The position numbers and the translations under genes are program-made. From Pseudomonadota bacterium (GTDB lineage Bacteria; Pseudomonadota; Gammaproteobacteria; Pseudomonadales; Moraxellaceae): 64,000 nucleotides of DNA. The notes beneath the pieces were generated by a model. That model saw nothing but the letters and a program-made list of their open reading frames with translations. It was not told where the DNA came from and made no database searches. The DNA is taken from the NCBI GenBank assembly GCA_021851865.1, contig JAJZBU010000005.1, positions 1 through 64,000 on the forward strand. The letters are read 5' to 3'. Below are positions 1 to 64,000 of this stretch, in pieces (the first letter of the stretch is position 1; each line of letters starts with the position of its first letter).

Positions 1-78
1 GTTTTTTCTGGCAGTTCCCCCCCCCTGATTTTGATTTAATATCCATCACTTTCTGGGCGTTTTCGAAGGTGCAAGGCC

Positions 79-307
79 ATGGATACGCCTGATTTCTTTC
101 GTAATCGATTGGCTACGATGCTGGATGGTCGGCATCCTTTGATGGTGCTTGCCGATTCGCCTGATGGTGGGCTTGCTGTACCTCAAGCATGCCTACGACG
201 AATCCGACGAAGGTGTCTGTGCGCGCTACGCAGAGAGTCCGGCCTGGCAGTATTTTTGCGGCCAGGAGTATTTTGAGCATCGCCAGCCCTGTGATGGTCG
301 CTGGTGA
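79..307 (+). pseudogene. IS5-family transposase N-terminal remnant
   Basis: A decayed transposase start. From 164 to the stop at 305-307 the frame reads MVGLLYLKHAYDESDEG and continues through SPAWQYFCGQEYFEHRQPCD, the conserved N-terminal region of IS5-family transposases (YLKHAF..SDE, WQYFCG, EYF.H). The preceding stretch from 79 (DFFRNRLATMLDGRHPLMVLAD) is in a different frame, so there is a frameshift or internal deletion near 160. No catalytic DDE region follows and the frame stops after about 47 residues. It is non-functional debris. The family call rests on motif recognition only. Confidence 0.75.
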
Positions 308-383
308 TTGAAGGTCGGATGATCTTTCGATGGCTACGGCCGCGATGGTTCAATGATCTGCCACGGTCAATAGAGCCACCATG
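297..383 (+). repeat. Dispersed repeat, copy 1 (inverted copy near 19.9 kb)
   Basis: Positions 361-383 (CCACGGTCAATAGAGCCACC plus ATG) are an exact inverted copy of 19817-19839, and 297-345 is a diverged inverted copy of about 19909-19957. The stretch directly follows the IS5 remnant, so it is probably the distal end of that element. The rest of 308-549 holds no convincing gene; the short frames there are shadows. Confidence 0.6.
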
Positions 384-549
384 TGACTCAGGAAGAGATG
401 GACCACTTTCTATACTTCTATATCGACTGCGCGTGGATTGCAATAGACGCTACGGGAGCGCCTCGGCTGCTGGATGCGGCATTGGCGCGGCTGTGCGGTG
501 ATTTTGGATTGTTGGGGGACAGTCTTTTGGGGACGGTCTTTGATGTAAA

Positions 550-868
550 TGGTGCCCGAGGTCGGACTCGAACCGACAAGCCTTGCGGCGGAGGATTTTC
601 TTCCCACTTCGGCTTTCGCCGCCGTCCAGCACAGGGCTGGACGTTCGTGGTCTGGAGCACGCCTTCACCATAGCCATAATCGGCCGTAGGTGCCCGCCGT
701 CTGCTCTCTACACCTTCCCGGGTCTTGCGATCCGGGCTTGGCTCGGCATTAGCTCGAACTTGCGTTCAGGGCCTTCACCGAGTTTGACGGGCTTCACCTC
801 TGGAGTTTCCTCCGGAGGGCTCAAATTGTGTCTGAGTCCTCTGCGTCTACCAATTCCACCACTCGGGC
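550..868 (-). tRNA. tRNA-Leu(CAA), interrupted by a group I intron
   Basis: On the minus strand the 5' exon (868-834, 35 nt) starts GCCCGAGTGGTGGAATTGG and runs to GAGGACTC. The 3' exon (599-550, 50 nt) begins AAAATCCTC and ends CTCGGGCACCA with an encoded CCA. Joined, they give an 85-nt tRNA: acceptor GCCCGAG/CTCGGGC, anticodon stem GAGGA/TCCTC, loop CTCAAAA (anticodon CAA), long variable arm with stem GCC-GCAA-GGC, and T arm GTCGG-TTCGAGT-CCGAC. Leucine identity follows from anticodon, long variable arm and D arm. The exons are split between anticodon positions 34 and 35 by 234 nt. Placement just upstream of the divergent queA is common in Gammaproteobacteria. Confidence 0.93.
600..833 (-). 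ncRNA. Group I intron (IC3-like) in tRNA-Leu
   Basis: The intron lies between C34 and A35 of the anticodon, the site used by cyanobacterial tRNA-Leu(UAA) group I introns. Core strings match that family: TTTGAGCC with guide GAG, TCAAACTCGG, AATGCCGAGCCAAGCC, GGAAGGTGTAGAGAGCA, and the hairpin GGCGGCGAAAGCC near the 3' end. P7 can form between GAGCA (706-702) and TGCTC (659-655), a compensatory variant of the GACU/AGUC pairing recalled from the Anabaena intron. The last nucleotide is G (position 600), the expected omega-G. At 234 nt it is too short for a homing endonuclease gene. Self-splicing is inferred, not shown. Confidence 0.9.
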
Positions 869-882
869 GTGGAAGGTTGCCC

Positions 883-910
883 ATTATAGGGATGGCGAGC
901 GCCGAGTCAA
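883..910 (-). promoter_or_regulatory. Sigma-70 promoter of the tRNA-Leu gene
   Basis: On the minus strand TTGACT (910-905) is followed after 16 nt by a perfect TATAAT (888-883). The tRNA 5' end is at 868, so transcription would start a few bases before the mature end. Confidence 0.8.
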
Positions 911-970
911 TCCTTGACCACGCAGTGTGCCGCTTTCTGTTACAATCGCCGCCACGGCGGAACCGATGAC

Positions 971-3126
<2,156 letters not shown>

Positions 3127-3474
3127 ATGTCGATGAACTTGCTGATAGGACAAGCCCAAGCTGATGTCATCAATCCGGTCGGCGCCGGTGCAGGAACGCC
3201 TTGGCCGTTCTTCCTGACCATGATCGGCGTTTTCGTCCTGATGTACTTCATCTCCATTCGTCCGCAGCAGAAGCGGCAAAAGCAGCTGCGTCAGATGCTC
3301 GACGCCCTGGCGCAGGGGGATGAGGTCGTTTTTGCCGGCGGCTTGATGGGGCGAGTCACGCGTTTGAACGGTGACTATGCCGTGATCGAAGTCGCGGGTG
3401 GCACCCAACTGCGTGTGCAGCGGCAGAGCATCGTTGCGACCCTGCCCAAGGGTACCCTGAAATCTATCGAGTGA
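3127..3474 (+). CDS. yajC: Sec translocase accessory subunit YajC
   Basis: Small inner-membrane partner of SecD and SecF that associates with SecYEG. The 115-residue protein has one transmembrane helix (about residues 25-42) followed by the family motif RPQQKRQKQL and a small cytoplasmic domain (GDEVVFAGGLMGRV). The first codon follows the tgt stop at once, so the genes are transcriptionally coupled; secD starts 33 bp downstream. Confidence 0.96.
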   Translation: MSMNLLIGQAQADVINPVGAGAGTPWPFFLTMIGVFVLMYFISIRPQQKRQKQLRQMLDALAQGDEVVFAGGLMGRVTRLNGDYAVIEVAGGTQLRVQRQSIVATLPKGTLKSIE

Positions 3475-3507
3475 GTTTGGCACCCCGCTGGGGTATGGAA
3501 GCCGTTT

Positions 3508-5376
3508 ATGCGTAACGCCGTGTGGAAGAATGTATTGATCATCCTGGTGGTGATCGTCAGCGTCATCTACTCCCTGCCCAATCTTTATCCCGATCAGCCG
3601 GCCATCCAGATCACTGGCGCCTCGGCGGGCGATCGCGTGCCGGTGACGGCCATCGCCAGCGCCGAGCAGGCCATCCAGGCGGTCGGTGTGTCGGCGCAGG
3701 CACCGGAGGTGGGGGCCAAAGGTGTGCTGATCCGCGTGCACAATGCTGAAGATCAGCTGAAGGCGCAAGACGCCGTGCGCCGCGCGCTCGGCGACGCTTA
3801 TGTCGTGGCTTTGAACTTGGCGCCGACGACGCCGGCATGGCTGCACGCCCTCGATGCCTCACCGATGAAACTCGGTCTCGATCTGCGCGGCGGCGTCCAT
3901 TTCCTGCTCGAAGTCGATCTGCAAAAAGCGATCGCCGCGCGTCTTGAGTCGTCCATCGAGGATCTGCGCACGCATCTGCGCGAAGGCAAGGTCACTTATC
4001 GCGGCATCAGCGTCGTCGCCGACCATCTGCAGGTGAAGTTCGACACGAGCCGCGATCGGCAACAGGGCAGTGATCTGATCAAGAGCGCCTTTCCTGAGTT
4101 TCTCCAGAGCCAAGAGGATCAGCCCGGAGTATTCTACCTCGATCTGAGCCTGATCCCGGGGCGCCTCAAGGAGATCAGCGATGAGGCTGTCAGCCAGAAT
4201 CTGACGACTTTGCGCAATCGCGTCAACGAACTCGGCGTCGCCGACGCCATGGTGCAGCGGCAAGGCGCCAATCGCATCGTCGTCGAACTGCCGGGGGTGC
4301 AGGACACGGCCGAGGCAAAACGTGTGATCGGGCGGACCGCGACCCTGGAATTCCGTTTTGTCGACTGGCAGCATGAAGGCGCCGACCCGTCGCTGCCAGC
4401 ACCGCCTGGCGCTGAATGGTATCCCTTCAAGGGCCATCAGCGGCCACCGGTGCTCCTGCAGAAGCAGGTCATCGTCACCGGTGAGCACGTCTCCGGCGCG
4501 CACGCTGATTTTGATGAGAATTCGCAACCTCAGGTGAGCATCGATCTCGACACCCTCGGTGGTCGGCGCATGACCGAAGCGACGCGCAACAACCTCCTGC
4601 GGCCGATGGCGGTGCTCTTCGTCGAACAGAAGATGCGCACCCTCTACAGCAAGAACGCCGCCGGTCAGGACGTCGAGACGCGCCAGCCCTACACGGTCAA
4701 GCAGGTGATCAATGTCGCCACCGTGCAGTCGGTGCTCGGTTCGCAATTCCGTATCACCGGCCTCGATTCGCCGGCTGAAGCGTCGGAGTTGGCGCTGTTG
4801 CTGCGCGCTGGCGCGTTGGCGGCGCCGATGTACTTCGTTGAAGAGCGCACGGTGGGCCCGAGCCTGGGACAGGAGAATATTGACAAGGGCGTGCGTTCGA
4901 CCCTGCTGGGCTTGCTGTTGGTGGTCATCTTCATGGTCGCCAACTACAAGGTCTTCGGCCTCGTCGCCAATGCCGCCATGCTGCTCAACGTCGCCATTCT
5001 GATGTCGCTCATGGGGGCCTTTGGCGCCACCTTGTCCTTGCCCGGCATCGCCGGCATCGTGCTTTCGGTGGGCATGTCGGTCGACGCCAATGTGCTCATC
5101 TTCGAGCGCATCCGCGAAGAGCTGTGGCGCGGACTGTCACCGCAGGCGGCGATCAGCGCCGGCTATGACCGCGCCTTCACCACCATTCTCGACTCCAACC
5201 TCTCCATCCTCATCGTCGCCAGCATCCTCATCGCCATGGGTGCAGGTCCGGTGAAGGGCTTTGCCGTGACCCTGGCGATCGGCATTCTGGCGTCGATGTT
5301 CACCGCCATCACGGTGACCCGTACCATCATCAACGCGATTTATGGTGGACGCCGGATTTCCCGGCTGTCCATCTGA
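3508..5376 (+). CDS. secD: Protein translocase subunit SecD
   Basis: With SecF forms the proton-driven membrane complex that pulls secreted proteins out of SecYEG on the periplasmic side. The 622-residue protein has an N-terminal helix (VLIILVVIVSVIYSLPNLYP), a large periplasmic region starting at GLDLRGGVHFLLEVD, and a C-terminal RND-type membrane bundle with VGMSVDANVLIFERIREE containing the conserved acidic residue. Length is normal. secF follows after 12 bp. Confidence 0.97.
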   Translation: MRNAVWKNVLIILVVIVSVIYSLPNLYPDQPAIQITGASAGDRVPVTAIASAEQAIQAVGVSAQAPEVGAKGVLIRVHNAEDQLKAQDAVRRALGDAYVVALNLAPTTPAWLHALDASPMKLGLDLRGGVHFLLEVDLQKAIAARLESSIEDLRTHLREGKVTYRGISVVADHLQVKFDTSRDRQQGSDLIKSAFPEFLQSQEDQPGVFYLDLSLIPGRLKEISDEAVSQNLTTLRNRVNELGVADAMVQRQGANRIVVELPGVQDTAEAKRVIGRTATLEFRFVDWQHEGADPSLPAPPGAEWYPFKGHQRPPVLLQKQVIVTGEHVSGAHADFDENSQPQVSIDLDTLGGRRMTEATRNNLLRPMAVLFVEQKMRTLYSKNAAGQDVETRQPYTVKQVINVATVQSVLGSQFRITGLDSPAEASELALLLRAGALAAPMYFVEERTVGPSLGQENIDKGVRSTLLGLLLVVIFMVANYKVFGLVANAAMLLNVAILMSLMGAFGATLSLPGIAGIVLSVGMSVDANVLIFERIREELWRGLSPQAAISAGYDRAFTTILDSNLSILIVASILIAMGAGPVKGFAVTLAIGILASMFTAITVTRTIINAIYGGRRISRLSI

Positions 5377-5388
5377 GGAAGGACCGTC

Positions 5389-6309
5389 ATGAGTCAAGCA
5401 ACCAAAGTGATCAATTTCATGCGCTACCGCAAGCCCCTGGCGTTGGTGTCCGGGGTGGTGGTGCTGATCTGTCTGTTGTCGATCATTTTTCGCGGCCTCA
5501 ACCTCGGCCTCGATTTTACCGGCGGGACATCGATGGAAATCGACTTCCATAACGCCATCTCGCAGGAGCAGGTGCTCGGGCACTTGGCCCAGGCGGGCTT
5601 CAAGGACGTCGTCGTGCAGCACCTCGGTCGCGCCAACCAGATCCTGCTGCGCCTGCCGCCACAGAAGACCAGCTACGCCAACATCGGCCAGGCGGCTCTC
5701 TCCGCCCTGCAGAGCCAGGATAATCCGGCGGTTCTGAAATCGGTCGACAGCGTCGGCAGCGAAGTCGGCAGTGAGTTGTATCAGCAGTCGGTGCTGGCAG
5801 TCCTGCTGGCGCTCGGTTTGATGGCGATCTTCGTCGCTTTCCGCTTCAAGTTCAATTTTGCCTTCGGTGCCCTCATCGCTCTCAGTCACGACGTGCTCTT
5901 CACGGTCGGCATCTTTTCCATCTTCCAGCTGCCCTTCGATCTCACCGTCCTCGCCGCTGTTCTGGCGCTCATAGGCTATTCGCTCAATGAAGCCATCGTC
6001 GAATTCGATCGTATCCGCGAGAACTTCCGCAAATTGCGCAAGGCCGATCCGATCGAGGTGGTCAATATCTCCCTCACCGAGACCTTGCGCCGCACCCTCA
6101 AGACCATCACCACCGTTCTGCTGGTGGTGCTGGCCCTGCTCATCCTCGGTGGTTCGGCCTTGCACTGGTTCGCCGTCGCCATGCTCATCGGTATTTTTGT
6201 CGGTACTTATTCGTCGATCTATATCGCCACCTCTTACGCACTGAGCATGGGTCTGTCGAAGGAGGATTTCGTCGTCAGCCGGCGCGGAGCCATCGATGAC
6301 CGCCCCTGA
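5389..6309 (+). CDS. secF: Protein translocase subunit SecF
   Basis: Partner of SecD in late protein export. The 306-residue protein has the N-terminal helix, the periplasmic motif GLDFTGGTSMEIDF and the membrane signature GYSLNEAIVEFDRIRENFR. The stop overlaps the first 14 bases of the next gene, which suggests translational coupling. Confidence 0.97.
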   Translation: MSQATKVINFMRYRKPLALVSGVVVLICLLSIIFRGLNLGLDFTGGTSMEIDFHNAISQEQVLGHLAQAGFKDVVVQHLGRANQILLRLPPQKTSYANIGQAALSALQSQDNPAVLKSVDSVGSEVGSELYQQSVLAVLLALGLMAIFVAFRFKFNFAFGALIALSHDVLFTVGIFSIFQLPFDLTVLAAVLALIGYSLNEAIVEFDRIRENFRKLRKADPIEVVNISLTETLRRTLKTITTVLLVVLALLILGGSALHWFAVAMLIGIFVGTYSSIYIATSYALSMGLSKEDFVVSRRGAIDDRP

Positions 6310-7081
6310 GTCAATGTGGCGAACACGCTGGCGCGCGGCGCGCTGGAGCTTGGCCCTGTGGCTGTTATCGGCGACCCTGACCGGTGTCGCCACCTGGTTC
6401 TGGTTTCCCGGCGTGCACTATCGTATCGATGGTGGATTGCAAGGCTTGCGCATGGTCAGCCTGGTCGATTTCATCCTCGGCCCCGTCCTCTTTCTCGTCG
6501 TCTATCGGCCGCACAAGCCGGCGCGCCTCTTGCTCCTCGATCTCGCTTTGCTGATCTGCGTGCAGATCGCTGCCATGGTCTGGGGCATCTGGCGGGTGTA
6601 CAGCCAGCGTCCGGTCGCCGATGTCTACATGCTCGACGCTTTCTATCCCACCGTCGCCGCCGATTACCAGCGTCATGGTGTCGACCCTGCGCGCCTGCGG
6701 CGTTTCTCAGTGCAGGATCCGCCCTTGCTCTATCTGCGTCTAGGACAAGGCAAAGCACTGCGGCATGTCGTACATGTGGTCATGGTCGAGGGTCTGCCGA
6801 TCTATACGCAAACCGAGCTCTGGCAAGCGCTCGCCGGCCAGCCTGATGATCCTCTGGTGCTGGGGCGGGCAGCTTGTCTGTCCTGGTTGCAGCACGCAGG
6901 CCAGCCGGTCGCGGCGGAACTGCAGAAGCGTTTCGGGGCGCCCCTGGCTGCGCACGATTATGCCTGGTTCCAGGGGCGCTACGGCAAGGCCCTGCTCGTC
7001 TTCGATAAGCAGGAGCGCCTGCAAGGCAGTATCAGGCTCGCCGCAGATCCGTTGCCGCGATCAGAGAAGCCGCATCGATAG
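6296..7081 (+). CDS. TfpX/TfpZ-like type IV pilin accessory membrane protein
   Basis: The 261-residue protein starts MTAPESMWRTRWRAARWSL and has a helix at about 17-38 (LALWLLSATLTGVATWFWF) followed by YRIDGGLQGLRMVSLVDFIL. Two more hydrophobic stretches (LGPVLFLVVY, LLLLDLALLICVQIAAM) and a soluble C-terminal domain complete it. The pattern fits the TfpX/TfpZ family, whose known members help assemble or stabilise type IV pilins. No pilin gene lies nearby, so its client is unknown. It overlaps secF by 14 bp and its 3' end overlaps the convergent nadC by 21 bp. The family call is from memory of the N-terminal pattern. Confidence 0.7.
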   Translation: MTAPESMWRTRWRAARWSLALWLLSATLTGVATWFWFPGVHYRIDGGLQGLRMVSLVDFILGPVLFLVVYRPHKPARLLLLDLALLICVQIAAMVWGIWRVYSQRPVADVYMLDAFYPTVAADYQRHGVDPARLRRFSVQDPPLLYLRLGQGKALRHVVHVVMVEGLPIYTQTELWQALAGQPDDPLVLGRAACLSWLQHAGQPVAAELQKRFGAPLAAHDYAWFQGRYGKALLVFDKQERLQGSIRLAADPLPRSEKPHR

Positions 7082-7900
7082 ATCGCAGGCGTGGATATGC
7101 TTGGTAATGCTGCCCATGGAGATGAAGTCGACGCCGGTCTCGGCGATGGCGCGTAGCTCGGCGCGGTCGATACCGCCGGAGGCTTCGAGCTTGACCCGGC
7201 CGGCGGTGTAGCGCACGGCTTCGATCATGCCGGCGCGATCGAAGTTGTCGAGCATGACGATGTCGCTGCCGGCGCTGATCGCCTCCTGCAATTCCGCCAG
7301 TGTTTCGACTTCGACCTCGACCGGTTTGCCGGCCGCCAGCTGGCGTGCCTGAGCGACGGCGGCGCTGATGCTGCCGCAGGCGAGGATGTGGTTTTCCTTG
7401 ATGAGAAAAGCGTCATAGAGACCGAGGCGATGGTTTTCTCCGCCACCACACAAGACGGCATACTTTTGTGCGATGCGTAAGCCTGGCAAGGTCTTGCGCG
7501 TGTCGAGCAGGCGTGTCGACAGCCCGGCCAGCGCCTGCACGCAGGACTGCACGGCGGTGGCGGTGGCCGACAAGGTCTGTAAGAAATTCAACGCCGTGCG
7601 TTCGCCGCTGAGCAGGCTGCGCGCGCGTCCGTGCAGCTCCAGCAAGGTGGCGCCGGCGCGCACCGCCATGCCGTCGGCGACCGACCAGTGCAGAGTAACT
7701 TCGGGATCGAGCTGGCGAAATGTCTCGGCGACCCAATCCTGGCCGCAAAGCACCATGTCTTCGCGACTGATGACGCGCGCCTGCGCCATCCGTTCGGCTG
7801 GAATCAGGCGGGCGCTGATGTCGCCGTCACCGAGATCTTCGCGCAGCGCCTGAAAAACATTGCCGATGACGCTGTGTCTGAGTATTTCCCGGTCGATCAT
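7061..7900 (-). CDS. nadC: Nicotinate-nucleotide pyrophosphorylase NadC
   Basis: Converts quinolinate and PRPP to nicotinate mononucleotide, CO2 and PPi in de novo NAD synthesis. The 279-residue protein has the expected EDLGDGDIS near the N-terminus, SGERTALNFLQTLS, LDTRKTLPGLR, the glycine-rich GGGENHRLGLYDAFLIKENH and the C-terminal LEASGGI..ETGVDFISMGSIT. It is transcribed alone, convergent with the pilin accessory-like gene and divergent from the DUF1631 gene. Confidence 0.97.
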   Translation of the reverse strand: MIDREILRHSVIGNVFQALREDLGDGDISARLIPAERMAQARVISREDMVLCGQDWVAETFRQLDPEVTLHWSVADGMAVRAGATLLELHGRARSLLSGERTALNFLQTLSATATAVQSCVQALAGLSTRLLDTRKTLPGLRIAQKYAVLCGGGENHRLGLYDAFLIKENHILACGSISAAVAQARQLAAGKPVEVEVETLAELQEAISAGSDIVMLDNFDRAGMIEAVRYTAGRVKLEASGGIDRAELRAIAETGVDFISMGSITKHIHACDLSMRLL

Positions 7901-8003
7901 GCTATGGCGATCCTCATTGCGAGTGAAGGAGACCTCCCGTCGAGGTCGAGAATGGTTTAGTCTTATAGGATAACATGATCGAGCCAGGAGCTAGTTCTGA
8001 GCC

Positions 8004-10757
8004 ATGCTTTCATCGCCTCATGCCTTGCCGGAACGACTGCAACCCTGGGTGGACGCCTGGAGTGAGCCTCTGCTCGCCGCCGTGCAGGCGATGATCACGG
8101 CTTCGCTCGCCCTCCTCGCCGAGGAAGGCGGCGTTCAGGAGGGCGATGTGCCGCTGCATGATCTGCTGCTCGCCCATGCGCAGAATCTGCAGGTGTCCTT
8201 GCGGCAGCGTTTGGCCGATGATCTTTCGCCGCCGCGGCAGCACTCGACGCCAGGGCTCGACGCCGATTCGATGCAGTTGCTCGATCAGCAGGATATGGAG
8301 GAGGAGGTCGTCGCCCATTCCCTGGTCAGCCGTTGGCGCATCGAGCTGGCGACTCCCCTGCAGCAATGGCGCGAAGTCCTGCTCGCCGAATGGCAGGAAC
8401 GGCAGTGGCCGGGTAGCCGTGCTCTCGCCTTCGATCCTGACACCGTCATGCTGCACGGTCTGGAGCTTTTGCGGCGTCTGCCGATCGACGCACCGGCGCG
8501 GCGGCGCTTGTTGCCGATATGGGCGCGCAGCGTCGTCGCCACCTTGCGTACTTTGCTGCCGCGTATGATCGCTGATCTGCAGGCGACGGGCCTTCTGGCG
8601 GTCGCCGAGGTGGCCAGCGTCGTCGCGCATGACAGCGAGCGCAGCACCTTGCAGTTGCCGCAAGAACTCGACGTCTTGCGACAGAGTCTGCTGCCTTTGT
8701 TGCGCAGCCAGATGGAAGCCTGGTTCGAGGATCTGCACCGCGCTTTTCAGGTGCATCTGAGCGAAGGCGATGCCGCCGAGCAAGATCGCTTGCTGTCCCT
8801 CGTGCAGACGCTGAAAAATCATGCCGATGGCGTGCAGGGGCGGTTTTTTGAGGCGATTTCTGCTCAGTTCATGCAGATGCAGCAAACGCGCAACTGGTCG
8901 GCCAATGGCGATCTCGGTCTGCTCGATGAGCAGGAGATGGAATGGAATATGCAGATGCAGACGATCGCCGTCCGTCTGCGGCAGCGCGAGGCCGCCGCTT
9001 TGCAGGCGCTCGCGCAGCGTCTGCAGCATCTGTTGCCGCGCAGTGAGGGGCTGGAGCGCAAGATGCCCCTCGATCCAGCCCAGCTCATGCTCGCCTTGCG
9101 CCAGTCCCTGCACCCGGAGAACCTGAGCGCTCAGGACAAGATCGATCTGCTGTTCTGGTTCGACAAACGCGTGCTCGACGACCTCGCGCTGTTGCTCGAG
9201 GCGGCCAATGAATCTCTGGCGGAGCAAGGCGTCTTGCCCGAGCTGCCGCGGCGCCAGATCATCAAGGGGGTCTCGCCGGGACCGGTACGCCGCAAAGAGG
9301 CGAGCGCTAAGCCGGCGATGCTGGCGGAAGAGGATGTGCACCGTCTGCAGGCGGTGCTGCAGCTGGCCCCTGGCAGTGTCACGCCGGTCGAGGCTGACGG
9401 TCGCGTGATCGGCCGCTCGCTCAGCGCCGTGCCGCTGGCGCCTGAGGTCATCCCTGCCGGCGCCGAGCGGACGACGGTCAGCGCGCGCGAAGTATTGGCG
9501 ATGCTGTCGCGTTTGCAGCAGGACACATCGACACGATCGCTGGCGCAGGACGCCAGTTCGCCTTCGGTCAGTGACGTGCGTACCGCCTTGCGTTCGCAGT
9601 TGCGCCAGGACGATCAGGAAGTGCAGACGGTCAGGCGAGCTGACGAGGAAGTCATCAACCTGGTGTCGATGATCTTCGATTTCATCCTCGATGACGAAGA
9701 ACTGCCGACGCCGATGAAGGCTCTGCTCGGACGTCTGCAGATTCCTCTGCTCAAGGTGGCCATGCTCGATGAACGGTTTTTCTCGCCGGATGAGCATCCA
9801 GCGCGTTCTCTGCTCAACATGCTGGCGCGCGCCGGCATGGGGTGGAGCGATGTCGGCGAGCAGGACAATCGGCTCTATCAGCGCATCGAGCAGGTGGTCT
9901 TTCGTATCATCAATGAATTCCATGACGATGTGCGCCTGTTCGAGGAGTTGCTGCACGACTTCTCCGAGTTTTACAAACAGCAGCAGCACCGCCAGGATCT
10001 GGTGGAAAAACGCACGCGTGAGGCGGAAGAAGGGCGGGCGCGTGCCGAGATGGCGCGCGCCATGGTGCAGCAGACCCTGGCGCGGCGCTTGCGTGGACGC
10101 CCACTGCCGGCCATCGTCCTGCAGGTGCTGCAGGACGGCTGGACGCAGGTGCTCTATCTCGCCTGCCTGCGGCAGGGGGTCGACTCCGACGCCTGGAAGC
10201 AGGCGACCAAGGTCGCCGATGCCCTGATCTGGCTGGCGCAACCTGGCGATGCCAGCTGGCGTGAACGCGCCATCGCCCTGCAGGATCGTATTCTGGCCAG
10301 TTTGCGCAAGGGTTTGCAAAGTGCCGCCGTCGAGCCGCAGAAGGTGCAGGCATGGATGGACGAGCTTACGCGCGGCATCCTTCAGCAAAGTCGCGAGGAC
10401 AGCGGCTGGGCCACCACCGTAGCTGAGATCGCCGTCGAAGAGCCAGCACCGGTAGTCGCCGTCGAGCGTGACGCATTCAATGATCTGGTCGAGGCCTTGC
10501 CGGTCGGCGCTTGGGTGGAACGACTCGAGCAGGACCCTGCCGATCGCTGCAAGCTGGTGGCGCGCATCCGTCTTGTCGACAAACTGGTGTTTACCAACCA
10601 GCGCGGCATCAAAGCCATCGAGATCACCAGTGCCGATCTGGCGGCGCAAGTGCGCGCCGGGCGCTGGCGTCTGCTCGACAAGCAGGGACGCGTCTTCGAT
10701 CGTGCCCTCGACACCGTGGTCGGCGCTTTGCGTCGCCGCCAGACCCGGGCGGCTTGA
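8004..10757 (+). CDS. DUF1631 family protein
   Basis: A 917-residue cytoplasmic, Leu/Gln/Arg-rich, mostly helical protein of the DUF1631 family, which occurs in Pseudomonas and relatives and has no settled function. The family core is the central stretch VINLVSMIFDFILDDEELP with PMKALLGRLQIPLLKVAMLD and a helical region rich in basic residues (EKRTREAEEGRARAEMARAM). The C-terminal roughly 95 residues (VGAWVERL..CKLVARIRLVDKLVFTNQRG) resemble a small beta domain of PilZ type, which would suggest c-di-GMP sensing, but the RxxxR motif is not evident. ampD follows 2 bp downstream, so the genes form an operon. Confidence 0.85.
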   Translation: MLSSPHALPERLQPWVDAWSEPLLAAVQAMITASLALLAEEGGVQEGDVPLHDLLLAHAQNLQVSLRQRLADDLSPPRQHSTPGLDADSMQLLDQQDMEEEVVAHSLVSRWRIELATPLQQWREVLLAEWQERQWPGSRALAFDPDTVMLHGLELLRRLPIDAPARRRLLPIWARSVVATLRTLLPRMIADLQATGLLAVAEVASVVAHDSERSTLQLPQELDVLRQSLLPLLRSQMEAWFEDLHRAFQVHLSEGDAAEQDRLLSLVQTLKNHADGVQGRFFEAISAQFMQMQQTRNWSANGDLGLLDEQEMEWNMQMQTIAVRLRQREAAALQALAQRLQHLLPRSEGLERKMPLDPAQLMLALRQSLHPENLSAQDKIDLLFWFDKRVLDDLALLLEAANESLAEQGVLPELPRRQIIKGVSPGPVRRKEASAKPAMLAEEDVHRLQAVLQLAPGSVTPVEADGRVIGRSLSAVPLAPEVIPAGAERTTVSAREVLAMLSRLQQDTSTRSLAQDASSPSVSDVRTALRSQLRQDDQEVQTVRRADEEVINLVSMIFDFILDDEELPTPMKALLGRLQIPLLKVAMLDERFFSPDEHPARSLLNMLARAGMGWSDVGEQDNRLYQRIEQVVFRIINEFHDDVRLFEELLHDFSEFYKQQQHRQDLVEKRTREAEEGRARAEMARAMVQQTLARRLRGRPLPAIVLQVLQDGWTQVLYLACLRQGVDSDAWKQATKVADALIWLAQPGDASWRERAIALQDRILASLRKGLQSAAVEPQKVQAWMDELTRGILQQSREDSGWATTVAEIAVEEPAPVVAVERDAFNDLVEALPVGAWVERLEQDPADRCKLVARIRLVDKLVFTNQRGIKAIEITSADLAAQVRAGRWRLLDKQGRVFDRALDTVVGALRRRQTRAA

Positions 10758-10759
10758 GG

Positions 10760-11320
10760 GTGGCGTTTCTTGGCGAAGATGGGCTGCAGCGACTCTCACC
10801 GCATCATGATGAACGTCCCCCCGGCTGTGTCGCCGAGCTCGTCGTCCTGCATGGCATCAGTCTGCCGGCGGGGGAGTTTGGGGGGCCTTGGGTCGATGCG
10901 CTGTTCATGGGGCGCTGGTCGGAGTTGCAGGCGCATGCGCAGTTGTGTGCGCTCGTCGGTCTGCGTGTCAGTGCCCATTTTTTGATCCGTCGTGACGGTC
11001 AGATCGTGCAGTACGTCCCCCCGCATCTGCGCGCTTGGCACGCCGGAGTGTCGAGCTGGTGGGGACGCACGGCGTGCAATGACTTTTCCGTCGGCATCGA
11101 GCTCGAAGGCTGCGATCAGCAAGCTTATGACGATCGCCAGTATGAGCGCTTGCAGCACCTGTTGCAGGCGCTGCACGACGCCGCGCCGCAGCTGCGCGAA
11201 GTGGTCCGTCATAGCGACATCGCTCCGGGTCGTAAAACCGATCCGGGGCCCGCTTTCGACGCTTCCCGCCTGGTCTTGCCGGTGGGGATGCAGCTGGGCT
11301 GGCGAGAGGATCGAGCATGA
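10760..11320 (+). CDS. ampD: 1,6-anhydro-N-acetylmuramyl-L-alanine amidase AmpD
   Basis: Cytosolic zinc amidase of peptidoglycan recycling; it cleaves the peptide from anhydro-MurNAc, and its loss induces AmpC-type beta-lactamases in relatives. The GTG start at 10760 gives 186 residues beginning VAFLGEDGLQRL. Zinc ligands fit LVVLHGISLP (His) and RHSDIAPGRKTDPG (His and Asp), and GPWVDALF and HFLIRRDGQIVQYV are family signatures. An upstream extension in the same frame overlaps the DUF1631 gene and has no homology. The stop overlaps the start of the following receiver gene (ATGA). Confidence 0.95.
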   Translation: MAFLGEDGLQRLSPHHDERPPGCVAELVVLHGISLPAGEFGGPWVDALFMGRWSELQAHAQLCALVGLRVSAHFLIRRDGQIVQYVPPHLRAWHAGVSSWWGRTACNDFSVGIELEGCDQQAYDDRQYERLQHLLQALHDAAPQLREVVRHSDIAPGRKTDPGPAFDASRLVLPVGMQLGWREDRA

Positions 11321-11688
11321 GGATACTCGTCGTCGAAGATGACGATCTGTTGCGCGAGTTTCTTCTCGAAATTCTGCGTGCGGGCGGTTATGAAGTGCTC
11401 GCTGCCAGTCATGGCGAGGAGGCCTTGCAATGCCTGCAGTCAACGACGCTGGATATCCTGGTGACCGACTTGGTCATGCCGCAATGCGACGGCGTCTCGC
11501 TCATCGCCCAGACCAAGCGGCATCATCCGCGGGTGCGTATCATCGCCATGTCGGGGCGTAGCCGTAACGATCTCGACGTCGATTCCCTGCAGCTGGTGCG
11601 GGCACTCGGCGCCGACGTCACCTTGCAAAAACCCTTCACCATCGAGCAGATGGAGACGGCCATCGCACAGCTGATGATACGGCAGTGA
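11317..11688 (+). CDS. Single-domain response regulator (CheY-like)
   Basis: A stand-alone receiver domain of 123 residues. The acidic pair is in LVVEDDD, the phosphoacceptor is Asp51 (DILVTDLVMP), the Thr/Ser switch is in IIAMSG and the conserved Lys is in TLQKPF. There is no output domain, so it must act through protein contacts or as a phosphate relay. It overlaps ampD by 4 bp. No kinase is in this operon; the nearest is the sensor kinase at 13015-14400 on the opposite strand. Confidence 0.92.
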   Translation: MRILVVEDDDLLREFLLEILRAGGYEVLAASHGEEALQCLQSTTLDILVTDLVMPQCDGVSLIAQTKRHHPRVRIIAMSGRSRNDLDVDSLQLVRALGADVTLQKPFTIEQMETAIAQLMIRQ

Positions 11689-11690
11689 TC

Positions 11691-12245
11691 TCAGGCGGCG
11701 TCACCTTTGACGGGGTGGAAGAAGAGATAGATCTCGCTGATGACGTCGGGGATGCGTTCGGCCATCTGTCGGCTGATGCGGCGGTCGCGGCGTAGGCGCA
11801 AGAGCTCGGGGTCGTCGATCAGGCCGGAGAAGGTCAGCATGGGCAGGGTGAGTTCAACCAGCTCGGCTTCAGCGTTGTCGTGCCAGAGGTCCTCGTGCCA
11901 GAAGACGACTTCCATGAAGCCGCTGCACCAGTTGGTCAGCGCCTCGTCCTGGGGGTCGAGGGCGCAAGGCAGAACGAGGGGATCGTCATGGTAGCGCTGC
12001 TGGCACATGCAGGTGAGCCAGCGTTCGAGCAAGGGCGGGACATCTTTGGGTGGCGCGCTTTCACCGAGCAGGACGGGTAGCCAGACGGCGCTCGGCGGCG
12101 GCGAGGGTTCGACGGCGAGCGCGCTGAGAAAGCCGTGGGCGCCGATGAAGTCGAGGCAGTCGTCATCAGCTTCGTCGTCGAAGAAGTGTTCGAGGCGGCT
12201 GATATCGGTTTCGTCGAGGCCATCGAGAGGATTCATCGTCGGCAA
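11691..12245 (-). CDS. YecA/YgfB family (UPF0149) protein
   Basis: A 184-residue acidic cytoplasmic protein of the UPF0149 family. Family features are LDFIGAHGFLSALAVEP near the N-terminus, the WCSGFMEVVFW segment in the middle and a helical acidic C-terminus. Unlike SecA-like YecA members there is no C-terminal zinc-binding Cys cluster. The function is not known for this subgroup. It is convergent with the receiver gene (2-bp gap) and divergent from the YgjP-like gene. Confidence 0.85.
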   Translation of the reverse strand: MPTMNPLDGLDETDISRLEHFFDDEADDDCLDFIGAHGFLSALAVEPSPPPSAVWLPVLLGESAPPKDVPPLLERWLTCMCQQRYHDDPLVLPCALDPQDEALTNWCSGFMEVVFWHEDLWHDNAEAELVELTLPMLTFSGLIDDPELLRLRRDRRISRQMAERIPDVISEIYLFFHPVKGDAA

Positions 12246-12300
12246 AGCTCCGCAAAGATTTGCGAGTATTTTAACAGCAAGCGCGCGTAGAGGGCCAAAT

Positions 12301-13014
12301 ATGAGAGCTTCGTTACAGTCCTTGTCCCTGCCGGGTGATCCGCCCCTGCCTTACACACTGTATCGCAGTGCACGCAAGAGTTTGCAGGTCGCGGTCAAAG
12401 GCGGGGTAGTGCAGGTGCGCGTACCGTGGTCCGTGTCGGGTCGCGAGGTCGAGGGCTTTTTGCAGCCCCATCGCGCCGCCTTGATCGCCGAGATGCAGCG
12501 CCAGCAAGGTCTCGCACCGCCATGGTGTTCGGGCGCTCCCGTCCTGCACGCCGGCCGAATCCTGCGCCTGCAGTTGCAACGTGGCGCCGCCAGACTGCAG
12601 CAGGAGGGTGACGAGCTGCATCTTTTCCTGCCGCAACCGGAGGACCTGACGCAGGGCGAGCGCCTGATCCGGCAGTGGCGAAGCGGCTTGGCGCAACAGT
12701 CCTTGCCGGCACGGGTCGCCGACTGCAGCCACCGGCATCCGACGCTGGCGGCGCCGCTTCGCCGCCTCAGGTTGCGGACGATGCGTTCACGTTGGGGAAG
12801 TTGTTCGCGCCAGGGCGACATCACGCTCAACAACGAGCTGATGCGTTTCGAGCCGGAGCTGAGTGACTATGTCATTTTGCACGAACTCTGCCATCTGCAT
12901 GTCTTCAACCATGGACCGCAATTCTGGTCGCTCCTGCACAGTTGCATGCCGGATTATGAGCAACATCGTCAGCGTCTCACGGCGCGGGCACGCGCAGCTC
13001 TGTCCTGCTGGTGA
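12301..13014 (+). CDS. YgjP-like (DUF45) metal-dependent hydrolase
   Basis: The 237-residue protein carries the zinc protease motif HELCHLHVFNHGPQFW with HExxH at about residues 194-198, preceded by RSRWGSCSRQGDITLNNELM, the hallmark of the YgjP/DUF45 family, which is distantly related to SprT and M48 peptidases. The substrate is unknown. The ATG at 12301 is the family-like start (SLPGDPPLPYTLYRSARKS); the frame is open further upstream but only as the antisense of the YecA-like gene. It is convergent with the sensor kinase gene, with no gap between their stops. Confidence 0.9.
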   Translation: MRASLQSLSLPGDPPLPYTLYRSARKSLQVAVKGGVVQVRVPWSVSGREVEGFLQPHRAALIAEMQRQQGLAPPWCSGAPVLHAGRILRLQLQRGAARLQQEGDELHLFLPQPEDLTQGERLIRQWRSGLAQQSLPARVADCSHRHPTLAAPLRRLRLRTMRSRWGSCSRQGDITLNNELMRFEPELSDYVILHELCHLHVFNHGPQFWSLLHSCMPDYEQHRQRLTARARAALSCW

Positions 13015-14400
13015 TCAGTCCTTCGGGTCATCATCGCGGCGCAGCGGCAGATCGATGTTGAACAGGGTTCCCAGGCCAGGCCGGCTTTTCACCTCGATCT
13101 GGCCCTGATGGCGCTCGGTGATGATGAAATAGCTGATCGACAGTCCAAGGCCGGTTCCTTGGCCGATGTCCTTGGTGGTGTAAAAAGGATCGAAGATGTG
13201 ACGGCGCACCTCTTCGCTCATACCCTGGCCGTGATCCTGAATCTGGATGCGCACCATATGGTCGAGCAGATGGGTGCTGAGGTGGATGTGCCGACGCGCC
13301 TCGGGCAGGTTGAGGCTAGCGTCGCTGGAGTTCTTCAAGAGATTGACGATGACTTGCTGGATCTCTGAGCTGTTGCAGGGGATGAGGGGGAGAGGCATCG
13401 CCGGTTGCTGCAGTTCGATCTTGAGGCCATGCGCCTGTTCGGGATGACTCATCTTCAGAGAATTCATGAAGAAATCGGTCGCATGCCGTAGCACGGCCTG
13501 CAGGTCGACGGCAGGTTCGATGCGCGAGGAGCCGCGCGAGAACTCGAGCATGTTGTTGACGATGCCGGCAGCGCGCGAGCCGGCCTCCTGGATGCCCTGC
13601 AGGAAGCGCAGGATGTCGCGCTGTTGCAGATAGGTGCGGACACGCTGCAGGTCGAGGTCGATGCGTTTCGCCTGTTCGATGTTGTGCGGGTTGTCCGGGT
13701 CGAGCCGGCGCTGGATGTTCTGCACGCTCTGCACGATGGCCGCCAGCGGATTGTTGATCTCGTGTGCCATACCGGCGGCGAGACCGCCGAGGGAGAGCAT
13801 TTTCTCACTCTGCACCATCATATTTTCCAGGCGCACGCGCAAGGAGACGTCGTCGATGCGAATGACCGCTCCGGAGTTGTTGGAGAACACCAGGGGAAAG
13901 ACGGTGATGTCGTAATAGTGCTCTTCGCCGCGCGCTTCGCCGGGCATGCGCAGGTTTTCATGCGTCAGCGGCAGCTCCTGTTCGATGGCGTGATGGATCC
14001 AGTCGAGGACGTGCGGCAGCTGCGGATAGGCCTCATCGACACGATGTCCGAGGACTTCCGCTTCGCGGCGCTGTGTCGCCAGTTCGGTGGCGCGATTCCA
14101 GTGTGTGACGTAGCCGCTCGGCGTGACGCCGATCAGCATCGAGGGCATGGAGTGGATGATGCTGTTGAGGTATTCCTTGGTCTCATTGAGCAAGGCCGTG
14201 GTCTGCTCATGGCGTCGGCTGGCGAGTTCATGAGTCTCGCTCGCCGCTCGCCATTTCTCCGTACGGTCGCGCAATCTTTCCTCGAGCATGCGCTGTCGCG
14301 CCTGCAGCAGGCTGATGTCCTCCTTTTTGCGCAGGCGATTGCGGTTGAGCTCGAGGATCAGCACCGACTGCAGCAAGGCGAGGAGGAGGAGGGCGATCAC
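13015..14400 (-). CDS. Membrane-anchored PAS sensor histidine kinase
   Basis: A 461-residue kinase with one N-terminal helix (MIALLLLALLQSVLILEL), a coiled coil (about 20-75), a PAS domain (YLNSIIHSMPSMLIGVTPSG), a HisKA domain with GMAHEINNPLAAIVQSV and a HATPase domain with N box NLLKNSSDASL, G1 DHGQGMSEE, F box FDPFYTTK and G2 GTGLGLSIS. It has no receiver of its own. It lies 9 bp downstream of pbpG on the same strand, so it is probably co-expressed with a peptidoglycan enzyme. The partner regulator is unknown; the lone receiver beside ampD is a candidate. Confidence 0.93.
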   Translation of the reverse strand: MIALLLLALLQSVLILELNRNRLRKKEDISLLQARQRMLEERLRDRTEKWRAASETHELASRRHEQTTALLNETKEYLNSIIHSMPSMLIGVTPSGYVTHWNRATELATQRREAEVLGHRVDEAYPQLPHVLDWIHHAIEQELPLTHENLRMPGEARGEEHYYDITVFPLVFSNNSGAVIRIDDVSLRVRLENMMVQSEKMLSLGGLAAGMAHEINNPLAAIVQSVQNIQRRLDPDNPHNIEQAKRIDLDLQRVRTYLQQRDILRFLQGIQEAGSRAAGIVNNMLEFSRGSSRIEPAVDLQAVLRHATDFFMNSLKMSHPEQAHGLKIELQQPAMPLPLIPCNSSEIQQVIVNLLKNSSDASLNLPEARRHIHLSTHLLDHMVRIQIQDHGQGMSEEVRRHIFDPFYTTKDIGQGTGLGLSISYFIITERHQGQIEVKSRPGLGTLFNIDLPLRRDDDPKD

Positions 14401-14409
14401 CGCGCGTTT

Positions 14410-15387
14410 TTACTCGGTGCCGCTCAGCTGTAAGGGGCGATGCAGGGTCGTCCGCAACCAGTCGCGTACGCGGTTAGCGTCGCCGAAGCGAGCGTAGCGG
14501 CCCCAGGAGTGCATCAAGACGATGACGATGGGCTCGGCATCGATGCGCGCCTGCATGACCAGACACTTGCCCGATTCATTGATGAAGCCGGTCTTGGTCA
14601 GGCCGATATCCCAGCTCTGGCTCTTGATCAGGGGGTTGGTATTGTGAAAACTGATCAGGCGGTGTCCGGTGTCGAGGTCCCAGGCGTGGGTGGTGGTGTC
14701 GGTGCGAATATCGGCATAGCGATGCGCGGCTTCCACCATGCGCGCCAAGTCTGAAGGTGTCGACTGGTTCTCGGTGTGCAGCCCGGTGGGGTCGATGAAA
14801 TGCGTATGCATCATGCCGAGCTCACGCGCTTTGTTGTTCATCGCCGCGACGGCGGCGACGGTGCCGCCCGGATAGTTGCGAGCCAGGGCAGCGGCGGCGC
14901 GATTCTCCGATGCCATGAGGGCGAGCAGCAGGAGGCGGCGGCGCGACAGCTCGGTACCGACCGGCAGGCGCGAGCTCGAATGGCGCAGGGTGTCGACATC
15001 GGCCGGTTCGACGCGCAGCGTCTCGTTCATGTCCTGGTGCGCGTCGAGCACGACCATGGCGGTCATCAACTTGCTGATCGAGGCGATGGGGATGCTCTTG
15101 TCTTCGTTCTTGCTGTAGAGCATTTTGCCAGTGCGCGCGTCGAGCACCATCACCGCATCGGATTGCAAGTGCAGGCCGTGCCGTGCCGCGACCATGTGTT
15201 TGTGCTGATGGCGGGCGTGGTGACGGCTGAGGCGATGGTGATGATGGAGGCGTGTATGGTGCGCGTGATGGACGTGCTGCGGCGTCACCGGAGTCTCATC
15301 GCCCGGGTCGGCCTGCACCGATGTGACCATCAGGCTGCAAGCCATGGTCAAAGTGCCGAGTAGCACAGAAAAGTTGCGAACGTTCAT
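14410..15387 (-). CDS. pbpG: D-alanyl-D-alanine endopeptidase, PbpG-like, with His-rich N-terminus
   Basis: Periplasmic penicillin-binding protein (PBP7 type) that cleaves D-Ala-mDAP cross-links. The catalytic set is complete: SISK (SxxK), SEN (SxN) and KTG in IGLTKTGFI. The start is set at the ATG at 15387, which has GGAG five bases upstream, giving 325 residues; a GTG two codons earlier is less likely. A signal peptide occupies about 1-26. Residues 38-64 contain 14 histidines in 27 positions, an unusual linker that could bind metal or respond to acid. The sensor kinase gene follows in the same operon. Confidence 0.92.
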   Translation of the reverse strand: MNVRNFSVLLGTLTMACSLMVTSVQADPGDETPVTPQHVHHAHHTRLHHHHRLSRHHARHQHKHMVAARHGLHLQSDAVMVLDARTGKMLYSKNEDKSIPIASISKLMTAMVVLDAHQDMNETLRVEPADVDTLRHSSSRLPVGTELSRRRLLLLALMASENRAAAALARNYPGGTVAAVAAMNNKARELGMMHTHFIDPTGLHTENQSTPSDLARMVEAAHRYADIRTDTTTHAWDLDTGHRLISFHNTNPLIKSQSWDIGLTKTGFINESGKCLVMQARIDAEPIVIVLMHSWGRYARFGDANRVRDWLRTTLHRPLQLSGTE

Positions 15388-15704
15388 ACCCACTCCATAA
15401 CAAAAGGCAAAACACCGATTCTGGCGCGTGGCCGAACGGTGCGAGGCCCTGCGCGAGCGCTGGGCGCATCATCGAGGTCATACCTTCATTCTGGGAGAAT
15501 TTTGTCGACTTGAAAAGACCGAAAGCCGTCGATTGTGTAAAATTTTCCGTGAAAACATCGACTTCGCAGGATACACTCGTCTCCCCTTGCCGTGGCGCCG
15601 GATGGTGGATTTCTTGCGCCATAGAGCCCATCGGAGTATCTTGATGGGAGACCCAGGAGGGTGAGCAGGGGTCAGGAAGGCGCTCGATAGGTTCTTGTCG
15701 TGGG
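15388..15704. other. Intergenic region between pbpG and gacA
   Basis: A 317-bp divergent intergenic region. It holds the pbpG ribosome-binding site (GGAG) at its left edge and an AT-rich stretch around 15530-15550 (GTGTAAAATTTTCCG) that may belong to a gacA promoter. I see no RNA gene or repeat in it; a 78-codon plus-strand frame has no homology signature. Confidence 0.5.
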
Positions 15705-16361
15705 GTGTCGGCGTTGATCAAGGTGCTGGTCGTTGATGATCACGAACTGGTGCGTACGGGGATTGCCCGTATGTTGGCAGATATCCCGGATATACGGGTG
15801 GTTGGGGAGTCGGCCTCAGGTGAGGAAGCGCTGACTCTGGTGCGACAGGTGACGCCGGATGTCATCTTGATGGATGTGCGCATGCCGGGCATGGGCGGAC
15901 TCGAGGCGACGCGCAAGCTTTTGCGCCAAAACCCGGCCTTGCGTATCGTTGCGGTGACCATCTGCGACGAAGACCCTTTCCCAGCGCGATTGTTGCAGGC
16001 GGGCGCCGCCGGTTACTTGACCAAGGGGGCCTGTCTCGAGGAAATGGTGCGGGCGATACGCCAAGCCGCTGACGGCCAGCGTTATCTCAGTCCGGAAGTG
16101 GCGCAGCGTCTGGCGCTGCGCGCTTTCGATGGCGATGTGGCGCAGTCCCCTTTTGATCAGTTGTCGGAGCGCGAGATGCAGGTGACCTTGATGATCGTGC
16201 ATGGTGAGCGCATCCAGGACATCTCCGACAAGCTCTGCCTCAGTCCCAAGACGGTCAATACCTACCGTTATCGCATCTTTGAGAAGCTCGGCGTCGAGGG
16301 TGACGTGCAGTTGGCTCTGCTCGCGGTCAAGCATGGATTGAGTGGTGTCAACGCCGGTTAG
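15705..16361 (+). CDS. gacA: GacA/UvrY-type LuxR-family response regulator
   Basis: Global regulator of the Gac/Bar system that in relatives drives Csr/Rsm small RNAs. The 218-residue protein has a receiver domain (VLVVDDHELVRTGIARML, phosphoacceptor Asp57 in LMDVRMPG, Lys in YLTKGA) and a LuxR helix-turn-helix (LSEREMQV, LSPKTVNTYRYRIFEKLGV). The start is GTG at 15705, or possibly TTG at 15714, which has GGGG at a fair distance. It overlaps uvrC by 20 bp, the conserved gacA-uvrC arrangement. No GacS/BarA sensor is in the window. Confidence 0.95.
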   Translation: MSALIKVLVVDDHELVRTGIARMLADIPDIRVVGESASGEEALTLVRQVTPDVILMDVRMPGMGGLEATRKLLRQNPALRIVAVTICDEDPFPARLLQAGAAGYLTKGACLEEMVRAIRQAADGQRYLSPEVAQRLALRAFDGDVAQSPFDQLSEREMQVTLMIVHGERIQDISDKLCLSPKTVNTYRYRIFEKLGVEGDVQLALLAVKHGLSGVNAG

Positions 16362-18204
16362 TCCACTGTCACCTGAGTCGCGGCGTGAACATCTCGCAGC
16401 TCTGGTGGCAGCTTTGCCGGTACGGCCCGGGGTCTATCGCATGCTCGCGGTGGATGGCAGCGTCCTCTATGTCGGCAAGGCGCGACAGTTACGACAGCGC
16501 GTCGCTTCCTATTTCCAAAAACAGCTCGCACTCGCCGCCAAGACCCAGGCGCTGGTCGAGCGCATCGTCGACATCGAAGTGACGGTGACGGCGACCGAGA
16601 CCGAGGCTCTGCTGCTCGAGCAGACCCTGATCAAGGGACTGAGTCCGCCTTACAACATCCTTTTGCGTGACGACAAGTCCTACCCCGGGGTCTTTTTGTC
16701 GACGGCGGAGCCTTATCCCCGCTTGGCCTTGCATCGCGGTGCGCGGCGTGCCCAGGGGCATTACTTTGGCCCTTATCCGAGCGCGCATGCGGTGCGCGAG
16801 AGCCTGCAGATCCTGCAGAAGCTATTTCGTGTGCGGCAGTGTGAGGACGCCTTCTTCCGGCATCGCGAACGGCCATGCCTGCAGGCGCAGATCGGTCGTT
16901 GCCGGGCGCCGTGTGTGGGCGCCGTGAGCGAGGAGGACTACGCCGAAGACGTGCAGATGACGCGTCTCTTTCTCGAAGGGCGCAGCGATGTCGTGCTGCA
17001 GCGACTGATGCAGAGCATGGCGGCGGCAGCAGCGCGTCTCGATTACGAGCGGGCGGCGCAATACCGCGATCAGATTCAGTCCCTGCGCGTGTTGCAGGAG
17101 GAGCAGGCGGTCTATCGCCAAAGTGGTTCGGTCGACGTTGTCGTCGCCACGGCAGCGGCGGCTGTCGTCTGCATCGCCGTCTTGGCGGTGCGCGGTGGGC
17201 GCGTTCTCGGCAGTCGGCATTACTTTCCGCAGCGCTGTGGTGAGGACACGCTGACCCAAGTTCTGCAGGATTTCCTGCCGCAATACTATCTGCATTCGCA
17301 AGGCGGCGACGACCTGCCCGATGAGGTCATCCTCGAGGAGGTTTTCGAGGACGCCGATCTCCTCGCGCAGGCGGTGCATCAGGCGACCGGCCATCGCCTT
17401 GTTCTGCGTGATCGCGTGCGCGAAGATCGCGCCGCCTGGCGCGACCTCGCCCGCCTCAACGCCGAGGAGGCGCTCAAGGCGCGGCTGTCGAATCGTCTGC
17501 GTCAGCGCGATCGTCTGCGCGATCTGGGAGAGCGCCTTGGACGGCCGGATCTGCAGCGGATCGAGTGCTTCGACATCAGCCACACGCAGGGGGAGGCGAC
17601 CACCGCCTCTTGTGTCGTGTTCGACGCTCAGGGGGCGGTGAAGAAGGACTATCGTCGCTTCAATATCACTGGCATCACCCCCGGCGATGACTTCGCCGCC
17701 ATGCATCAGGCGCTGCAGCGTCGTTTTGCCAACACCCAGGCCGAGCCTCCGCAGCTGTTGCTGATCGATGGCGGGCCGGGGCAGTTGGCGCAGGCGGCCA
17801 AGGTGTTGCGCGATTTTGCCGACAGTGACATCCTGATCGTCGGTGTCGCCAAAGGTGAAGGGCGCAAACCCGGTCTCGAGACCCTGCATTTTGTCGATGG
17901 ACGGCAAGTGCAATTGCCCTTTGATGATCGCGCCTTTCTCCTCGTGCAGCAGGTGCGTGACGAGGCGCATCGCTTCGCCATTCAGGGGCATCGGCAACGG
18001 CGGCGCAAGAACCGGCAGACTTCGGCGCTTGAGGATATCCCCGGCATCGGACCAAGGCGTCGGCAGCAGCTGCTCGCCTACTGGGGGGGCTGGCAGGAAA
18101 TACAGCGCGCTTCCGAGCGTGAGTTGAGTATGACGCCGGGAATCAGTGTAAGATTGGCTGCACAGATTTACGCCGCTTTGCGCGGCCACCCGGAGGAGGG
18201 TTAA
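16342..18204 (+). CDS. uvrC: Excinuclease ABC subunit C
   Basis: Makes both incisions in nucleotide excision repair with UvrB. The 620-residue protein has the GIY-YIG nuclease at the N-terminus (GVYRMLAVDGSVLYVGKA), a UVR domain (AAARLDYERAAQYRDQI), the RNase H-like nuclease region (IECFDISHTQGEATTASCVV, LLLIDGGPGQL) and a C-terminal helix-hairpin-helix pair (LEDIPGIGPRRRQQLL). The GTG start at 16342 lies inside gacA. pgsA starts 2 bp after the stop. Confidence 0.97.
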   Translation: MVSTPVSPLSPESRREHLAALVAALPVRPGVYRMLAVDGSVLYVGKARQLRQRVASYFQKQLALAAKTQALVERIVDIEVTVTATETEALLLEQTLIKGLSPPYNILLRDDKSYPGVFLSTAEPYPRLALHRGARRAQGHYFGPYPSAHAVRESLQILQKLFRVRQCEDAFFRHRERPCLQAQIGRCRAPCVGAVSEEDYAEDVQMTRLFLEGRSDVVLQRLMQSMAAAAARLDYERAAQYRDQIQSLRVLQEEQAVYRQSGSVDVVVATAAAAVVCIAVLAVRGGRVLGSRHYFPQRCGEDTLTQVLQDFLPQYYLHSQGGDDLPDEVILEEVFEDADLLAQAVHQATGHRLVLRDRVREDRAAWRDLARLNAEEALKARLSNRLRQRDRLRDLGERLGRPDLQRIECFDISHTQGEATTASCVVFDAQGAVKKDYRRFNITGITPGDDFAAMHQALQRRFANTQAEPPQLLLIDGGPGQLAQAAKVLRDFADSDILIVGVAKGEGRKPGLETLHFVDGRQVQLPFDDRAFLLVQQVRDEAHRFAIQGHRQRRRKNRQTSALEDIPGIGPRRRQQLLAYWGGWQEIQRASERELSMTPGISVRLAAQIYAALRGHPEEG

Positions 18205-18206
18205 GG

Positions 18207-18806
18207 GTGCGGCGCTCGCTATGGAACATCCCCAACATTCTGACTTTGCTGCGGGTCGCCTGTATCCCTGTGCTCGTGCTCGTCGTCTATTCAGGATGGC
18301 CGCACCGCTTCGGGCTCAGCGCCGTCATTTTTGCCCTGGCAGCACTGACCGATTGGCTGGATGGCTATCTCGCCCGTGCCTTGCAGCAGACGTCGGCCTT
18401 CGGGCGTTTTCTTGATCCTGTCGCTGACAAGTTGATGGTGGCGGCGGCCCTCATCGTTCTCGTCGATGGACAGCATTCCGTGCTACTGGCCATTCCGGCG
18501 ATCGTCATCGTGGCGCGTGAGATCACCATTTCCGCTTTGCGTGAGTGGATGGCGGAGATCGGCAAGCGCGCCAGTGTCGCGGTCAGCTATATCGGCAAAT
18601 TGAAGACCGCCGCCCAGATGATGGCCATCACCCTGCTGCTCGGTGAGCCGCCGGTGCATGACGCCGCCGGACGCCTTCAGCTCGACGCCTGGGGCTGGTC
18701 CTCCTATCTCCTCCTTTATGCGGCGGTGATTCTGACCTTGTGGTCGATGCTGCTCTATCTGCGCGCAGCGTGGCCGGATCTGCGCCAGGGATCGGGTCCG
18801 CCCTGA
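18207..18806 (+). CDS. pgsA: CDP-diacylglycerol--glycerol-3-phosphate 3-phosphatidyltransferase
   Basis: Inner-membrane enzyme making phosphatidylglycerol phosphate, the first committed step to phosphatidylglycerol and cardiolipin. The 199-residue protein begins NIPNILTLLRVACIPVLV and has the CDP-alcohol phosphotransferase motif in DWLDGYLARALQ and FGRFLDPVADKL, with several hydrophobic helices. The start is GTG at 18207. A GC hairpin (CCGCCC/GGGCGG) spans the stop codon but has no T-run. Confidence 0.96.
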   Translation: MRRSLWNIPNILTLLRVACIPVLVLVVYSGWPHRFGLSAVIFALAALTDWLDGYLARALQQTSAFGRFLDPVADKLMVAAALIVLVDGQHSVLLAIPAIVIVAREITISALREWMAEIGKRASVAVSYIGKLKTAAQMMAITLLLGEPPVHDAAGRLQLDAWGWSSYLLLYAAVILTLWSMLLYLRAAWPDLRQGSGPP

Positions 18807-18956
18807 ACGGGCGGCGAGTTGGGCTTGTGTTCGCATTGTGTGTCTGGACGAGCGGATTCGCGCCTTTGTGTTAGCATGCCTGATCGGCCGTCGTGTCGAT
18901 GACATAACAATGAAGAAAAATGCCGATCGTGGAGTCGGTCGCCTAAGGAGGGGAGC

Positions 18957-19550
18957 ATGAGGACGCTGCGTTTGTCGGCCCTGCTGTGTTGCGGGGCTGC
19001 CCTCGCGGGTTGCAATATGAGCAATGGTGGGCGCGGAACGGTCTCGAACACGGTGGCGCCAGTGATCACTGTGGCGACGGCGACGACGGTCACCATCGCT
19101 GGCATGTACAGCGCTTCTTACACGACCACCATCAATGGCACAGCGGTGACGACACAAGATTATATCTATATCGCTCCCAATGGCCTGGTCAATGTCTTTT
19201 TGTCGCAGGACGATGGCACGGTCACTCCCGGGCGGAACTGCTATCTGCTGGCGAGTGGACAGCAGGTCGATGGTCTCTTGCAGAACCTCGTCCTCGCGCA
19301 AGGATCGGCGCCGTCGGGGGCATCTGACCTCCAGGTCACGCTGAGCAACGGTGATACTTTTGGCGTGCTCTTGCCGGTGGCGAGCTCTTCGCAGCCGCTG
19401 TCCTGGTTCGTCTCGCCGGCACACGGAACGACGCTCTATGCTCCGGGCGGCTCCCAACTGCAAACCGTCGATGGCTATAACTACGCTTTTGGCGGTACGG
19501 TACTGACGACGCCGACCCTGACCGAGCTACAGGCGGCGACGTGCAGCTGA
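18957..19550 (+). CDS. Putative secreted lipoprotein of unknown function
   Basis: A 197-residue protein with a clear lipoprotein signal: MRTLRLSALLCCGAALAGC, lipobox LAGC. The mature part is rich in Thr, Ser, Ala and Val (TVSNTVAPVITVATATTVTI, YSASYTTTINGTAVTTQDY), typical of extracytoplasmic beta proteins, and has two further Cys (RNCYLL and the C-terminal ATCS) that could form a disulfide. The start has a GGAGGGGAGC Shine-Dalgarno just upstream. I recognise no family. It is monocistronic, between pgsA and IS debris. Confidence 0.8.
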   Translation: MRTLRLSALLCCGAALAGCNMSNGGRGTVSNTVAPVITVATATTVTIAGMYSASYTTTINGTAVTTQDYIYIAPNGLVNVFLSQDDGTVTPGRNCYLLASGQQVDGLLQNLVLAQGSAPSGASDLQVTLSNGDTFGVLLPVASSSQPLSWFVSPAHGTTLYAPGGSQLQTVDGYNYAFGGTVLTTPTLTELQAATCS

Positions 19551-19571
19551 GCGCTGCCGGCGCGTAGCGGG

Positions 19572-19745
19572 GTTACCGTGAAAACACCACGGACCTCAGA
19601 GCAACACCGCCCGTGGACTCCTGATCAGTCCATAGGCCTGCGTCTTCTCCCCCTGCGCGTTCTGGTGGATCCAGCAGGCGTTGATTTTGGCCTGATGCAC
19701 GTCCAGGCCGATCACGCTGTGATGCAAGGAAGATCGTCGCTCATT
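19572..19745 (-). mobile_element. Collapsed IS110-family element (5' end joined to 3' end)
   Basis: On the minus strand a 39-codon frame (19715-19596) begins VIGLDVHQAKINACWI, the DEDD N-terminus of IS110-family transposases. It then runs directly into the 3' end of the element. Positions 19572-19646 match 30832-30906 at all but two of 75 bases, and in the second copy that sequence follows a transposase C-terminus. About 1 kb of the element is therefore missing, leaving a relic that could not transpose on its own. Confidence 0.7.
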
Positions 19746-19816
19746 GCCTGTTCTCCTGATACGCTGAGGATGCAGGTCGCCGGTGACTCCCGGTGCAACG
19801 GCCTATCCATGCCTTG

Positions 19817-19957
19817 CATGGTGGCTCTATTGACCGTGGGCTGTCCTTAGCTTGCGCAAGGTCAGGCAGTCTGGGGTATGAGTGGACCGTGGCGGGTCAA
19901 GTTAAGAATCGCGGTCGTCGCCATCGAAAGATAATTCGACCTTCAGCCACCGGCGAC
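19817..19957 (-). repeat. Dispersed repeat, copy 2 (inverted relative to copy at 0.3 kb)
   Basis: Contains an exact inverted copy of 361-383 (at 19817-19839) and a diverged copy of 297-345 (at about 19909-19957), with about 50 bp more between them than in copy 1. It is probably the end of the same insertion element as the IS5 remnant at the start of the window. The stretch 19958-20061 shows no further gene or repeat that I can recognise. Confidence 0.55.
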
Positions 19958-20061
19958 CTGCCCTTCAACCTTACCGTCGATGCGCCCACTGCGCAGCAGA
20001 GTGACACCGTTTTCATACTCGGGGGCGTCGGCCTGCCCTCATGGCAGTTAAGGGGTGACGG

Positions 20062-20142
20062 CGATCTTTGACTAATGCAAAATTCATGGTGTGGCGACGA
20101 TCTTTGACTAAGATGGAGGAGAGGGTGTACCCGTGGGGGTAC
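20062..20142 (+). promoter_or_regulatory. Leader of the thiosulfate operon with direct and inverted repeats
   Basis: CGATCTTTGACTAA occurs twice (20062-20075 and 20098-20111), 36 bp start to start, each containing a TTGACT that could serve as a -35 box; no good -10 sits at the right distance. GTACCC-gtgg-GGGTAC (20127-20142) is an inverted repeat just before the first gene. The pair could be an operator or the scar of an insertion. Confidence 0.4.
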
Positions 20143-20170
20143 CCACCACGTTCAGGTCGAGGAGATTCCC

Positions 20171-20983
20171 ATGGATCAGCATGTGCAGGATGGCGGTCGG
20201 CGTGAGGTGTTCAAGCAGGCGCTTTGGGGGGCGGGTGCCCTGATGGCGCTTGGCGCCGGTCAGGCTCGGGCGGGCGGCGCCAAAGAAGCTGGAGTGGACG
20301 GCATCGGCACCCTGTTGCCGGCGGGTGCGACGAGCTTGGCCGATCTGTGTCGGCGCTTGCGGGCGACGCCGCGGCGGCGCGATTTCAAGAAAGTGCCGAT
20401 GATCCTTCAGGATGCCGCTGACTGGGATCAGCAGGCGCTGCACGAGCTCTTGACCTATGCCGGTGCCCACAAGCAGGTCTGGGATCATACCGATCTCAAG
20501 GGGCCGTGGCTCAATCTCATGCGCAACAGCCTCAATGTACAGGTCTTCTCGTTCAAACACCCTGATTTTCTCTGTGTCTCGGCGACGCATGGAACGGCGC
20601 ACTGGGCGCTTTACGACGCCTGGGTGTGGGACAAGTATCTGTCGCATCTCGCCCCGGAACTGGCGACGAATACCTGGATCAAGGCGGGCGCCGCCCTGCA
20701 CGCCGATCCGCACGCGATCGAGGCCGCCGATGGCGTGTATGCGCCGGCCGACAACAGCATTCCGGCGCTGCAGGCGCGCGGCGTCGTGTTCATCGCCTGT
20801 CACAATGGCATCTGGGAGCTCAGTGGTGCCTTGCTCGCCAAGGGCATCAACCCGGATGGTCTCGGACATGAGCAGCTGGCGGCCGAGTTGACCAATCATC
20901 TGATCCCGGATGTCGTCTTGTCGCCGGGGGTGGTCGGTACTCTGCCCGAGCTGCAACAGGCGGGGTTCCAATATGTTCGCTAA
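20171..20983 (+). CDS. Tat-exported DsrE-like periplasmic protein
   Basis: The 270-residue protein opens with a twin-arginine signal (GGRREVFKQALWGAGALMA), so it is probably exported folded. The C-terminal half resembles DsrE-family sulfur-handling proteins: RGVVFIACHNGIWELSGALL with a conserved Cys, then VVLSPGVVGTLPELQQAGF, the usual end of that fold. It is the first gene of a tight operon with a binding protein and DoxDA, so a role in thiosulfate or sulfur handling outside the cytoplasm is inferred. The reaction and any cofactor are unknown. Confidence 0.7.
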   Translation: MDQHVQDGGRREVFKQALWGAGALMALGAGQARAGGAKEAGVDGIGTLLPAGATSLADLCRRLRATPRRRDFKKVPMILQDAADWDQQALHELLTYAGAHKQVWDHTDLKGPWLNLMRNSLNVQVFSFKHPDFLCVSATHGTAHWALYDAWVWDKYLSHLAPELATNTWIKAGAALHADPHAIEAADGVYAPADNSIPALQARGVVFIACHNGIWELSGALLAKGINPDGLGHEQLAAELTNHLIPDVVLSPGVVGTLPELQQAGFQYVR

Positions 20984-21983
20984 TAAAGGCCTAGCCTGCC
21001 TGTTCGCGCTCGTCTGTCTGCCGGTCATGGCGGCGACCCCTTCTCCGACGGCGGCGACCATTCCGGCGCCGGCCAGTATGGTGTTTCCTCCTTGGCAGGG
21101 CGCTGCCAACGATCCGGTGCCGGAGCGGGGTCTCGAGTTCAGTGTCGATGAAGTCGACAATATGCCGGATTTTCATGGCGATCCCATCGATCCGGGCTTG
21201 AGCATCTTCGTCGGCGGCAATTACTTCTTCGCCATGGCGCCTCTCGTCGCTGCCTTCACCGATCTGCATCCTGATCTGCGTGGACGCATCTATTACGAGA
21301 CCCTGCCCCCCGGACGGCTGTTGCAGCAGATCCGTGCCGGTGGCCGCATCACCGTCGGCAACATGAGCTGGATCGTGCACGCCGATGTCTATGCCGCCGG
21401 TCTGAAGAAACTGCAGATCGCTCTCGATGAGGGACTGTTGCTGGCGCCGCTACAGCCTTATGCCAGCAACACCCTCACCCTCATGGTCGCCGCCGGCAAT
21501 CCTGCCAATGTCACCGGCTTGCACGATCTGGCGCGGCCTGGTCTGCGCGTCCTGTTGCCGAATCCGCGCTGGGAAGGCGTCGCGCGACAGGTCCAGCAGT
21601 CGCTCGTGCACGCCGGGGGGAGAGTGCTGGAGCGCAGCGTTTATGACGACAAGGTCCGTAGCGGTGAGGCGATACTCACCGAGATCCACCATCGTCAGAC
21701 GCCGATGAAGTTGATGCAGGGGCGGGCCGACGTCGGCGTCACCTGGCGCTCCGAGGCCATTTTTCAGGAGAGCATCGGACATCCGATCAGCCATGTCGAT
21801 ATTCCTGAGGCGGACAATGTGCGAGCGACCTATGCCGCTGCCGTCGTTCATGGTGCGCCCCATCCGGCAGCGGCGCGCGCCTGGGTCGAGTTTTTGGCCT
21901 CGCCACAGGCGCAGAAGATTCTCGCGCGCTATGGCTTTGGTCCGGCGTTGCCACAACCGCCCAGCGCTACAGGGAGTCACTGA
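20973..21983 (+). CDS. Periplasmic substrate-binding protein (molybdate/sulfate type)
   Basis: A 336-residue protein with a Sec signal (MFANKGLACLFALVCLPVMA) and the fold signs of type II periplasmic binding proteins: LSIFVGGNYFFAMAPLVAAF near the start, GRADVGVTWRSEAIFQ, and the C-terminal ARAWVEFLASPQAQKILARY typical of ModA/sulfate-binding relatives. The start is the ATG at 20973, overlapping the previous gene by 11 bp; the frame upstream of it is antisense to nothing but lacks a signal. No ABC permease or ATPase is present, so it may present thiosulfate or another oxyanion to the membrane enzyme next door. Ligand unknown. Confidence 0.8.
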   Translation: MFANKGLACLFALVCLPVMAATPSPTAATIPAPASMVFPPWQGAANDPVPERGLEFSVDEVDNMPDFHGDPIDPGLSIFVGGNYFFAMAPLVAAFTDLHPDLRGRIYYETLPPGRLLQQIRAGGRITVGNMSWIVHADVYAAGLKKLQIALDEGLLLAPLQPYASNTLTLMVAAGNPANVTGLHDLARPGLRVLLPNPRWEGVARQVQQSLVHAGGRVLERSVYDDKVRSGEAILTEIHHRQTPMKLMQGRADVGVTWRSEAIFQESIGHPISHVDIPEADNVRATYAAAVVHGAPHPAAARAWVEFLASPQAQKILARYGFGPALPQPPSATGSH

Positions 21984-23047
21984 TGGCACGAACTCAAGGG
22001 GGTCATACGGGCGTCGCGACGACGCCCGCCTGGGCCTGGGGGATGTTGCCCCTGCGCTTTGTGCAAGGCTGGATCTATTGGGGGGGAGGCAGCCGGCGTT
22101 TCATCTACGCGCCCGCCAAGCTCAATGCCTGGGGTGGTGGTCACTGGATGGCGTACAAGTTTCAGACGGCGATGCCAGGCGCCCTTTTCGGTCTCGATCA
22201 TGTCATTTCCTACATGCTGCAGCACTTCGCCCTGCTCTATGGCGGCGTCATCCTGTTCAGCCTGTTTGAACTCGTCGTCGGCCTCATGCTCATCGCTGGC
22301 CTAGCGACGCGTCTCGCCGCCCTCGGGTCGATCGCACTGTCCTTCGTATTGATGTTGATGTTCGGTTGGCAGGGAGCCACTTGCATCGATGAATGGACGA
22401 TGGCGGCGTGCAATTTTGCCATGGGCATGGCCCTCTTCTTCGCCGGCGGTGGTGCCTATTCCTGCGATGCGCTGTGGCGCCAACGACGGCCGTCGATGAG
22501 CGCCCACCCCGCTTATGATTGGTGCTTGGGCGACCGTAGCCTGCCCCTGGCCGAGCAGCCCTTGCGGCGTCTGGCGCTCTTCGCCACGGCGCTCACCGTG
22601 CTCTTCGTCGTTGGCACCTATGATCATTATCGCGGCTCCGTCTATTCCGCTTTTCATCCAGGTCCGGTGAGTCCGACCCATCATCACTGGTCGCTACGTT
22701 CGGCGCAGCTGGCGAGCGACGGCGCGGTGCGCTTTCATGCCTATGTCGACGCCGGCACACCGGAGGCGGCGTCACAAGTTCTGCGTATCCGTCTGCGCGA
22801 TGCCAGCGGACGCCTATGCGAGGTCTGGTCTGGCGATGAACTGGCGCATTTGCCGGCGTCGTCTTACGTCAATGACTATGCTTATCAGAAGATCCATCGT
22901 GGGCCTTTCGGGATCACCGGCCCGGTGGGCGCCAAGGCCTGGATCCGGTTGCCCGGTCATCTCGATCAGCCTCTGCCGCAGGGGCACTATGTCCTGAGCT
23001 TGGCCGCCGTCGATGGCCAGGTGTGGCGCATCGATCTGCAACGTTGA
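21983..23047 (+). CDS. doxDA: Thiosulfate:quinone oxidoreductase, fused DoxD-DoxA
   Basis: Oxidises thiosulfate to tetrathionate and passes electrons to the quinone pool. The 354-residue protein has an N-terminal DoxD domain with about four helices (LRFVQGWIYWGGGSRRFIY, APAKLNAW, YGGVILFSLFELVVGLMLI, FGWQGATCIDEW) and a C-terminal periplasmic DoxA domain after a further helix near residue 200 (SVYSAFHPG, VLRIRLRDASGRLCEVW, LPQGHYVLSLAAVDG). In Acidianus these are two subunits; fused DoxDA is known from Acidithiobacillus ferrooxidans. It overlaps the preceding gene by one base (TGATG). Confidence 0.88.
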   Translation: MARTQGGHTGVATTPAWAWGMLPLRFVQGWIYWGGGSRRFIYAPAKLNAWGGGHWMAYKFQTAMPGALFGLDHVISYMLQHFALLYGGVILFSLFELVVGLMLIAGLATRLAALGSIALSFVLMLMFGWQGATCIDEWTMAACNFAMGMALFFAGGGAYSCDALWRQRRPSMSAHPAYDWCLGDRSLPLAEQPLRRLALFATALTVLFVVGTYDHYRGSVYSAFHPGPVSPTHHHWSLRSAQLASDGAVRFHAYVDAGTPEAASQVLRIRLRDASGRLCEVWSGDELAHLPASSYVNDYAYQKIHRGPFGITGPVGAKAWIRLPGHLDQPLPQGHYVLSLAAVDGQVWRIDLQR

Positions 23048-23137
23048 TGGAGAGCCACACACTCTGCCACCGTCTCCTGTCATGCGGTATGCTTGTCGGG
23101 AGACGGCCGCCTGAGCGGCTGCGCAAGAGGAGAAGCG

Positions 23138-24013
23138 ATGGTGTCCTTGGTCATGCGGGAATTGCTGCAGCTGTTGAATCTGGAGTGTCTGGAAGAAGGC
23201 ATCTACCGCGGCCCCAGCCGCAATATCGTCGGCAGAAATGTCTTTGGCGGCCAGGTGCTCGGTCAGGCCTTGATGGCCGCCGGCCGCACCCTCGAGGGGC
23301 GGCGGGCGCACTCCTTGCACGCTTATTTTCTGCGCGCGGGCGACATCCATGCGCCCATCGTCTATCTCGTCGAGCGCCTGCGCGATGGTCGTAGTTTTGC
23401 GACGCGGCAGGTGAAGGCCATCCAGCACGGCCAGCCCATCTTCACCATGACCGCTTCTTTTGTCGTCGCCGAAGACGGCCTCGATCATCAGGAGAGCATG
23501 CCGGAAGTGCCGCCGCCGGAAGGACTGGTCAATGAGACCGAACTACGCGCGCGCATCGCTCACCTCCTGCCGGAGAAGATCCGCGAGGCTTTCGCGCGCG
23601 AAAGACCGATCGAGATCCGTCCCATCGATCCGGTCAATCCCTTCGCACCGCAGCCGCAGCCGGCGCAGCGTTACCACTGGATGCGGGCGCAGGCGGAGCT
23701 TCCCGACGACACTTTGCTGCACCAGAGCATGTTGGCTTTTGCTTCGGATTTTGCCCTCATGGGGACGGCCATGCTGCCGCATGGGGTCTCTTTCATGCAG
23801 CCCAATATTCAGGCGGCGAGCCTCGATCACGCGATGTGGTTTCATCGCGATTTTCGTATGGATGACTGGCTTCTCTACCAGATGGATTCTCCGAGCGCCG
23901 CCGGTGGTCGCGGCATCAATCGGGGCAAGATTTTCAGCCAGCAGGGAAGCCTCGTCGCCACGGTCGCCCAGGAAGGGTTGATGCGCTTGCGCGAGGTGGG
24001 TGAAAAGTACTGA
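23138..24013 (+). CDS. tesB: Acyl-CoA thioesterase II
   Basis: Double-hotdog thioesterase hydrolysing medium and long acyl-CoAs. The start at 23138 has AGGAG about 8 bases upstream, giving 291 residues that begin MVSLVMRELLQLLNLECLEE. Family signatures are NVFGGQVLGQALMAAGRTL, RAHSLHAYFLRAGD, the catalytic Asp in LAFASDFALMGTAMLPHG, and DHAMWFHRDFRMDDWLLY with GRGINRGKIFSQQGSLVATV near the end. Transcribed alone, convergent with dapE. Confidence 0.95.
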   Translation: MVSLVMRELLQLLNLECLEEGIYRGPSRNIVGRNVFGGQVLGQALMAAGRTLEGRRAHSLHAYFLRAGDIHAPIVYLVERLRDGRSFATRQVKAIQHGQPIFTMTASFVVAEDGLDHQESMPEVPPPEGLVNETELRARIAHLLPEKIREAFARERPIEIRPIDPVNPFAPQPQPAQRYHWMRAQAELPDDTLLHQSMLAFASDFALMGTAMLPHGVSFMQPNIQAASLDHAMWFHRDFRMDDWLLYQMDSPSAAGGRGINRGKIFSQQGSLVATVAQEGLMRLREVGEKY

Positions 24014-24016
24014 GCG

Positions 24017-25147
24017 TCAGGCGATGAGGCGTTGCAGAATATCCTCATAGACGCGGGCGAGGGCGTCGAGATCGGCGACGGTGACGTGTTCATCGATCTG
24101 ATGGATGCTGTGATTCACCGGTCCGAGTTCGACGACCTGGGTGCCGAGGGTGGCGATGAAACGGCCATCGGAGGTGCCGCCCGCGGTCGAACAGAGCGGC
24201 GCTTCTCCGAGGCAGGCGACGACGCTGTCGATGACCGCCTGCCGCAACGGACCGGCGCTGGTCAGAAAAGGTAGACCACTCAGACTCCATTGCAGTTCAT
24301 AGCGCAGGCCGTGGCGATCGAGGATCGCCTCGGTGCGCTGGCGCAGGCGGTCAGCGTCGATCTCGGTGCTGAAGCGGAAGTTGAACACGACGTCGATCGC
24401 GCCTGGAATGACGTTGTTGGCACCGGTGCCGGCGTGCAGATTGGAGATCTGCAAGCTGGTGGCGGGGAAGTCGGCATTGCCGTGATCCCAGACCTCCTGG
24501 GTGAGCTCAGTCAGCGCCGGCAGGGCGCGGTGAATGGGGTTGTCGGCGCGCTGTGGATAGGCGACGTGACCCTGGCGACCGAGGACTTTGAGCACGCCGT
24601 TGAGCGAGCCGCGGCGGCCGACCTTGATGGTATCGCCGAGGCGCTGATCGCTCGAAGGCTCACCGACGATGCACCAATCGGGCGTGATCTGACGCTGGCG
24701 CAGCTGTTCGACGACGCGTACGGTGCCGTCGACGGCCTGACCTTCCTCATCGCTGGTGATAAGAAAGGCGACGCTGCCGCGTGCCTGTGGATGGCGGGCG
24801 TAGAAGCGTTCGCAGGCGACGACCATCGCCGCCAGGGAGCCTTTCATGTCCGCCGCGCCGCGCCCGTACAGGCGACCCTCGTGCACGCAAGGTGCGAAGG
24901 GGGGACTCTGCCAGGCGTCGAGAGGACCGGTGGGGACGACGTCGGTGTGACCGGCGAAGACCAGCAGGGGACCGTTCAGGCCGCGTCGTGCCCAGAGATT
25001 GCTGACGGCGCCGAAGGGCATGTGTTCGCCGACGAAGCCGATTTTTTGCAGGCGATCGAGCAGGATTTCCTGGCAGCCGGCGTCCTCGGGGGTGAGCGAA
25101 GGGCGGCGCAGGAGCTCGAGAGTGAGCGCAAGGGTGGGATCGGTCAT
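24017..25147 (-). CDS. dapE: Succinyl-diaminopimelate desuccinylase
   Basis: Zinc enzyme of lysine/mDAP synthesis. The 376-residue protein has [57 protein letters not shown] and the C-terminal [13 protein letters not shown] and [14 protein letters not shown]. The start is the ATG at 25147, overlapping the stop of the upstream CorC-like gene by 4 bp (ATGA). The longer frame to 25324 is antisense-like and lacks homology. Confidence 0.96.
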
Positions 25148-26403
25148 GCGGTGGACTCCATGAGCGGATAGACGCGCACGCTGCGGACGGTGTTGTCGCG
25201 CACCTGCACCACTTCGATGATATAAGTGCCGATGCGCAAGGAAACGGGGAATTCCGGAATGATGTCGAGGTGCTCGATGATGAGGCCGCTGAGGGTGCGT
25301 GCGCCATCGACCGGCAGCTGCCACTGCAGGCGGCGATTGAGCTCGCGCACGGGAAGGCTGCCTTCGAGCAGATAGGATCCGTCCGCCTGCGCCTGAAATG
25401 ACGGCGTCGGACTGCCGTCGGTGGTGAAATCGCCGACGATCTCCTCGAGGATGTCCTCGAGCGTCACCAGGCCCTGGATGTCGCCGTACTCATCGACGAC
25501 GAGGCCGAGGCGCTGTTTGCGTTTTTGGAAGTTGCGCAGCTGCGCCGGCAAAGAGGTGCCTTCCGGAACGTAGTAGGGCTCGCGCACGTGCTGCAGAATC
25601 TCGGCGCGGGTCAGGTGCTCGGAATTGAGAAAACGCGTGGCGTGGCGGACGTGCAGGACGCCGATGCAGTTGTTGAGCTCGCCTTTGTAGACGGGGAGGC
25701 GGGTGTGCTGCACCGAGCGCAGTTGCTCGACGATGCTGTCGACTTCGGCATTGATGTCGATGCCGATGACCTCCTGGCGCGGGATCATGATGTCATTGAC
25801 GCGGATGCTGGCGAGGTCGAGGACGCCGAGCAGCATGCCACGGCGCTGGTTGGGCAGGATGTCGGATTCATGCACCAGGGTGCGCAGCTCCTCGCTGTTC
25901 AGCTCTTCGCGCGCGGCGGGAGGGGATTTTTTGAAGTGAAAGAGCAGGCCCGACGTCGCCTGTACGGCGTCGACGAGGGGGCGTGTCAGCGGCAGCAGCA
26001 GACTGAGCAGCCAAGCGGCGGGATAAGCGATGCGCTCGGGATGCGCGGCGGCATAGGTCTTCGGTCCGACCTCGCCGAAGATGAGCAGGACGAGGGTGAG
26101 GCCGCCGGTGAACAGGGCGACCCCGGCATCGCCGGACAGCTTCAGACCGAGCAGGGTCGCGGCCGAGCCGGCCATCACATTCATCACGGCGTTGCCGATC
26201 AGGATCAGGCTGAGCAGGCGGTCAGGGGCGCTGAGCAGGTCGAGAATACGCTGCGCCGAACGGTTGCCGAGATTGGCCTGATGACGCAGGCGATAACGGT
26301 TGGCGGTCATGATGCCGGTCTCTGCCGCCGAAAAGAAGGCGGAGCCGACGATGCAGAACAGCATGGTCGTCAGGGAGTGGCTGATGGCGCCTAGAGAGAC
26401 CAT
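25144..26403 (-). CDS. CorC/HlyC-family transporter (DUF21-CBS), YfjD-like
   Basis: A 419-residue inner-membrane protein. The DUF21 membrane domain is at about 1-185 ([46 protein letters not shown]), followed by a CBS pair ([35 protein letters not shown]) and a C-terminal CorC_HlyC domain. Family members are linked to Mg/Co efflux or ion stress. It lies between ypjD and dapE; ypjD with yfjD-like is a standard gammaproteobacterial pair. Confidence 0.93.
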
Positions 26404-26415
26404 GGTGATGGACGC

Positions 26416-27216
26416 TCAGTTGACATGGAACACGATCTCCAGGACGGCTTTGGAGCCAAAGAAACCGACGATGAGCAGGGTGAAACCGATCAGGGTCAGA
26501 CGGATCGAACGTGGTCCGCGCCATCCCAAGTGATGACGTCCGGCGAGCAGAAAGGCGAAGAGCAGCCAAGCGGCGATGGAGAAGACGGTTTTGTGCAGCA
26601 GATGCTGGGCGCGCAGATTGGTCGCCAGCGACAGACCGACGCTGATGGCGACGGTGAGCAGAACCCAGCCGGCGAAAACGACGTCAAAAAGCAGATCCTC
26701 AAGGGTCTGCAAGGGGGGCAGCAGGCGTCCCATGGGCAGCGGTTGGCGCTGCTTGAGGCGCAGATTCTGATAGTGCAGAACCACCGCCATCGCCGCCGCC
26801 AGCGAGAGCAGTCCGTAAGCGAGAATCGAGAGCAGGATATGAGCTTCATCGGCGCGCGAGAGGTGCGCGATGGGATGATAGCCGATGATGATGAACTGCG
26901 AGCCGAGGAGCGCTACGGCGGCGAGCGGAAAGGCGAGCGCTGCCAGCGAGATCATCGGGCGATAGAGCGAGAGCAGCAGGGTGAGGACAGCGACCAGCCA
27001 GCTGAGCAGGCTGAAGACATGGAATAAGCTCAGGTCGAGGCCTTCAGCGCTATGGATCTGTGGTACCAGGGCGAGCAGGTGCAAGAGGATGGCCGCGGTC
27101 CCCAGGGCCATGACCTGTGCCGTATTCATGGCCTGCGTCTGCCATAGCGCGCGTCCAACCTGGTAACTGCCTGCCAGATACAGCATGGCAGCAGCCAGGC
27201 TCAAGAAGGTGTACAC
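26416..27216 (-). CDS. ypjD: CcsA-like inner membrane protein YpjD
   Basis: A 266-residue integral membrane protein of the cytochrome c assembly/CcsA-like family with about eight helices. Family features include the FHVFSLLSWLVAVLTLLLSL segment, LLSILAYGLLSLAAAMAVVL and the C-terminal HKTVFSIAAWLLFAFLLAGR with HHLGWRG. The role of YpjD itself is not settled. It is first in the operon ypjD-corC-like-dapE and divergent from ffh. Confidence 0.93.
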   Translation of the reverse strand: MYTFLSLAAAMLYLAGSYQVGRALWQTQAMNTAQVMALGTAAILLHLLALVPQIHSAEGLDLSLFHVFSLLSWLVAVLTLLLSLYRPMISLAALAFPLAAVALLGSQFIIIGYHPIAHLSRADEAHILLSILAYGLLSLAAAMAVVLHYQNLRLKQRQPLPMGRLLPPLQTLEDLLFDVVFAGWVLLTVAISVGLSLATNLRAQHLLHKTVFSIAAWLLFAFLLAGRHHLGWRGPRSIRLTLIGFTLLIVGFFGSKAVLEIVFHVN

Positions 27217-27287
27217 GTCCCTCGTTCCCTCCTGGTGATGGTGGACTGCAGTGTCTCATAGGCACCCGCTAGGTACAACCTTGGCGG

Positions 27288-27317
27288 GTGTCATTGCCGG
27301 AGTGGCGAGGCTATAAT
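27288..27317 (+). promoter_or_regulatory. Promoter of ffh
   Basis: GTGTCA (27288-27293), an 18-bp spacer and a perfect TATAAT (27312-27317) precede the ffh start at 27349. CACCCGC (27263-27269) and GCGGGTG (27284-27290) form an inverted repeat overlapping the -35 box, which could be an operator. Confidence 0.6.
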
Positions 27318-27348
27318 GGCGTTTTGTCATAACCGGATGAAGCGTCTC

Positions 27349-28794
27349 ATGTTCGACAACCTGACGGATCGATTGACTCACGCCTTGCGTCAGGCCACCG
27401 GGGGTGGCCGGCTCAATGAAGACAATATCAAAGACACCTTGCGGGAAGTGCGCATGGCCTTGCTCGAGGCCGATGTCGCTTTGCCGGTGGTCAAGGATTT
27501 TGTCGATCATATTCGTTCGGCGGCGCTCGGCCAGGAGATCATGAAATCTCTGGCGCCGGGGCAGGCTTTCGTCAAGATCGTGCATGATGAACTGGTGCGG
27601 CTGATGGGCGAGGCGCACGCCGGCCTCGACTTTACTGCCACGCCGCCGGCTGTCGTGCTCATGGCCGGTCTGCAAGGCGCCGGTAAGACGACCACGGTCG
27701 CCAAGCTCGCCCGCCACCTCAAGGAACGCAAGAAGTCGGTCATGGTGGTGTCGGTCGACGTCTATCGTCCGGCCGCCATCTTGCAGTTGCAGACCCTGGC
27801 GCGCGAGGTCGACGTCGCCTTCTTTCCGGCGCAGAACGACCAGGATCCGCTCAACATCGCGCGCGCCGCGGTGCAGGCGGCGCGGGTGCAGGCGGTGGAT
27901 GTGCTCATCGTCGACACCGCCGGGCGCCTGCATATCGACGTCGAGATGATGGGCGAGATCCAGGACCTGCACGCCGCGCTCAAGCCGACGGAGACCCTGT
28001 TCGTCGTCGATGCCATGACCGGCCAGGACGCAGCCAATACGGCGCAGGCCTTCAATGCGGCCTTGCCGCTGACCGGGGTGATCCTGACCAAGGTCGATGG
28101 CGACGCGCGCGGTGGCGCAGCGCTCTCGGTGCGCGCCATCACCGGCAAACCGATCAAGTTTCTCGGCGCCGGCGAGAAGAGCGATGCGCTCGAGGCTTTT
28201 CATCCCGAGCGCATGGCCTCGCGCATCCTCGGCATGGGGGACGTGCTCACCCTGGTCGAAGAGGCGGAACGCAAGCTCGACAAGGAAAAAGCCGAAAAGC
28301 TGGCGAAGAAGCTGAAGAAAGGCAAGGGTTTCGATCTGCAGGACATGCTCGATCAGTTTGAGCAGATGGACGCTCTCGGCGGCCCGATGGGCATGCTCGA
28401 CAAGTTGCCCGGCGTCAATGCCTCGATGCTACAGCAGTTGCAGTCGGATCAGGGGCCGCAGAAGGCGATGCGACAGACGCGCGCCATCATCCAGTCGATG
28501 ACCATGGTCGAGCGTCGGCGTCCCGATCTCATCAATGGTTCGCGCAAACGCCGCATCGCGCAAGGCTCGGGGATGCAGATCCAGGACGTCAACCGAGTCC
28601 TCAAGCAGCACGCGCAGATGGAAAAGATGATGAAGAAGATCGCTTCGCCAGGCGGTATGCTCAAGATGATGCGTGGGATGCAGCAAGGCGGCGGTCTGCC
28701 GGGTTTGGCCGGTGGAACCGCGATGCCCGGCGGTCTGCCGGGGCTCAAGATGCCCCTTTTGCCGGGCGCCAAGGGACCGGGCGGCGGGCGCTGA
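27349..28794 (+). CDS. ffh: Signal recognition particle protein Ffh
   Basis: GTPase that binds 4.5S RNA and signal sequences for co-translational targeting. The 481-residue protein has the N domain, the G domain (GLQGAGKTTTVAKLARHL, DTAGRLHIDVEMM, LTKVDGDARGGAALSV) and a methionine-rich M domain with RRKRIA-like SRKRRIAQGSGM followed by MEKMMKKIASPGGMLKMMRG. The start at 27349 (MFDNLTDRLTHALRQ) is the family start; an ATG at 27316 overlaps the promoter. The last 50 bp overlap the convergent DMT permease gene. Confidence 0.97.
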   Translation: MFDNLTDRLTHALRQATGGGRLNEDNIKDTLREVRMALLEADVALPVVKDFVDHIRSAALGQEIMKSLAPGQAFVKIVHDELVRLMGEAHAGLDFTATPPAVVLMAGLQGAGKTTTVAKLARHLKERKKSVMVVSVDVYRPAAILQLQTLAREVDVAFFPAQNDQDPLNIARAAVQAARVQAVDVLIVDTAGRLHIDVEMMGEIQDLHAALKPTETLFVVDAMTGQDAANTAQAFNAALPLTGVILTKVDGDARGGAALSVRAITGKPIKFLGAGEKSDALEAFHPERMASRILGMGDVLTLVEEAERKLDKEKAEKLAKKLKKGKGFDLQDMLDQFEQMDALGGPMGMLDKLPGVNASMLQQLQSDQGPQKAMRQTRAIIQSMTMVERRRPDLINGSRKRRIAQGSGMQIQDVNRVLKQHAQMEKMMKKIASPGGMLKMMRGMQQGGGLPGLAGGTAMPGGLPGLKMPLLPGAKGPGGGR

Positions 28795-29629
28795 AACACA
28801 GCAGCGTCGCCAGCAGGATGAGCAGTACGCCGAACAGGGCCGCCGGTTGTGGTCGCTCGCCCCAGAGCAGCCAGCCATAAAAGCCGGCGATGACGATGCT
28901 CAGGTAATTGACCGGCCCTATGCGCGAAGCCGCGGCCAGGGCGTAAGCGCGCGATAGGCAGAGTTGGCTGGCGGTGGCGAGCAGGCCGACAGCGAGGAGC
29001 TCGGCACCGGTGCGTAACGGCGGCAGGGGGTGGTGGCCGATCAGGAGCACCCCGGAGATCAGGCTGCTGATGCAAGCGAAGAGAAAAACGATGCGACTCG
29101 GGGATTCGCTGCTGCTGAGCGCGCGGACGGCGACGAAGGCGACGGCGGCGAGCAGGGCGGAAGCCAGACCGATCAGGGTGTAGCGGTTGAACAGCAGCGC
29201 CCCCTGCGGGTGGCTAACGAGGATGACGCCGACAAAGCCGAGGCTGGTGGCGAGGACGATGCTGGTGGTGATGCGTTCGCTGAGGAGCAGCCAGGCGATG
29301 AGCGGAATGAAGACCGGCGCCGAGTAGGTGAAGACCATGGCGTTGGCCAGGGGCATGTGCGCCAGGGCGTAGAAAAATCCATACATCGAGCCGAGGCCGG
29401 CGATCGAACGGGCGATGTGCAGGGGCAGTCGTGGTGTGCGAAAATCGCCCAGGCCGTGGCGCAGCATCCACGGAGCCATGAGCAAAGCACCGGTGAGATT
29501 GCGGGCAAAGACGATGGTCTGGTTATCGGCATGTCGCGAGGCCAGCCGAATGAGGACGCCCATGCTGGCAAAGAGCAAAGAAGACAAGGCGAGGTACGCG
29601 ACGCCGCGCTGCGTCGGTGAGTATGGCAT
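28745..29629 (-). CDS. EamA/DMT-superfamily permease
   Basis: A 294-residue membrane protein with ten predicted helices in two EamA repeats (AYLALSSLLFASMGVLIRL, FFYALAHMPLANAMVFTYSA, PVFIPLIAWLLLSERI; second repeat ending VIAGFYGWLLWGERPQPAAL). Members export metabolites or drugs; the substrate is unknown. Its C-terminus (SARRPVPWRPAKGAS) is read antisense to the last 50 bp of ffh. It is divergent from the AraC gene. Confidence 0.9.
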   Translation of the reverse strand: MPYSPTQRGVAYLALSSLLFASMGVLIRLASRHADNQTIVFARNLTGALLMAPWMLRHGLGDFRTPRLPLHIARSIAGLGSMYGFFYALAHMPLANAMVFTYSAPVFIPLIAWLLLSERITTSIVLATSLGFVGVILVSHPQGALLFNRYTLIGLASALLAAVAFVAVRALSSSESPSRIVFLFACISSLISGVLLIGHHPLPPLRTGAELLAVGLLATASQLCLSRAYALAAASRIGPVNYLSIVIAGFYGWLLWGERPQPAALFGVLLILLATLLCFSARRPVPWRPAKGAS

Positions 29630-29707
29630 CGAGATGGCTCGGGCGAAATAGGAGGCCTATGATAAGCTCAAGCCGTCCGACCTGTGCAGCCGTGAGATGT
29701 TGCCGAC

Positions 29708-30724
29708 ATGGAAAATAGTCTGTCACTCGCCTACGTCAGCAAAATCCTCGCCGGTGTCACCCGTCAGGGAGTGAGCCTGGAGGATCTGCTGGTGGCGCGG
29801 GCTCTCGATCCGGATCTCCTGTCGCAGCCGCGCGCCCGGCTTGGGCAACGCGTCTTTGCCGAGCTCCTGCAGGAGGCCATGCAGCGCACCGGCGATGAAT
29901 TTCTCGGTCTTGGCCATTCGACGCGTTCGCGTCCGGGAACCTTTGCCATGATGGCGCACGCCGTCATCCATTGTCGCAATCTCGGCAAGGCCATCGAGCG
30001 TAGCGCCGCCTTCTACGCCATGTTCGACTGGCCGGGGGGCATGCGTCTGCAACGTCAGGATGAACTCGCCATCTTTCAGATAGAGATGCCAGTGACCGCG
30101 CATCGCGACGTCATGATCGAGGCCGTCATGTTCCTCGCCCTGCGCTTTTGGTCCTGGTTGCTCGGACAGGAGGTCAAGGCGCGCGCCCTCGATTTCGACT
30201 TCGTGGCACCGCAGGAGGCAGGGGAATTCGCCGTGTTGTTCGACTGCCCTCTGCATTTTGCCGCCGCGCGCAATGCCATCGCCCTCGACGCTGCCCTGCT
30301 CGACCGGCCCTTGCTGCAAACGCCGCAGACCTTGTCGCATTTCTTGCGTAATTCGCTGAGCACGCTGATCGAAGGCGCCGGACCGCCACCCGACATCGTG
30401 CAGCAGTTGCGCGCTCTCCTGCGCCACGCTGAGGTCAACCGCCTGCCCGAGTTCGCCGAGGTCAGTCGCGGTCTCGGTCTCAGCGAGTCGACGCTGCGGC
30501 GCCTGTTGCGCGAGGCCGGTAGCAGCTTTCAGCAGGTGCGTGACGATTGGCGCAAGCACACGGCGATTTTTTATCTGCGTCGCCCCGATCTCGGTTTGCA
30601 GGAGATCAGTACGCTCATGGGTTTCTCCGAGGTCAGCGCCTTTCACCGCGCCTTCCGACGCTGGACGGGCATGCCGCCGGGGGCTTTTCGGCAACAGGAC
30701 GGTGAGAAACTCCAGGTTCTTTAG
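29708..30724 (+). CDS. AraC-family regulator, OruR-like
   Basis: A 338-residue regulator. The N-terminal two thirds match the arabinose-binding-like domain of OruR/ArgR-type AraC proteins (LGLGHSTRSRPGTFAMMAHA, CRNLGKAIERSAAFYAMF). The C-terminal AraC helix-turn-helix pair has GLSESTLRRLLREAGSSFQQ and EISTLMGFSEVSAFHRAFRR with W.G..P at the end. The inducer is unknown. The divergent EamA permease is the most likely target, since such regulators often control the neighbouring gene. Confidence 0.9.
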   Translation: MENSLSLAYVSKILAGVTRQGVSLEDLLVARALDPDLLSQPRARLGQRVFAELLQEAMQRTGDEFLGLGHSTRSRPGTFAMMAHAVIHCRNLGKAIERSAAFYAMFDWPGGMRLQRQDELAIFQIEMPVTAHRDVMIEAVMFLALRFWSWLLGQEVKARALDFDFVAPQEAGEFAVLFDCPLHFAAARNAIALDAALLDRPLLQTPQTLSHFLRNSLSTLIEGAGPPPDIVQQLRALLRHAEVNRLPEFAEVSRGLGLSESTLRRLLREAGSSFQQVRDDWRKHTAIFYLRRPDLGLQEISTLMGFSEVSAFHRAFRRWTGMPPGAFRQQDGEKLQVL

Positions 30725-30754
30725 CGTGACTCGATCATGTCCCCGGGGCGGCGT

Positions 30755-30810
30755 GTCTGTCCACCCGTTTTTGCGCGAGGGGCTCCATCCAATTTTATGA
30801 TTGGATGGAG
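30755..30810. repeat. Dispersed hairpin repeat, copy A
   Basis: A 56-bp block matching 53601-53656; the core 30761-30808 differs at one base of 48. It ends in CTCCATCCAAT-tttatg-ATTGGATGGAG, a perfect 11-bp stem with a 6-nt loop (30783-30810). It lies 30 bp after the AraC stop. REP-like element or element end. Confidence 0.7.
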
Positions 30811-31116
30811 GGGGATAGCCAATCCACCCAAGTTACCGAGAAAACACCACGGACCTCAGAGCAATACCGCCCGTGGACTCCTGATCAGTCCATAGGCCTG
30901 CGTCTTGTCATGACGCCTGATGCGATCAGGCTTGTTGAGGCGCCAGATAGCCGTACTTGCCCAGCATCTTGAGCCAGCGTGGGGCATTGCGTTCGACCAT
31001 GAGCTCTTCGTAATTGACACTGGCATCGCGGTAGGGCTGGTTCTTGCTCAACATGGTATCGATGATGCGCAACATCTTATGCGCCAAGGCCACCACCGAT
31101 TTCTTGTAGCCTATAG

Positions 31117-31737
31117 TGGACCCCGAATCTGAGACGGTGGTTTAAGCTGTCGCTCTTGAAAAGATGATGGCAAATGAGCGAAGGCAAGAAACGCAGGGTG
31201 CACACCAATCCACCCAAGTTAAGGTTTTCAACAGTTTTTCTGCGTCATGGATTTATGAGGTTTTTGCTGAGGAGCGCGAGGTTTTGAAAGTTTTTCCCGG
31301 TGGCGGTAAGTTCGTCTGGCGATCCGGGCGAGCAGGTTGCGCGGCTAAGGAGCCTAGCTTTCTGCCGATCGCGCCACCCCGTAGAAGCAGGGGCAGTAGC
31401 GGCTTGAGTGCGGTGTGGGCGTAGGCGTGGTTGATGCGTTCGTCGGCGGGCAAATCGGCGTCGTCCTGCGCGGCCCCTTGCGGCTTCGGTCCGCGCTTGC
31501 CCTCGAACAGGCTGCTCGCTCCCTCCAGCATCTCCTTCTTCCACTGCCCGACCATCACCGGGTGCACCTCGTAGGCCTGTCCGATCTCGTTGATTGTCTT
31601 GACCCCGCGTACGGCTTCCAGCGCCACTTTCGCCTTGAACTCGGCGCTGTAGCTCTTGCGCTTCTTGCTCTCGCTCATCTGTCGATCACCCTCTCGTGGA
31701 TGACAGCTTAAACTCTTGTCTCAAATTCGGGGACCAC
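31117..31737. mobile_element. IS3-family chimera: two 5' ends head to head
   Basis: Bounded by inverted repeats (TGGACCCCGAATCTGAGAC at 31117; its near-complement ending GGGGACCA at 31737) and flanked by direct CTATAG (31111-31116 and 31738-31743). Similarity extends past the terminal repeats into TTTAAGCTGTC and an orfA start in each direction: MSEGKKRRVHTN from 31172 on the plus strand and MSESKKRKSYSAEFKAK from 31678 on the minus strand. Both ends are therefore left ends of related elements. Near 31205 CCAATCCACCCAAGTTA matches the IS110 end at 30819. Confidence 0.7.
31253..31678 (-). pseudogene. Truncated IS3-family transposase OrfA
   Basis: The frame starts MSESKKRKSYSAEFKAKVAL and continues EAVRGVKTINEIGQAYEVHP and QWKKEMLEGASSLFEGKRGP, the helix-turn-helix region of IS3-family OrfA. 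After about residue 68 the sequence leaves the family and runs into unrelated junction sequence ending at 31253. The leucine zipper and OrfB are absent, so no active transposase is made. Confidence 0.8.
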
Positions 31738-31846
31738 TATAGAAACTGCATGAGCGCGTGTGGTTTTGAATTGGGCACTGTTCGGCACGCCAACCGCGCC
31801 CCAATCACGTCAGGAACTGACGGTGGCAGAGCTTACGCCCTGCGAA

Positions 31847-31880
31847 ACTCCATCCAATCGCTTAGCGACTTGGTTGGAGT
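31847..31880. repeat. Long imperfect hairpin
   Basis: ACTCCATCCAATCGCT (31847-31862) pairs with AGCGACTTGGTTGGAGT (31864-31880) with one mismatch and one bulge. The outer arm shares CTCCATCCAA with the dispersed hairpin repeats at 30.8 and 53.6 kb. The surrounding 31800-31978 holds no gene I can support. Confidence 0.55.
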
Positions 31881-31978
31881 AGTTCATCAAACGTGCGTCG
31901 AGCTGGTCAGTCCGGGTGTTTTCGGCGATGATGGGCCTGGGTATGCGCGCCGAGGGGCGTGATGAACTTTTCTCGCAA

Positions 31979-32054
31979 GGGACGGCGACGAGCTGGGAGA
32001 TGCGAGATCGCGCCGCTGACGAGGGGCGCGCCGTCCCACCCGGCGGTGACCGGG
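31979..32054 (+). promoter_or_regulatory. Structured leader of purU
   Basis: GGGACGGCG (31979-31987) pairs perfectly with CGCCGTCCC (32029-32037), enclosing a 41-nt GC-rich loop. A second hairpin, CCCGG-cggtga-CCGGG (32039-32054), ends 15 bases before the start codon at 32070. It may be a cis-regulatory RNA, but I cannot match it to a known riboswitch. Confidence 0.4.
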
Positions 32055-32069
32055 AATCTCGCTGAGGCC

Positions 32070-32930
32070 ATGAATCAACACACGACAGCGCGTCTTTTGA
32101 TCACTTGCCCGGATCGCCCGGGTATCGTCCATGCCGTTTCCAGTTTTCTCTTCAATCATGGCGCCAACATCACCGCCCTCGATCAATACGCCACTGCTGC
32201 TGAGGGCGGCACCTATTTCATGCGTCTTGAGTTTCAGACACCGCATCTCGATCTGTCACGCCAGGTCTTGGCGCAGACCTTTGCTGATGCGGTGGCGGCC
32301 CGCTACGAGATGCAATGGCAGATCAGCTATGCCGCCGACCGCAAGCGGGTGGTGATCATGGTGTCCAAATACGATCACGCCATGCTCGAACTGCTTTGGC
32401 GCTGGTCGCGCCAGGCTCTGCCTTGTGATCTGCAGGCGGTGATCAGCAATCATGTCGATCTGGCCGAGGACGTCCAACGTTTTGGCGTGCTTTTTCATCA
32501 CGTTCCGGTCAGTGCCGAGCGGCGTGATGAAGCCGAGGCGCGCATGCAGGAGATCGCCGCGGGGGCCGACCTCGTCGTCCTGGCGCGCTATATGCAGATC
32601 CTCAGTCCGACGTGGGTGGCCGCCTGGCCGCACAAGATCATCAACATACACCATTCCTTCTTGCCGGCCTTCGTCGGTGCCAACCCCTACCAGCAGGCCT
32701 ATGACAAGGGCGTCAAGCTGATCGGAGCGACGGCGCATTACGTCACCGCCGAGCTCGATCAAGGACCCATCATCGAGCAGGGCGTGGCGCGTGTCTCACA
32801 CCGCGATGATGTCGAGAGCCTGCGCAACCTCGGTCAGGATCTCGAGCGCCAGGTGCTGGCGCGCGCCGTGCGCTGGCATCTCGAAGACCGCATCATCGTG
32901 CATGGGCACAAGACCATCGTCTTCGATTGA
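32070..32930 (+). CDS. purU: Formyltetrahydrofolate deformylase
   Basis: Hydrolyses 10-formyl-THF to THF and formate, balancing one-carbon pools and feeding formate-dependent purine synthesis. The 286-residue protein has an N-terminal ACT domain (LLITCPDRPGIVHAVSSFLF) and a formyltransferase domain (KRVVIMVSKYDHAML, LARYMQILSP, INIHHSFLPAFVGANPY with the catalytic Asn/His, GATAHYVTAELDQGPII with the Asp). The start at 32070 has GAGG just upstream; the frame is open to 31959 through the structured leader, which is not coding-like. Confidence 0.96.
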   Translation: MNQHTTARLLITCPDRPGIVHAVSSFLFNHGANITALDQYATAAEGGTYFMRLEFQTPHLDLSRQVLAQTFADAVAARYEMQWQISYAADRKRVVIMVSKYDHAMLELLWRWSRQALPCDLQAVISNHVDLAEDVQRFGVLFHHVPVSAERRDEAEARMQEIAAGADLVVLARYMQILSPTWVAAWPHKIINIHHSFLPAFVGANPYQQAYDKGVKLIGATAHYVTAELDQGPIIEQGVARVSHRDDVESLRNLGQDLERQVLARAVRWHLEDRIIVHGHKTIVFD

Positions 32931-32940
32931 GGCACAGCTT

Positions 32941-34179
32941 TCAATGAAAGCCGAGCAGCAACTGTAGGCTGCCGGCGATCAGCCCCATGACGGCGCCCAT
33001 GCCGATCAGGATCCATTCGTCTTCCTGAAAGGCCGGACGCAGCAAGCCTTGAAACTCTTCACTGCTCATCTGCTGCATGCGCACTTCCAGGCTCTGTCTG
33101 AGCAGAGCGCCGTGTCGACGGTTGAGGGCGGGATCGGCGAGAGGGCGCAAGGTGCTCTCGATCATGGTGTCGACGACCTGCAGCTTGAGGTCGGCATAAG
33201 CACGAGGGCCGATGGTCAGCAAGGCCGCCGTGCGCACGCTGAGCCGATCGAGGACGGGGCGGATGTGGCGCAGGATGAGGGCGCGAGTGCGCTCCTGGCG
33301 TGGCCCCTTAAAGATCTCCTGCATAAAATTATGGATATTGAGCACCTCGCTGGCGGTCAGCTCGGCGAACATCGCCGAGACCTCGGCCTGGCGGCGCAGG
33401 AACAGTCCCTGCAAAGTGATGCCATAGCGTTGTCCACCGATTCGGTAAGCCTGGGTCGGTTCGAAGACCAGGGTCAGAGCCACCCAGTTGGTGAGATAAC
33501 CGAGAGCGGCGCCGTAGATGGGGAGGCCCCAGCCATAGGGGAGGGCGATCCATAAGGCCATCTGCACGAAGCCGAAGAAGAGCCCGATCCAGAAACTGCT
33601 GTTGACGATAAAGCGGATCTCGTTGGCGCCGACCTGCTGAAACATGGCGACCAGCAAGGGGCGATCCTCGCTCATGCGGCGCACGACCATGGCGCGCAGG
33701 TCGATGTAGTCGCTGACCTTGTCCTGCAGATCGGCGAGGATGTTGTGCGCGATGGGGCGCGCATGCCGGCGCAGTGCCTGCACCAGGACCGCCCGCAGGT
33801 CGCGCGGCAGATTCTCCCAGAACACGCGGTTGTTCTGCAGCATCAGCTCGTCGGCGATGTCCTCGGCGTGATCGTGGACGTGTTCGGCGATCTGTTCGGC
33901 GACCTGCTCGGGTTGGCATTCACGAAAAAATTCTTCGACCGAGCCGAGTTTGCTCAAGGCGTTGTCGACGATGATGCCGGCCATACGCCCGGCCTTGCGC
34001 GGAATGATACCCTGCCAGCCAAGATAGGGTGGATGTAGTCCGATGAACTCGATGGGGTAGAAGACCATTTTCATCGCCAGCCAGACATGCACCCAGGTGA
34101 TGATGGCGGCGACGAGGGGAATGCTGACGATGCTCCAGAAGGTGGGGTTTTGGCGCAGCGCGAGCCACAGATGCCACAT
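32941..34179 (-). CDS. DUF445 family inner membrane protein
   Basis: A 412-residue protein with helices at the N-terminus (FWSIVSIPLVAAIITWVHVW), the middle (FWIGLFFGFVQMALWIALPY) and the C-terminus (WILIGMGAVMGLIAGSLQLL), and the DUF445 pattern KMVFYPIEFIGLHPPYLGWQ with ALGYLTNWVALTLVFEP. Function unknown. It is convergent with purU and divergent from tusA. Confidence 0.88.
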   Translation of the reverse strand: MWHLWLALRQNPTFWSIVSIPLVAAIITWVHVWLAMKMVFYPIEFIGLHPPYLGWQGIIPRKAGRMAGIIVDNALSKLGSVEEFFRECQPEQVAEQIAEHVHDHAEDIADELMLQNNRVFWENLPRDLRAVLVQALRRHARPIAHNILADLQDKVSDYIDLRAMVVRRMSEDRPLLVAMFQQVGANEIRFIVNSSFWIGLFFGFVQMALWIALPYGWGLPIYGAALGYLTNWVALTLVFEPTQAYRIGGQRYGITLQGLFLRRQAEVSAMFAELTASEVLNIHNFMQEIFKGPRQERTRALILRHIRPVLDRLSVRTAALLTIGPRAYADLKLQVVDTMIESTLRPLADPALNRRHGALLRQSLEVRMQQMSSEEFQGLLRPAFQEDEWILIGMGAVMGLIAGSLQLLLGFH

Positions 34180-34267
34180 GACGTCATCCTGACTGGTGGA
34201 AAGTCGAGATCATGCCATACAATAGGCTTTCATTGATGGTCTTTTCGACGGCAAGGGCGGCGCGAGC

Positions 34268-34522
34268 GTGAAAGAGGCGGCGGAGGGTGATGGGGTGGTC
34301 GTGACGCGCCTCGATACGCGCGGGTTGCGTTGTCCGGAGCCGGTGATGCTCCTGCACGGCGCGGTGCGCAAGCTGCAGCCTGGCGAGATGATCGAAGTGC
34401 TCGCCAGCGACCCTTCGACCGAGCGCGATATACCGAAATTCTGCACTTTCCTCGGACACGAACTGGTGCTGCACGTGAAGCAAGGCGAGACTTTTGTTTA
34501 TCGTCTGCGCAAGGGTGGCTGA
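34268..34522 (+). CDS. tusA: TusA-family sulfurtransferase
   Basis: Small sulfur-carrier protein; TusA relays persulfide sulfur from IscS for tRNA 2-thiouridine, and homologues act in sulfur oxidation. The 84-residue protein (GTG start) has the signature LDTRGLRCPEPVMLL with the active Cys, then LQPGEMIEVLASDPSTERDI. The Shine-Dalgarno is weak, and GTG at 34298 is an alternative start. It stands alone rather than in a dsrE/tusBCD cluster. Its stop abuts the stop of the convergent unknown gene. Confidence 0.92.
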   Translation: MKEAAEGDGVVVTRLDTRGLRCPEPVMLLHGAVRKLQPGEMIEVLASDPSTERDIPKFCTFLGHELVLHVKQGETFVYRLRKGG

Positions 34523-35191
34523 TCACTCGATCAGGGTATAGATGGCGGCGAGAGTGTCGGGATCGCGCTGCTTGATCTTGTTGGCGACGCGATGCTGGAA
34601 GAAGTAGCGAAAATCGGGGTTGCTCTCCGCCGGATAGAGACAGGCGTCGCCCGGCAGCACCGGTGTACTGCGCAGGCGCGACTGGTCGATGAGCATACCT
34701 TGCAATTGACCATCGGCGAGCAGCCGCCAGCTCACCACCTCACACAGTAAAAAACTGCGAAAGCCGTCATGGGTGAGGGCAGCGTGGGTACCGAGGACGT
34801 CGGGTAACTCCTGGATGATGGCGCTCGGAGGTTGCGCCTCATAGCGGAAATAGTCCGCCGCCGCCCGCAGTTCAGCGACCTTGTGCGCCGGTGCTTCGTG
34901 AAAGATGCGATCGATGCCAGGATCGTGATAGCCGACGAAGTGACCGTTGAGAGGGTCGTGCAGTGATGGGCATTCGAGCATCGAGCGTAACCAGGGAATC
35001 AGGCCGACGGTGCAGCCATCTTCGCGCAATCCCCAGAACAGGATGCGGACACTGAAACTGCGCTCGCGCGCGCTGTCATTGCTGTAGAGCATCTCCAGGC
35101 CGTCGAGCTCGGGTGCGATGCGCAACAGTCGTGGCTGCTTGCGATTGCGGTAGTCCTGCAAGGACAGAATGTTGTCCGCCTGACGCCCCAT
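34523..35191 (-). CDS. Conserved-looking protein of unknown function
   Basis: A 222-residue soluble protein without signal peptide or helices. It opens MGRQADNILSLQDYRNRK and has an aromatic, acidic middle (GHFVGYHDPGIDRIFHEAPA, ADYFRYEAQPP) and a beta-rich segment (FLLCEVVSWRLLADGQLQGM). I recognise no domain. Codon use and length support a real gene. It is convergent with tusA and separated by about 108 bp from the TonB-like gene on the same strand, beyond a strong palindrome. Confidence 0.7.
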   Translation of the reverse strand: MGRQADNILSLQDYRNRKQPRLLRIAPELDGLEMLYSNDSARERSFSVRILFWGLREDGCTVGLIPWLRSMLECPSLHDPLNGHFVGYHDPGIDRIFHEAPAHKVAELRAAADYFRYEAQPPSAIIQELPDVLGTHAALTHDGFRSFLLCEVVSWRLLADGQLQGMLIDQSRLRSTPVLPGDACLYPAESNPDFRYFFQHRVANKIKQRDPDTLAAIYTLIE

Positions 35192-35267
35192 GGTCTATGC
35201 TCCGGCTATATCCATACTTTGGTATCGACGCGGGCGGCGTAAACTTGAGGCAATCTAGCCCTGCAAT

Positions 35268-35295
35268 AGAGGCGCCGGCCGCGGCCGGCGCCTCT
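35268..35295 (-). terminator. Perfect 28-bp palindrome after the envelope-machine operon
   Basis: Each arm is AGAGGCGCCGGCCG followed by its exact complement, with no spacer. It lies 5 bp after the stop of the last gene of the 35-45 kb operon. The transcript would form a very stable GC hairpin, but no T-run follows on the minus strand, so it may block exonucleases rather than act as an intrinsic terminator. Confidence 0.55.
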
Positions 35296-35299
35296 GGGC

Positions 35300-36355
35300 T
35301 CAGTTGTTGGGCGGCTGGAAATTCAGCGTATATTCGCCAGTCCAGGTGTCGCCGTGGATGGGCTCGAAGTGGAACATGCGCACGCGTAGAGCGATCTTCT
35401 GTTCGAGGCTGGGATCGCCGAGCTGGCTGGAGGCCACCTGACAGTCGGTGACGTTGCCGTCGGGCGAGATGGTCAGGCGCAGCACGAGGAGACCCTGCAA
35501 AGCGGGGTTGTCGCGCAGGGCGTGCTGATACAAGGCCTGCAGGGCGCCATTGTTCTTGTCAAAATTGCGCTGCAACTCGTCACGTGAACGCTTGAGCTTG
35601 CCCTGGTCGTCGCTCTTGCGATCGGCAGCGGTGAGCTGGCTCACCACGTGCTCTTCGCGTACGGCGTGGGCCAGTTCATGCGCTCCGCGGCTACCGCGAC
35701 CACCGGCCTTGCCACCACCATAGCCTGAGCTGACCGGACCGGAGTAGCCGGCGGAAGCCAGTCCGCCACTGCCGGAGCCGGCGCGCGAGGTGATTAGTGC
35801 CCGGCTGGTGCCGGTCTCCTCGCCAGCGCCGCGCGTCAAGGTGCCATCACCGCCCGTACCACCGGCCTGCGGCACCATGTCGCGCAGGGCGGCGAGTTGA
35901 TCGAAGCCCTGCTCTTTCATCAGGTTGGCGGCCTTGGCGCGCGCCTGATCGACCTCGATGTGACTGGTGGCGTGGTTTTCCTCGCTGACAGGGTGCTCGA
36001 CAGGCTTGGCCGGGGGAGCCTCTTTTTTGACGCTTTCGTTCGCCTTAGGCGGCGTCTTCTCTGGCGCCTTGCTGAGTTTCGGCTTGGTCTGCGCTTGCTT
36101 GGGTTGCGCCGTCACTTCTGCGGGCAAGGGGGCAAAGTGGGTGCTGCGGGCGATGTGCACGATGCGTGATTCATCGGCCAGGGCGTCGCGTTGCGCGCGC
36201 GTCATGGCGGGCACGGGAATATGCGGAATGATCAGGCAGAGCACCACCGCCAATCCGACGGAAGTATAAAAGATGCGGTGGAAGCGGCGCTCATCGCTGG
36301 GGAGGCTGTTCCAGGGCAGCATGGCGTCAGCGGATAGAGGCTGAAACTCGTTCAT
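35300..36355 (-). CDS. TonB/AgmX-like energy transducer
   Basis: A 351-residue protein with one N-terminal helix (FYTSVGLAVVLCLIIPHIPV), a Lys/Pro-rich linker of TonB type (KPKLSKAPEKTPPKANESVK), a Gly/Ser-rich stretch (GYSGPVSSGYGGGKAGGRGS) and a C-terminal domain of the AgmX/PglI type: LQALYQHALRDNPALQGLLV, then RLTISPDGNVTDCQVASSQL and FHFEPIHG. It spans the periplasm from the inner membrane and would carry the force made by the ExbB/ExbD complex. Last gene of the operon, overlapping the upstream ExbD gene by 4 bp. Confidence 0.88.
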   Translation of the reverse strand: MNEFQPLSADAMLPWNSLPSDERRFHRIFYTSVGLAVVLCLIIPHIPVPAMTRAQRDALADESRIVHIARSTHFAPLPAEVTAQPKQAQTKPKLSKAPEKTPPKANESVKKEAPPAKPVEHPVSEENHATSHIEVDQARAKAANLMKEQGFDQLAALRDMVPQAGGTGGDGTLTRGAGEETGTSRALITSRAGSGSGGLASAGYSGPVSSGYGGGKAGGRGSRGAHELAHAVREEHVVSQLTAADRKSDDQGKLKRSRDELQRNFDKNNGALQALYQHALRDNPALQGLLVLRLTISPDGNVTDCQVASSQLGDPSLEQKIALRVRMFHFEPIHGDTWTGEYTLNFQPPNN

Positions 36356-36858
36356 GCCGAAGCCCCCTTCTGGCGTTCAACGGCGAAAGAGATGCGCGAG
36401 AAGTCGGTCATCGAGCAGGTCACCATGATCTTGCGCAACAAGGCGTAGGGTATCCTGCGATCGCCGAGAATATAGATCTCGCGTGAAATATGCCCCTGTT
36501 CATCGCGCTCTGCCGGCATGCGGCTGCTGCGATACTGCAACTCCTGCGCCAGGGCCGGAATGCTGGAATCCGGGCTGGCCAGCACCTGCTGCACCGAGAT
36601 GATCTTGCGGTCATCGACATAGATGTCCTGCGGCGTCACCATCACCGACAGTTTTTCCTTGGGAAAATCCTGCGCGACGGATTTCGGTAGATGCATCGAC
36701 TTGTTGTTGGGCAGATGCACCTGATATTGCGAGTTCACGATGAGAAAGAACACCAGCACGGTGAAGATGTCGATCATCGAGGTGAGCATGATCGTCGCCG
36801 GTTTATTGCGTTTGTGGCGTCTGATCAGGCGTAGTTTGGCGGCATTTTTATGGGACAT
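36352..36858 (-). CDS. ExbD-type proton channel subunit (intact Asp)
   Basis: A 168-residue ExbD/TolR-family protein. A basic N-terminus (KLRLIRRHKRNKP) precedes the single helix IMLTSMIDIFTVLVFFLIVN, where Asp30 matches the proton-carrying Asp of E. coli ExbD. The periplasmic domain follows (PKEKLSVMVTPQDIYVDDR, YILGDRRIPYALLRKIM). The start is the ATG at 36858, overlapping the previous ExbD gene by 11 bp. It is the second of two dissimilar ExbD proteins, an arrangement like AglQ/AglS. Confidence 0.9.
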   Translation of the reverse strand: MSHKNAAKLRLIRRHKRNKPATIMLTSMIDIFTVLVFFLIVNSQYQVHLPNNKSMHLPKSVAQDFPKEKLSVMVTPQDIYVDDRKIISVQQVLASPDSSIPALAQELQYRSSRMPAERDEQGHISREIYILGDRRIPYALLRKIMVTCSMTDFSRISFAVERQKGASA

Positions 36859-37357
36859 GCGGCGCTCCAGAGGACTGAGCCGGGGCATCACCGAGGGCGA
36901 TGTCGGGGAACAGGGCCATATGGATGTCCTGTCCGCCGATATCCTCGACCTGATAGCGCACGGCATCCATGGTATGGATGAGATCGTTGTAAGGCGTCGT
37001 CGCCTGCATGAGCAGAGTCGCTTCGGTCAAGCCCGGATACTGCGCCTTGATCGTGCGCAGATAAGTGTTCAAGGCGGCGTAATCATGCTGCCCTTGACGA
37101 TCGGGAATGCTCTTTAGTGGACCGCTTTGACGATCGCTCACCAGCAGTTGATCATTCAGAATCATCACTTCGAGAATCAGAGGTTTGTGCGCTGGCGGCG
37201 AGGCCGAGGCGGAAGCGGCGGCGGGGAGATTGACCTTCAATACCGACACTTCTCGCACGACTGAGCTGATCAGGAGAAAAGAGAGCAGAACCACCATCAG
37301 ATTGATGAAGGTGGTCAGGTCGAGCTCAAATTCGGTTTCGCGGTGACGAATGCGCAT
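36848..37357 (-). CDS. ExbD-type subunit lacking the channel Asp
   Basis: A 169-residue ExbD-family protein whose helix region FELDLTTFINLMVVLLSFLL aligns with the ExbD pattern VTPFIDVMLVLL. The conserved Asp is replaced by Asn19. The following VLKVNLP matches the conserved post-helix segment and a periplasmic domain follows. Without the Asp it probably cannot relay protons itself and may be a structural partner of the other ExbD. It starts 12 bp after the ExbB gene. Confidence 0.9.
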   Translation of the reverse strand: MRIRHRETEFELDLTTFINLMVVLLSFLLISSVVREVSVLKVNLPAAASASASPPAHKPLILEVMILNDQLLVSDRQSGPLKSIPDRQGQHDYAALNTYLRTIKAQYPGLTEATLLMQATTPYNDLIHTMDAVRYQVEDIGGQDIHMALFPDIALGDAPAQSSGAPHVP

Positions 37358-37369
37358 GGTCGCAGGGTC

Positions 37370-38017
37370 TCATTCGCTCTTTTGCTGACTGAGCTGACGC
37401 AGGATATTCATGAACTTGACGTTCACCATCTCCAGGCTTTCGATGACCTCATTGGTCTTCGATTGCAGATAGGAGTAAAGCAGCATCAGGGGGATGGCCG
37501 AGATCAGGCCGAGGGCAGTGGTGTTCATCGCCACCGAGACCGATTTCGACAGCAGATCGGCCTTCTGCGCCGGGTCAGCGCTGGCCACGGCGGCGAAAGC
37601 GTCGATCAGACCCATGATCGTGCCGAGCAGGCCGAGCAGGGTGGAGATGTTGGCGATGGTCGAGATGTAGTTGGTGCGTTTCTCGATGCGCGGCATGGCT
37701 TCCATCAGGCCTTCTTCGAGAGCGAGCTCGACGTCTTCCGGGCGGCGCGCCGACAGGGCGCGGGTGATGCCCTGGTTGAGGATGCGCGCTATGGGCATGT
37801 CCGAATCGCGGACGCGTTCGAGTGCTGCTTTGAGTTGACCTTTGCCGAGCATCGGGTAGACCTCTTCCCAGAGCTGGCTGTTGTTGCGCGTCACCTGACG
37901 CAGGAAGAGCCAGCGTTCAAGGCAGATCGCCAGCCCCGAGACCATGGCGATGAGAATGGGATAGACCCAGATCTCGCCAGCCTGGATGAATTTGATCATG
38001 CTTTGAAACATACCCAT
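37370..38017 (-). CDS. ExbB/TolQ/MotA-family channel subunit
   Basis: A 215-residue inner-membrane protein with three helices: VYPILIAMVSGLAICLERWL, then YISTIANISTLLGLLGTIMG with the family motif, and AMNTTALGLISAIPLMLLYS. The large cytoplasmic loop lies between the first two. With the ExbD proteins it would form a proton-driven rotary motor. The Shine-Dalgarno GGGAG lies upstream of the start. It is preceded by a small secreted protein gene in the same operon. Confidence 0.95.
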   Translation of the reverse strand: MGMFQSMIKFIQAGEIWVYPILIAMVSGLAICLERWLFLRQVTRNNSQLWEEVYPMLGKGQLKAALERVRDSDMPIARILNQGITRALSARRPEDVELALEEGLMEAMPRIEKRTNYISTIANISTLLGLLGTIMGLIDAFAAVASADPAQKADLLSKSVSVAMNTTALGLISAIPLMLLYSYLQSKTNEVIESLEMVNVKFMNILRQLSQQKSE

Positions 38018-38056
38018 CGTTTTTTCTCCCGCTTAATGAAGGCCGTGGCGGCCGAT

Positions 38057-38386
38057 TTATTCTGAGGTGCCATCCAGGGCTTTATGAAACTCGAGTTCCC
38101 GTCGCAGAGTATCTGGATCGAGAGGATCGAGGGATTCTTGTAATACCGAGGCAGTGACAGCTTCCTTGCTCAGTTTGCTCTCGCTGAGGGTCTGCCAGGG
38201 TAGCACATTCGACACTTCCGGGGCTTCAAGATTGCCGACGATGGTGGTTTTACCGCCATTATTCTCGTTGTCAGCCGCAGCACCGGCCGCTTGGGCTGGA
38301 GCCGGCGCCGACGCCGGTGGCGTGCTATCGGCACCGGCGAACTGCGCGAGCAACACGAGCGATAGAAACATGATGCGTCGTATCAT
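38057..38386 (-). CDS. Small secreted Ala/Pro-rich protein
   Basis: A 109-residue protein with a signal peptide (MIRRIMFLSLVLLAQFAGA) and a low-complexity Pro/Ala stretch (TPPASAPAPAQAAGAAADNE). A short helical C-terminus contains SLDPLDPDTLRRELEFHKAL. I recognise no family. It overlaps the TPR lipoprotein gene upstream by 4 bp, so it is a translationally coupled member of the envelope operon. Confidence 0.8.
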   Translation of the reverse strand: MIRRIMFLSLVLLAQFAGADSTPPASAPAPAQAAGAAADNENNGGKTTIVGNLEAPEVSNVLPWQTLSESKLSKEAVTASVLQESLDPLDPDTLRRELEFHKALDGTSE

Positions 38387-39282
38387 GAGCTGGCTCCTTG
38401 CACCGGAGTAGTGGCGGCGCCGGCTGGCGTCGCTGTAGGTGTACTTTCTTTATAGCCGGTACGGCGCTTGAGGTCCACGATCCAGCGTGCTACCGCCGGA
38501 TCTGGCTGAATCTGCAGGGCCTGGTAACGCATGTAGTGGCGCAGGGCCAGGGGCAGATCCTGCAGATAGAGTTCAGCGAGTACGGCGTAGTTGAAGTGGG
38601 CGCGGGCATAGTTGTTATCGAGCTGCAGGGCGCGCTGATAGGCATGGCGCGCTTCCTCGAAATGTCCGAGATGACGCAAGGCGGTGCCGAGGGCGTCCCA
38701 GGCGTAGGGGTTGGCGTCATTGATCGAGATCGCCGTGTGCAGCACTTTCTGTGCTTCGTCATAGCGTTTCTGATGCAGATAGATCAGGCCCTCATTGACC
38801 CAGGGGCCGGAATAGAAGGGCTGATGGGCGGCGAGGTTCTCGAACCCCTGCAAGGCCTGTGGGTACTGGCCTTGTCGTGCCGCTTCGATGGCGCGGTCGT
38901 AGGCATCGCTGAAGGCTGGCGGTACCACGGGCTGAAGAGGGGCGCGTTGGGCGTCCTCGGCATGTGCCGCCTGGGTGAGCATGGCGGCGCGTTCGTTATC
39001 TCCGGCGTCGGGCTGCAAGGAGGCCATCAAGGCGGCGCTCGGTGGTACCACCGGCTCGTGCTGGCTCACGCTGGTGCCTTGCGCGAGCGTCGGTTGAGTC
39101 TTGCTGACGGCATGCGGCGCCTGCATGCGCGCACGCAGAGCATCCATCAGGAAGGGTGATTGCGGTGTGCCGGCAGCACCGGCAGAGGCGGCGGGCGCAC
39201 CAGTTTTTGCCGCCGGTGGCGCGCTGCTGCAAGCGGCCAGGGCCAGAGCCAGCAGGAGAAGAAGCGATCGAGTCGATGGCAT
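38383..39282 (-). CDS. TPR-repeat lipoprotein
   Basis: A 299-residue protein with a lipobox at Cys18 (MPSTRSLLLLLALALAAC). The mature part has a disordered linker followed by tetratricopeptide repeats from about 145 (YPQALQGFENLAAHQPFYSG, YDEAQKVLHTAISINDANPY, FEEARHAYQRALQLDNNYAR). TPR lipoproteins serve as periplasmic scaffolds; here it likely bridges the ExbB/D motor and other envelope parts. The ATG at 39282 has GAGG 8 bases upstream and is preferred over GTG at 39291. Confidence 0.9.
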   Translation of the reverse strand: MPSTRSLLLLLALALAACSSAPPAAKTGAPAASAGAAGTPQSPFLMDALRARMQAPHAVSKTQPTLAQGTSVSQHEPVVPPSAALMASLQPDAGDNERAAMLTQAAHAEDAQRAPLQPVVPPAFSDAYDRAIEAARQGQYPQALQGFENLAAHQPFYSGPWVNEGLIYLHQKRYDEAQKVLHTAISINDANPYAWDALGTALRHLGHFEEARHAYQRALQLDNNYARAHFNYAVLAELYLQDLPLALRHYMRYQALQIQPDPAVARWIVDLKRRTGYKESTPTATPAGAATTPVQGASS

Positions 39283-39292
39283 GGTGCGCACC

Positions 39293-42200
39293 TCAAAAAA
39301 CCGACGTCAGCACGGGTTCGAGCTGCTCGTGGCGGTCATAGCGACCCGGTGACAGTTTGGCCAGGGCGCTGAAGCTTTTCTGCACCCATGCGTCGTAGAT
39401 GTTTTGCTTCACCAGGTCGGTGTTGGCGACATAGAGGCTGATGGCTTTGTCATCGAAAGGATCAGCCTGTTCTTCGAGCAGGATGTTGTACTGTTCGAGT
39501 TCGAGGCTGCTCAGGTTGGCGGGGCGTTCACTGGCCATCAGGTCGCTCGCCAACTGGTGATAGATGGTGGCGATCTGGTAGTTGGCGGCCGAGGTGTATT
39601 CGGCGATGTTGTAGCTCAGTACCTGCTTGTAGTCATCCAGGGCTTTTTGCATGTGCGCCTTCTTGTCGGTCAGCGCAACATTGAGCGGCTGCTTGAGCGG
39701 GATGTTGACGAAAGCGTCGAAATCCGGTTGTGCCAGTTGGAAAGTGGCCATGGCGGCGAGATAACGCGTGCGCGCCGAGCGTTCCGCGCCGGCGTGCGCA
39801 TCGGTTTCGATGAGGTCGTGCAAGAGGCGGTCGCTCTGTGTCGCATCCAGCCTCTGCTGGTAATACTGCAGCAGGTGATATTGCACTTCGGCGACGTCGG
39901 CGACCGGGCTTTGGAAATGGCGCAGGAACTTCTCGTTCAGTTGTGCCGAACGATCGGCCTCATGGGCTTTGTCAGCGAGATTGGCGGCGTGCGCCAGAGC
40001 CTCACGCGCCAGAGCGGGATCGCTGTTCATCTGGCGGTTGGCGATGAGCTCGAACTGGACCGAGGCGGCCTGGTTATGACCCGTCTTCTCATAGGCTAGA
40101 CCAAGCTTTTCGGGCAGGGTCTGGTTGAGCGGATGGTTCGGGAATTGACGAGCGAAAGCTTCGAGGATGTCGATGGCGCGGGTGTACTGCTGCGTGTTGA
40201 GCAACAAGGTGGCGGCGTCGAACTCGGCGATGGGGTGGAGGCGCGAATTCGGTACGACTTCGCCGACGCGCATGAAGGCCTGCACGGCGCGCTCGACGTC
40301 ATGCTGGTCGCGCAGGTTCTCCGCCTGCTTGTAGATCGCCGCAGCCTGCCGTTCCTGATACATGGCACGATCGCTGTCGCTGAGCAACGGACTGTCGAAG
40401 GCGAGCACCCGGGCATAGTCGTGTTCGGCAGCCTGCGCCTGATCGAGGTCGAACTCGCCATTGGCGATCACTTCCCAAGCGGCGAGCATTTGTCGTGGTT
40501 GTGGCGGTGGTTGCAATTGCACGATCAAGCGCGCTGTCTTGACCGCTGCCGGCGTATCCTTGCGCGCCAGCTGTGCGTCGGTGACGTCGGCCAGGATGCT
40601 GGCAGCGTGCGGGTCGGCCGGGAAGGCTTGCGCGTAGTGCAAGGAGGCTTGCACCGAGCGTGCCCAGATGGCATCGCTGTCGGGCTGCCCCTTGTGCTCC
40701 TCGAGCAGGGCCTCATAACAGGTGAGCTCGAAGTGGGCGGCGTCGATGGCATGTGGATTGTTGTTATAGCCATAAGCGGTCTTGTCGAACTCCTTGATCG
40801 CCTCCTCATAGTGGCCGGCGGCGTAGAGCGCCTCTGCCATCAGTTCGCGGTTGTGCATGGCCTGGTCCGGCGCCGGGTCGGTCGCCAGGTATTGCTGATA
40901 CCAGCCGACGGCACTCAGGTAGAGCGCTGTCTGGTGCGTCTTTTGTGCCTCAGCGTGGTCATGCTGGGCGAGGTCAAGCATATGCTTGCGCAGGAGTGGC
41001 ATCAGCTTGTCGTGCTCGCTGATGGGGGCCTGTTGCCAGTAAGCGCTGCCGATGCCGTAGTGCTGGATGAAGGCCTCTTTGGCGGGCAGGATGAGATCGG
41101 GAAAACCGCCGTCTTCGTAAGCCTTGATCACGTTCGAACTGAAGGCGGGTGCATGCGAATCCATGGGATGGCTGTCGACGAAGGCCTGATAGGCGTCGGC
41201 AGCGTCCTGAAAGCGGTTATGGATGAGATACTCTTTGCCGAGGGCTTGGTAGATGTCGGCTTCATACGGTTTGCTGCCGTGTTCCTTGAACCAGGCGGTG
41301 GCCGAGCTCGGGCCGTCTTCCTGCATGAAGCACAGGCTGATCACCCGCTGGGTGTCGCTGAGCAGCTTGCCAAAGGTCTGCTGGCGAGGACCTCTGCTGC
41401 TGGCGATGTCGTGGCGCAGACCATCGTCGACCTGGAAAAAGGTGTCGAGCGCTCTGGCGTAGTCGGCGCTTTTAAAATAGGCCCAGCCCAATTTGTAACG
41501 CGCCTGCTGGCGGTAATGGCCGGCGCGGGGCGAGGCGATGACCTTTTCATAGGCGGTGATCGCTGACAGGTCATCGCCTAATTTGAAGTAGGCTTCGCCA
41601 CGGCGGAATTCGGCTTCGACATAGTAAGGACCGCTCGGATACTCGTGAACGAGGTGGCCCAAGGTGGCGATCGAGTCCTGGTTGCGCCCGGCGATGTCGT
41701 AGAGGCGGGCGAGTTTGTAATAAGTCTCTTGGCGCTCCTTTGGATTGCGCGAATTGGCCAGAACCTCCTCGTAGAGATGGATGGCCTGGTCGTAGTCGAC
41801 TTTCACCTTCTGTTTGTCGACATCGCCCGAGACCGAACTGGCAAGATCGAGGTAGGCTGCGGCCTTCTCCTTGGAGTTGGCGGTGGCCATGCCCTGCATG
41901 AAGTTGCTGTAGAGCATGGTGTCGATATTTTGATTGATCTTCTTGCGCTCAGCCGTCGTCGTCGCTGCCGCGCTGTTGGGCACGCTGTTGAGCTTGAGAT
42001 CGCGCGCTTCCGAGGCTTTCGCAGTGAGATCCGCCATGCGCTTGAGCGTGTCGACCTTGGATTGATCGTTCGGCATCTGCGCGGTGGCGTCCTTGTAGTT
42101 GCCAAGAGCGTCTTCGACGCTCGCCTGCTTGAGATCCTGGGCGTTGATGACGATGTCGCGGTTTTCCAGATCAGCCAGGGTTCCCTGCGCCTGATCATGA

Positions 42201-42310
42201 TGCGCCAGAGGCGCGATCTTCTGTTGCGAAGTGCTGGTGCAGGCGGCCAGCAATAGACCACTGATGGCCAAGGTCAAGGGGCGGAGGACGCATCGGGAGG
42301 CATGACTCAT
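39293..42310 (-). CDS. Large TPR-repeat lipoprotein
   Basis: A 1005-residue protein with a lipoprotein signal (LTLAISGLLLAAC) and TPR-like helical repeats over most of its length (DQAIHLYEEVLANSRNPKER, YYKLARLYDIAGRNQDSIAT, FRRGEAYFKLGDDLSAITAY, YKLGWAYFKSADYARALDTF). Size and repeat type fit the AglT/GltE-like TPR components that accompany ExbB/ExbD in Myxococcus gliding machinery, but the match is by architecture, not by alignment. It overlaps the next TPR gene by 4 bp. Confidence 0.88.
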   Translation of the reverse strand: MSHASRCVLRPLTLAISGLLLAACTSTSQQKIAPLAHHDQAQGTLADLENRDIVINAQDLKQASVEDALGNYKDATAQMPNDQSKVDTLKRMADLTAKASEARDLKLNSVPNSAAATTTAERKKINQNIDTMLYSNFMQGMATANSKEKAAAYLDLASSVSGDVDKQKVKVDYDQAIHLYEEVLANSRNPKERQETYYKLARLYDIAGRNQDSIATLGHLVHEYPSGPYYVEAEFRRGEAYFKLGDDLSAITAYEKVIASPRAGHYRQQARYKLGWAYFKSADYARALDTFFQVDDGLRHDIASSRGPRQQTFGKLLSDTQRVISLCFMQEDGPSSATAWFKEHGSKPYEADIYQALGKEYLIHNRFQDAADAYQAFVDSHPMDSHAPAFSSNVIKAYEDGGFPDLILPAKEAFIQHYGIGSAYWQQAPISEHDKLMPLLRKHMLDLAQHDHAEAQKTHQTALYLSAVGWYQQYLATDPAPDQAMHNRELMAEALYAAGHYEEAIKEFDKTAYGYNNNPHAIDAAHFELTCYEALLEEHKGQPDSDAIWARSVQASLHYAQAFPADPHAASILADVTDAQLARKDTPAAVKTARLIVQLQPPPQPRQMLAAWEVIANGEFDLDQAQAAEHDYARVLAFDSPLLSDSDRAMYQERQAAAIYKQAENLRDQHDVERAVQAFMRVGEVVPNSRLHPIAEFDAATLLLNTQQYTRAIDILEAFARQFPNHPLNQTLPEKLGLAYEKTGHNQAASVQFELIANRQMNSDPALAREALAHAANLADKAHEADRSAQLNEKFLRHFQSPVADVAEVQYHLLQYYQQRLDATQSDRLLHDLIETDAHAGAERSARTRYLAAMATFQLAQPDFDAFVNIPLKQPLNVALTDKKAHMQKALDDYKQVLSYNIAEYTSAANYQIATIYHQLASDLMASERPANLSSLELEQYNILLEEQADPFDDKAISLYVANTDLVKQNIYDAWVQKSFSALAKLSPGRYDRHEQLEPVLTSVF

Positions 42311-44268
42311 GGTTGCTGGCCTGCGCTGGAGGGTGTGTCGGTCGTCGTGGCCGAGGAGGCGCTGTCTTGCAGACGTGCACTCGCCAGCAAGGCCGAAGCC
42401 AGTTGATCTTTCAGCAAGGTTCTCTCTTTGCCGAGTGCCTGATCGGTCATGACCAGCAATTGCTGGGCGTCGCGTTGCCGGGCGGCGACGATGAGCTGAC
42501 GGGAGAGCGTCATGTGTGCCGCGATGTGCAAGAGCTTCTCCTGCGTATGGCTCTTCTCAAAAGCGTCGGAGTCGGCGAGCAGTTGGCGGATGCCGGCGAT
42601 ACGCGCATTGAGCACGCGCATCGATTGGCGCATCTCGGCGATGTCGATACGCGCCTGTTCGATGGCCAGAGGCGCATTGTGCGCGATATTCCACAGAACG
42701 ACGCCGCGTACACGCCGCAGACGTTCGCGCAGGTCGCGCGCCTGTGCGGTATCGGGCAGTTGGGCGATGCTGTTCTCAAGGCGTTGCAGACGGTGTAAAC
42801 GGCTGACGTCGGCGTAGGTGGCGCTGTCGGTGAAGGAGGATTGCTCGCCCAAGCTCTGAATGCGCTCCTGCAGGTCCTGGTATTGCTGTTGCAGGAGATC
42901 GTTGCGCTGGCTCAGGCGCTGCAGCATGAGATGCCATTCGTGTTGGTGCGCGGCGATGTGCTCGCGGTGGATGGTGGCGACCTCGCCTAGGGCCTGGATG
43001 GTCTGTTGCTGGCGATCCATTTCGTGCGACAGCTGACCCAGCTGCAGATAGTCCTGGTAACGCAGATCGAAGCTCGGCTGCGAGAAAAGTTTGTAGAGAA
43101 AGACGGCGGCTGGGCCGGGGTGCGAAGAGACGGTATCGACGGTGGCAAAAGGATCGCGCGAGACGTCGCGGGCATTGACGTCGAGGCTCTCCAGCCAGCC
43201 CGGCTGATGACTTTGATAACTGATCGTTTCCAGGCGTACGAGTTCGGCGCGGAAGGTCTTGGCGGCCATCTCGTAACCGAAGAGGGCTTGTGGATAAGCC
43301 TTGAGCTCTTCGTAGGCGCGCGGCGCCAGCATCATCGCTTCGAGGACAGAAGGATCGGCGGGATTGCGCTTGAGGAGTTCCAGCCAGAAAGACAGCGCCT
43401 TCTTGTAGTCGCCTTCGGCGTAGTGGACATAGCCCATGGCGAGCAAGGCCGGGTTGCTGAAGGGGCCGTCGATGCGGACATTGAGCAGAGCCTGGCGCGC
43501 CGCCTGGGTGTGCTTCTGATTGAGTTCATCGTAAGCGATGGCCAGGGAGGCACGGTCCTTGATGGCGTCGACCTCTTCGTCACCCACCGGCATCTGCACG
43601 ACTTTTTCGAGTTCGCGTTGTCCTTGCGCGTGTTGTCCGGCGCGTAGATCGTCGACCCCGGCGTTGTAGTAGGCATAGGCGGAATAGTGCGTGTCGAGGG
43701 GGATGCGGTCGAGCATTTTGCTCGCCTGCTCGTATTGGCCTTTGTCGAAATAGATGTTCGACAGCAGAACGCGTCGTTCGACGTCCTGATCGCGGGTGAG
43801 GGCGTCGCGCGGCACCGAAAGGATCTTTTCGGCTTCATCGAGCTGGCCGCGGTGCATGTAGAGCTCGCCCTTGCTCAGCCAAGTCTGCTGCTTGATCGAG
43901 CTCAGAGTGTCTTGCTGGATGATACGTGAGTAGACGGCGTCAGCGTAGCGCGGCATGTCGATACGGCTATAGATGTTGCCGAGCAGCAGTTCGGTTTCGC
44001 CGGTATGGTCGTTGAAGTGGTTTTGAGCCTTGCCGGAGAGGATGCCGTTGATGGCGGCATAGTAGCGTCCGGAGTAGTAGTCAAACAGGATCGAGCCATA
44101 GAGGAACTGACGGATGTCGGCCTGATTGTCGGCCAGACTGGTGTCCTGGTCCGGGATGATGTCGTCGCCGCCGCCGAGCGCCTGGTCGGCCTGTGCAGGC
44201 CAAGGGGCGAAGGTGATGGCGAGCGTCAGGGCCAAGGTCGAAGGCAGAAACCGGACGGGTCGTTTCAT
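42307..44268 (-). CDS. Periplasmic TPR-repeat protein
   Basis: A 653-residue protein with a Sec signal ending AQA (TLALTLAITFAPWPAQA). TPR repeats span about 45-330 (YYAAINGILSGKAQNHFNDH, AEKILSVPRDALTRDQDVER, YEQASKMLDRIPLDTHYSAY) and a long coiled-coil region lies at about 420-620 (LQRLSQRNDLLQQQYQDLQE). A coiled coil of this length could span much of the periplasm. It lies upstream of the 1005-residue TPR lipoprotein with 4 bp overlap. Confidence 0.88.
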   Translation of the reverse strand: MKRPVRFLPSTLALTLAITFAPWPAQADQALGGGDDIIPDQDTSLADNQADIRQFLYGSILFDYYSGRYYAAINGILSGKAQNHFNDHTGETELLLGNIYSRIDMPRYADAVYSRIIQQDTLSSIKQQTWLSKGELYMHRGQLDEAEKILSVPRDALTRDQDVERRVLLSNIYFDKGQYEQASKMLDRIPLDTHYSAYAYYNAGVDDLRAGQHAQGQRELEKVVQMPVGDEEVDAIKDRASLAIAYDELNQKHTQAARQALLNVRIDGPFSNPALLAMGYVHYAEGDYKKALSFWLELLKRNPADPSVLEAMMLAPRAYEELKAYPQALFGYEMAAKTFRAELVRLETISYQSHQPGWLESLDVNARDVSRDPFATVDTVSSHPGPAAVFLYKLFSQPSFDLRYQDYLQLGQLSHEMDRQQQTIQALGEVATIHREHIAAHQHEWHLMLQRLSQRNDLLQQQYQDLQERIQSLGEQSSFTDSATYADVSRLHRLQRLENSIAQLPDTAQARDLRERLRRVRGVVLWNIAHNAPLAIEQARIDIAEMRQSMRVLNARIAGIRQLLADSDAFEKSHTQEKLLHIAAHMTLSRQLIVAARQRDAQQLLVMTDQALGKERTLLKDQLASALLASARLQDSASSATTTDTPSSAGQQP

Positions 44269-44317
44269 GGCATTCTTCTAATAATAGAGGCAGGGGAGTG
44301 CTGGCGGCATCCTCGTT

Positions 44318-44848
44318 TTATTGTTTGATGTCCCAATCGTGAAACTGGAACTCGGCCATGGATTTGTTGGCGTCGTCGGAAGCGTGCAACTCGATGTATT
44401 TGCGCGCGTCGCCCTTGACGAAGTCATAGGTCAGAACGCGCTGAAAGCTCTTGCCGTGCGGGTCATAGCCGGTGACGATGACCTTGAACTCATGCGAGCC
44501 GGTGCTGATGTTGCCGTTGAAGACGCGGTCCATGCCGCCTTTGGTGAGCGCGGCATACTCCTGCGCGGTATAAAAGTGGTAAGCGACGTTCTTGCCATCG
44601 AGGCTGACGTTGATATCGACCAAGCGCACGCTCGAGCCGACTTCGAGGGAGACATAAAGAGCTGACTGCGAACTCGGATAAAGCAGCTCATCTTCGAGCT
44701 GGCTCAGTTCGCTGTTCAGATTGAGGACGTTTTCCTTGAGTGTCTGCAAGTCGGTGGAGGCGGTGCTCGCGGCACTGTCCTCAGCCTTTGCCAGCGTTCC
44801 CCAGCTGATCGTCAGTACGATCAGCAACAGCTTCAATGCCGTCATCAT
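44318..44848 (-). CDS. Secreted beta-rich protein, first gene of the envelope operon
   Basis: A 176-residue protein with a signal peptide (ALKLLLIVLTISWGTLAKA), a short coiled coil (LQTLKENVLNLNSELSQLED) and a beta-rich region (ALYVSLEVGSSVRLVDINVS, STGSHEFKVIVTGYDPHGKS). I recognise no named family. The start is the ATG at 44848 after GGGATGGC; an upstream ATG at 44863 adds MDRDG. It begins the nine-gene minus-strand operon; a candidate TTGACT promoter lies near 44950 on that strand. Divergent from pdxB. Confidence 0.8.
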   Translation of the reverse strand: MMTALKLLLIVLTISWGTLAKAEDSAASTASTDLQTLKENVLNLNSELSQLEDELLYPSSQSALYVSLEVGSSVRLVDINVSLDGKNVAYHFYTAQEYAALTKGGMDRVFNGNISTGSHEFKVIVTGYDPHGKSFQRVLTYDFVKGDARKYIELHASDDANKSMAEFQFHDWDIKQ

Positions 44849-45007
44849 GCCATCCCGGTCCATTATGATTTGCGTTATTCTTGATCTGGGCTGCGTCCGA
44901 CGCAGGTCGGAGGCAGGCCCTCAATTAACGCATATCGTCTTGATCCAGTCAAAGCCCTAGCCGGAAGAGGGAGGCGTTGTCATTTTGTATTTTTGTAATT
45001 GTTCGCC

Positions 45008-46129
45008 ATGATCATCGTCGCCGATGAGAATATGCCGGGGCTCGAAGAAGCCCTTGGCGGAGGGCGTTTCATCCTGCGCCGCTGCCCCGGTCGGCAGATC
45101 GACGCCGATATGCTCGCCGACGCCGACGTTCTGCTGGTGCGTTCGGTGACGCGTGTCGACGCGGCGCTGCTGGCGCGTAACGGAGGGCGCCTGCGTTTTG
45201 TCGGGACGGCGACCATAGGGCGCGATCATCTCGATGAAGCGCTTTTGCACCAGCTGGGCGTGCAGGTGGCGTCGGCGCCAGGCTGCAATGCCCAGGCGGT
45301 GCTCGAATACGTCCTCGCCGCCGTCGGACTGTTGCAGACCGTGCATGCGGTCGATTGGCGGCGACAGACTTTGGGTATCGTGGGCTTGGGGCAGGTCGGG
45401 TGCCGCGTCGCCGAGATGGCGACGGCGCTGGGCTGCCGGGTGATCTACTGCGACCCGGCGGTCAACGATCAGCGCTGGCCGCGCCTGACTCTGCCCGACC
45501 TCTTGGCGCAGACGCAGGTGCTCAGTTTGCATGTGCCGCTGACGCGTAGCGGTGAGCATGCCACTTGGCGAATGATCGATGCTGCCGCGTTGGCGCGTCT
45601 GCCGCCCGGCGGCGTCCTGATTTCGACCTGTCGCGGTGGTGTCGTCGATGAATCGGCGCTGCGCGCCGCCCTCGCTTGCGGTCATCTGGCGCACGCCGTT
45701 CTCGACGTTTGGGAGGGCGAGCCGGTCATCGATCCGCGAACTCTGGCGCAAGCCAGCGTGGCGACGCCGCATGTCGCCGGTTACAGTCAGGAAGGCAAGT
45801 GGCGCGGCAGCTTGCAGGTCCTGCAGGCGCTCTTTCAGTCGCTTGGCGAAGCTTGCCCCCTGCAGATGCCGCTTTCGCCCTGTATCGATCTCGGCGAGGT
45901 GCAAGGCGCCGATGTCCTGCCGCGGGTCATGCTGCGCATCGTTCCTCTGTTGCGCGATGATGCGGCCTTGCGTCGCCTGGCGGCGGGTGACGGTGCCGGT
46001 TTCGACGCTTTGCGCCGCCATTATCCCTGGCGACATGAAGCCTCGGCCTATCGCCTGGATACATCGGATCACGAGGCGGCAACGATTTTGCGACAGCTCG
46101 GGATGCAGGTCGGTCCACCGCTCTCTTGA
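45008..46129 (+). CDS. pdxB: Erythronate-4-phosphate dehydrogenase
   Basis: Second step of DXP-independent pyridoxal phosphate synthesis. The 373-residue protein starts MIIVADENMPGLEEALGG. It has the NAD-binding loop TLGIVGLGQVGCRVAEMA, the catalytic region CRGGVVDESALRAAL, VLDVWEGEP and the His motif TPHVAGYSQEGKWRG, followed by the PdxB-specific C-terminal dimer domain. The ATG at 45008 is used; a codon at 44999 in the same frame lacks support. Confidence 0.96.
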   Translation: MIIVADENMPGLEEALGGGRFILRRCPGRQIDADMLADADVLLVRSVTRVDAALLARNGGRLRFVGTATIGRDHLDEALLHQLGVQVASAPGCNAQAVLEYVLAAVGLLQTVHAVDWRRQTLGIVGLGQVGCRVAEMATALGCRVIYCDPAVNDQRWPRLTLPDLLAQTQVLSLHVPLTRSGEHATWRMIDAAALARLPPGGVLISTCRGGVVDESALRAALACGHLAHAVLDVWEGEPVIDPRTLAQASVATPHVAGYSQEGKWRGSLQVLQALFQSLGEACPLQMPLSPCIDLGEVQGADVLPRVMLRIVPLLRDDAALRRLAAGDGAGFDALRRHYPWRHEASAYRLDTSDHEAATILRQLGMQVGPPLS

Positions 46130-46209
46130 TGAGTTCGGCAACAGGCGGGTAAACTGCACCAGCAGCTGCGCTTGCCGCACAATAAAGACAAAACGATAGG
46201 GAAGTTGGC

Positions 46210-46713
46210 ATGCCTCGTTTCTTTTTCATGGCTCTGATGGGGGCGCTGGCGCTGCCTGTCTTGGCGGACAGTGCAGATGGCGTGGACCAGTACGTCGGCG
46301 TTGGCTCCTTCAATAACGGACTTTTCGGCGATTATCAGATCGGCAACAAATACGGCAACATCGAGCTGCGGGCAGGGCAATTCCGTCAGATGGGTGGGGG
46401 CTGGAATTTCAACATGAGCGTTCGTCGCTACATCGAGCAGGACGCCAATGTCGATGGTTTCTATGTCGGTGGCTATGTCGGTCAGGTGGATGTGATCCAG
46501 GTCGGTAGCAACCTCGTGAGTCGTACCGGCGCCGGTTTCGAGATGGGTTATCAGTGGGTCAGTCCCTACGTCAAGGAAGAACTCTTCGGCGGCCTTGGCA
46601 TCGATCGGCAGGAGTCACAGGGTACTTCGGCCGTGCAGGCGACGCCGTCGTTTCTCGTCGGCGTCTCGGTGTCCCTCAATCTGCATCCCAAACGTAGGGC
46701 TTTGTCGCACTGA
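46210..46713 (+). CDS. YfaZ-like outer membrane beta-barrel protein
   Basis: A 167-residue protein with a signal peptide (FFFMALMGALALPVLA) and alternating beta strands with aromatic ends (GNIELRAGQFRQMGGGWNFN, SRTGAGFEMGYQWVSPYVKE) closing with VGVSVSLNLHPK. The pattern fits a small eight-stranded barrel of the YfaZ type. Function unknown. Transcribed alone between pdxB and the diguanylate cyclases. Confidence 0.7.
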   Translation: MPRFFFMALMGALALPVLADSADGVDQYVGVGSFNNGLFGDYQIGNKYGNIELRAGQFRQMGGGWNFNMSVRRYIEQDANVDGFYVGGYVGQVDVIQVGSNLVSRTGAGFEMGYQWVSPYVKEELFGGLGIDRQESQGTSAVQATPSFLVGVSVSLNLHPKRRALSH

Positions 46714-46827
46714 GCTTGGTCAGGCGGGTCAGCGTGATGGCCGTCGAGAAAATGACGCTGGTCAAATCGCGATGACGGTGTTAGTCTGAACTATCCGATT
46801 GTACGCAAGCCAAGGAGATGGTCCTTC

Positions 46828-48027
46828 GTGCAGGTCGAGGCTCAGCAAGAACAACAAAAAATCGCGCCTCTCCTGCAGCCGCTCGCTGCTGACGCGCCAT
46901 TCCTGACGGAAGATCGCGCTCGGGCGCTGACCGTTGGCGTCGTCCTTTATATTTTCTTCTCCGCTCTCGACTATTTCTGCTTGGAGCGCTCCGTGCCTTA
47001 TGCCGCGCTCCTGCGGAGTTCGGTGGCGGCCCTCTTGCTTTTTGCCCTCTGGCGTTATGCCCGCGATGTACGACGTCAGGAGGTCTTTGATCGTCTGCAG
47101 TGTCTGCTCAGCATCACGGCGGCCTTGACCATCGAGTATGCGTCGGCGCTGGCGCCGGCTTCCCTGCATGAGCTCTACTTGGTCGGACTTCTTCTATCCT
47201 GGGTCTTCACCGCCTTGCTCATGCAGTTGAGCTTGCGCTGGATGTGGCCGATGATGGCTTTCGCCTTTCTCCTGCATAATTTTGTCGGCATCTTGCATGA
47301 ACAGCCGCTGCGCCAGGCTTTTCTCGATGATGCCTGCATGATCGTCGGCGCCAGCATGATCGCCTACGCCGCCTATCTGATGGCGCGCACGCAGACCCTG
47401 ATGCGTCAGGAGATGCAGCGCGCCCACCGGCACTTCATTCAGTTGCAGGAAGTGAATGCACGTCTGGAGGAACTGTCGACGCGCGATCCTCTCACCAATC
47501 TGGAGAACAGGCGCAGTTTTGAGGATCGCTATGATGCCGAGTGGCGGCGTTGTTTCCGTGCCCGGCAGATGCTCGGCGTCATGGTCATCGACGTCGATCA
47601 CTTCAAGCAGTACAACGACAGTTGTGGCCATATCGCGGGTGATCAGTGTCTGCGTCGCGTCGCCGATGTCATCGCCTGCGCCGCGCGGCGGCCTGGGGAT
47701 ATCGTGGCGCGCTTTGGTGGCGAAGAATTCGTCGTGGTGTGGCCGCAGGCGCGCCTCGATGACTTCCTGCAGGAAGCGGAGCGGCTCTGCGCGGCGGTGC
47801 GCGACCAGGCCATCGTTCATCCGGTAGCCCCCGGTGGCCGGGTCACTGTTTCCATCGGTATCGCCTGTCATGTCCCGGATACGGAGATCGGGCCGCGGCG
47901 TCTGTTCGAATCGGCGGATGCGGCGCTCTACCGCGCCAAGCATCAGGGACGCGATCGCGTCGAATTCGAGGAAATAGGCGACAGCGACCGTGATGCACTC
48001 TTTGTCCGTCAGTGTGTCATCGGCTGA
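46828..48027 (+). CDS. Membrane diguanylate cyclase 1
   Basis: Makes c-di-GMP from two GTP. The 399-residue protein has an N-terminal membrane domain of about five or six helices (ALTVGVVLYIFFSALDYFCL, MMAFAFLLHNFVGIL) and a C-terminal GGDEF domain starting LSTRDPLTNLENRRSF. The active motif is GGEEF (ARFGGEEFVVVW) and the inhibitory I-site RPGD lies five residues before it, so feedback control is expected. GTG start with AAGGAG 10 bases upstream. A similar cyclase follows 43 bp downstream. Confidence 0.95.
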   Translation: MQVEAQQEQQKIAPLLQPLAADAPFLTEDRARALTVGVVLYIFFSALDYFCLERSVPYAALLRSSVAALLLFALWRYARDVRRQEVFDRLQCLLSITAALTIEYASALAPASLHELYLVGLLLSWVFTALLMQLSLRWMWPMMAFAFLLHNFVGILHEQPLRQAFLDDACMIVGASMIAYAAYLMARTQTLMRQEMQRAHRHFIQLQEVNARLEELSTRDPLTNLENRRSFEDRYDAEWRRCFRARQMLGVMVIDVDHFKQYNDSCGHIAGDQCLRRVADVIACAARRPGDIVARFGGEEFVVVWPQARLDDFLQEAERLCAAVRDQAIVHPVAPGGRVTVSIGIACHVPDTEIGPRRLFESADAALYRAKHQGRDRVEFEEIGDSDRDALFVRQCVIG

Positions 48028-48070
48028 AGCCTCTATACTGTTCTGAGACGAACAGTGAGCGGGGGCAATC

Positions 48071-49282
48071 TTGAATCCCTGGCAGGCGGAGCGTGGACTG
48101 ATCACGGCTTGGCCGATGCGCTGGCATTTTCCTGCCGAGCTCGAACAGCAGTATCGTGACTGGTTCATGCAGCGTTATGAGGTACAGCTGCGCTTTGGCA
48201 TCATCGCCGGTGTCGTCGTCTTTTTTGCGGCCGGCATCGTCGATCCCCTCTTTTTATCCCCGACGCAGGCTTCCCGGCTCCTGTACTGGCGCTATGGCGT
48301 GATGTTGCCGGCGGCCTTGGCGCTGCTCGCTGGCATCTTCTCCGCCAGCTTCTTGCGGCATCAACAGGTCTTTCTTTGGCTAACGGCTTTTTTGGCGCAG
48401 TTGGGCCTGCTTTTGCTGGCATCGGCGGTGGCCGGACAGGCGCGCCTGGTGTTCGTGCTCGGCATGGCCATGGCCTTGTTCTATGCGCTGGTCTTTCTGC
48501 GCCTGCGCCTGCCTGGTATCGTTCTGCTGATCGTTCTCGTTCATCTGCAGACCTATGTGGCAGCGCACGCGCTCTGGCGCGTGCCGGCGCTCGGCATGGC
48601 GCAGTTCGTGATGCTCGAGGGGCTGATGTTGCTCGGTCTGTTCGCCGCCTATGGCGGAGCCTATCAGGCGCGCCAGACTTTTCTTCTCGAGCGCGACGTC
48701 CTGCATCGGCAGGTGCGTCTGACCGAGATGCGCGATCGTTTCCAGCATATGAGCGAGCACGACGCGCTGACCGGCTTGTACAATCGGCGTGCTCTGCTCG
48801 AGCGTCTCGACCAGGAGTGGGGGCGGGCGCATCGCTATGGCTACCCGGTGGCCATGGTGATGATCGATATCGACTATTTCAAGCAATACAACGATCGCTA
48901 TGGGCATCTCGCCGGCGACGCCATGCTGCAGCGCGTCGCCGAGGTCTTGCGCACAGCGCAGCGGCGCCCGGGGGATCTGGCGGTGCGCTGGGGTGGCGAT
49001 GAGTTTTTGCTGTTGTGGCCAGGCACGCAGCAGGAGGAGGCCGCGGTACTCGCCCGGCAGCTGTTGCAGCAGATTCAGGGGCTGGCGATCGAGCATGAGG
49101 CAGCCCCGGCGCGGCGGGTCAGCTTGAGTTTCGGGGTGGCGGCGATGTTGACGCAGGAGGGCGATGACGAGCTTTTGGTGCATCGCGCCGATACCGCCCT
49201 CTACGCCGCCAAGGCGGCTGGGCGTGATCGTGTCGCAGTTTATCAGTCGACGATGGCGACACAGGCTTTGACAAGTGATTGA
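48071..49282 (+). CDS. Membrane diguanylate cyclase 2
   Basis: A 403-residue homologue of the preceding cyclase, with TTG start. N-terminal membrane domain with about six helices (FGIIAGVVVFFAAGIVDPLF, LFYALVFLRLRLPGIVLLIV), then a GGDEF domain (HDALTGLYNRRALLERLDQE) with intact GGDEF (RWGGDEFLLLW) and I-site RPGD. The same order and similar length suggest tandem duplication followed by divergence of the sensor half. Signals unknown. Confidence 0.94.
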   Translation: MNPWQAERGLITAWPMRWHFPAELEQQYRDWFMQRYEVQLRFGIIAGVVVFFAAGIVDPLFLSPTQASRLLYWRYGVMLPAALALLAGIFSASFLRHQQVFLWLTAFLAQLGLLLLASAVAGQARLVFVLGMAMALFYALVFLRLRLPGIVLLIVLVHLQTYVAAHALWRVPALGMAQFVMLEGLMLLGLFAAYGGAYQARQTFLLERDVLHRQVRLTEMRDRFQHMSEHDALTGLYNRRALLERLDQEWGRAHRYGYPVAMVMIDIDYFKQYNDRYGHLAGDAMLQRVAEVLRTAQRRPGDLAVRWGGDEFLLLWPGTQQEEAAVLARQLLQQIQGLAIEHEAAPARRVSLSFGVAAMLTQEGDDELLVHRADTALYAAKAAGRDRVAVYQSTMATQALTSD

Positions 49283-49305
49283 GCTGCCCCTATCATGGCG
49301 CCCCT

Positions 49306-49842
49306 ATGTCTACCGCACAGCTTCCTCACAGGGTCGATCCGGCGTCGTGGGCCGATCGTGGTATGCGTCTGTCGCTCGATCTTGCAGCGTCGGTCTTTCC
49401 GCGCCTGCAGCAAGCGCTGCAGACGGAGGCGAGGGTGCAGTTGGAGCTGTTCTGGCTGCGCGATCCGCGTCGTCACGCCGTCCTCGAGTTGCGCATGCAG
49501 GGGCATTGGCCCGTGCAGTGCCAACGCTGTATGGAGACGATGGATCTGGTCGTCGATGAGTCGGTGCGCCTGCATCTTCTGCAGGCCGAGGCCGATGTGG
49601 CGCGGCTCGATGAGAACGAGGACTATGTGGTGCTCGACGAACAGGGAGAGCTAGATCTGCCCGAGGTCGTCGAAGACGAGTTGCTGCTGTGCTTGCCCCT
49701 GGTGGCCAAGCATGAGCATTGTGACGAGGCGATGCCGCTCGTGTCGGCCGAAGCCCCCGTCGTGGAAGAAAAAAAGAGGCCTTTTGCCGGCCTCGCTGAT
49801 CTGCGCAATGCGCTGCAGCGCGATCAGGATCGTGAAGTTTGA
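49306..49842 (+). CDS. yceD: YceD/DUF177 family protein
   Basis: A 178-residue protein with the family CxxC motif (HWPVQCQRCMETMDL) and the acidic conserved tail region (ENEDYVVLDEQGELDLPEVV, EDELLLCLPLVAKHEHC). YceD is genetically linked to 23S rRNA maturation or ribosome assembly and nearly always precedes rpmF, as here (24 bp). The start is the ATG at 49306; the frame is open to 49279. Confidence 0.93.
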   Translation: MSTAQLPHRVDPASWADRGMRLSLDLAASVFPRLQQALQTEARVQLELFWLRDPRRHAVLELRMQGHWPVQCQRCMETMDLVVDESVRLHLLQAEADVARLDENEDYVVLDEQGELDLPEVVEDELLLCLPLVAKHEHCDEAMPLVSAEAPVVEEKKRPFAGLADLRNALQRDQDREV

Positions 49843-49866
49843 AGGGGCTTTCCCCGGGAGTAGAGC

Positions 49867-50052
49867 ATGGCTGTTCAACAAAATCGTAAGACCCGTTCCC
49901 GTCGCGACATGCGTCGTGCCCATGATGCCCTCACCGGGCCGGCGCTGAGCGTCGACAAGGAGACGGGTGAGACGCATCGTCGTCATCATGTGACCAAGGA
50001 CGGCTTCTACCGTGGCCGGCAGTTGTTCACGGTGGCTCAGGACGAAGAATAA
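49867..50052 (+). CDS. rpmF: 50S ribosomal protein L32
   Basis: A 61-residue ribosomal protein starting [20 protein letters not shown] with GALS-like [20 protein letters not shown] and DGFYRGRQL at the end. It has no zinc-binding Cys pairs, as usual in gammaproteobacterial L32. plsX starts 2 bp after its stop, the conserved rpmF-plsX pairing that links ribosome and lipid synthesis. Confidence 0.96.
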
Positions 50053-50054
50053 CC

Positions 50055-51053
50055 ATGGCGGCTGTCATCCTCGCCGTTGATGCCATGGGCGGGGATCATG
50101 GCCCTGGTGTCACGGTTCCAGCGTCCCTGGAACTGCTGCGTTCCTATCCCGAGTGCTCCATCATCCTGGTCGGTGATGAGGCTAGCATGCACGCCCTCCT
50201 GCCTTATCGGTGGCGTCAGGATCCGCGCCTGCGCCTCCTGCACACGGAGGAGGTGGTCACTTCCGATGATTCGGTCGTCGTCGCCCTGCGCAAGAAAAAG
50301 CGCTCCTCCATGCGTCTGGCCCTTGAGCTGGTCGAGCAGGCGCAAGCGCACGTGGCGGTCAGCGCCGGCAACACCGGCGCCCTCATGGCGCTCGCCAAAA
50401 ACATTCTGAAAACGCATCCTGCCATCGATCGACCGGCCATTCTCACGGCTTTGCCGACGCAGCAAGGCTCCTGTCAGATGCTCGACCTCGGCGCCAATGT
50501 CGATGCCCAACCCGAGCATTTGCTGCAGTTTGCCCGTATGGGTGACATCGTCGCGCGTTGCCTGGCCGGCCAGGAGCGGCCGCGTGTCGCTTTGCTCAAC
50601 ATCGGCGAAGAGGACATCAAGGGCAATGAGGTGATCAAAAAAGCGCATCGCCTGTTGCAGGAGAGCCCGCTCCACTACATCGGCTATGTCGAGGGCGATG
50701 GCATTTTCAAAGGCGAGGCTGACGTCGTCGTCTGTGATGGTTTTGTCGGCAACATCGCGCTCAAGGTCTCGGAAGGGGTGGCGCGCATGCTGGCGCAGCG
50801 CATCCGCGCCGAGATCGACCGCAGCTGGTGGCGCAAGGCGGTCGGTGGGCTGGCCTGGCCCATCTGGCAAGGACTCAAGCGCCAGATGGATCCGGCTCTT
50901 TATAACGGTGCCAGCTTGGTGGGTTTGCGCGGTCTGGTCGTGAAAAGCCACGGCGGCGCATCACAGGCGGCTTTTTACAACGCACTCGCCGTCGCTCTGC
51001 GGGAAGTCGAGCATGATGTTCCCGGCTTGATGTTGCGCGAGCTGGCGCAGTGA
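50055..51053 (+). CDS. plsX: Phosphate acyltransferase PlsX
   Basis: Makes acyl-phosphate from acyl-ACP for glycerolipid synthesis. The 332-residue protein begins ILAVDAMGGDHGPGVTVPAS and has VSAGNTGALMALAKNIL, LDLGANVDAQPEHLLQFA, LLNIGEEDIKGNE and FDVVVCDGF-like ADVVVCDGFVGNIALKVSEG. It lies between rpmF and fabD in the standard cluster. Confidence 0.97.
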   Translation: MAAVILAVDAMGGDHGPGVTVPASLELLRSYPECSIILVGDEASMHALLPYRWRQDPRLRLLHTEEVVTSDDSVVVALRKKKRSSMRLALELVEQAQAHVAVSAGNTGALMALAKNILKTHPAIDRPAILTALPTQQGSCQMLDLGANVDAQPEHLLQFARMGDIVARCLAGQERPRVALLNIGEEDIKGNEVIKKAHRLLQESPLHYIGYVEGDGIFKGEADVVVCDGFVGNIALKVSEGVARMLAQRIRAEIDRSWWRKAVGGLAWPIWQGLKRQMDPALYNGASLVGLRGLVVKSHGGASQAAFYNALAVALREVEHDVPGLMLRELAQ

Positions 51054-51076
51054 TGCTAACGCGAGGAGCATGAGCT

Positions 51077-52009
51077 ATGGCGTGGGCGATGGTGTTTCCT
51101 GGTCAGGGTTCGCAATCTCTCGGCATGTTGGACGATGCCCTGCCGCACCCGGTCGTCGCCGCGACCCTGGCGCAGGCCTCTGAGATTCTGGCCACCGACG
51201 TGCCGGCTCTGATGCGGGAAGGCCCGATCGAACAGCTCAATCGCACGGAGTGGACGCAGCCCATCCTGTTGGCCGCCAGCGTCGCGCTCTATCGGCTGTG
51301 GCGGGCGGAGGGCGGCGCGGAGCCGGACTATATGGCCGGGCACAGCCTGGGCGAGTACAGCGCCCTCGTCTGCGCCGGCGCGCTCGACTATGTCGAAGCC
51401 CTGGCGCTGGTGCGCGAGCGTGGCCGCTTGATGCAGTCGGCGGTGCCGGCGGGGGTTGGGCTGATGGCTGCCATCCTCGGACTGGAGGACACCAAGGTGG
51501 TGGAGGTCTGCCGCGCGGCGAGCGGGCCTTCCGGTGTCGTCGAGGCGGTCAATTTCAATGCGCCGGGTCAGGTCGTCATCGCCGGTCACCGCGCTGCGGT
51601 CGAACTCGCCATGCACGCTTGCAAGGAGGCGGGTGCCAAGCGCGCGCTCGAGCTGGCGGTGAGTGTGCCGGCGCACAGTTCCCTCATGCAGCCGGCGGCA
51701 GAACGGCTCGCCATACCTCTGGCCGCGTGTCATTTGCAACGGCCACGGATCACCGTGCTGCACAATGTCGACGCGGCGCCGGCGGACGATGTCGCCGACT
51801 TGCAACACCGCCTCCTGCGTCAGTTGCATCAGCCGGTGCAATGGGTCGCGACCGGGGAGGCTCTGCGCGCCCGAGAGGTGACGCAGGTTCTCGAGTGCGG
51901 TCCCGGCAAGGTGCTGGTCGGTTTGATGAAGCGCATCGCCGGGCTGCAGGCTCTGCCCATGGACGGCGCTTCCGCGCGCGCCGAAGCGCACGCCGCTTTA
52001 TCGGCGTGA
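51077..52009 (+). CDS. fabD: Malonyl-CoA:ACP transacylase
   Basis: Loads malonate onto ACP for fatty-acid elongation. The 310-residue protein has the quintet VFPGQGSQ, the serine motif GHSLGEYSAL, NFNAPGQVVIAG and the second active site VSVPAHSSLMQPA. A GAGGAG Shine-Dalgarno precedes the start. In most relatives fabG follows at once; here it is 3.7 kb away, behind an inserted lipid gene island. The last bases overlap the convergent 348-residue gene. Confidence 0.97.
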   Translation: MAWAMVFPGQGSQSLGMLDDALPHPVVAATLAQASEILATDVPALMREGPIEQLNRTEWTQPILLAASVALYRLWRAEGGAEPDYMAGHSLGEYSALVCAGALDYVEALALVRERGRLMQSAVPAGVGLMAAILGLEDTKVVEVCRAASGPSGVVEAVNFNAPGQVVIAGHRAAVELAMHACKEAGAKRALELAVSVPAHSSLMQPAAERLAIPLAACHLQRPRITVLHNVDAAPADDVADLQHRLLRQLHQPVQWVATGEALRAREVTQVLECGPGKVLVGLMKRIAGLQALPMDGASARAEAHAALSA

Positions 52010-53044
52010 AGGGCGCGCGGCGATGATCTCGGCCTCGTACGTGGTGCCGGCCGTGTGCTCGGGCAAGAGCGTCTCCAGTTCGCAGCGGTCGCTGTGCAGG
52101 CGGCGGATCAGCCGTCCTGCATGCGTGTAGAGGTTGAGCTCAAGCTGGGCGAATTTGGTGTTGCGCACGACGCTGCGGCTGCCGTCGGGATGCTCATAGT
52201 GCAGTCCGACCCAGGCGCAGACGCCGGGCGGGGCGGCGTCGACGCGGACGCGCAAGCGGTGTTCGTCATTGACCAGATCGACGTGCCAATGTTCGTCATC
52301 GAGACGCGTGACGCGCTGGCGCGGTGCGCGCAGCAGACTGTCAAAACGATGCCAGCGTCCGGCCAGATGGAGACAGGCCAGAGACAGCGGCGGAGTGATG
52401 ATATGTCGACGGGCCAAGGCCAAGTGTGCGCTCAGGCCGTCGAAATAAGCATCGTCGGCGGCGAATTCAGTACAGTTGGCGTAGGCGTAGCGGTAGGCGT
52501 GCTCGCGCCCCCAGTTGTGACCGTTCATGCCGACCCAGCGTCCGTGCAAGAGAAGATCGCCGAAACGCAGGCTGCCCTGCAGGACGAGGCGGCTTTGCAC
52601 GGTGAGAATTTTCTTCTTCGGCCAGGGCGTGTGATACCAGAGCTGGGCCGGAAAGTGGTAGAGCGTCTGCCCTTGCGCCTGGCAAGTCCAGTCCCAGCTC
52701 ACCGTCTGCCCATTTTCAGTGATGCAACCCTGCAGCTGCGTCGGCGTGATCTGGCTGTAGGCCGAGTCAGCGTGACCGAGGCGAGCCTGTTGCCAGTCGC
52801 CGGGCAGGGCATCGGCGCTGAGCGTCTGCTGCTGATGCAGGACCTGGGCGCTGGCGTTCTGGCGATCGAAGAGGATGAAGGCCAGGTCGAGCTGCATGGC
52901 GGATTCGCCGTATCGCCGCAACAGATTGTGCTTCAACCAGAAGGCGTAGCGGCCATCACTCGACGTGGCGCGAAAATAAAAAGACTCATAGAGCCCATCG
53001 CGACTGGTGCGCATCATCACCGCACTGGCCTTGCGCATGTTCAC
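51998..53044 (-). CDS. Lipocalin-like (CrtC/AttH-type) protein, tentative
   Basis: A 348-residue soluble protein without signal peptide. Beta-rich segments with aromatic ends (LYESFYFRATSSDGRYAFWL, LQGSLRFGDLLLHGRWVGMN) lead to GHNWGREHAYRYAYANCTEF, a motif reminiscent of the two-lipocalin fold of hydroxyneurosporene hydratase/AttH-like proteins. The resemblance is weak and is from memory. It overlaps the upstream 143-residue gene by 4 bp and fabD at its 3' end by 12 bp. A role with the divergent GMC oxidoreductase in handling a hydrophobic substrate is inferred. Confidence 0.6.
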   Translation of the reverse strand: MNMRKASAVMMRTSRDGLYESFYFRATSSDGRYAFWLKHNLLRRYGESAMQLDLAFILFDRQNASAQVLHQQQTLSADALPGDWQQARLGHADSAYSQITPTQLQGCITENGQTVSWDWTCQAQGQTLYHFPAQLWYHTPWPKKKILTVQSRLVLQGSLRFGDLLLHGRWVGMNGHNWGREHAYRYAYANCTEFAADDAYFDGLSAHLALARRHIITPPLSLACLHLAGRWHRFDSLLRAPRQRVTRLDDEHWHVDLVNDEHRLRVRVDAAPPGVCAWVGLHYEHPDGSRSVVRNTKFAQLELNLYTHAGRLIRRLHSDRCELETLLPEHTAGTTYEAEIIAARPSRR

Positions 53045-53472
53045 GGCTCCAGAAGTAGACGCAGGGACTGCAGGGGAAACTGATAGAGGGGCTGCTCATA
53101 GCGGATCTGTGCTTGGGCGAGGATGGCATCGCCTTGATACACGGTCATCGGACAGGTGATCAGGGATTCGCGCAGACCGCATAGTCGATAGGTTTTGTGG
53201 CCGATGAGATCGATACGGCCGCGACCGGGTAGCTCGACGTGCAGGCGGTAGTGCGGGCCGCCTAGCGCCAGACGCAGCGTCCCGCTGAGGGCGAGGGGCG
53301 GGTGTCCGGGCAGCTGCAACTGTCCTTCGACTTGACGTTCGCCACCGAAGCGCAGCACCTGTCGGCTGAAAGCGCGTAGATCCAGGGACATGGGCTCGGG
53401 CTGTGCGGCGTCTCGCCAGTGGATCCAGCCACGCATGTGTTCCTGAATGAGCAGTCCGCGAATACCGAACAT
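53041..53472 (-). CDS. Beta-rich protein possibly related to a GMC oxidase-associated domain
   Basis: A 143-residue protein, strongly beta (LPGHPPLALSGTLRLALGGP, YRLHVELPGRGRIDLIGHKT). The segment GRIDLIGHKTYRL and the following strand pattern recall the extra domain of some cholesterol-oxidase-like GMC proteins (LxGxK), which the adjacent GMC oxidoreductase lacks. This is a guess from pattern. The start has AGGAGA upstream. First gene of a two-gene minus-strand operon, divergent from the GMC gene across shared GTCACCC repeats. Confidence 0.6.
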   Translation of the reverse strand: MFGIRGLLIQEHMRGWIHWRDAAQPEPMSLDLRAFSRQVLRFGGERQVEGQLQLPGHPPLALSGTLRLALGGPHYRLHVELPGRGRIDLIGHKTYRLCGLRESLITCPMTVYQGDAILAQAQIRYEQPLYQFPLQSLRLLLEP

Positions 53473-53497
53473 GGCCTATCTCCTGTTTTCTGTTGAT

Positions 53498-53560
53498 GTC
53501 ACCCTGAAGATTATGTCACCCTAAAAATCATATATCTTTTTGTAGTAATATCCGGGTGAC
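53498..53560. promoter_or_regulatory. GTCACCC repeats in the divergent lipid-island promoter
   Basis: ATGTCACCCT occurs twice (GTCACCC at 53498-53504 and 53515-53521, 17 bp apart) and inverted GGGTGAC once (53554-53560). They flank an AT-rich core with TATGAT on the minus strand. The layout fits a regulator operator controlling both divergent transcripts. Confidence 0.55.
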
Positions 53561-53600
53561 GTGAGTCTGTCAATCGCCGACGCCGATGGGGTATCCACGC

Positions 53601-53656
53601 GTCGGACCACCCGTTTTTGCGCGCGGGGCTCCATCCAATTTTATGATTGGATGGGA
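53601..53656. repeat. Dispersed hairpin repeat, copy B
   Basis: Near-identical to 30755-30810, with the core 53607-53654 differing at one base of 48. The hairpin CCATCCAAT-tttatg-ATTGGATGG (53631-53654) falls 27 bp before the GMC start codon, inside its likely leader. Confidence 0.7.
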
Positions 53657-53681
53657 CCAGTCAGGGACAGGAGGGTGATCG

Positions 53682-55592
53682 ATGGCGCTATTCTCGTCAC
53701 AAGAACAGCAGCTCATCTCGGCTTTGTTCGAGACGTACTGTCCGGCTGGAGACTTGGTTCCCGGTGCCGATGTGTCCTTGTTGCCGCCGGCCTTGCTCGA
53801 AGATCTGGCCGAGCACCCGCGGCTGCTGCGTGGCCTGCGTTGGTTTTTGCAGGGCCTGCGCATCGGCTTCCAACTGCGCCATAGGCAGTCGTTTTGCCAG
53901 GCGGATCTGGCCTTGCGGCGTCAATTTCTGCAGTCTTTGCCGGTCGCGGCGGGGCCGTTGGAGCGCATCCTGACCTTGCCCTTGCGTCTGCAACAAGCGC
54001 GTCGTGATGAAGTCGCCGTCGCTTTGTCTTTGCCGCCGGCGTCGCCCGTGCCGCAGGCTGAACCGGCGCAGCGCTGGCAGCAGCAGATACGGCGCCCCGA
54101 TGACCTTGCGGCCGTCGAGACCTGGGAGGCCGATGTCGTCATCATCGGCAGTGGCGCAGGCGGTGCCGCTGCCGCCGCGACGTTGGCGGAGCGTGGTCTC
54201 GCCGTCGTCGTGCTGGAAGAGGGCGACTATATGACGCGACAGGATTTTGCCGGTGATGTCCTGCATCGTCTGCCGCAGCTGTACCGCGCCTCCGGCCTGA
54301 CGATGGCTTTTGGCCAGAGCGTCATTCCGGTGCCGATCGGTCGTTCGGTGGGCGGCACGACGACCATCAATTCCGGCACCGCCATGCCGCTATCGGCGGC
54401 GCGCCTGGCAGAATGGCGGCAGCAGGGACTGCAAGACTTGCGTGAGGAGGACTGGGCGCCCTGGGTAGAGCGGGTACAGGCGGTGTTGCAATCGGCGCCG
54501 GCCGACCCGCGTTATGTCGGCGAGATCGGTCGCATCATGGCCGAAGGCGCAGCGCGCTGCGGCTATCAGCACTATGGTCCGCTCTGGCGCAACGCACCAG
54601 GCTGCGATGGCCAGGCGCAGTGCCAGTTCGGCTGCCCGACGGCGGCGAAGCAATCGACGCAGATCAGCTTCATCCCGCGCGCTCTGCAGGCGGGTGCCGT
54701 TCTGGTGACCGGCATGAAGGCGCAGTCCTTGCTTCAGGAGGGACAGCAGGTCCTAGGTTGCGTCGCCAGTGCTGTCGATCAGCAAGGTCAGGCGCGGCAG
54801 TTGACGATCCGCGCGGCGGCGACGATCGTCGCCATGGGCAGCTTGCTGACGCCGGTTTTCCTGCAGCAACAGGGGATACGGCATGAACAGATCGGGCGGG
54901 GTTTGAGCCTGCACCCGGCGGGGGTCGTTCTGGCCGAGTTTCCTGACCGCTTCATGGATCACGGGCGCTGCATCCCGCAGGGTTTTGGCGTGCATGATCG
55001 GCAGGAGGATGGGCTGGTCTTCGAAGGCGGAACGCCGCCCCTGGCCTTGCACGCACTCATGCGCCCCGAGGTCGGTCCGGCATGGACCGAGAGTCTGGAA
55101 CAGTATCAGCACACCGCCTATTTTGGCTTTATGATCCGCGACAGTTCGCGCGGCCGGGTCCTCCCCGGGCCGCACGCCGACTGGCCATGGATCCTCTACT
55201 GGATGAATCGCGCCGATCTGCGACTGTTCCGGCAGGGGGTTCTCGAGCTGGCGCGCATGTACTGGGCGGCGGGCGCGCGCTCGGTGTCGGTGCCGTCATG
55301 GACGCGCCTGCATCGCTTCACGCACGAACAGGACTTGTGTCGCTGGCTGGCGACAAGTTCGGTGCGCGATTTTTTGATCACCGCCTATCATCCCCTGGCG
55401 ACCTGCCGTATGGCCGCCTCGCCGGCGCAGGGGGTGGTGTCGTCCGACGCCGAGGTCTATGGCTGGCAAGGACTGTATGTGATGGACGGATCGATCCTGC
55501 CAGGATCGATCGGCGTCAATCCGCAGGTGACGATCATGGCGCTGGCCTGTCGCGCCGCCAGCCGTTTGGCGGATCGTCTGGCGGCGTCATGA
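53682..55592 (+). CDS. GMC-family oxidoreductase
   Basis: An FAD enzyme of 636 residues. Residues 1-110 form a helical N-terminal region typical of long-chain alcohol oxidase-like members. The Rossmann motif is VVIIGSGAGGAAAAATLAE at about 152, then VGGTTTINSGTAMP, and the C-terminal VMDGSILPGSIGVNPQVTIM with the conserved His region (YHPLATCRM). Such enzymes oxidise long-chain alcohols, sterols or sugars; the substrate here is unknown but the lipid context fits. A strong AGGAGG lies 8 bases before the start. Confidence 0.92.
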   Translation: MALFSSQEQQLISALFETYCPAGDLVPGADVSLLPPALLEDLAEHPRLLRGLRWFLQGLRIGFQLRHRQSFCQADLALRRQFLQSLPVAAGPLERILTLPLRLQQARRDEVAVALSLPPASPVPQAEPAQRWQQQIRRPDDLAAVETWEADVVIIGSGAGGAAAAATLAERGLAVVVLEEGDYMTRQDFAGDVLHRLPQLYRASGLTMAFGQSVIPVPIGRSVGGTTTINSGTAMPLSAARLAEWRQQGLQDLREEDWAPWVERVQAVLQSAPADPRYVGEIGRIMAEGAARCGYQHYGPLWRNAPGCDGQAQCQFGCPTAAKQSTQISFIPRALQAGAVLVTGMKAQSLLQEGQQVLGCVASAVDQQGQARQLTIRAAATIVAMGSLLTPVFLQQQGIRHEQIGRGLSLHPAGVVLAEFPDRFMDHGRCIPQGFGVHDRQEDGLVFEGGTPPLALHALMRPEVGPAWTESLEQYQHTAYFGFMIRDSSRGRVLPGPHADWPWILYWMNRADLRLFRQGVLELARMYWAAGARSVSVPSWTRLHRFTHEQDLCRWLATSSVRDFLITAYHPLATCRMAASPAQGVVSSDAEVYGWQGLYVMDGSILPGSIGVNPQVTIMALACRAASRLADRLAAS

Positions 55593-55692
55593 CGCGGCGC
55601 GTGAGGTGTGCATGAGCGATGAATCGGTTACCATGTCCGCCGTCGAGAACGGCTTGTTCAGTCGTTAGACGGGCACGGATCGGGAGAAGGGC

Positions 55693-56436
55693 ATGTCTTT
55701 ACACAATCGGATCGCACTCGTCACGGGTGCTTCACGCGGTATCGGCCGGGCCATCGCCCAGCAGTTGGCGACGCAGGGGTGCATCGTGGTGGGGACGGCG
55801 ACCAGCGAGGCCGGCGCCAGTCAGATCTCGGAAACGCTGGCGCAAGCCGGTGGCCAGGGTGTCGGGATGGTGCTCGATGTCGCCGACGCAGCTTCGATCG
55901 AACACGCACTGGCGCAGATCAATCAGCACTTTGGCACGCCATCCCTGTTGATCAACAATGCCGGTATCACCCGCGACACTTTGATGCTGAGAATGAAAGA
56001 TGAGGACTGGGACAAGGTCATCACCACCAATCTCACCAGCTTGTTCAGGATGAGCCGTGCCTGTATCAAGGGCATGATGAAGGAGCGTTGGGGGCGGATC
56101 ATCAACATCGGTTCTGTCGTCGGCCATACCGGCAATCCCGGGCAGGTCAACTATGCTGCTGCTAAGGCGGGTCTCGAAGGCTTCACCCGCGCTCTGGCGC
56201 GCGAGCTCGGTTCGCGTCATATCACCGTCAATTCGGTCGCACCGGGCTTCATCGCCACCGACATGACGCACGCTCTGAGTGAGGACGCGCGGCAAGGTTT
56301 GCTGGCACAGATTCCGCTTGGCGAGCTCGGTCGACCCGAGGATATCGCCCACGCCGTAGGCTTTCTGGCGAGCGAAGCGGCGTCCTATATCACCGGTCAG
56401 ACCCTGCATGTCAACGGTGGGATGTATATGGCATAG
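55693..56436 (+). CDS. fabG: 3-oxoacyl-ACP reductase FabG
   Basis: NADPH-dependent ketoreductase of fatty-acid elongation. The 247-residue SDR protein has VTGASRGIGRAIAQQL, NNAGITRDTLMLRMKDEDWD, INIGSVVGHTGNPGQVNYAA and the catalytic YAAAKAGLEGFTRALA with Ser/Tyr/Lys, and ends ITGQTLHVNGGMYM. GGGAG precedes the start. About 100 bp separate it from the GMC gene. Confidence 0.97.
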   Translation: MSLHNRIALVTGASRGIGRAIAQQLATQGCIVVGTATSEAGASQISETLAQAGGQGVGMVLDVADAASIEHALAQINQHFGTPSLLINNAGITRDTLMLRMKDEDWDKVITTNLTSLFRMSRACIKGMMKERWGRIINIGSVVGHTGNPGQVNYAAAKAGLEGFTRALARELGSRHITVNSVAPGFIATDMTHALSEDARQGLLAQIPLGELGRPEDIAHAVGFLASEAASYITGQTLHVNGGMYMA

Positions 56437-56496
56437 ATATAATCACTTGAAATTTAAGTGGATATATCTATTTACGGATTCATTGAGCGGGGATGC

Positions 56497-56525
56497 TTGC
56501 AGGTCTTGAGGTGCTTCAATAAACT
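56497..56525 (+). promoter_or_regulatory. Candidate acpP promoter
   Basis: TTGCAG (56497-56502), a 17-bp spacer and TAAACT (56520-56525) precede the acpP start at 56570. A strong separate promoter is expected for the abundant carrier protein. Just upstream, CACTT-gaaattt-AAGTG (56446-56462) is a small AT-rich hairpin after fabG. Confidence 0.5.
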
Positions 56526-56569
56526 AGCGCCGTCCTGTAGGGATACACCCAGACAGAGGAGAAGATAGC

Positions 56570-56809
56570 GTGAGCAGCATCGAAGAACGAGTGAAGAAGA
56601 TCATTGCCGAGCAGCTCGGCGTCAAGGCGGAGCAGGTGACCAATGAAGCATCGTTTGTCGATGATCTGGGTGCCGACTCGCTCGATACCGTCGAGTTGGT
56701 GATGGCCCTCGAAGAAGAGTTCGAGACCGAGATCCCTGACGAAGAAGCTGAAAAGATCACCACCGTCCAGGCGGCGATCGATTATGTGGTGGCACATAGC
56801 AAGGACTGA
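56570..56809 (+). CDS. acpP: Acyl carrier protein
   Basis: The 79-residue acidic carrier of acyl chains. It starts with GTG ([18 protein letters not shown]) and has the phosphopantetheine site [19 protein letters not shown] typical AGAGGAGA Shine-Dalgarno precedes it. A strong intrinsic terminator follows before fabF, so acpP can be made in excess of its neighbours. Confidence 0.98.
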
Positions 56810-56846
56810 AGTCCTTTTAGGTGCCAGGGACGACCGTCCCGCCCGT

Positions 56847-56878
56847 AAGCCGCAGCTCGTGAGACTGCGGCTTTTTTT
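56847..56878 (+). terminator. Rho-independent terminator after acpP
   Basis: AAGCCGCAG (56847-56855) pairs with CTGCGGCTT (56864-56872) around an 8-nt loop and runs into seven T (56872-56878). Confidence 0.9.
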
Positions 56879-56916
56879 CGGGCGCTTTCGTTTCGACCGA
56901 TAGCTGGGAGGCTAGC

Positions 56917-58158
56917 ATGGCGCGCCGACGAGTGGTGGTGACCGGGATGGGAATGTTGACCTGTCTGGGCAATTCCGTGGCATCGACCTGGGAAGGCCTG
57001 TGTGCCGGGCGCAGCGGCATCCGCAACATCACGCATTTCGATACGACCGGCTTTGCAACGCAGTTTGCCGGCGTTCTTCAGGATTTCAGCAGCGACGCTT
57101 GGTTGCCGGCGAAAGAAGCACGGCGCATGGACGAATTCATGGTCTATGGCTTGGTGGCGGGTCTGCAAGCCTGGGCCGATAGCGGCCTCGACGTCGCCGC
57201 TGCAGACGCCGAGCGTCATGGCGTCTGCATGGGTTCGGGCATCGGCGGCATCAGTGGCATCGAGGCGGGGCATCAAACTCTGCTCAGCGAGGGCCCGCGG
57301 CGCATTTCGCCCTTTTTTGTCGCCGGCCAGGTGATCAACATGATCGCCGGCAATCTCGCCATTCGCCTCGGTTTGCAGGGCCCCAATCTGGCCTTGACCA
57401 CGGCCTGCACCACCGGCACGCACAGCATTGGCTTGGCGGCGCGCTGCATCGCCTACGGCGACGCCGACGTCATGCTCGCCGGTGGTGCCGAGAAGGCCTC
57501 GACGCCTCTTGGTATCGCGGGTTTCAATGCCTGTCGCGCCCTGTCGGTGCGCAATGACGATCCAGCAGCGGCCAGTCGGCCTTTTGATCGCGATCGCGAC
57601 GGCTTCGTCCTCGCCGATGGCGCCGGAGCTCTGGTGCTCGAAGAGTACGAGCACGCGCGCGCGCGTGGCGCCAGGATCTATGCTGAACTCATCGGTTTTG
57701 GCATGAGCGATGATGCTTTTCACGTCACCTCGCCGCCGGAAGATGGGCGCGGCGCGGCGCAGGCGATGCGTCACGCCTTGCGCGATGCCGGCCTGTCACC
57801 GACCGACGTCGACTACATCAATGCCCACGGGACGTCGACCAGCGCCGGTGACATCGCCGAATCACGCGCCATCGAGACGGTCTTCGGCGATGCGGCGGCG
57901 CGCACACCGGTGAGTTCGACGAAGTCGATGACCGGCCATCTGCTCGGTGCCGCAGGCGCCGTTGAGGCGATCATCAGCATCCTGGCGATACAGCATGCGG
58001 TGATTCCGCCGACGATCAATCTCGATCACGTCGATCCTGAATGTCGCCTCGACTATGTGCCACATCAGGCGCGGCAGTCGCGTCTGCGCGTGGTATTGAG
58101 CAATTCCTTCGGTTTTGGTGGCACCAACGGTTCCCTCGTCTTTTCCCAGGTCCCCTAG
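56917..58158 (+). CDS. fabF: 3-oxoacyl-ACP synthase II
   Basis: Condensing enzyme that elongates acyl-ACP, including the palmitoleate step. The 413-residue protein has the active-site Cys in [17 protein letters not shown], the His motifs [12 protein letters not shown] and [15 protein letters not shown], and C-terminal [20 protein letters not shown] lies upstream of the start. pabC follows at once. Confidence 0.97.
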
Positions 58159-58159
58159 C

Positions 58160-58969
58160 GTGCAGGTGCGACAGTGGGTGGATGGACGGGCCGACGACGA
58201 CGTCGCCTGGCAGGACCGCGGTTTGTTGTTCGGCGATGGTGTCTTTGAGACCATGCGCGTCCAGGATGCCGGTCTGCCCATGTGGGCCTGGCACCGTGAT
58301 CGCCTGCTGCAGGCGATCGATCGCCTGCGTCTCGACGTCAGCATGGCGCACATCGAAGATCATCTGGCTGGCCATCTGGCGCAATTGGACAGCGGTGTCC
58401 TGCGCCTGACCCTGACCCGTGGCCAGGGCGGCACTTATCGTCCGCTGGCGGGGAGCGCCGTACGCCTGATCAGCCACTGGCGTCCCTTGCCCCCCGTCGT
58501 CGAGGAACTGCGCGCCACGCTCTTGCAGCAGCGGCTCGGACATCTCCCCATGCTCGCCGGACTCAAGCACCTCAATCGCCTTGAACAGGTGCTCTTGCAG
58601 GCCGAGCTCGACGGTCACCCCTCTTGCGATGAGGCGCTGGTGCAGGATATCGCCGGGCACGTCATCGAGGGGGTGGCGAGCAATGTTTTCATGGTGCATC
58701 GCTACGTCCTGCATACACCGATCATCGACGAGTGTGGCGTCGCCGGGGTCATGCGCGCCTGGGTGCTCGAACGTTGCCGCAAGGTGCGCATACCGACGCG
58801 CATCTGTGTCCTCGATGTGTCGGATTTTCTTGCCGCCGACGAAGTCTTTTTTTGCAATGCTGTGCGTGGCATCATGCCGGTGCATGATCTTCTGGGGCGC
58901 AGCATGAGTACGGGAGTCATCACCAGCAAGTTGCAGATGGAACTGACGCAGGTTCTGCGGCATGTTTAA
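58160..58969 (+). CDS. pabC: Aminodeoxychorismate lyase
   Basis: PLP enzyme releasing pyruvate from aminodeoxychorismate to give p-aminobenzoate for folate. The GTG start at 58160 gives 269 residues starting VQVRQWVDGRADD. Fold-type IV signatures are DRGLLFGDGVFETMRV, the PLP Lys in LAGLKHLNRLEQVLLQ, EGVASNVFMV and EVFFCNAVRGIMPV. The frame extends into fabF without homology. It overlaps mltG by 8 bp. Confidence 0.94.
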   Translation: MQVRQWVDGRADDDVAWQDRGLLFGDGVFETMRVQDAGLPMWAWHRDRLLQAIDRLRLDVSMAHIEDHLAGHLAQLDSGVLRLTLTRGQGGTYRPLAGSAVRLISHWRPLPPVVEELRATLLQQRLGHLPMLAGLKHLNRLEQVLLQAELDGHPSCDEALVQDIAGHVIEGVASNVFMVHRYVLHTPIIDECGVAGVMRAWVLERCRKVRIPTRICVLDVSDFLAADEVFFCNAVRGIMPVHDLLGRSMSTGVITSKLQMELTQVLRHV

Positions 58970-59960
58970 GGCTGCGCGCAGGCTATTGCTCGTCGTCCTC
59001 GTGCTGGCGGTCTGGGTCGCCTGGAGCGGCACGCGCCCCTTGCGCCTCGGCGCCGGTGTGCAGCTCGAGGTGCGCCATGGTGACAATCTCTACGCCCTGA
59101 CCCATCGTCTCGGCGAGCGCGGCATCCTGCCGGGCGTCTGGGGGCTGCTCCTGTACGAGCATCTGTGGGCGCGCGACGTGCGTCTCGTCGCCGGTGTCTA
59201 TCCTTTGCAGAAGGGGCTCGATGGTTGGGGACTGCTGCGCCTGCTCAGCGATAGTCCTGGTCGCTATGTGCAGCGCGTCACCCTGGTCGAGGGCATGACC
59301 TGGCAGGCGCTAGAGCTGCGCCTGCACCAGCAGGCCGATCTCGTCTGGCCGGCCGCTACGGTCGACTGGGCGACGTCGCTGGCGCTCCCCGGTGGTCGGG
59401 TCGAAGGCTGGCTGGCGCCCGACACTTATGGTTATGTCCCCGGCCTACCCGTGCGCATTCTCCTCACCAGCATGTTGCATCGGCAACAAAAACTTCTCGC
59501 TGCCGCCTGGGACGAGCGCGATGCCGGCCTGCCTTATCAGACGCCGTATCAGGTCTTGATCATGGCCTCGCTCATCGAAAAAGAGACCGGCGCTCCCGAG
59601 GAGCGTCGCCACATCGCTGGGGTCTTTGTTCATCGCCTGCAGCTGGGCATGCGCCTGCAGACCGACCCCAGTGTCATCTATGGGTTGGGATCGGCTTATC
59701 AGGGACGCCTGCGGACGGTTGATCTGCGCACGCCGACCCCCTACAACACCTATCGCATCGTCGGTCTGCCGCCGACGCCGATCGCCATGCCGGGGCGCGC
59801 CGCCCTGTTCGCCGCGGTGCACCCGCTGGCGACCGACGATCTCTACTTTGTCGCGCGTGGCGACGGACGACACGTCTTCAGCGCCACTTTGCCGGCACAA
59901 AATGCCGCGGTGCAGCGCTATCAACGGCATCGCCGCGCCGATTACCGGAGCCATCTGTGA
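58962..59960 (+). CDS. mltG: Endolytic murein transglycosylase MltG
   Basis: Inner-membrane enzyme cutting nascent glycan strands, thought to end strand polymerisation. The 332-residue protein has an N-terminal helix (RLLLVVLVLAVWVAW), a LysM-like region, and the YceG domain with the catalytic Glu in IMASLIEKETGAPEERRHIA, then MRLQTDPSVIYGLG and TPYNTYRIVGLPPTPI. The stop overlaps the tmk start (TGATG). Confidence 0.95.
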   Translation: MFKAARRLLLVVLVLAVWVAWSGTRPLRLGAGVQLEVRHGDNLYALTHRLGERGILPGVWGLLLYEHLWARDVRLVAGVYPLQKGLDGWGLLRLLSDSPGRYVQRVTLVEGMTWQALELRLHQQADLVWPAATVDWATSLALPGGRVEGWLAPDTYGYVPGLPVRILLTSMLHRQQKLLAAAWDERDAGLPYQTPYQVLIMASLIEKETGAPEERRHIAGVFVHRLQLGMRLQTDPSVIYGLGSAYQGRLRTVDLRTPTPYNTYRIVGLPPTPIAMPGRAALFAAVHPLATDDLYFVARGDGRHVFSATLPAQNAAVQRYQRHRRADYRSHL

Positions 59961-60595
59961 TGCTTGGGCAGCGACTGATCACCCTCGAAGGCGGCGAGGG
60001 GGCGGGCAAGAGCAGCGCCCTGCAAGCGGTGCGCGACTGGTTCGATGCGCGCGGTCTGCCCTTGTGGTGCAGTCGTGAGCCGGGGGGCACCGAGCTCGGC
60101 GAGGAGTTGCGGCAACTCATTCTGCGGCCACGCAACGAAGCGGTGACGGCGCTGAGTGAGCTGTTCATGGTCTTTGCTGCGCGCGCCCAGCATCTGCAGC
60201 AAGAGGTGCTGCCGCGTCTGCAGGCGGGCACCTGGGTGGTCCTCGACCGCTTCAGTGACGCCAGTTATGCCTATCAGGGCGGCGGACGCGGCATCGCCAG
60301 CGATCGTATCGCGGAACTCGAACGCTGGGTGCAGGGCGACCTGCGTCCCGGCCTCGTTCTCTGGCTCGACGTGCCGATCGCGATCGGACTGGCGCGTGCA
60401 GCGCAACGCAGTGAAGCCGCCGACCGCATCGGCTCGGAATCCGAGGACTTCATGCGCCGTGTGCAGGCTGTCTATGCCGAGCGGTGCCGGCAACATGCCA
60501 GCCATCACCGGATCGATGCGGCGCAGCCCATGGCGGCCGTGCGCGCCGATCTACTGCGGCAACTCGCGCGCCATGTCGCGACGGTGTGCCCATGA
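59960..60595 (+). CDS. tmk: Thymidylate kinase
   Basis: Phosphorylates dTMP to dTDP. The 211-residue protein has the P-loop LEGGEGAGKSSALQ, the SREPGGTELGEELRQLI segment, the DR motif VLDRFSDASYAYQGGGRG and the lid GLARAAQRSEAADRIGSE. The start is the ATG at 59960 rather than the GTG one codon earlier. It overlaps holB by 4 bp. Confidence 0.96.
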   Translation: MLGQRLITLEGGEGAGKSSALQAVRDWFDARGLPLWCSREPGGTELGEELRQLILRPRNEAVTALSELFMVFAARAQHLQQEVLPRLQAGTWVVLDRFSDASYAYQGGGRGIASDRIAELERWVQGDLRPGLVLWLDVPIAIGLARAAQRSEAADRIGSESEDFMRRVQAVYAERCRQHASHHRIDAAQPMAAVRADLLRQLARHVATVCP

Positions 60596-61581
60596 CGCAA
60601 GCGCTCTTGTGGCCCTGGCAGACGTCTTTTTATGAACGTCTGCGTCAGGCGCATGCGCAGCGCCCAGCGCACGCCCTGCTCTTGCAGACGGCGGCCGGGC
60701 ACGGTGGCGAGCAGTTGGCGCGCGCGCTCGCCATGCAGCAGCTGTGTCGCCAGGATGAGGCCCTGGCGTGCGGGCATTGCCGCTCGTGCCAGCTCTTTCT
60801 CGCCGGCACGCATCCGGATTTTCTGACCTTGCTGCCGGAAGAGGCGGAAGCCCCGATCAAGGTCGACGCCGTCCGTCAGGTGGTGGGTTTTTTACAGCAA
60901 CGCGCCCAGTTCGGCGGCTGGCGGGTGGTGCTCATCGATCCGGCTGAACGCATGAATGTGCAGGCCGCCAATGCCCTGCTCAAAACCCTGGAGGAGCCAG
61001 GAGAGCAGGTGCTGCTGTTGTTGCTCAGTGAGCGGCCGAGCGACTTGCTGGCGACGGTGCGCAGTCGTTGCCAAACCTGGATACTGCCGCGCGCCAGCGG
61101 CGAGCAGGCGCAAGAGTGGCTGCAGGCGCAAGGTGGCGGCGAATGGACGACCATCGCCTTGCAGATGGCGCGCGCCGCGCCTTTGCGCGGTCAGGCTTTG
61201 CTCGCGGCGGATTGGCCGCGGCGGCGGTCGACCCTGTGGGCGGATGTGCAAGCTTTGCATCAGGGGCGTCGCGACGCCATCGCCGTGGCGGCGACCTGGA
61301 AGTCCTGGGGCGACCCTCTCACCCTCAGCGACGTCTTGGCGCAGTGGGTCGAGGATCTGATGCGCTGTCAGCGCGGTTTGACACAAGACCTACACCATCC
61401 TGATCTCGTGGCCGATTATGATAGCATGTCGGTGAGTATCCAGGCGGAACGCCTGCATGCGTTCTGGCAGCGACTGATCGCTGTGCGTCGCGATCTGGCC
61501 GGTCACCTGCAGCTGCAGCTGCTGCTCGAGACCCTGGCTTTGGATATCGCGCGCTGGTCGCGTCGAGGAGGATTGCGATGA
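60592..61581 (+). CDS. holB: DNA polymerase III delta-prime subunit
   Basis: Clamp-loader wrench subunit. The 329-residue protein starts MTQALLWPWQTSFYERL. The P-loop is degenerate (TAAGHGGEQLARAL, no GKT), as expected for delta-prime; the zinc module is CGHCRSCQLF and the SRC-like motif is VRSRCQTW, with NALLKTLEEP before it. The start at 60592 overlaps tmk by 4 bp; the longer frame is within tmk. Confidence 0.94.
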   Translation: MTQALLWPWQTSFYERLRQAHAQRPAHALLLQTAAGHGGEQLARALAMQQLCRQDEALACGHCRSCQLFLAGTHPDFLTLLPEEAEAPIKVDAVRQVVGFLQQRAQFGGWRVVLIDPAERMNVQAANALLKTLEEPGEQVLLLLLSERPSDLLATVRSRCQTWILPRASGEQAQEWLQAQGGGEWTTIALQMARAAPLRGQALLAADWPRRRSTLWADVQALHQGRRDAIAVAATWKSWGDPLTLSDVLAQWVEDLMRCQRGLTQDLHHPDLVADYDSMSVSIQAERLHAFWQRLIAVRRDLAGHLQLQLLLETLALDIARWSRRGGLR

Positions 61582-61934
61582 GTGGTTTTGAAAGCTATAT
61601 GCTGAATCTGCCGATCAGCAGCTTGGACATGTTGTACGCCTATTACATGCCCTTTCTGCAAGGCGGCGGCGTCTTTGTGCCGACGAAGAAAAAGTATCCG
61701 ATGGCGGCCGAGGTCTCCCTGCTGATCAAGCTCTGGGATGACCAGCGCGCTTCGCCGGTGCCGGCGCGGGTGGTCTGGTTGTCGTCGGACGGCGGTGCCA
61801 GCCGCGATACGATGGCGGGGCCGACCGGTATCGGCGTGCAGTTTCTCGGGGCGGAAGGCGAGCGCATGCGGGCGCGTATCGAAAAGCTGATCGCAGGTCA
61901 TAAGGCCGGTGATCGACCGACCTTGACCATGTGA
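61578..61934 (+). CDS. pilZ: PilZ domain protein
   Basis: A 118-residue single PilZ domain (FESYMLNLPISSLDMLYAYY, YPMAAEVSLLIKLWDDQRAS, GIGVQFLG). PilZ itself, needed for type IV pilus biogenesis, sits at this place after holB in Pseudomonas. The N-terminal RxxxR c-di-GMP motif is absent, as in true PilZ, so direct c-di-GMP binding is unlikely. It overlaps holB by 4 bp. Confidence 0.92.
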   Translation: MSGFESYMLNLPISSLDMLYAYYMPFLQGGGVFVPTKKKYPMAAEVSLLIKLWDDQRASPVPARVVWLSSDGGASRDTMAGPTGIGVQFLGAEGERMRARIEKLIAGHKAGDRPTLTM

Positions 61935-61939
61935 TCGCC

Positions 61940-62689
61940 ATGTGGGATTCGCACTGCCATCTCAATCTGCTCGAGACCGAGCCAAGTCTGGCTGTCGCCG
62001 AAGCGCGTCAGGGCGGCGTGCTCGGCATGATCTGCGTCGGTGTCGATCTCGCCAGCCAGGCGGCGGTCATGGCGCTGGCCGAAACGCACGCCGATGTCTA
62101 TGCCAGTGTCGGTGTTCATCCCTGCCATCTCGACGCTCAGCTCCCCGATATCACCGCGCTACGCGCCTGGGCACAGCATCCGCGCGTCGTCGCCATCGGT
62201 GAGACGGGGCTCGACTATTTTCACGAGCCACAGGCCGCCGAGCTGCAGAAGGAGAGTTTGCGCCTGCATATCGACCTGGCGTGTGAACTCGACAAGCCTT
62301 TGATCATCCATACGCGGGCGGCCGCTGCAGAGACGCTGGCGTTGTTGCGCCACGCCGGTGAGCGCGCCGGCGTCATGCATTGCTTCACCGAAGATTGGGA
62401 GACCGCCAAGGCGGCCCTCGATCTCGGTTTCTACATTTCTTTTTCCGGCATCATCAGTTTCAAAAACGCCGAGGATCTGCGCCAAGTCGCGCGCGCCGTG
62501 CCCGCCGACCGGCTACTCGTCGAGACCGACAGCCCATGGCTGGCGCCGGTGCCGCATCGTGGCAAGAGCAACCGCCCAGCCTGGGTGGTCGACGTCGCAC
62601 GCTGCTTGGCACAGGTGCGCGGCGTTGCGCTCGAGGATCTGGCGGCGACGTTGACGGCCAACACCCGCCGCCTTTTTCAGATCCCCTAA
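61940..62689 (+). CDS. tatD: TatD-family metal-dependent DNase
   Basis: A 249-residue TIM-barrel hydrolase. The metal ligands are in MWDSHCHLN, AIGETGLDYF, IHTRAA, MHCFTE and LLVETDSPWLAP, all conserved. This is the YcfH-type member that follows holB-pilZ in many Gammaproteobacteria. The start is set at the ATG at 61940; a GTG at 61931 overlapping pilZ is possible. Convergent with fabI. Confidence 0.94.
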   Translation: MWDSHCHLNLLETEPSLAVAEARQGGVLGMICVGVDLASQAAVMALAETHADVYASVGVHPCHLDAQLPDITALRAWAQHPRVVAIGETGLDYFHEPQAAELQKESLRLHIDLACELDKPLIIHTRAAAAETLALLRHAGERAGVMHCFTEDWETAKAALDLGFYISFSGIISFKNAEDLRQVARAVPADRLLVETDSPWLAPVPHRGKSNRPAWVVDVARCLAQVRGVALEDLAATLTANTRRLFQIP

Positions 62690-62697
62690 AGCCGCCT

Positions 62698-63510
62698 TTA
62701 ATCGGCGTTCTGCAGCGCCTGCACCTGTTCCAGCGGCGGCATGGCGACGCTGTGGAAGCCACCGTCGACGTAGACGACTTCGCCGTGGATGCCGGAGGCA
62801 AGATCCGAGCACAGAAAGGCGGCGGCATTGCCGACTTCCTCGATGCTGACATTGCGGCGCAGCGGTGTCGCAGCTTCGTTATAGGCGAGCATCTTGCGGA
62901 AGCTCTTGATGCCACTGGCGGCGAGTGTGCGGATGGGGCCGGCCGAGATGGCGTTGATGCGGATGCCTTGCGGGCCGAGGCTGGAAGCGAGATAGCGCAC
63001 ATTGGCCTCGAGGCTGGCTTTCGCCAAACCCATGACGTTGTAATTGGGCAGAACCCGTTCAGCGCCGAGATAGCTCAGGGTGAGCAGGGCGCCGGCGCGA
63101 CCTTGCAGCAGGGGGCGGGCGGCGCGGGCGATGGCGGTCAGGCTGTAGGAGCTGATCTCGTGGGCGATACGAAAGCCCTCACGCGTGCTGACATCGATGT
63201 AGTCACCTTCGAGTTCGCTGGCGGGCGCGAAAGCGACGGCGTGCACGACGATGTCGAGGCCATCCCAGTGCTGCGCCAGATGCCCGAACAGGTCATCGAT
63301 CTGTTCATCGGAAGCGACGTCACAAGGAAAAGTGAGCGATGAGCCCATGCTGGCGGCAAATTCTTCGACGCGTCCTTTGAGTTTGTCGTTTTGATAGGAG
63401 AAGGCCAGTTCGGCACCTTCGCGATGCATCGCCTGGGCGATGCCATAGGCGATCGACAACTTGCTGGCGACACCGATGATGAGTGCGCGTTTGCCGCTGA
63501 GAAATCCCAT
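62698..63510 (-). CDS. fabI: Enoyl-ACP reductase FabI
   Basis: NADH-dependent last step of fatty-acid elongation and the target of triclosan. The 270-residue protein has [25 protein letters not shown], the catalytic Tyr and Lys in [18 protein letters not shown] and the C-terminal [17 protein letters not shown]. It is transcribed alone, upstream of which lies a divergent-free gap to the ABC ATPase gene on the same strand. Confidence 0.97.
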
Positions 63511-63566
63511 GAATCATCTCCTTTTTGATCGAGAGCGCACGAGTATACACAAGCGCGCCGGCTTCC

Positions 63567-64000
63567 TCATCCGTCGATGAGACCGGCGGCTGAGAGCAGG
63601 AGGCGCGTATAGTCCTGTTGCGGTTGACGAAAGACGCTGGCGGCGTCGCCTTGTTCGATCACCTGGCCGGCGCGCAGCACCAGGAGATGATGGCTCAGCG
63701 CCTTGACCACCTTGAGGTCATGACTGATGAAGATCATCGCGAAACGGTAGCGCTCCTGCAGTTGCCGCAGCAAGTCGACGACCTGCTTTTGGACGCTGCG
63801 ATCGAGGGCCGAGGTCGGTTCATCGAGGATGATGAGCCGGGGTTGCAAGACGAGGGCGCGGGCGATGGCGATGCGCTGCCGCTGGCCACCGGAGAACTCA
63901 TGCGGATAACGCTCCTGCATCGCCGGATCGAGTTGCACGTCGCGCAGGGCCTGGTCGATGCGACGCTGGCACTCGGCGCGATCGAGGCCGTGGATGGCGA
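63567..64000 (-). CDS. yejF: Peptide/microcin C ABC transporter ATPase, YejF-like (partial)
   Basis: The C-terminal 144 codons of an ABC ATPase; the 5' part lies beyond the window edge. Visible are the signature [15 protein letters not shown], Walker [12 protein letters not shown] with D-loop DRSVQKQV, the H-loop [20 protein letters not shown] and the YejF-like tail [19 protein letters not shown]. It would power an oligopeptide importer of the YejABEF or Dpp/Opp type. Confidence 0.88.

What the first reader, a model, noticed from the sequence alone, without database searches (positions are those of the whole stretch)
550..868. Group I intron in the anticodon loop of tRNA-Leu(CAA)
The minus strand encodes a complete 85-nt tRNA-Leu split by 234 nt between positions 34 and 35, the site of the cyanobacterial tRNA-Leu(UAA) group I intron. 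The conserved core strings, a covarying P7 pair (GAGCA/TGCTC) and a terminal G are all present. Many tRNA finders would miss or mis-call this gene. A tRNA-Leu intron of this type in a gammaproteobacterium, in a CAA rather than UAA isoacceptor, implies transfer or deep retention.
Basis: partly seen in the sequence, partly recalled or inferred. Interest (0 to 1): 0.88.

Follow-up and report, generated by a model that had tools for sequence, protein, structure and literature searches.

The report
Self-splicing intron inside a leucine tRNA
A bacterial gene for a leucine transfer RNA is cut in two by a catalytic RNA intron that probably removes itself; close copies of this split gene ride on mobile elements that break the host's own version of the gene, and its splice site lacks a base pair thought to be required.

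Summary
Window 868..550 (minus strand) is an 85-nt tRNA-Leu(CAA) split after C34 by a 234-nt group I intron with all core helices, a covarying P7 and a terminal G. ARAGORN's intron mode recovers it exactly; default ARAGORN and Rfam's cut-off miss it. It is the only tRNA-Leu(CAA) found in the draft genome. It is not unique: 14 distinct CAA introns from its class form one clade (100/97 support) nested among tRNA-Leu(UAA) introns. The window's exons are 85/85 identical to copies in another family, while a congener has a different, uninterrupted tRNA-Leu(CAA) beside queA: horizontal gene replacement. Two further features were unforeseen. (1) C34 faces the guide G, so the G.U pair regarded as the strict 5' splice-site requirement is C-G in all 14. 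(2) In eight other genomes the split gene lies just inside an insertion that broke the host tRNA-Leu(CAA) at CTCAAAA; seven show trb conjugation genes there, and three were traced to both ends with an integrase (ICEs). In 15 of 15 genomes with the intron no intact tRNA-Leu(CAA) was found by pattern search. The window itself shows no ICE genes. Splicing is inferred, not shown.

The parts
834..868 (-). 5' exon of tRNA-Leu(CAA), ends with C34 at 834
600..833 (-). 234-nt group I intron (IC3-like; no intron gene evident), terminal G at 600
550..599 (-). 3' exon of tRNA-Leu(CAA), encodes CCA
883..910 (-). sigma-70-type promoter TTGACT-16-TATAAT; the stretch resembles that before the congener's uninterrupted gene
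   Evidence: 11 of 12 matches; shuffles mean 0.2; upstream sequences printed, compared by eye
820..822 (-). internal guide GAG that pairs with CUC (836-834) in P1; C34-G instead of U.G at the splice site
   Evidence: alignment A1
823..825 (-). UUU that can pair with the 3' exon AAA (P10)
   Evidence: 97.7% of cells paired
773..776 (-). 5' strand of J4/5 (GAAG), wobble-receptor region
   Evidence: role of J4/5 from PMC10020454 (passages)
748..751 (-). 3' strand of J4/5 (UAAU); differs between CAA and most UAA introns
702..706 (-). P7 5' strand GAGCA (guanosine-binding helix)
655..659 (-). P7 3' strand UGCUC
938..1984 (+). queA, divergent neighbour; same neighbour in the congener's intron-free locus
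   Evidence: Pfam PF02547 for both

Best explanation
[quoted passage not shown] Guanosine bound in P7 attacks after C34, the freed 5' exon attacks after the terminal G, and the joined tRNA reads UUG. The whole gene body (exons plus intron) was acquired horizontally in the ancestor of two of the three genomes held for this genus and sits behind the native promoter. It belongs to a clade of tRNA-Leu(CAA) introns nested among tRNA-Leu(UAA) introns; several relatives are the replacement copy on ICEs that insert into the anticodon loop of the host's tRNA-Leu(CAA). Shown: anatomy, conserved and covarying structure, clade, identical exons, congener without the intron, ICE ends in three relatives. Inferred: splicing, the use of a C-G pair at the 5' splice site, and that an ICE delivered this copy.
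For: Exact tRNA on splicing. 68-pair group I structure: 95.3% of cells paired on 44 introns, 23 pairs with double changes, 0/500 shuffles as high on all five measures; wider core set of 43: P7 100% paired in six complementary types, though two of five whole-structure measures there do not exceed the shuffles. Sole CAA gene: 38 tRNA matches over the Rfam cut-off, four other Leu isoacceptors, no other CAA. Intron 97% identical between G000 and G005 against 124 differences at 390 fourfold sites of queA and tgt. UUG is 81 of 396 Leu codons in eight window genes I picked. CAA introns one clade 100/97. Exons 85/85 identical to L361, L362, L365, L369, L370, of which L362 and L365 lie behind a broken host tRNA. 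No intact CAA gene by pattern in 15 of 15 genomes with the clade's intron; found in 4 of 4 comparison genomes without it.
Against: No RNA data. The 5' splice-site pair is C-G; for trans-splicing group I ribozymes a G:U with U on the exon strand is called, with P1, the only strict sequence requirement (PMC6155759, passage), so splicing may be slow or need help. Rfam score is under its cut-off. tRNA-Leu(UAA) could read UUG by wobble, so the gene may be dispensable (general knowledge). The low intron divergence could also come from a recent exchange between the two species. No ICE gene match in the window, L073 or 10.6 kb of G005.
Confidence: 0.83

Rival explanations
1. The gene is decaying: the intron cannot splice from a C34 exon, the tRNA is a pseudogene, and tRNA-Leu(UAA) reads UUG.
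For: C-G instead of U.G at the splice site in all 14 CAA rows of alignment A1; G000 has an intact tRNA-Leu(UAA).
Against: Exons 85/85 identical across families; intron far less diverged than fourfold sites; core helices intact in 14 copies; no other complete CAA gene found in 15 of 15 genomes; UUG well used in the window genes counted.
Confidence: 0.08
2. Vertical inheritance: the intron is ancestral to the genus and was lost in G021.
For: Same locus, similar promoter, same neighbour queA in G021 and G000.
Against: Among 99 genomes of the family only G000 and G005 show a strong intron match; the exons match f181 genes 85/85 but the congener's gene only 73; the intron nests within a clade whose other members are of f109 and f181.
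Confidence: 0.07
3. Only the intron moved (homing or reverse splicing into the native gene), not the gene.
For: The guide GAG pairs fully with CUC, which would suit reverse splicing (sequence).
Against: Both exons changed with it: 85/85 with f181 genes, including acceptor stem and variable arm, against 73 matches with the congener's gene.
Confidence: 0.07

Closest known systems
tRNA-Leu(UAA) group I introns (IC3) of cyanobacteria, plastids and proteobacteria
   Same: Same insertion point 34|35, same core and terminal G, same guide GAG in the 30 UAA introns of A1; 74-85% identical for the UAA introns among the 45 best listed. Cyanobacterial and plastid members recalled, not compared here.
   Different: CAA isoacceptor; last 5' exon base C, not U; J4/5 flanking positions differ from most.
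Group I introns of tRNA-Leu and tRNA-Arg in giant sulfur bacteria (Thiomargarita, Beggiatoa; PMC4853749, passages)
   Same: tRNA-Leu of a sulfur-oxidising gammaproteobacterium interrupted by a putative group I intron.
   Different: That paper names tRNA-Leu-TAA, not CAA.
Azoarcus tRNA-Ile group I intron (PMC6274277, passages) and Acidovorax/Burkholderia tRNA-Ile2 introns (PMC8450103, passages)
   Same: Small tRNA group I intron; Azoarcus has a 3-nt guide.
   Different: Another tRNA; Azoarcus keeps G-U at the 5' splice site.
ICEs with trb-type conjugation genes that insert in tRNA genes
   Same: In relatives: integrase next to one end, trb genes next to the other, host tRNA halves at the ends.
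   Different: The window shows none of these genes; and the relatives carry a complete, intron-split replacement tRNA. That other elements restore the host tRNA's end is recalled.
Recombination of whole tRNA-Leu(UAA) intron loci (Rudi et al. 2002; only its title seen, in a reference list)
   Same: Horizontal movement of a tRNA locus together with its intron.
   Different: tRNA-Leu(UAA), not CAA (title); cyanobacterial (recalled).

Membership tests
Group I intron | Core helices P3, P4, P6, P7, P8 with a P3/P7 pseudoknot | tested here: met
   RF00028 full-length sub-threshold match
Group I intron | Terminal G and exact exon joining to a host RNA | tested here: met
   G at 600
Group I intron | P1 between 5' exon end and an internal guide | tested here: met
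   CUC/GAG, 100% of cells paired
Rfam RF00028 as a database entry | Gathering score of 50 bits | tested here: not met
   26.2 bits; of five other intron-bearing loci three give 30.3-38.6 bits and two no row. A curator's threshold, not a biological feature.
Group I intron | GTP-dependent self-splicing | not testable with these tools
   no RNA or bench data
Canonical group I 5' splice site | U at exon end paired to guide G (G.U wobble) | tested here: not met
   C-G in 14 of 14 CAA introns, U.G in 30 of 30 UAA introns of alignment A1
tRNA-Leu(UAA) intron family | Host is tRNA-Leu(UAA) | tested here: not met
   host is CAA; the intron is nested among that family in the tree
ICE with trb genes | Integrase, trb genes and split host tRNA at the locus | tested here: not met
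   no match in window, L073, L536; met in relative G1195 (six of seven putative trb proteins and the integrase have Pfam matches), and by similarity in G1358 and G1174

The most novel reading that the evidence does not exclude
A lineage of group I introns has abandoned the G.U wobble at the 5' splice site, splicing from a C-G pair with a retuned J4/5 receptor, and this let an ICE use an intron-split tRNA-Leu(CAA) as a replacement for the host tRNA it destroys. Because the intron divides the CTCAAAA string at which the host gene is broken, the ICE's own copy is proof against its integrase. The window gene would be such a copy captured by a chromosome.
Probability: 0.35. Interest if true: 0.88.

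Novelty: new variant of a known kind. Interest (0 to 1): 0.74.

Why it matters
Ribozyme chemistry treats the G.U pair at the 5' splice site as near-obligatory; a natural clade with C-G in the only complete copy of a tRNA that could be found is a direct test of how the splice site is chosen. The ICE context gives a group I intron a plausible job: keeping a replacement tRNA out of reach of the element's own integrase. It also shows that tRNA finders in their default mode can report a tRNA as missing when it is present but split.

Tried and rejected
Rfam at gathering level, window and whole genome: nothing. Plasmids and phages searched with the intron: only 60-80% identity. Pattern hits L314, L315 (class) and L330 (phylum; L314 recurs there) give no tRNA, and L327 is an intron-free gene. 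ARAGORN's other 'CAA' intron calls (L188, L214, L226, L300) do not end in G and I set them aside as wrong calls. The idea that the J4/5 G.U pair (A1 row positions 69/91) is specific to CAA introns was weakened: 16 of 16 CAA introns have it, but so do 17 of 86 parsed UAA introns (2 more unparsed; viral ones included), and UAA intron L364 has the full CAA-type J4/5. A first regex attempt at J4/5 was unreliable and dropped. A mechanical plus-strand ORF at 583-969 (TTG start) overlaps the tRNA; taken as chance. Naming the host by Tgt similarity to plasmid records gave only a broad picture. No ICE gene match in the window, C7:60000-79999 or 10.6 kb of G005. Rows dropped before counts: the tree used 84 of 88 introns after merging identical ones; alignment A1 used a 44-row clade chosen from that tree; model alignment A2 used 43 of 54 selected cores.

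Full report
Observation. On the minus strand, 868-834 and 599-550 are the two exons of a tRNA-Leu, separated by 234 nt. ARAGORN with introns allowed finds exactly this gene and no other in 64 kb; without introns it finds none. Rfam finds nothing at its cut-offs and a full-length sub-threshold group I match at relaxed settings, 26.2 bits, E 1.3e-4 in 601 nt. Of five other intron-bearing loci, three give 30.3-38.6 bits, also under the cut-off of 50, and two CAA ones (L361, L369) gave no row. So curated models under-call this family.

Structure. I aligned 44 introns: the window, 13 other CAA and 30 UAA introns of the tree clade. A 68-pair group I structure including P7 and P10 as pseudoknots is paired in 95.3% of cells, with 23 pairs changed on both sides; none of 500 shuffles reached any of the five measures, and sliding the partners by 1-3 columns drops pairing to 33-43%. 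The structure was written on the window sequence, which favours it. In that set P7 does not vary and P3 hardly does; in a wider set of 43 tRNA-intron cores P7 occurs in six types, all fully complementary. There, three of five whole-structure measures exceed all shuffles; two (pairs with a double change, further pair types) do not. Promoter: TTGACT-16-TATAAT, 11 of 12, at 910-883.

Is it the only tRNA-Leu(CAA)? The genome (2.44 Mb, 54 contigs, completeness given as 100) has 38 tRNA matches over the Rfam cut-off. ARAGORN on loci covering these names Leu UAA, UAG, CAG and GAG, no CAA, and a pattern for an uninterrupted CAA gene finds none. UUG makes up 81 of 396 leucine codons in eight window genes that I picked, UUA 2. 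tRNA-Leu(UAA) could read UUG by wobble (general knowledge), so 'essential' is not claimed.

Distribution and origin. Of 99 genomes of the family only G000 and G005 give a strong intron match; the other listed matches are to exons, except a 33-nt one in G039 that belongs to another tRNA's intron (L027). In the genus 2 of 3 have it. The third, G021, has an uninterrupted 87-nt tRNA-Leu(CAA) with a similar promoter, divergent from queA. In the order at least 10 of 390 genomes match the intron DNA. Of the nine beyond G000, five are called Leu(taa) introns, three more are labelled Phe(aaa) by ARAGORN but have the same CTT|AAAA site, and one (L324) is no such intron: eight UAA, no CAA. A pattern for CAA-type introns gave 3 of 369 genomes in the class, one of them real, the window itself, and 6 of 398 in the phylum sample, three real: G000, G1174 and G1189. 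Searching the families of the latter two, at least 35 of 200 (f109) and 25 of 197 (f181) genomes match the intron DNA. Of 30 loci returned for f109, 6 are CAA introns, 16 UAA and 8 in other tRNAs; of 28 for f181, 7 are CAA, 16 UAA and 5 unresolved. G1189 and G1465 hold a CAA and a UAA intron each; G1174 has a second match whose locus was not opened.

Tree. Of 84 distinct tRNA-Leu introns, 14 CAA introns of the window's class form one clade (100/97) nested among UAA introns; one more CAA intron, in a Coriobacteriia MAG (L096), is separate, on a long branch. The window and G005 lie inside the clade, whose other members are of f181 and f109. The window's exons are 85/85 identical to five f181 genes; the congener's gene gives 73 matches. 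This is best read as horizontal replacement of the gene body. Family and class names are not told; f109 holds introns identical to those of named Hydrogenophaga and Rivibacter loci, which suggests Burkholderiales, but introns move, so this is weak.

The splice site. In all 14 CAA introns of A1 the last exon base is C, and it faces the guide G; in all 30 UAA introns it is U. Literature passages call a G-U pair here 'a strong requisite' (PMC6274277) and, for trans-splicing ribozymes and together with P1, the only strict sequence requirement (PMC6155759); J4/5 adenosines recognise the wobble (PMC10020454). No other register that I tried by eye gives a proper tRNA with a terminal G. Apart from the exon, the intron positions that separate CAA (at least 13 of 14) from UAA (at most 3 of 30) are two near the 5' end and three that flank the J4/5 adenosines (A1 row positions 69, 91, 94). 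This hints at a retuned receptor, but it is one clade. The separate intron L096 shares the 69/91 G.U pair, but so do 17 of 86 parsed UAA introns, and UAA intron L364 has the whole CAA-type J4/5. So it is a hint, no more.

Mobile context of relatives. I asked which of 20 genomes hold an uninterrupted CAA gene. Fifteen carry the clade's intron. Six of these (G000, G005, G1189, G1465, G1485, G1512) have no pattern hit; nine have a hit that is no tRNA for ARAGORN, because the gene is broken right after CTCAAAA. Four comparison genomes without a known CAA intron (G021, G018, G1434, G1395) have an intact gene; the L096 genome has no hit. So in 15 of 15 the split gene is the only complete one found, within the reach of the pattern and of draft assemblies. 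In eight of the nine the broken 5' half lies about 200 bp upstream of the split gene; seven have trbI in the stretch examined, L365 has none. The ninth, G1458, has the two on different contigs and a different sequence after the break. In G1195 the 3' half of the host tRNA lies 82.4 kb further on, next to a tyrosine recombinase, and trb genes follow the split tRNA (six of seven putative trb proteins have Pfam matches). G1358 and G1174 show the same plan, ends 66.8 kb apart; G1378 and G1280 end with their contigs. These are ICEs inserted into the anticodon loop of tRNA-Leu(CAA), with CTCAAAA at both ends. The intron divides that same string (CTC|AAAA) in the ICE's own gene. That it thereby blocks the integrase is inference.

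The window gene. It has no broken half, and no Int or Trb match in the window, C7:60000-79999 or 10.6 kb of G005. Its exons equal those of the copies behind broken host genes in G1406 (L362) and G1498 (L365), but also those of L361, L369 and L370, where no broken half is seen. Delivery by an ICE, followed by recombination between the two 5' halves that fused the native promoter to the new gene, would fit but is not shown.

Constraint. Intron identity between G000 and G005 is 97%, while queA and tgt differ at 124 of 390 fourfold sites (a third gene in that script aligned out of register and two were not found, so they are left out). Either selection holds the intron or it was exchanged recently.

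Novelty. Paper searches for tRNA-Leu(CAA) group I introns in bacteria and for ICE-borne intron tRNAs showed no such report in their listings (some listings were capped, e.g. 12 of 298), and the library lacks most subscription papers. A tRNA-Leu(UAA) intron in a gammaproteobacterium was published in 2002 (recalled, not seen). Papers were seen as listings or passages only, none in full.

Noticed in passing
G000 contig C45:42135-42256 (core); L510 1382-1707: A second group I intron in the same genome (98.1 bits) interrupts what looks like the only tRNA-Ile2(CAU), by eye between U33 and C34; G039 of the same family has one at the same site (L027). ARAGORN labels it Ser(tga).
   Followed up: partly
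L311 (NZ_CP139688.1), about 3889-4189: A tRNA-Leu(UAA) with a group I intron (read by eye; ARAGORN says Stop(tta) with another junction) lies near aac(3)-IId; 1275 plasmid records match the window's intron at 60-80% identity, 839 of them Escherichia or Klebsiella. Only this one record was opened.
   Followed up: partly
viral contigs L191-L310: Some IMG/VR contigs carry tRNA-Leu(UAA) introns with resolved junctions (18), although a 2014 review (PMC3984707, passage) says phage introns seen until then were all in protein genes. Some contigs may be bacterial.
   Followed up: partly
L364 (G1434): A tRNA-Leu(UAA) intron with the J4/5 segment typical of CAA introns, perhaps a recombinant.
   Followed up: no
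L072 2390-4624 (G005, 3' of the tRNA): An ATPase-like protein, a following reading frame and a small DUF1778-like protein lie downstream of the tRNA in G005; names guessed from sequence, not searched.
   Followed up: no
G1358 C2 and G1174 C1: Two genomes of different genera hold ICEs of the same length, about 66.8 kb, in tRNA-Leu(CAA), with equal identities to the G1195 genes: probably recent transfer.
   Followed up: partly
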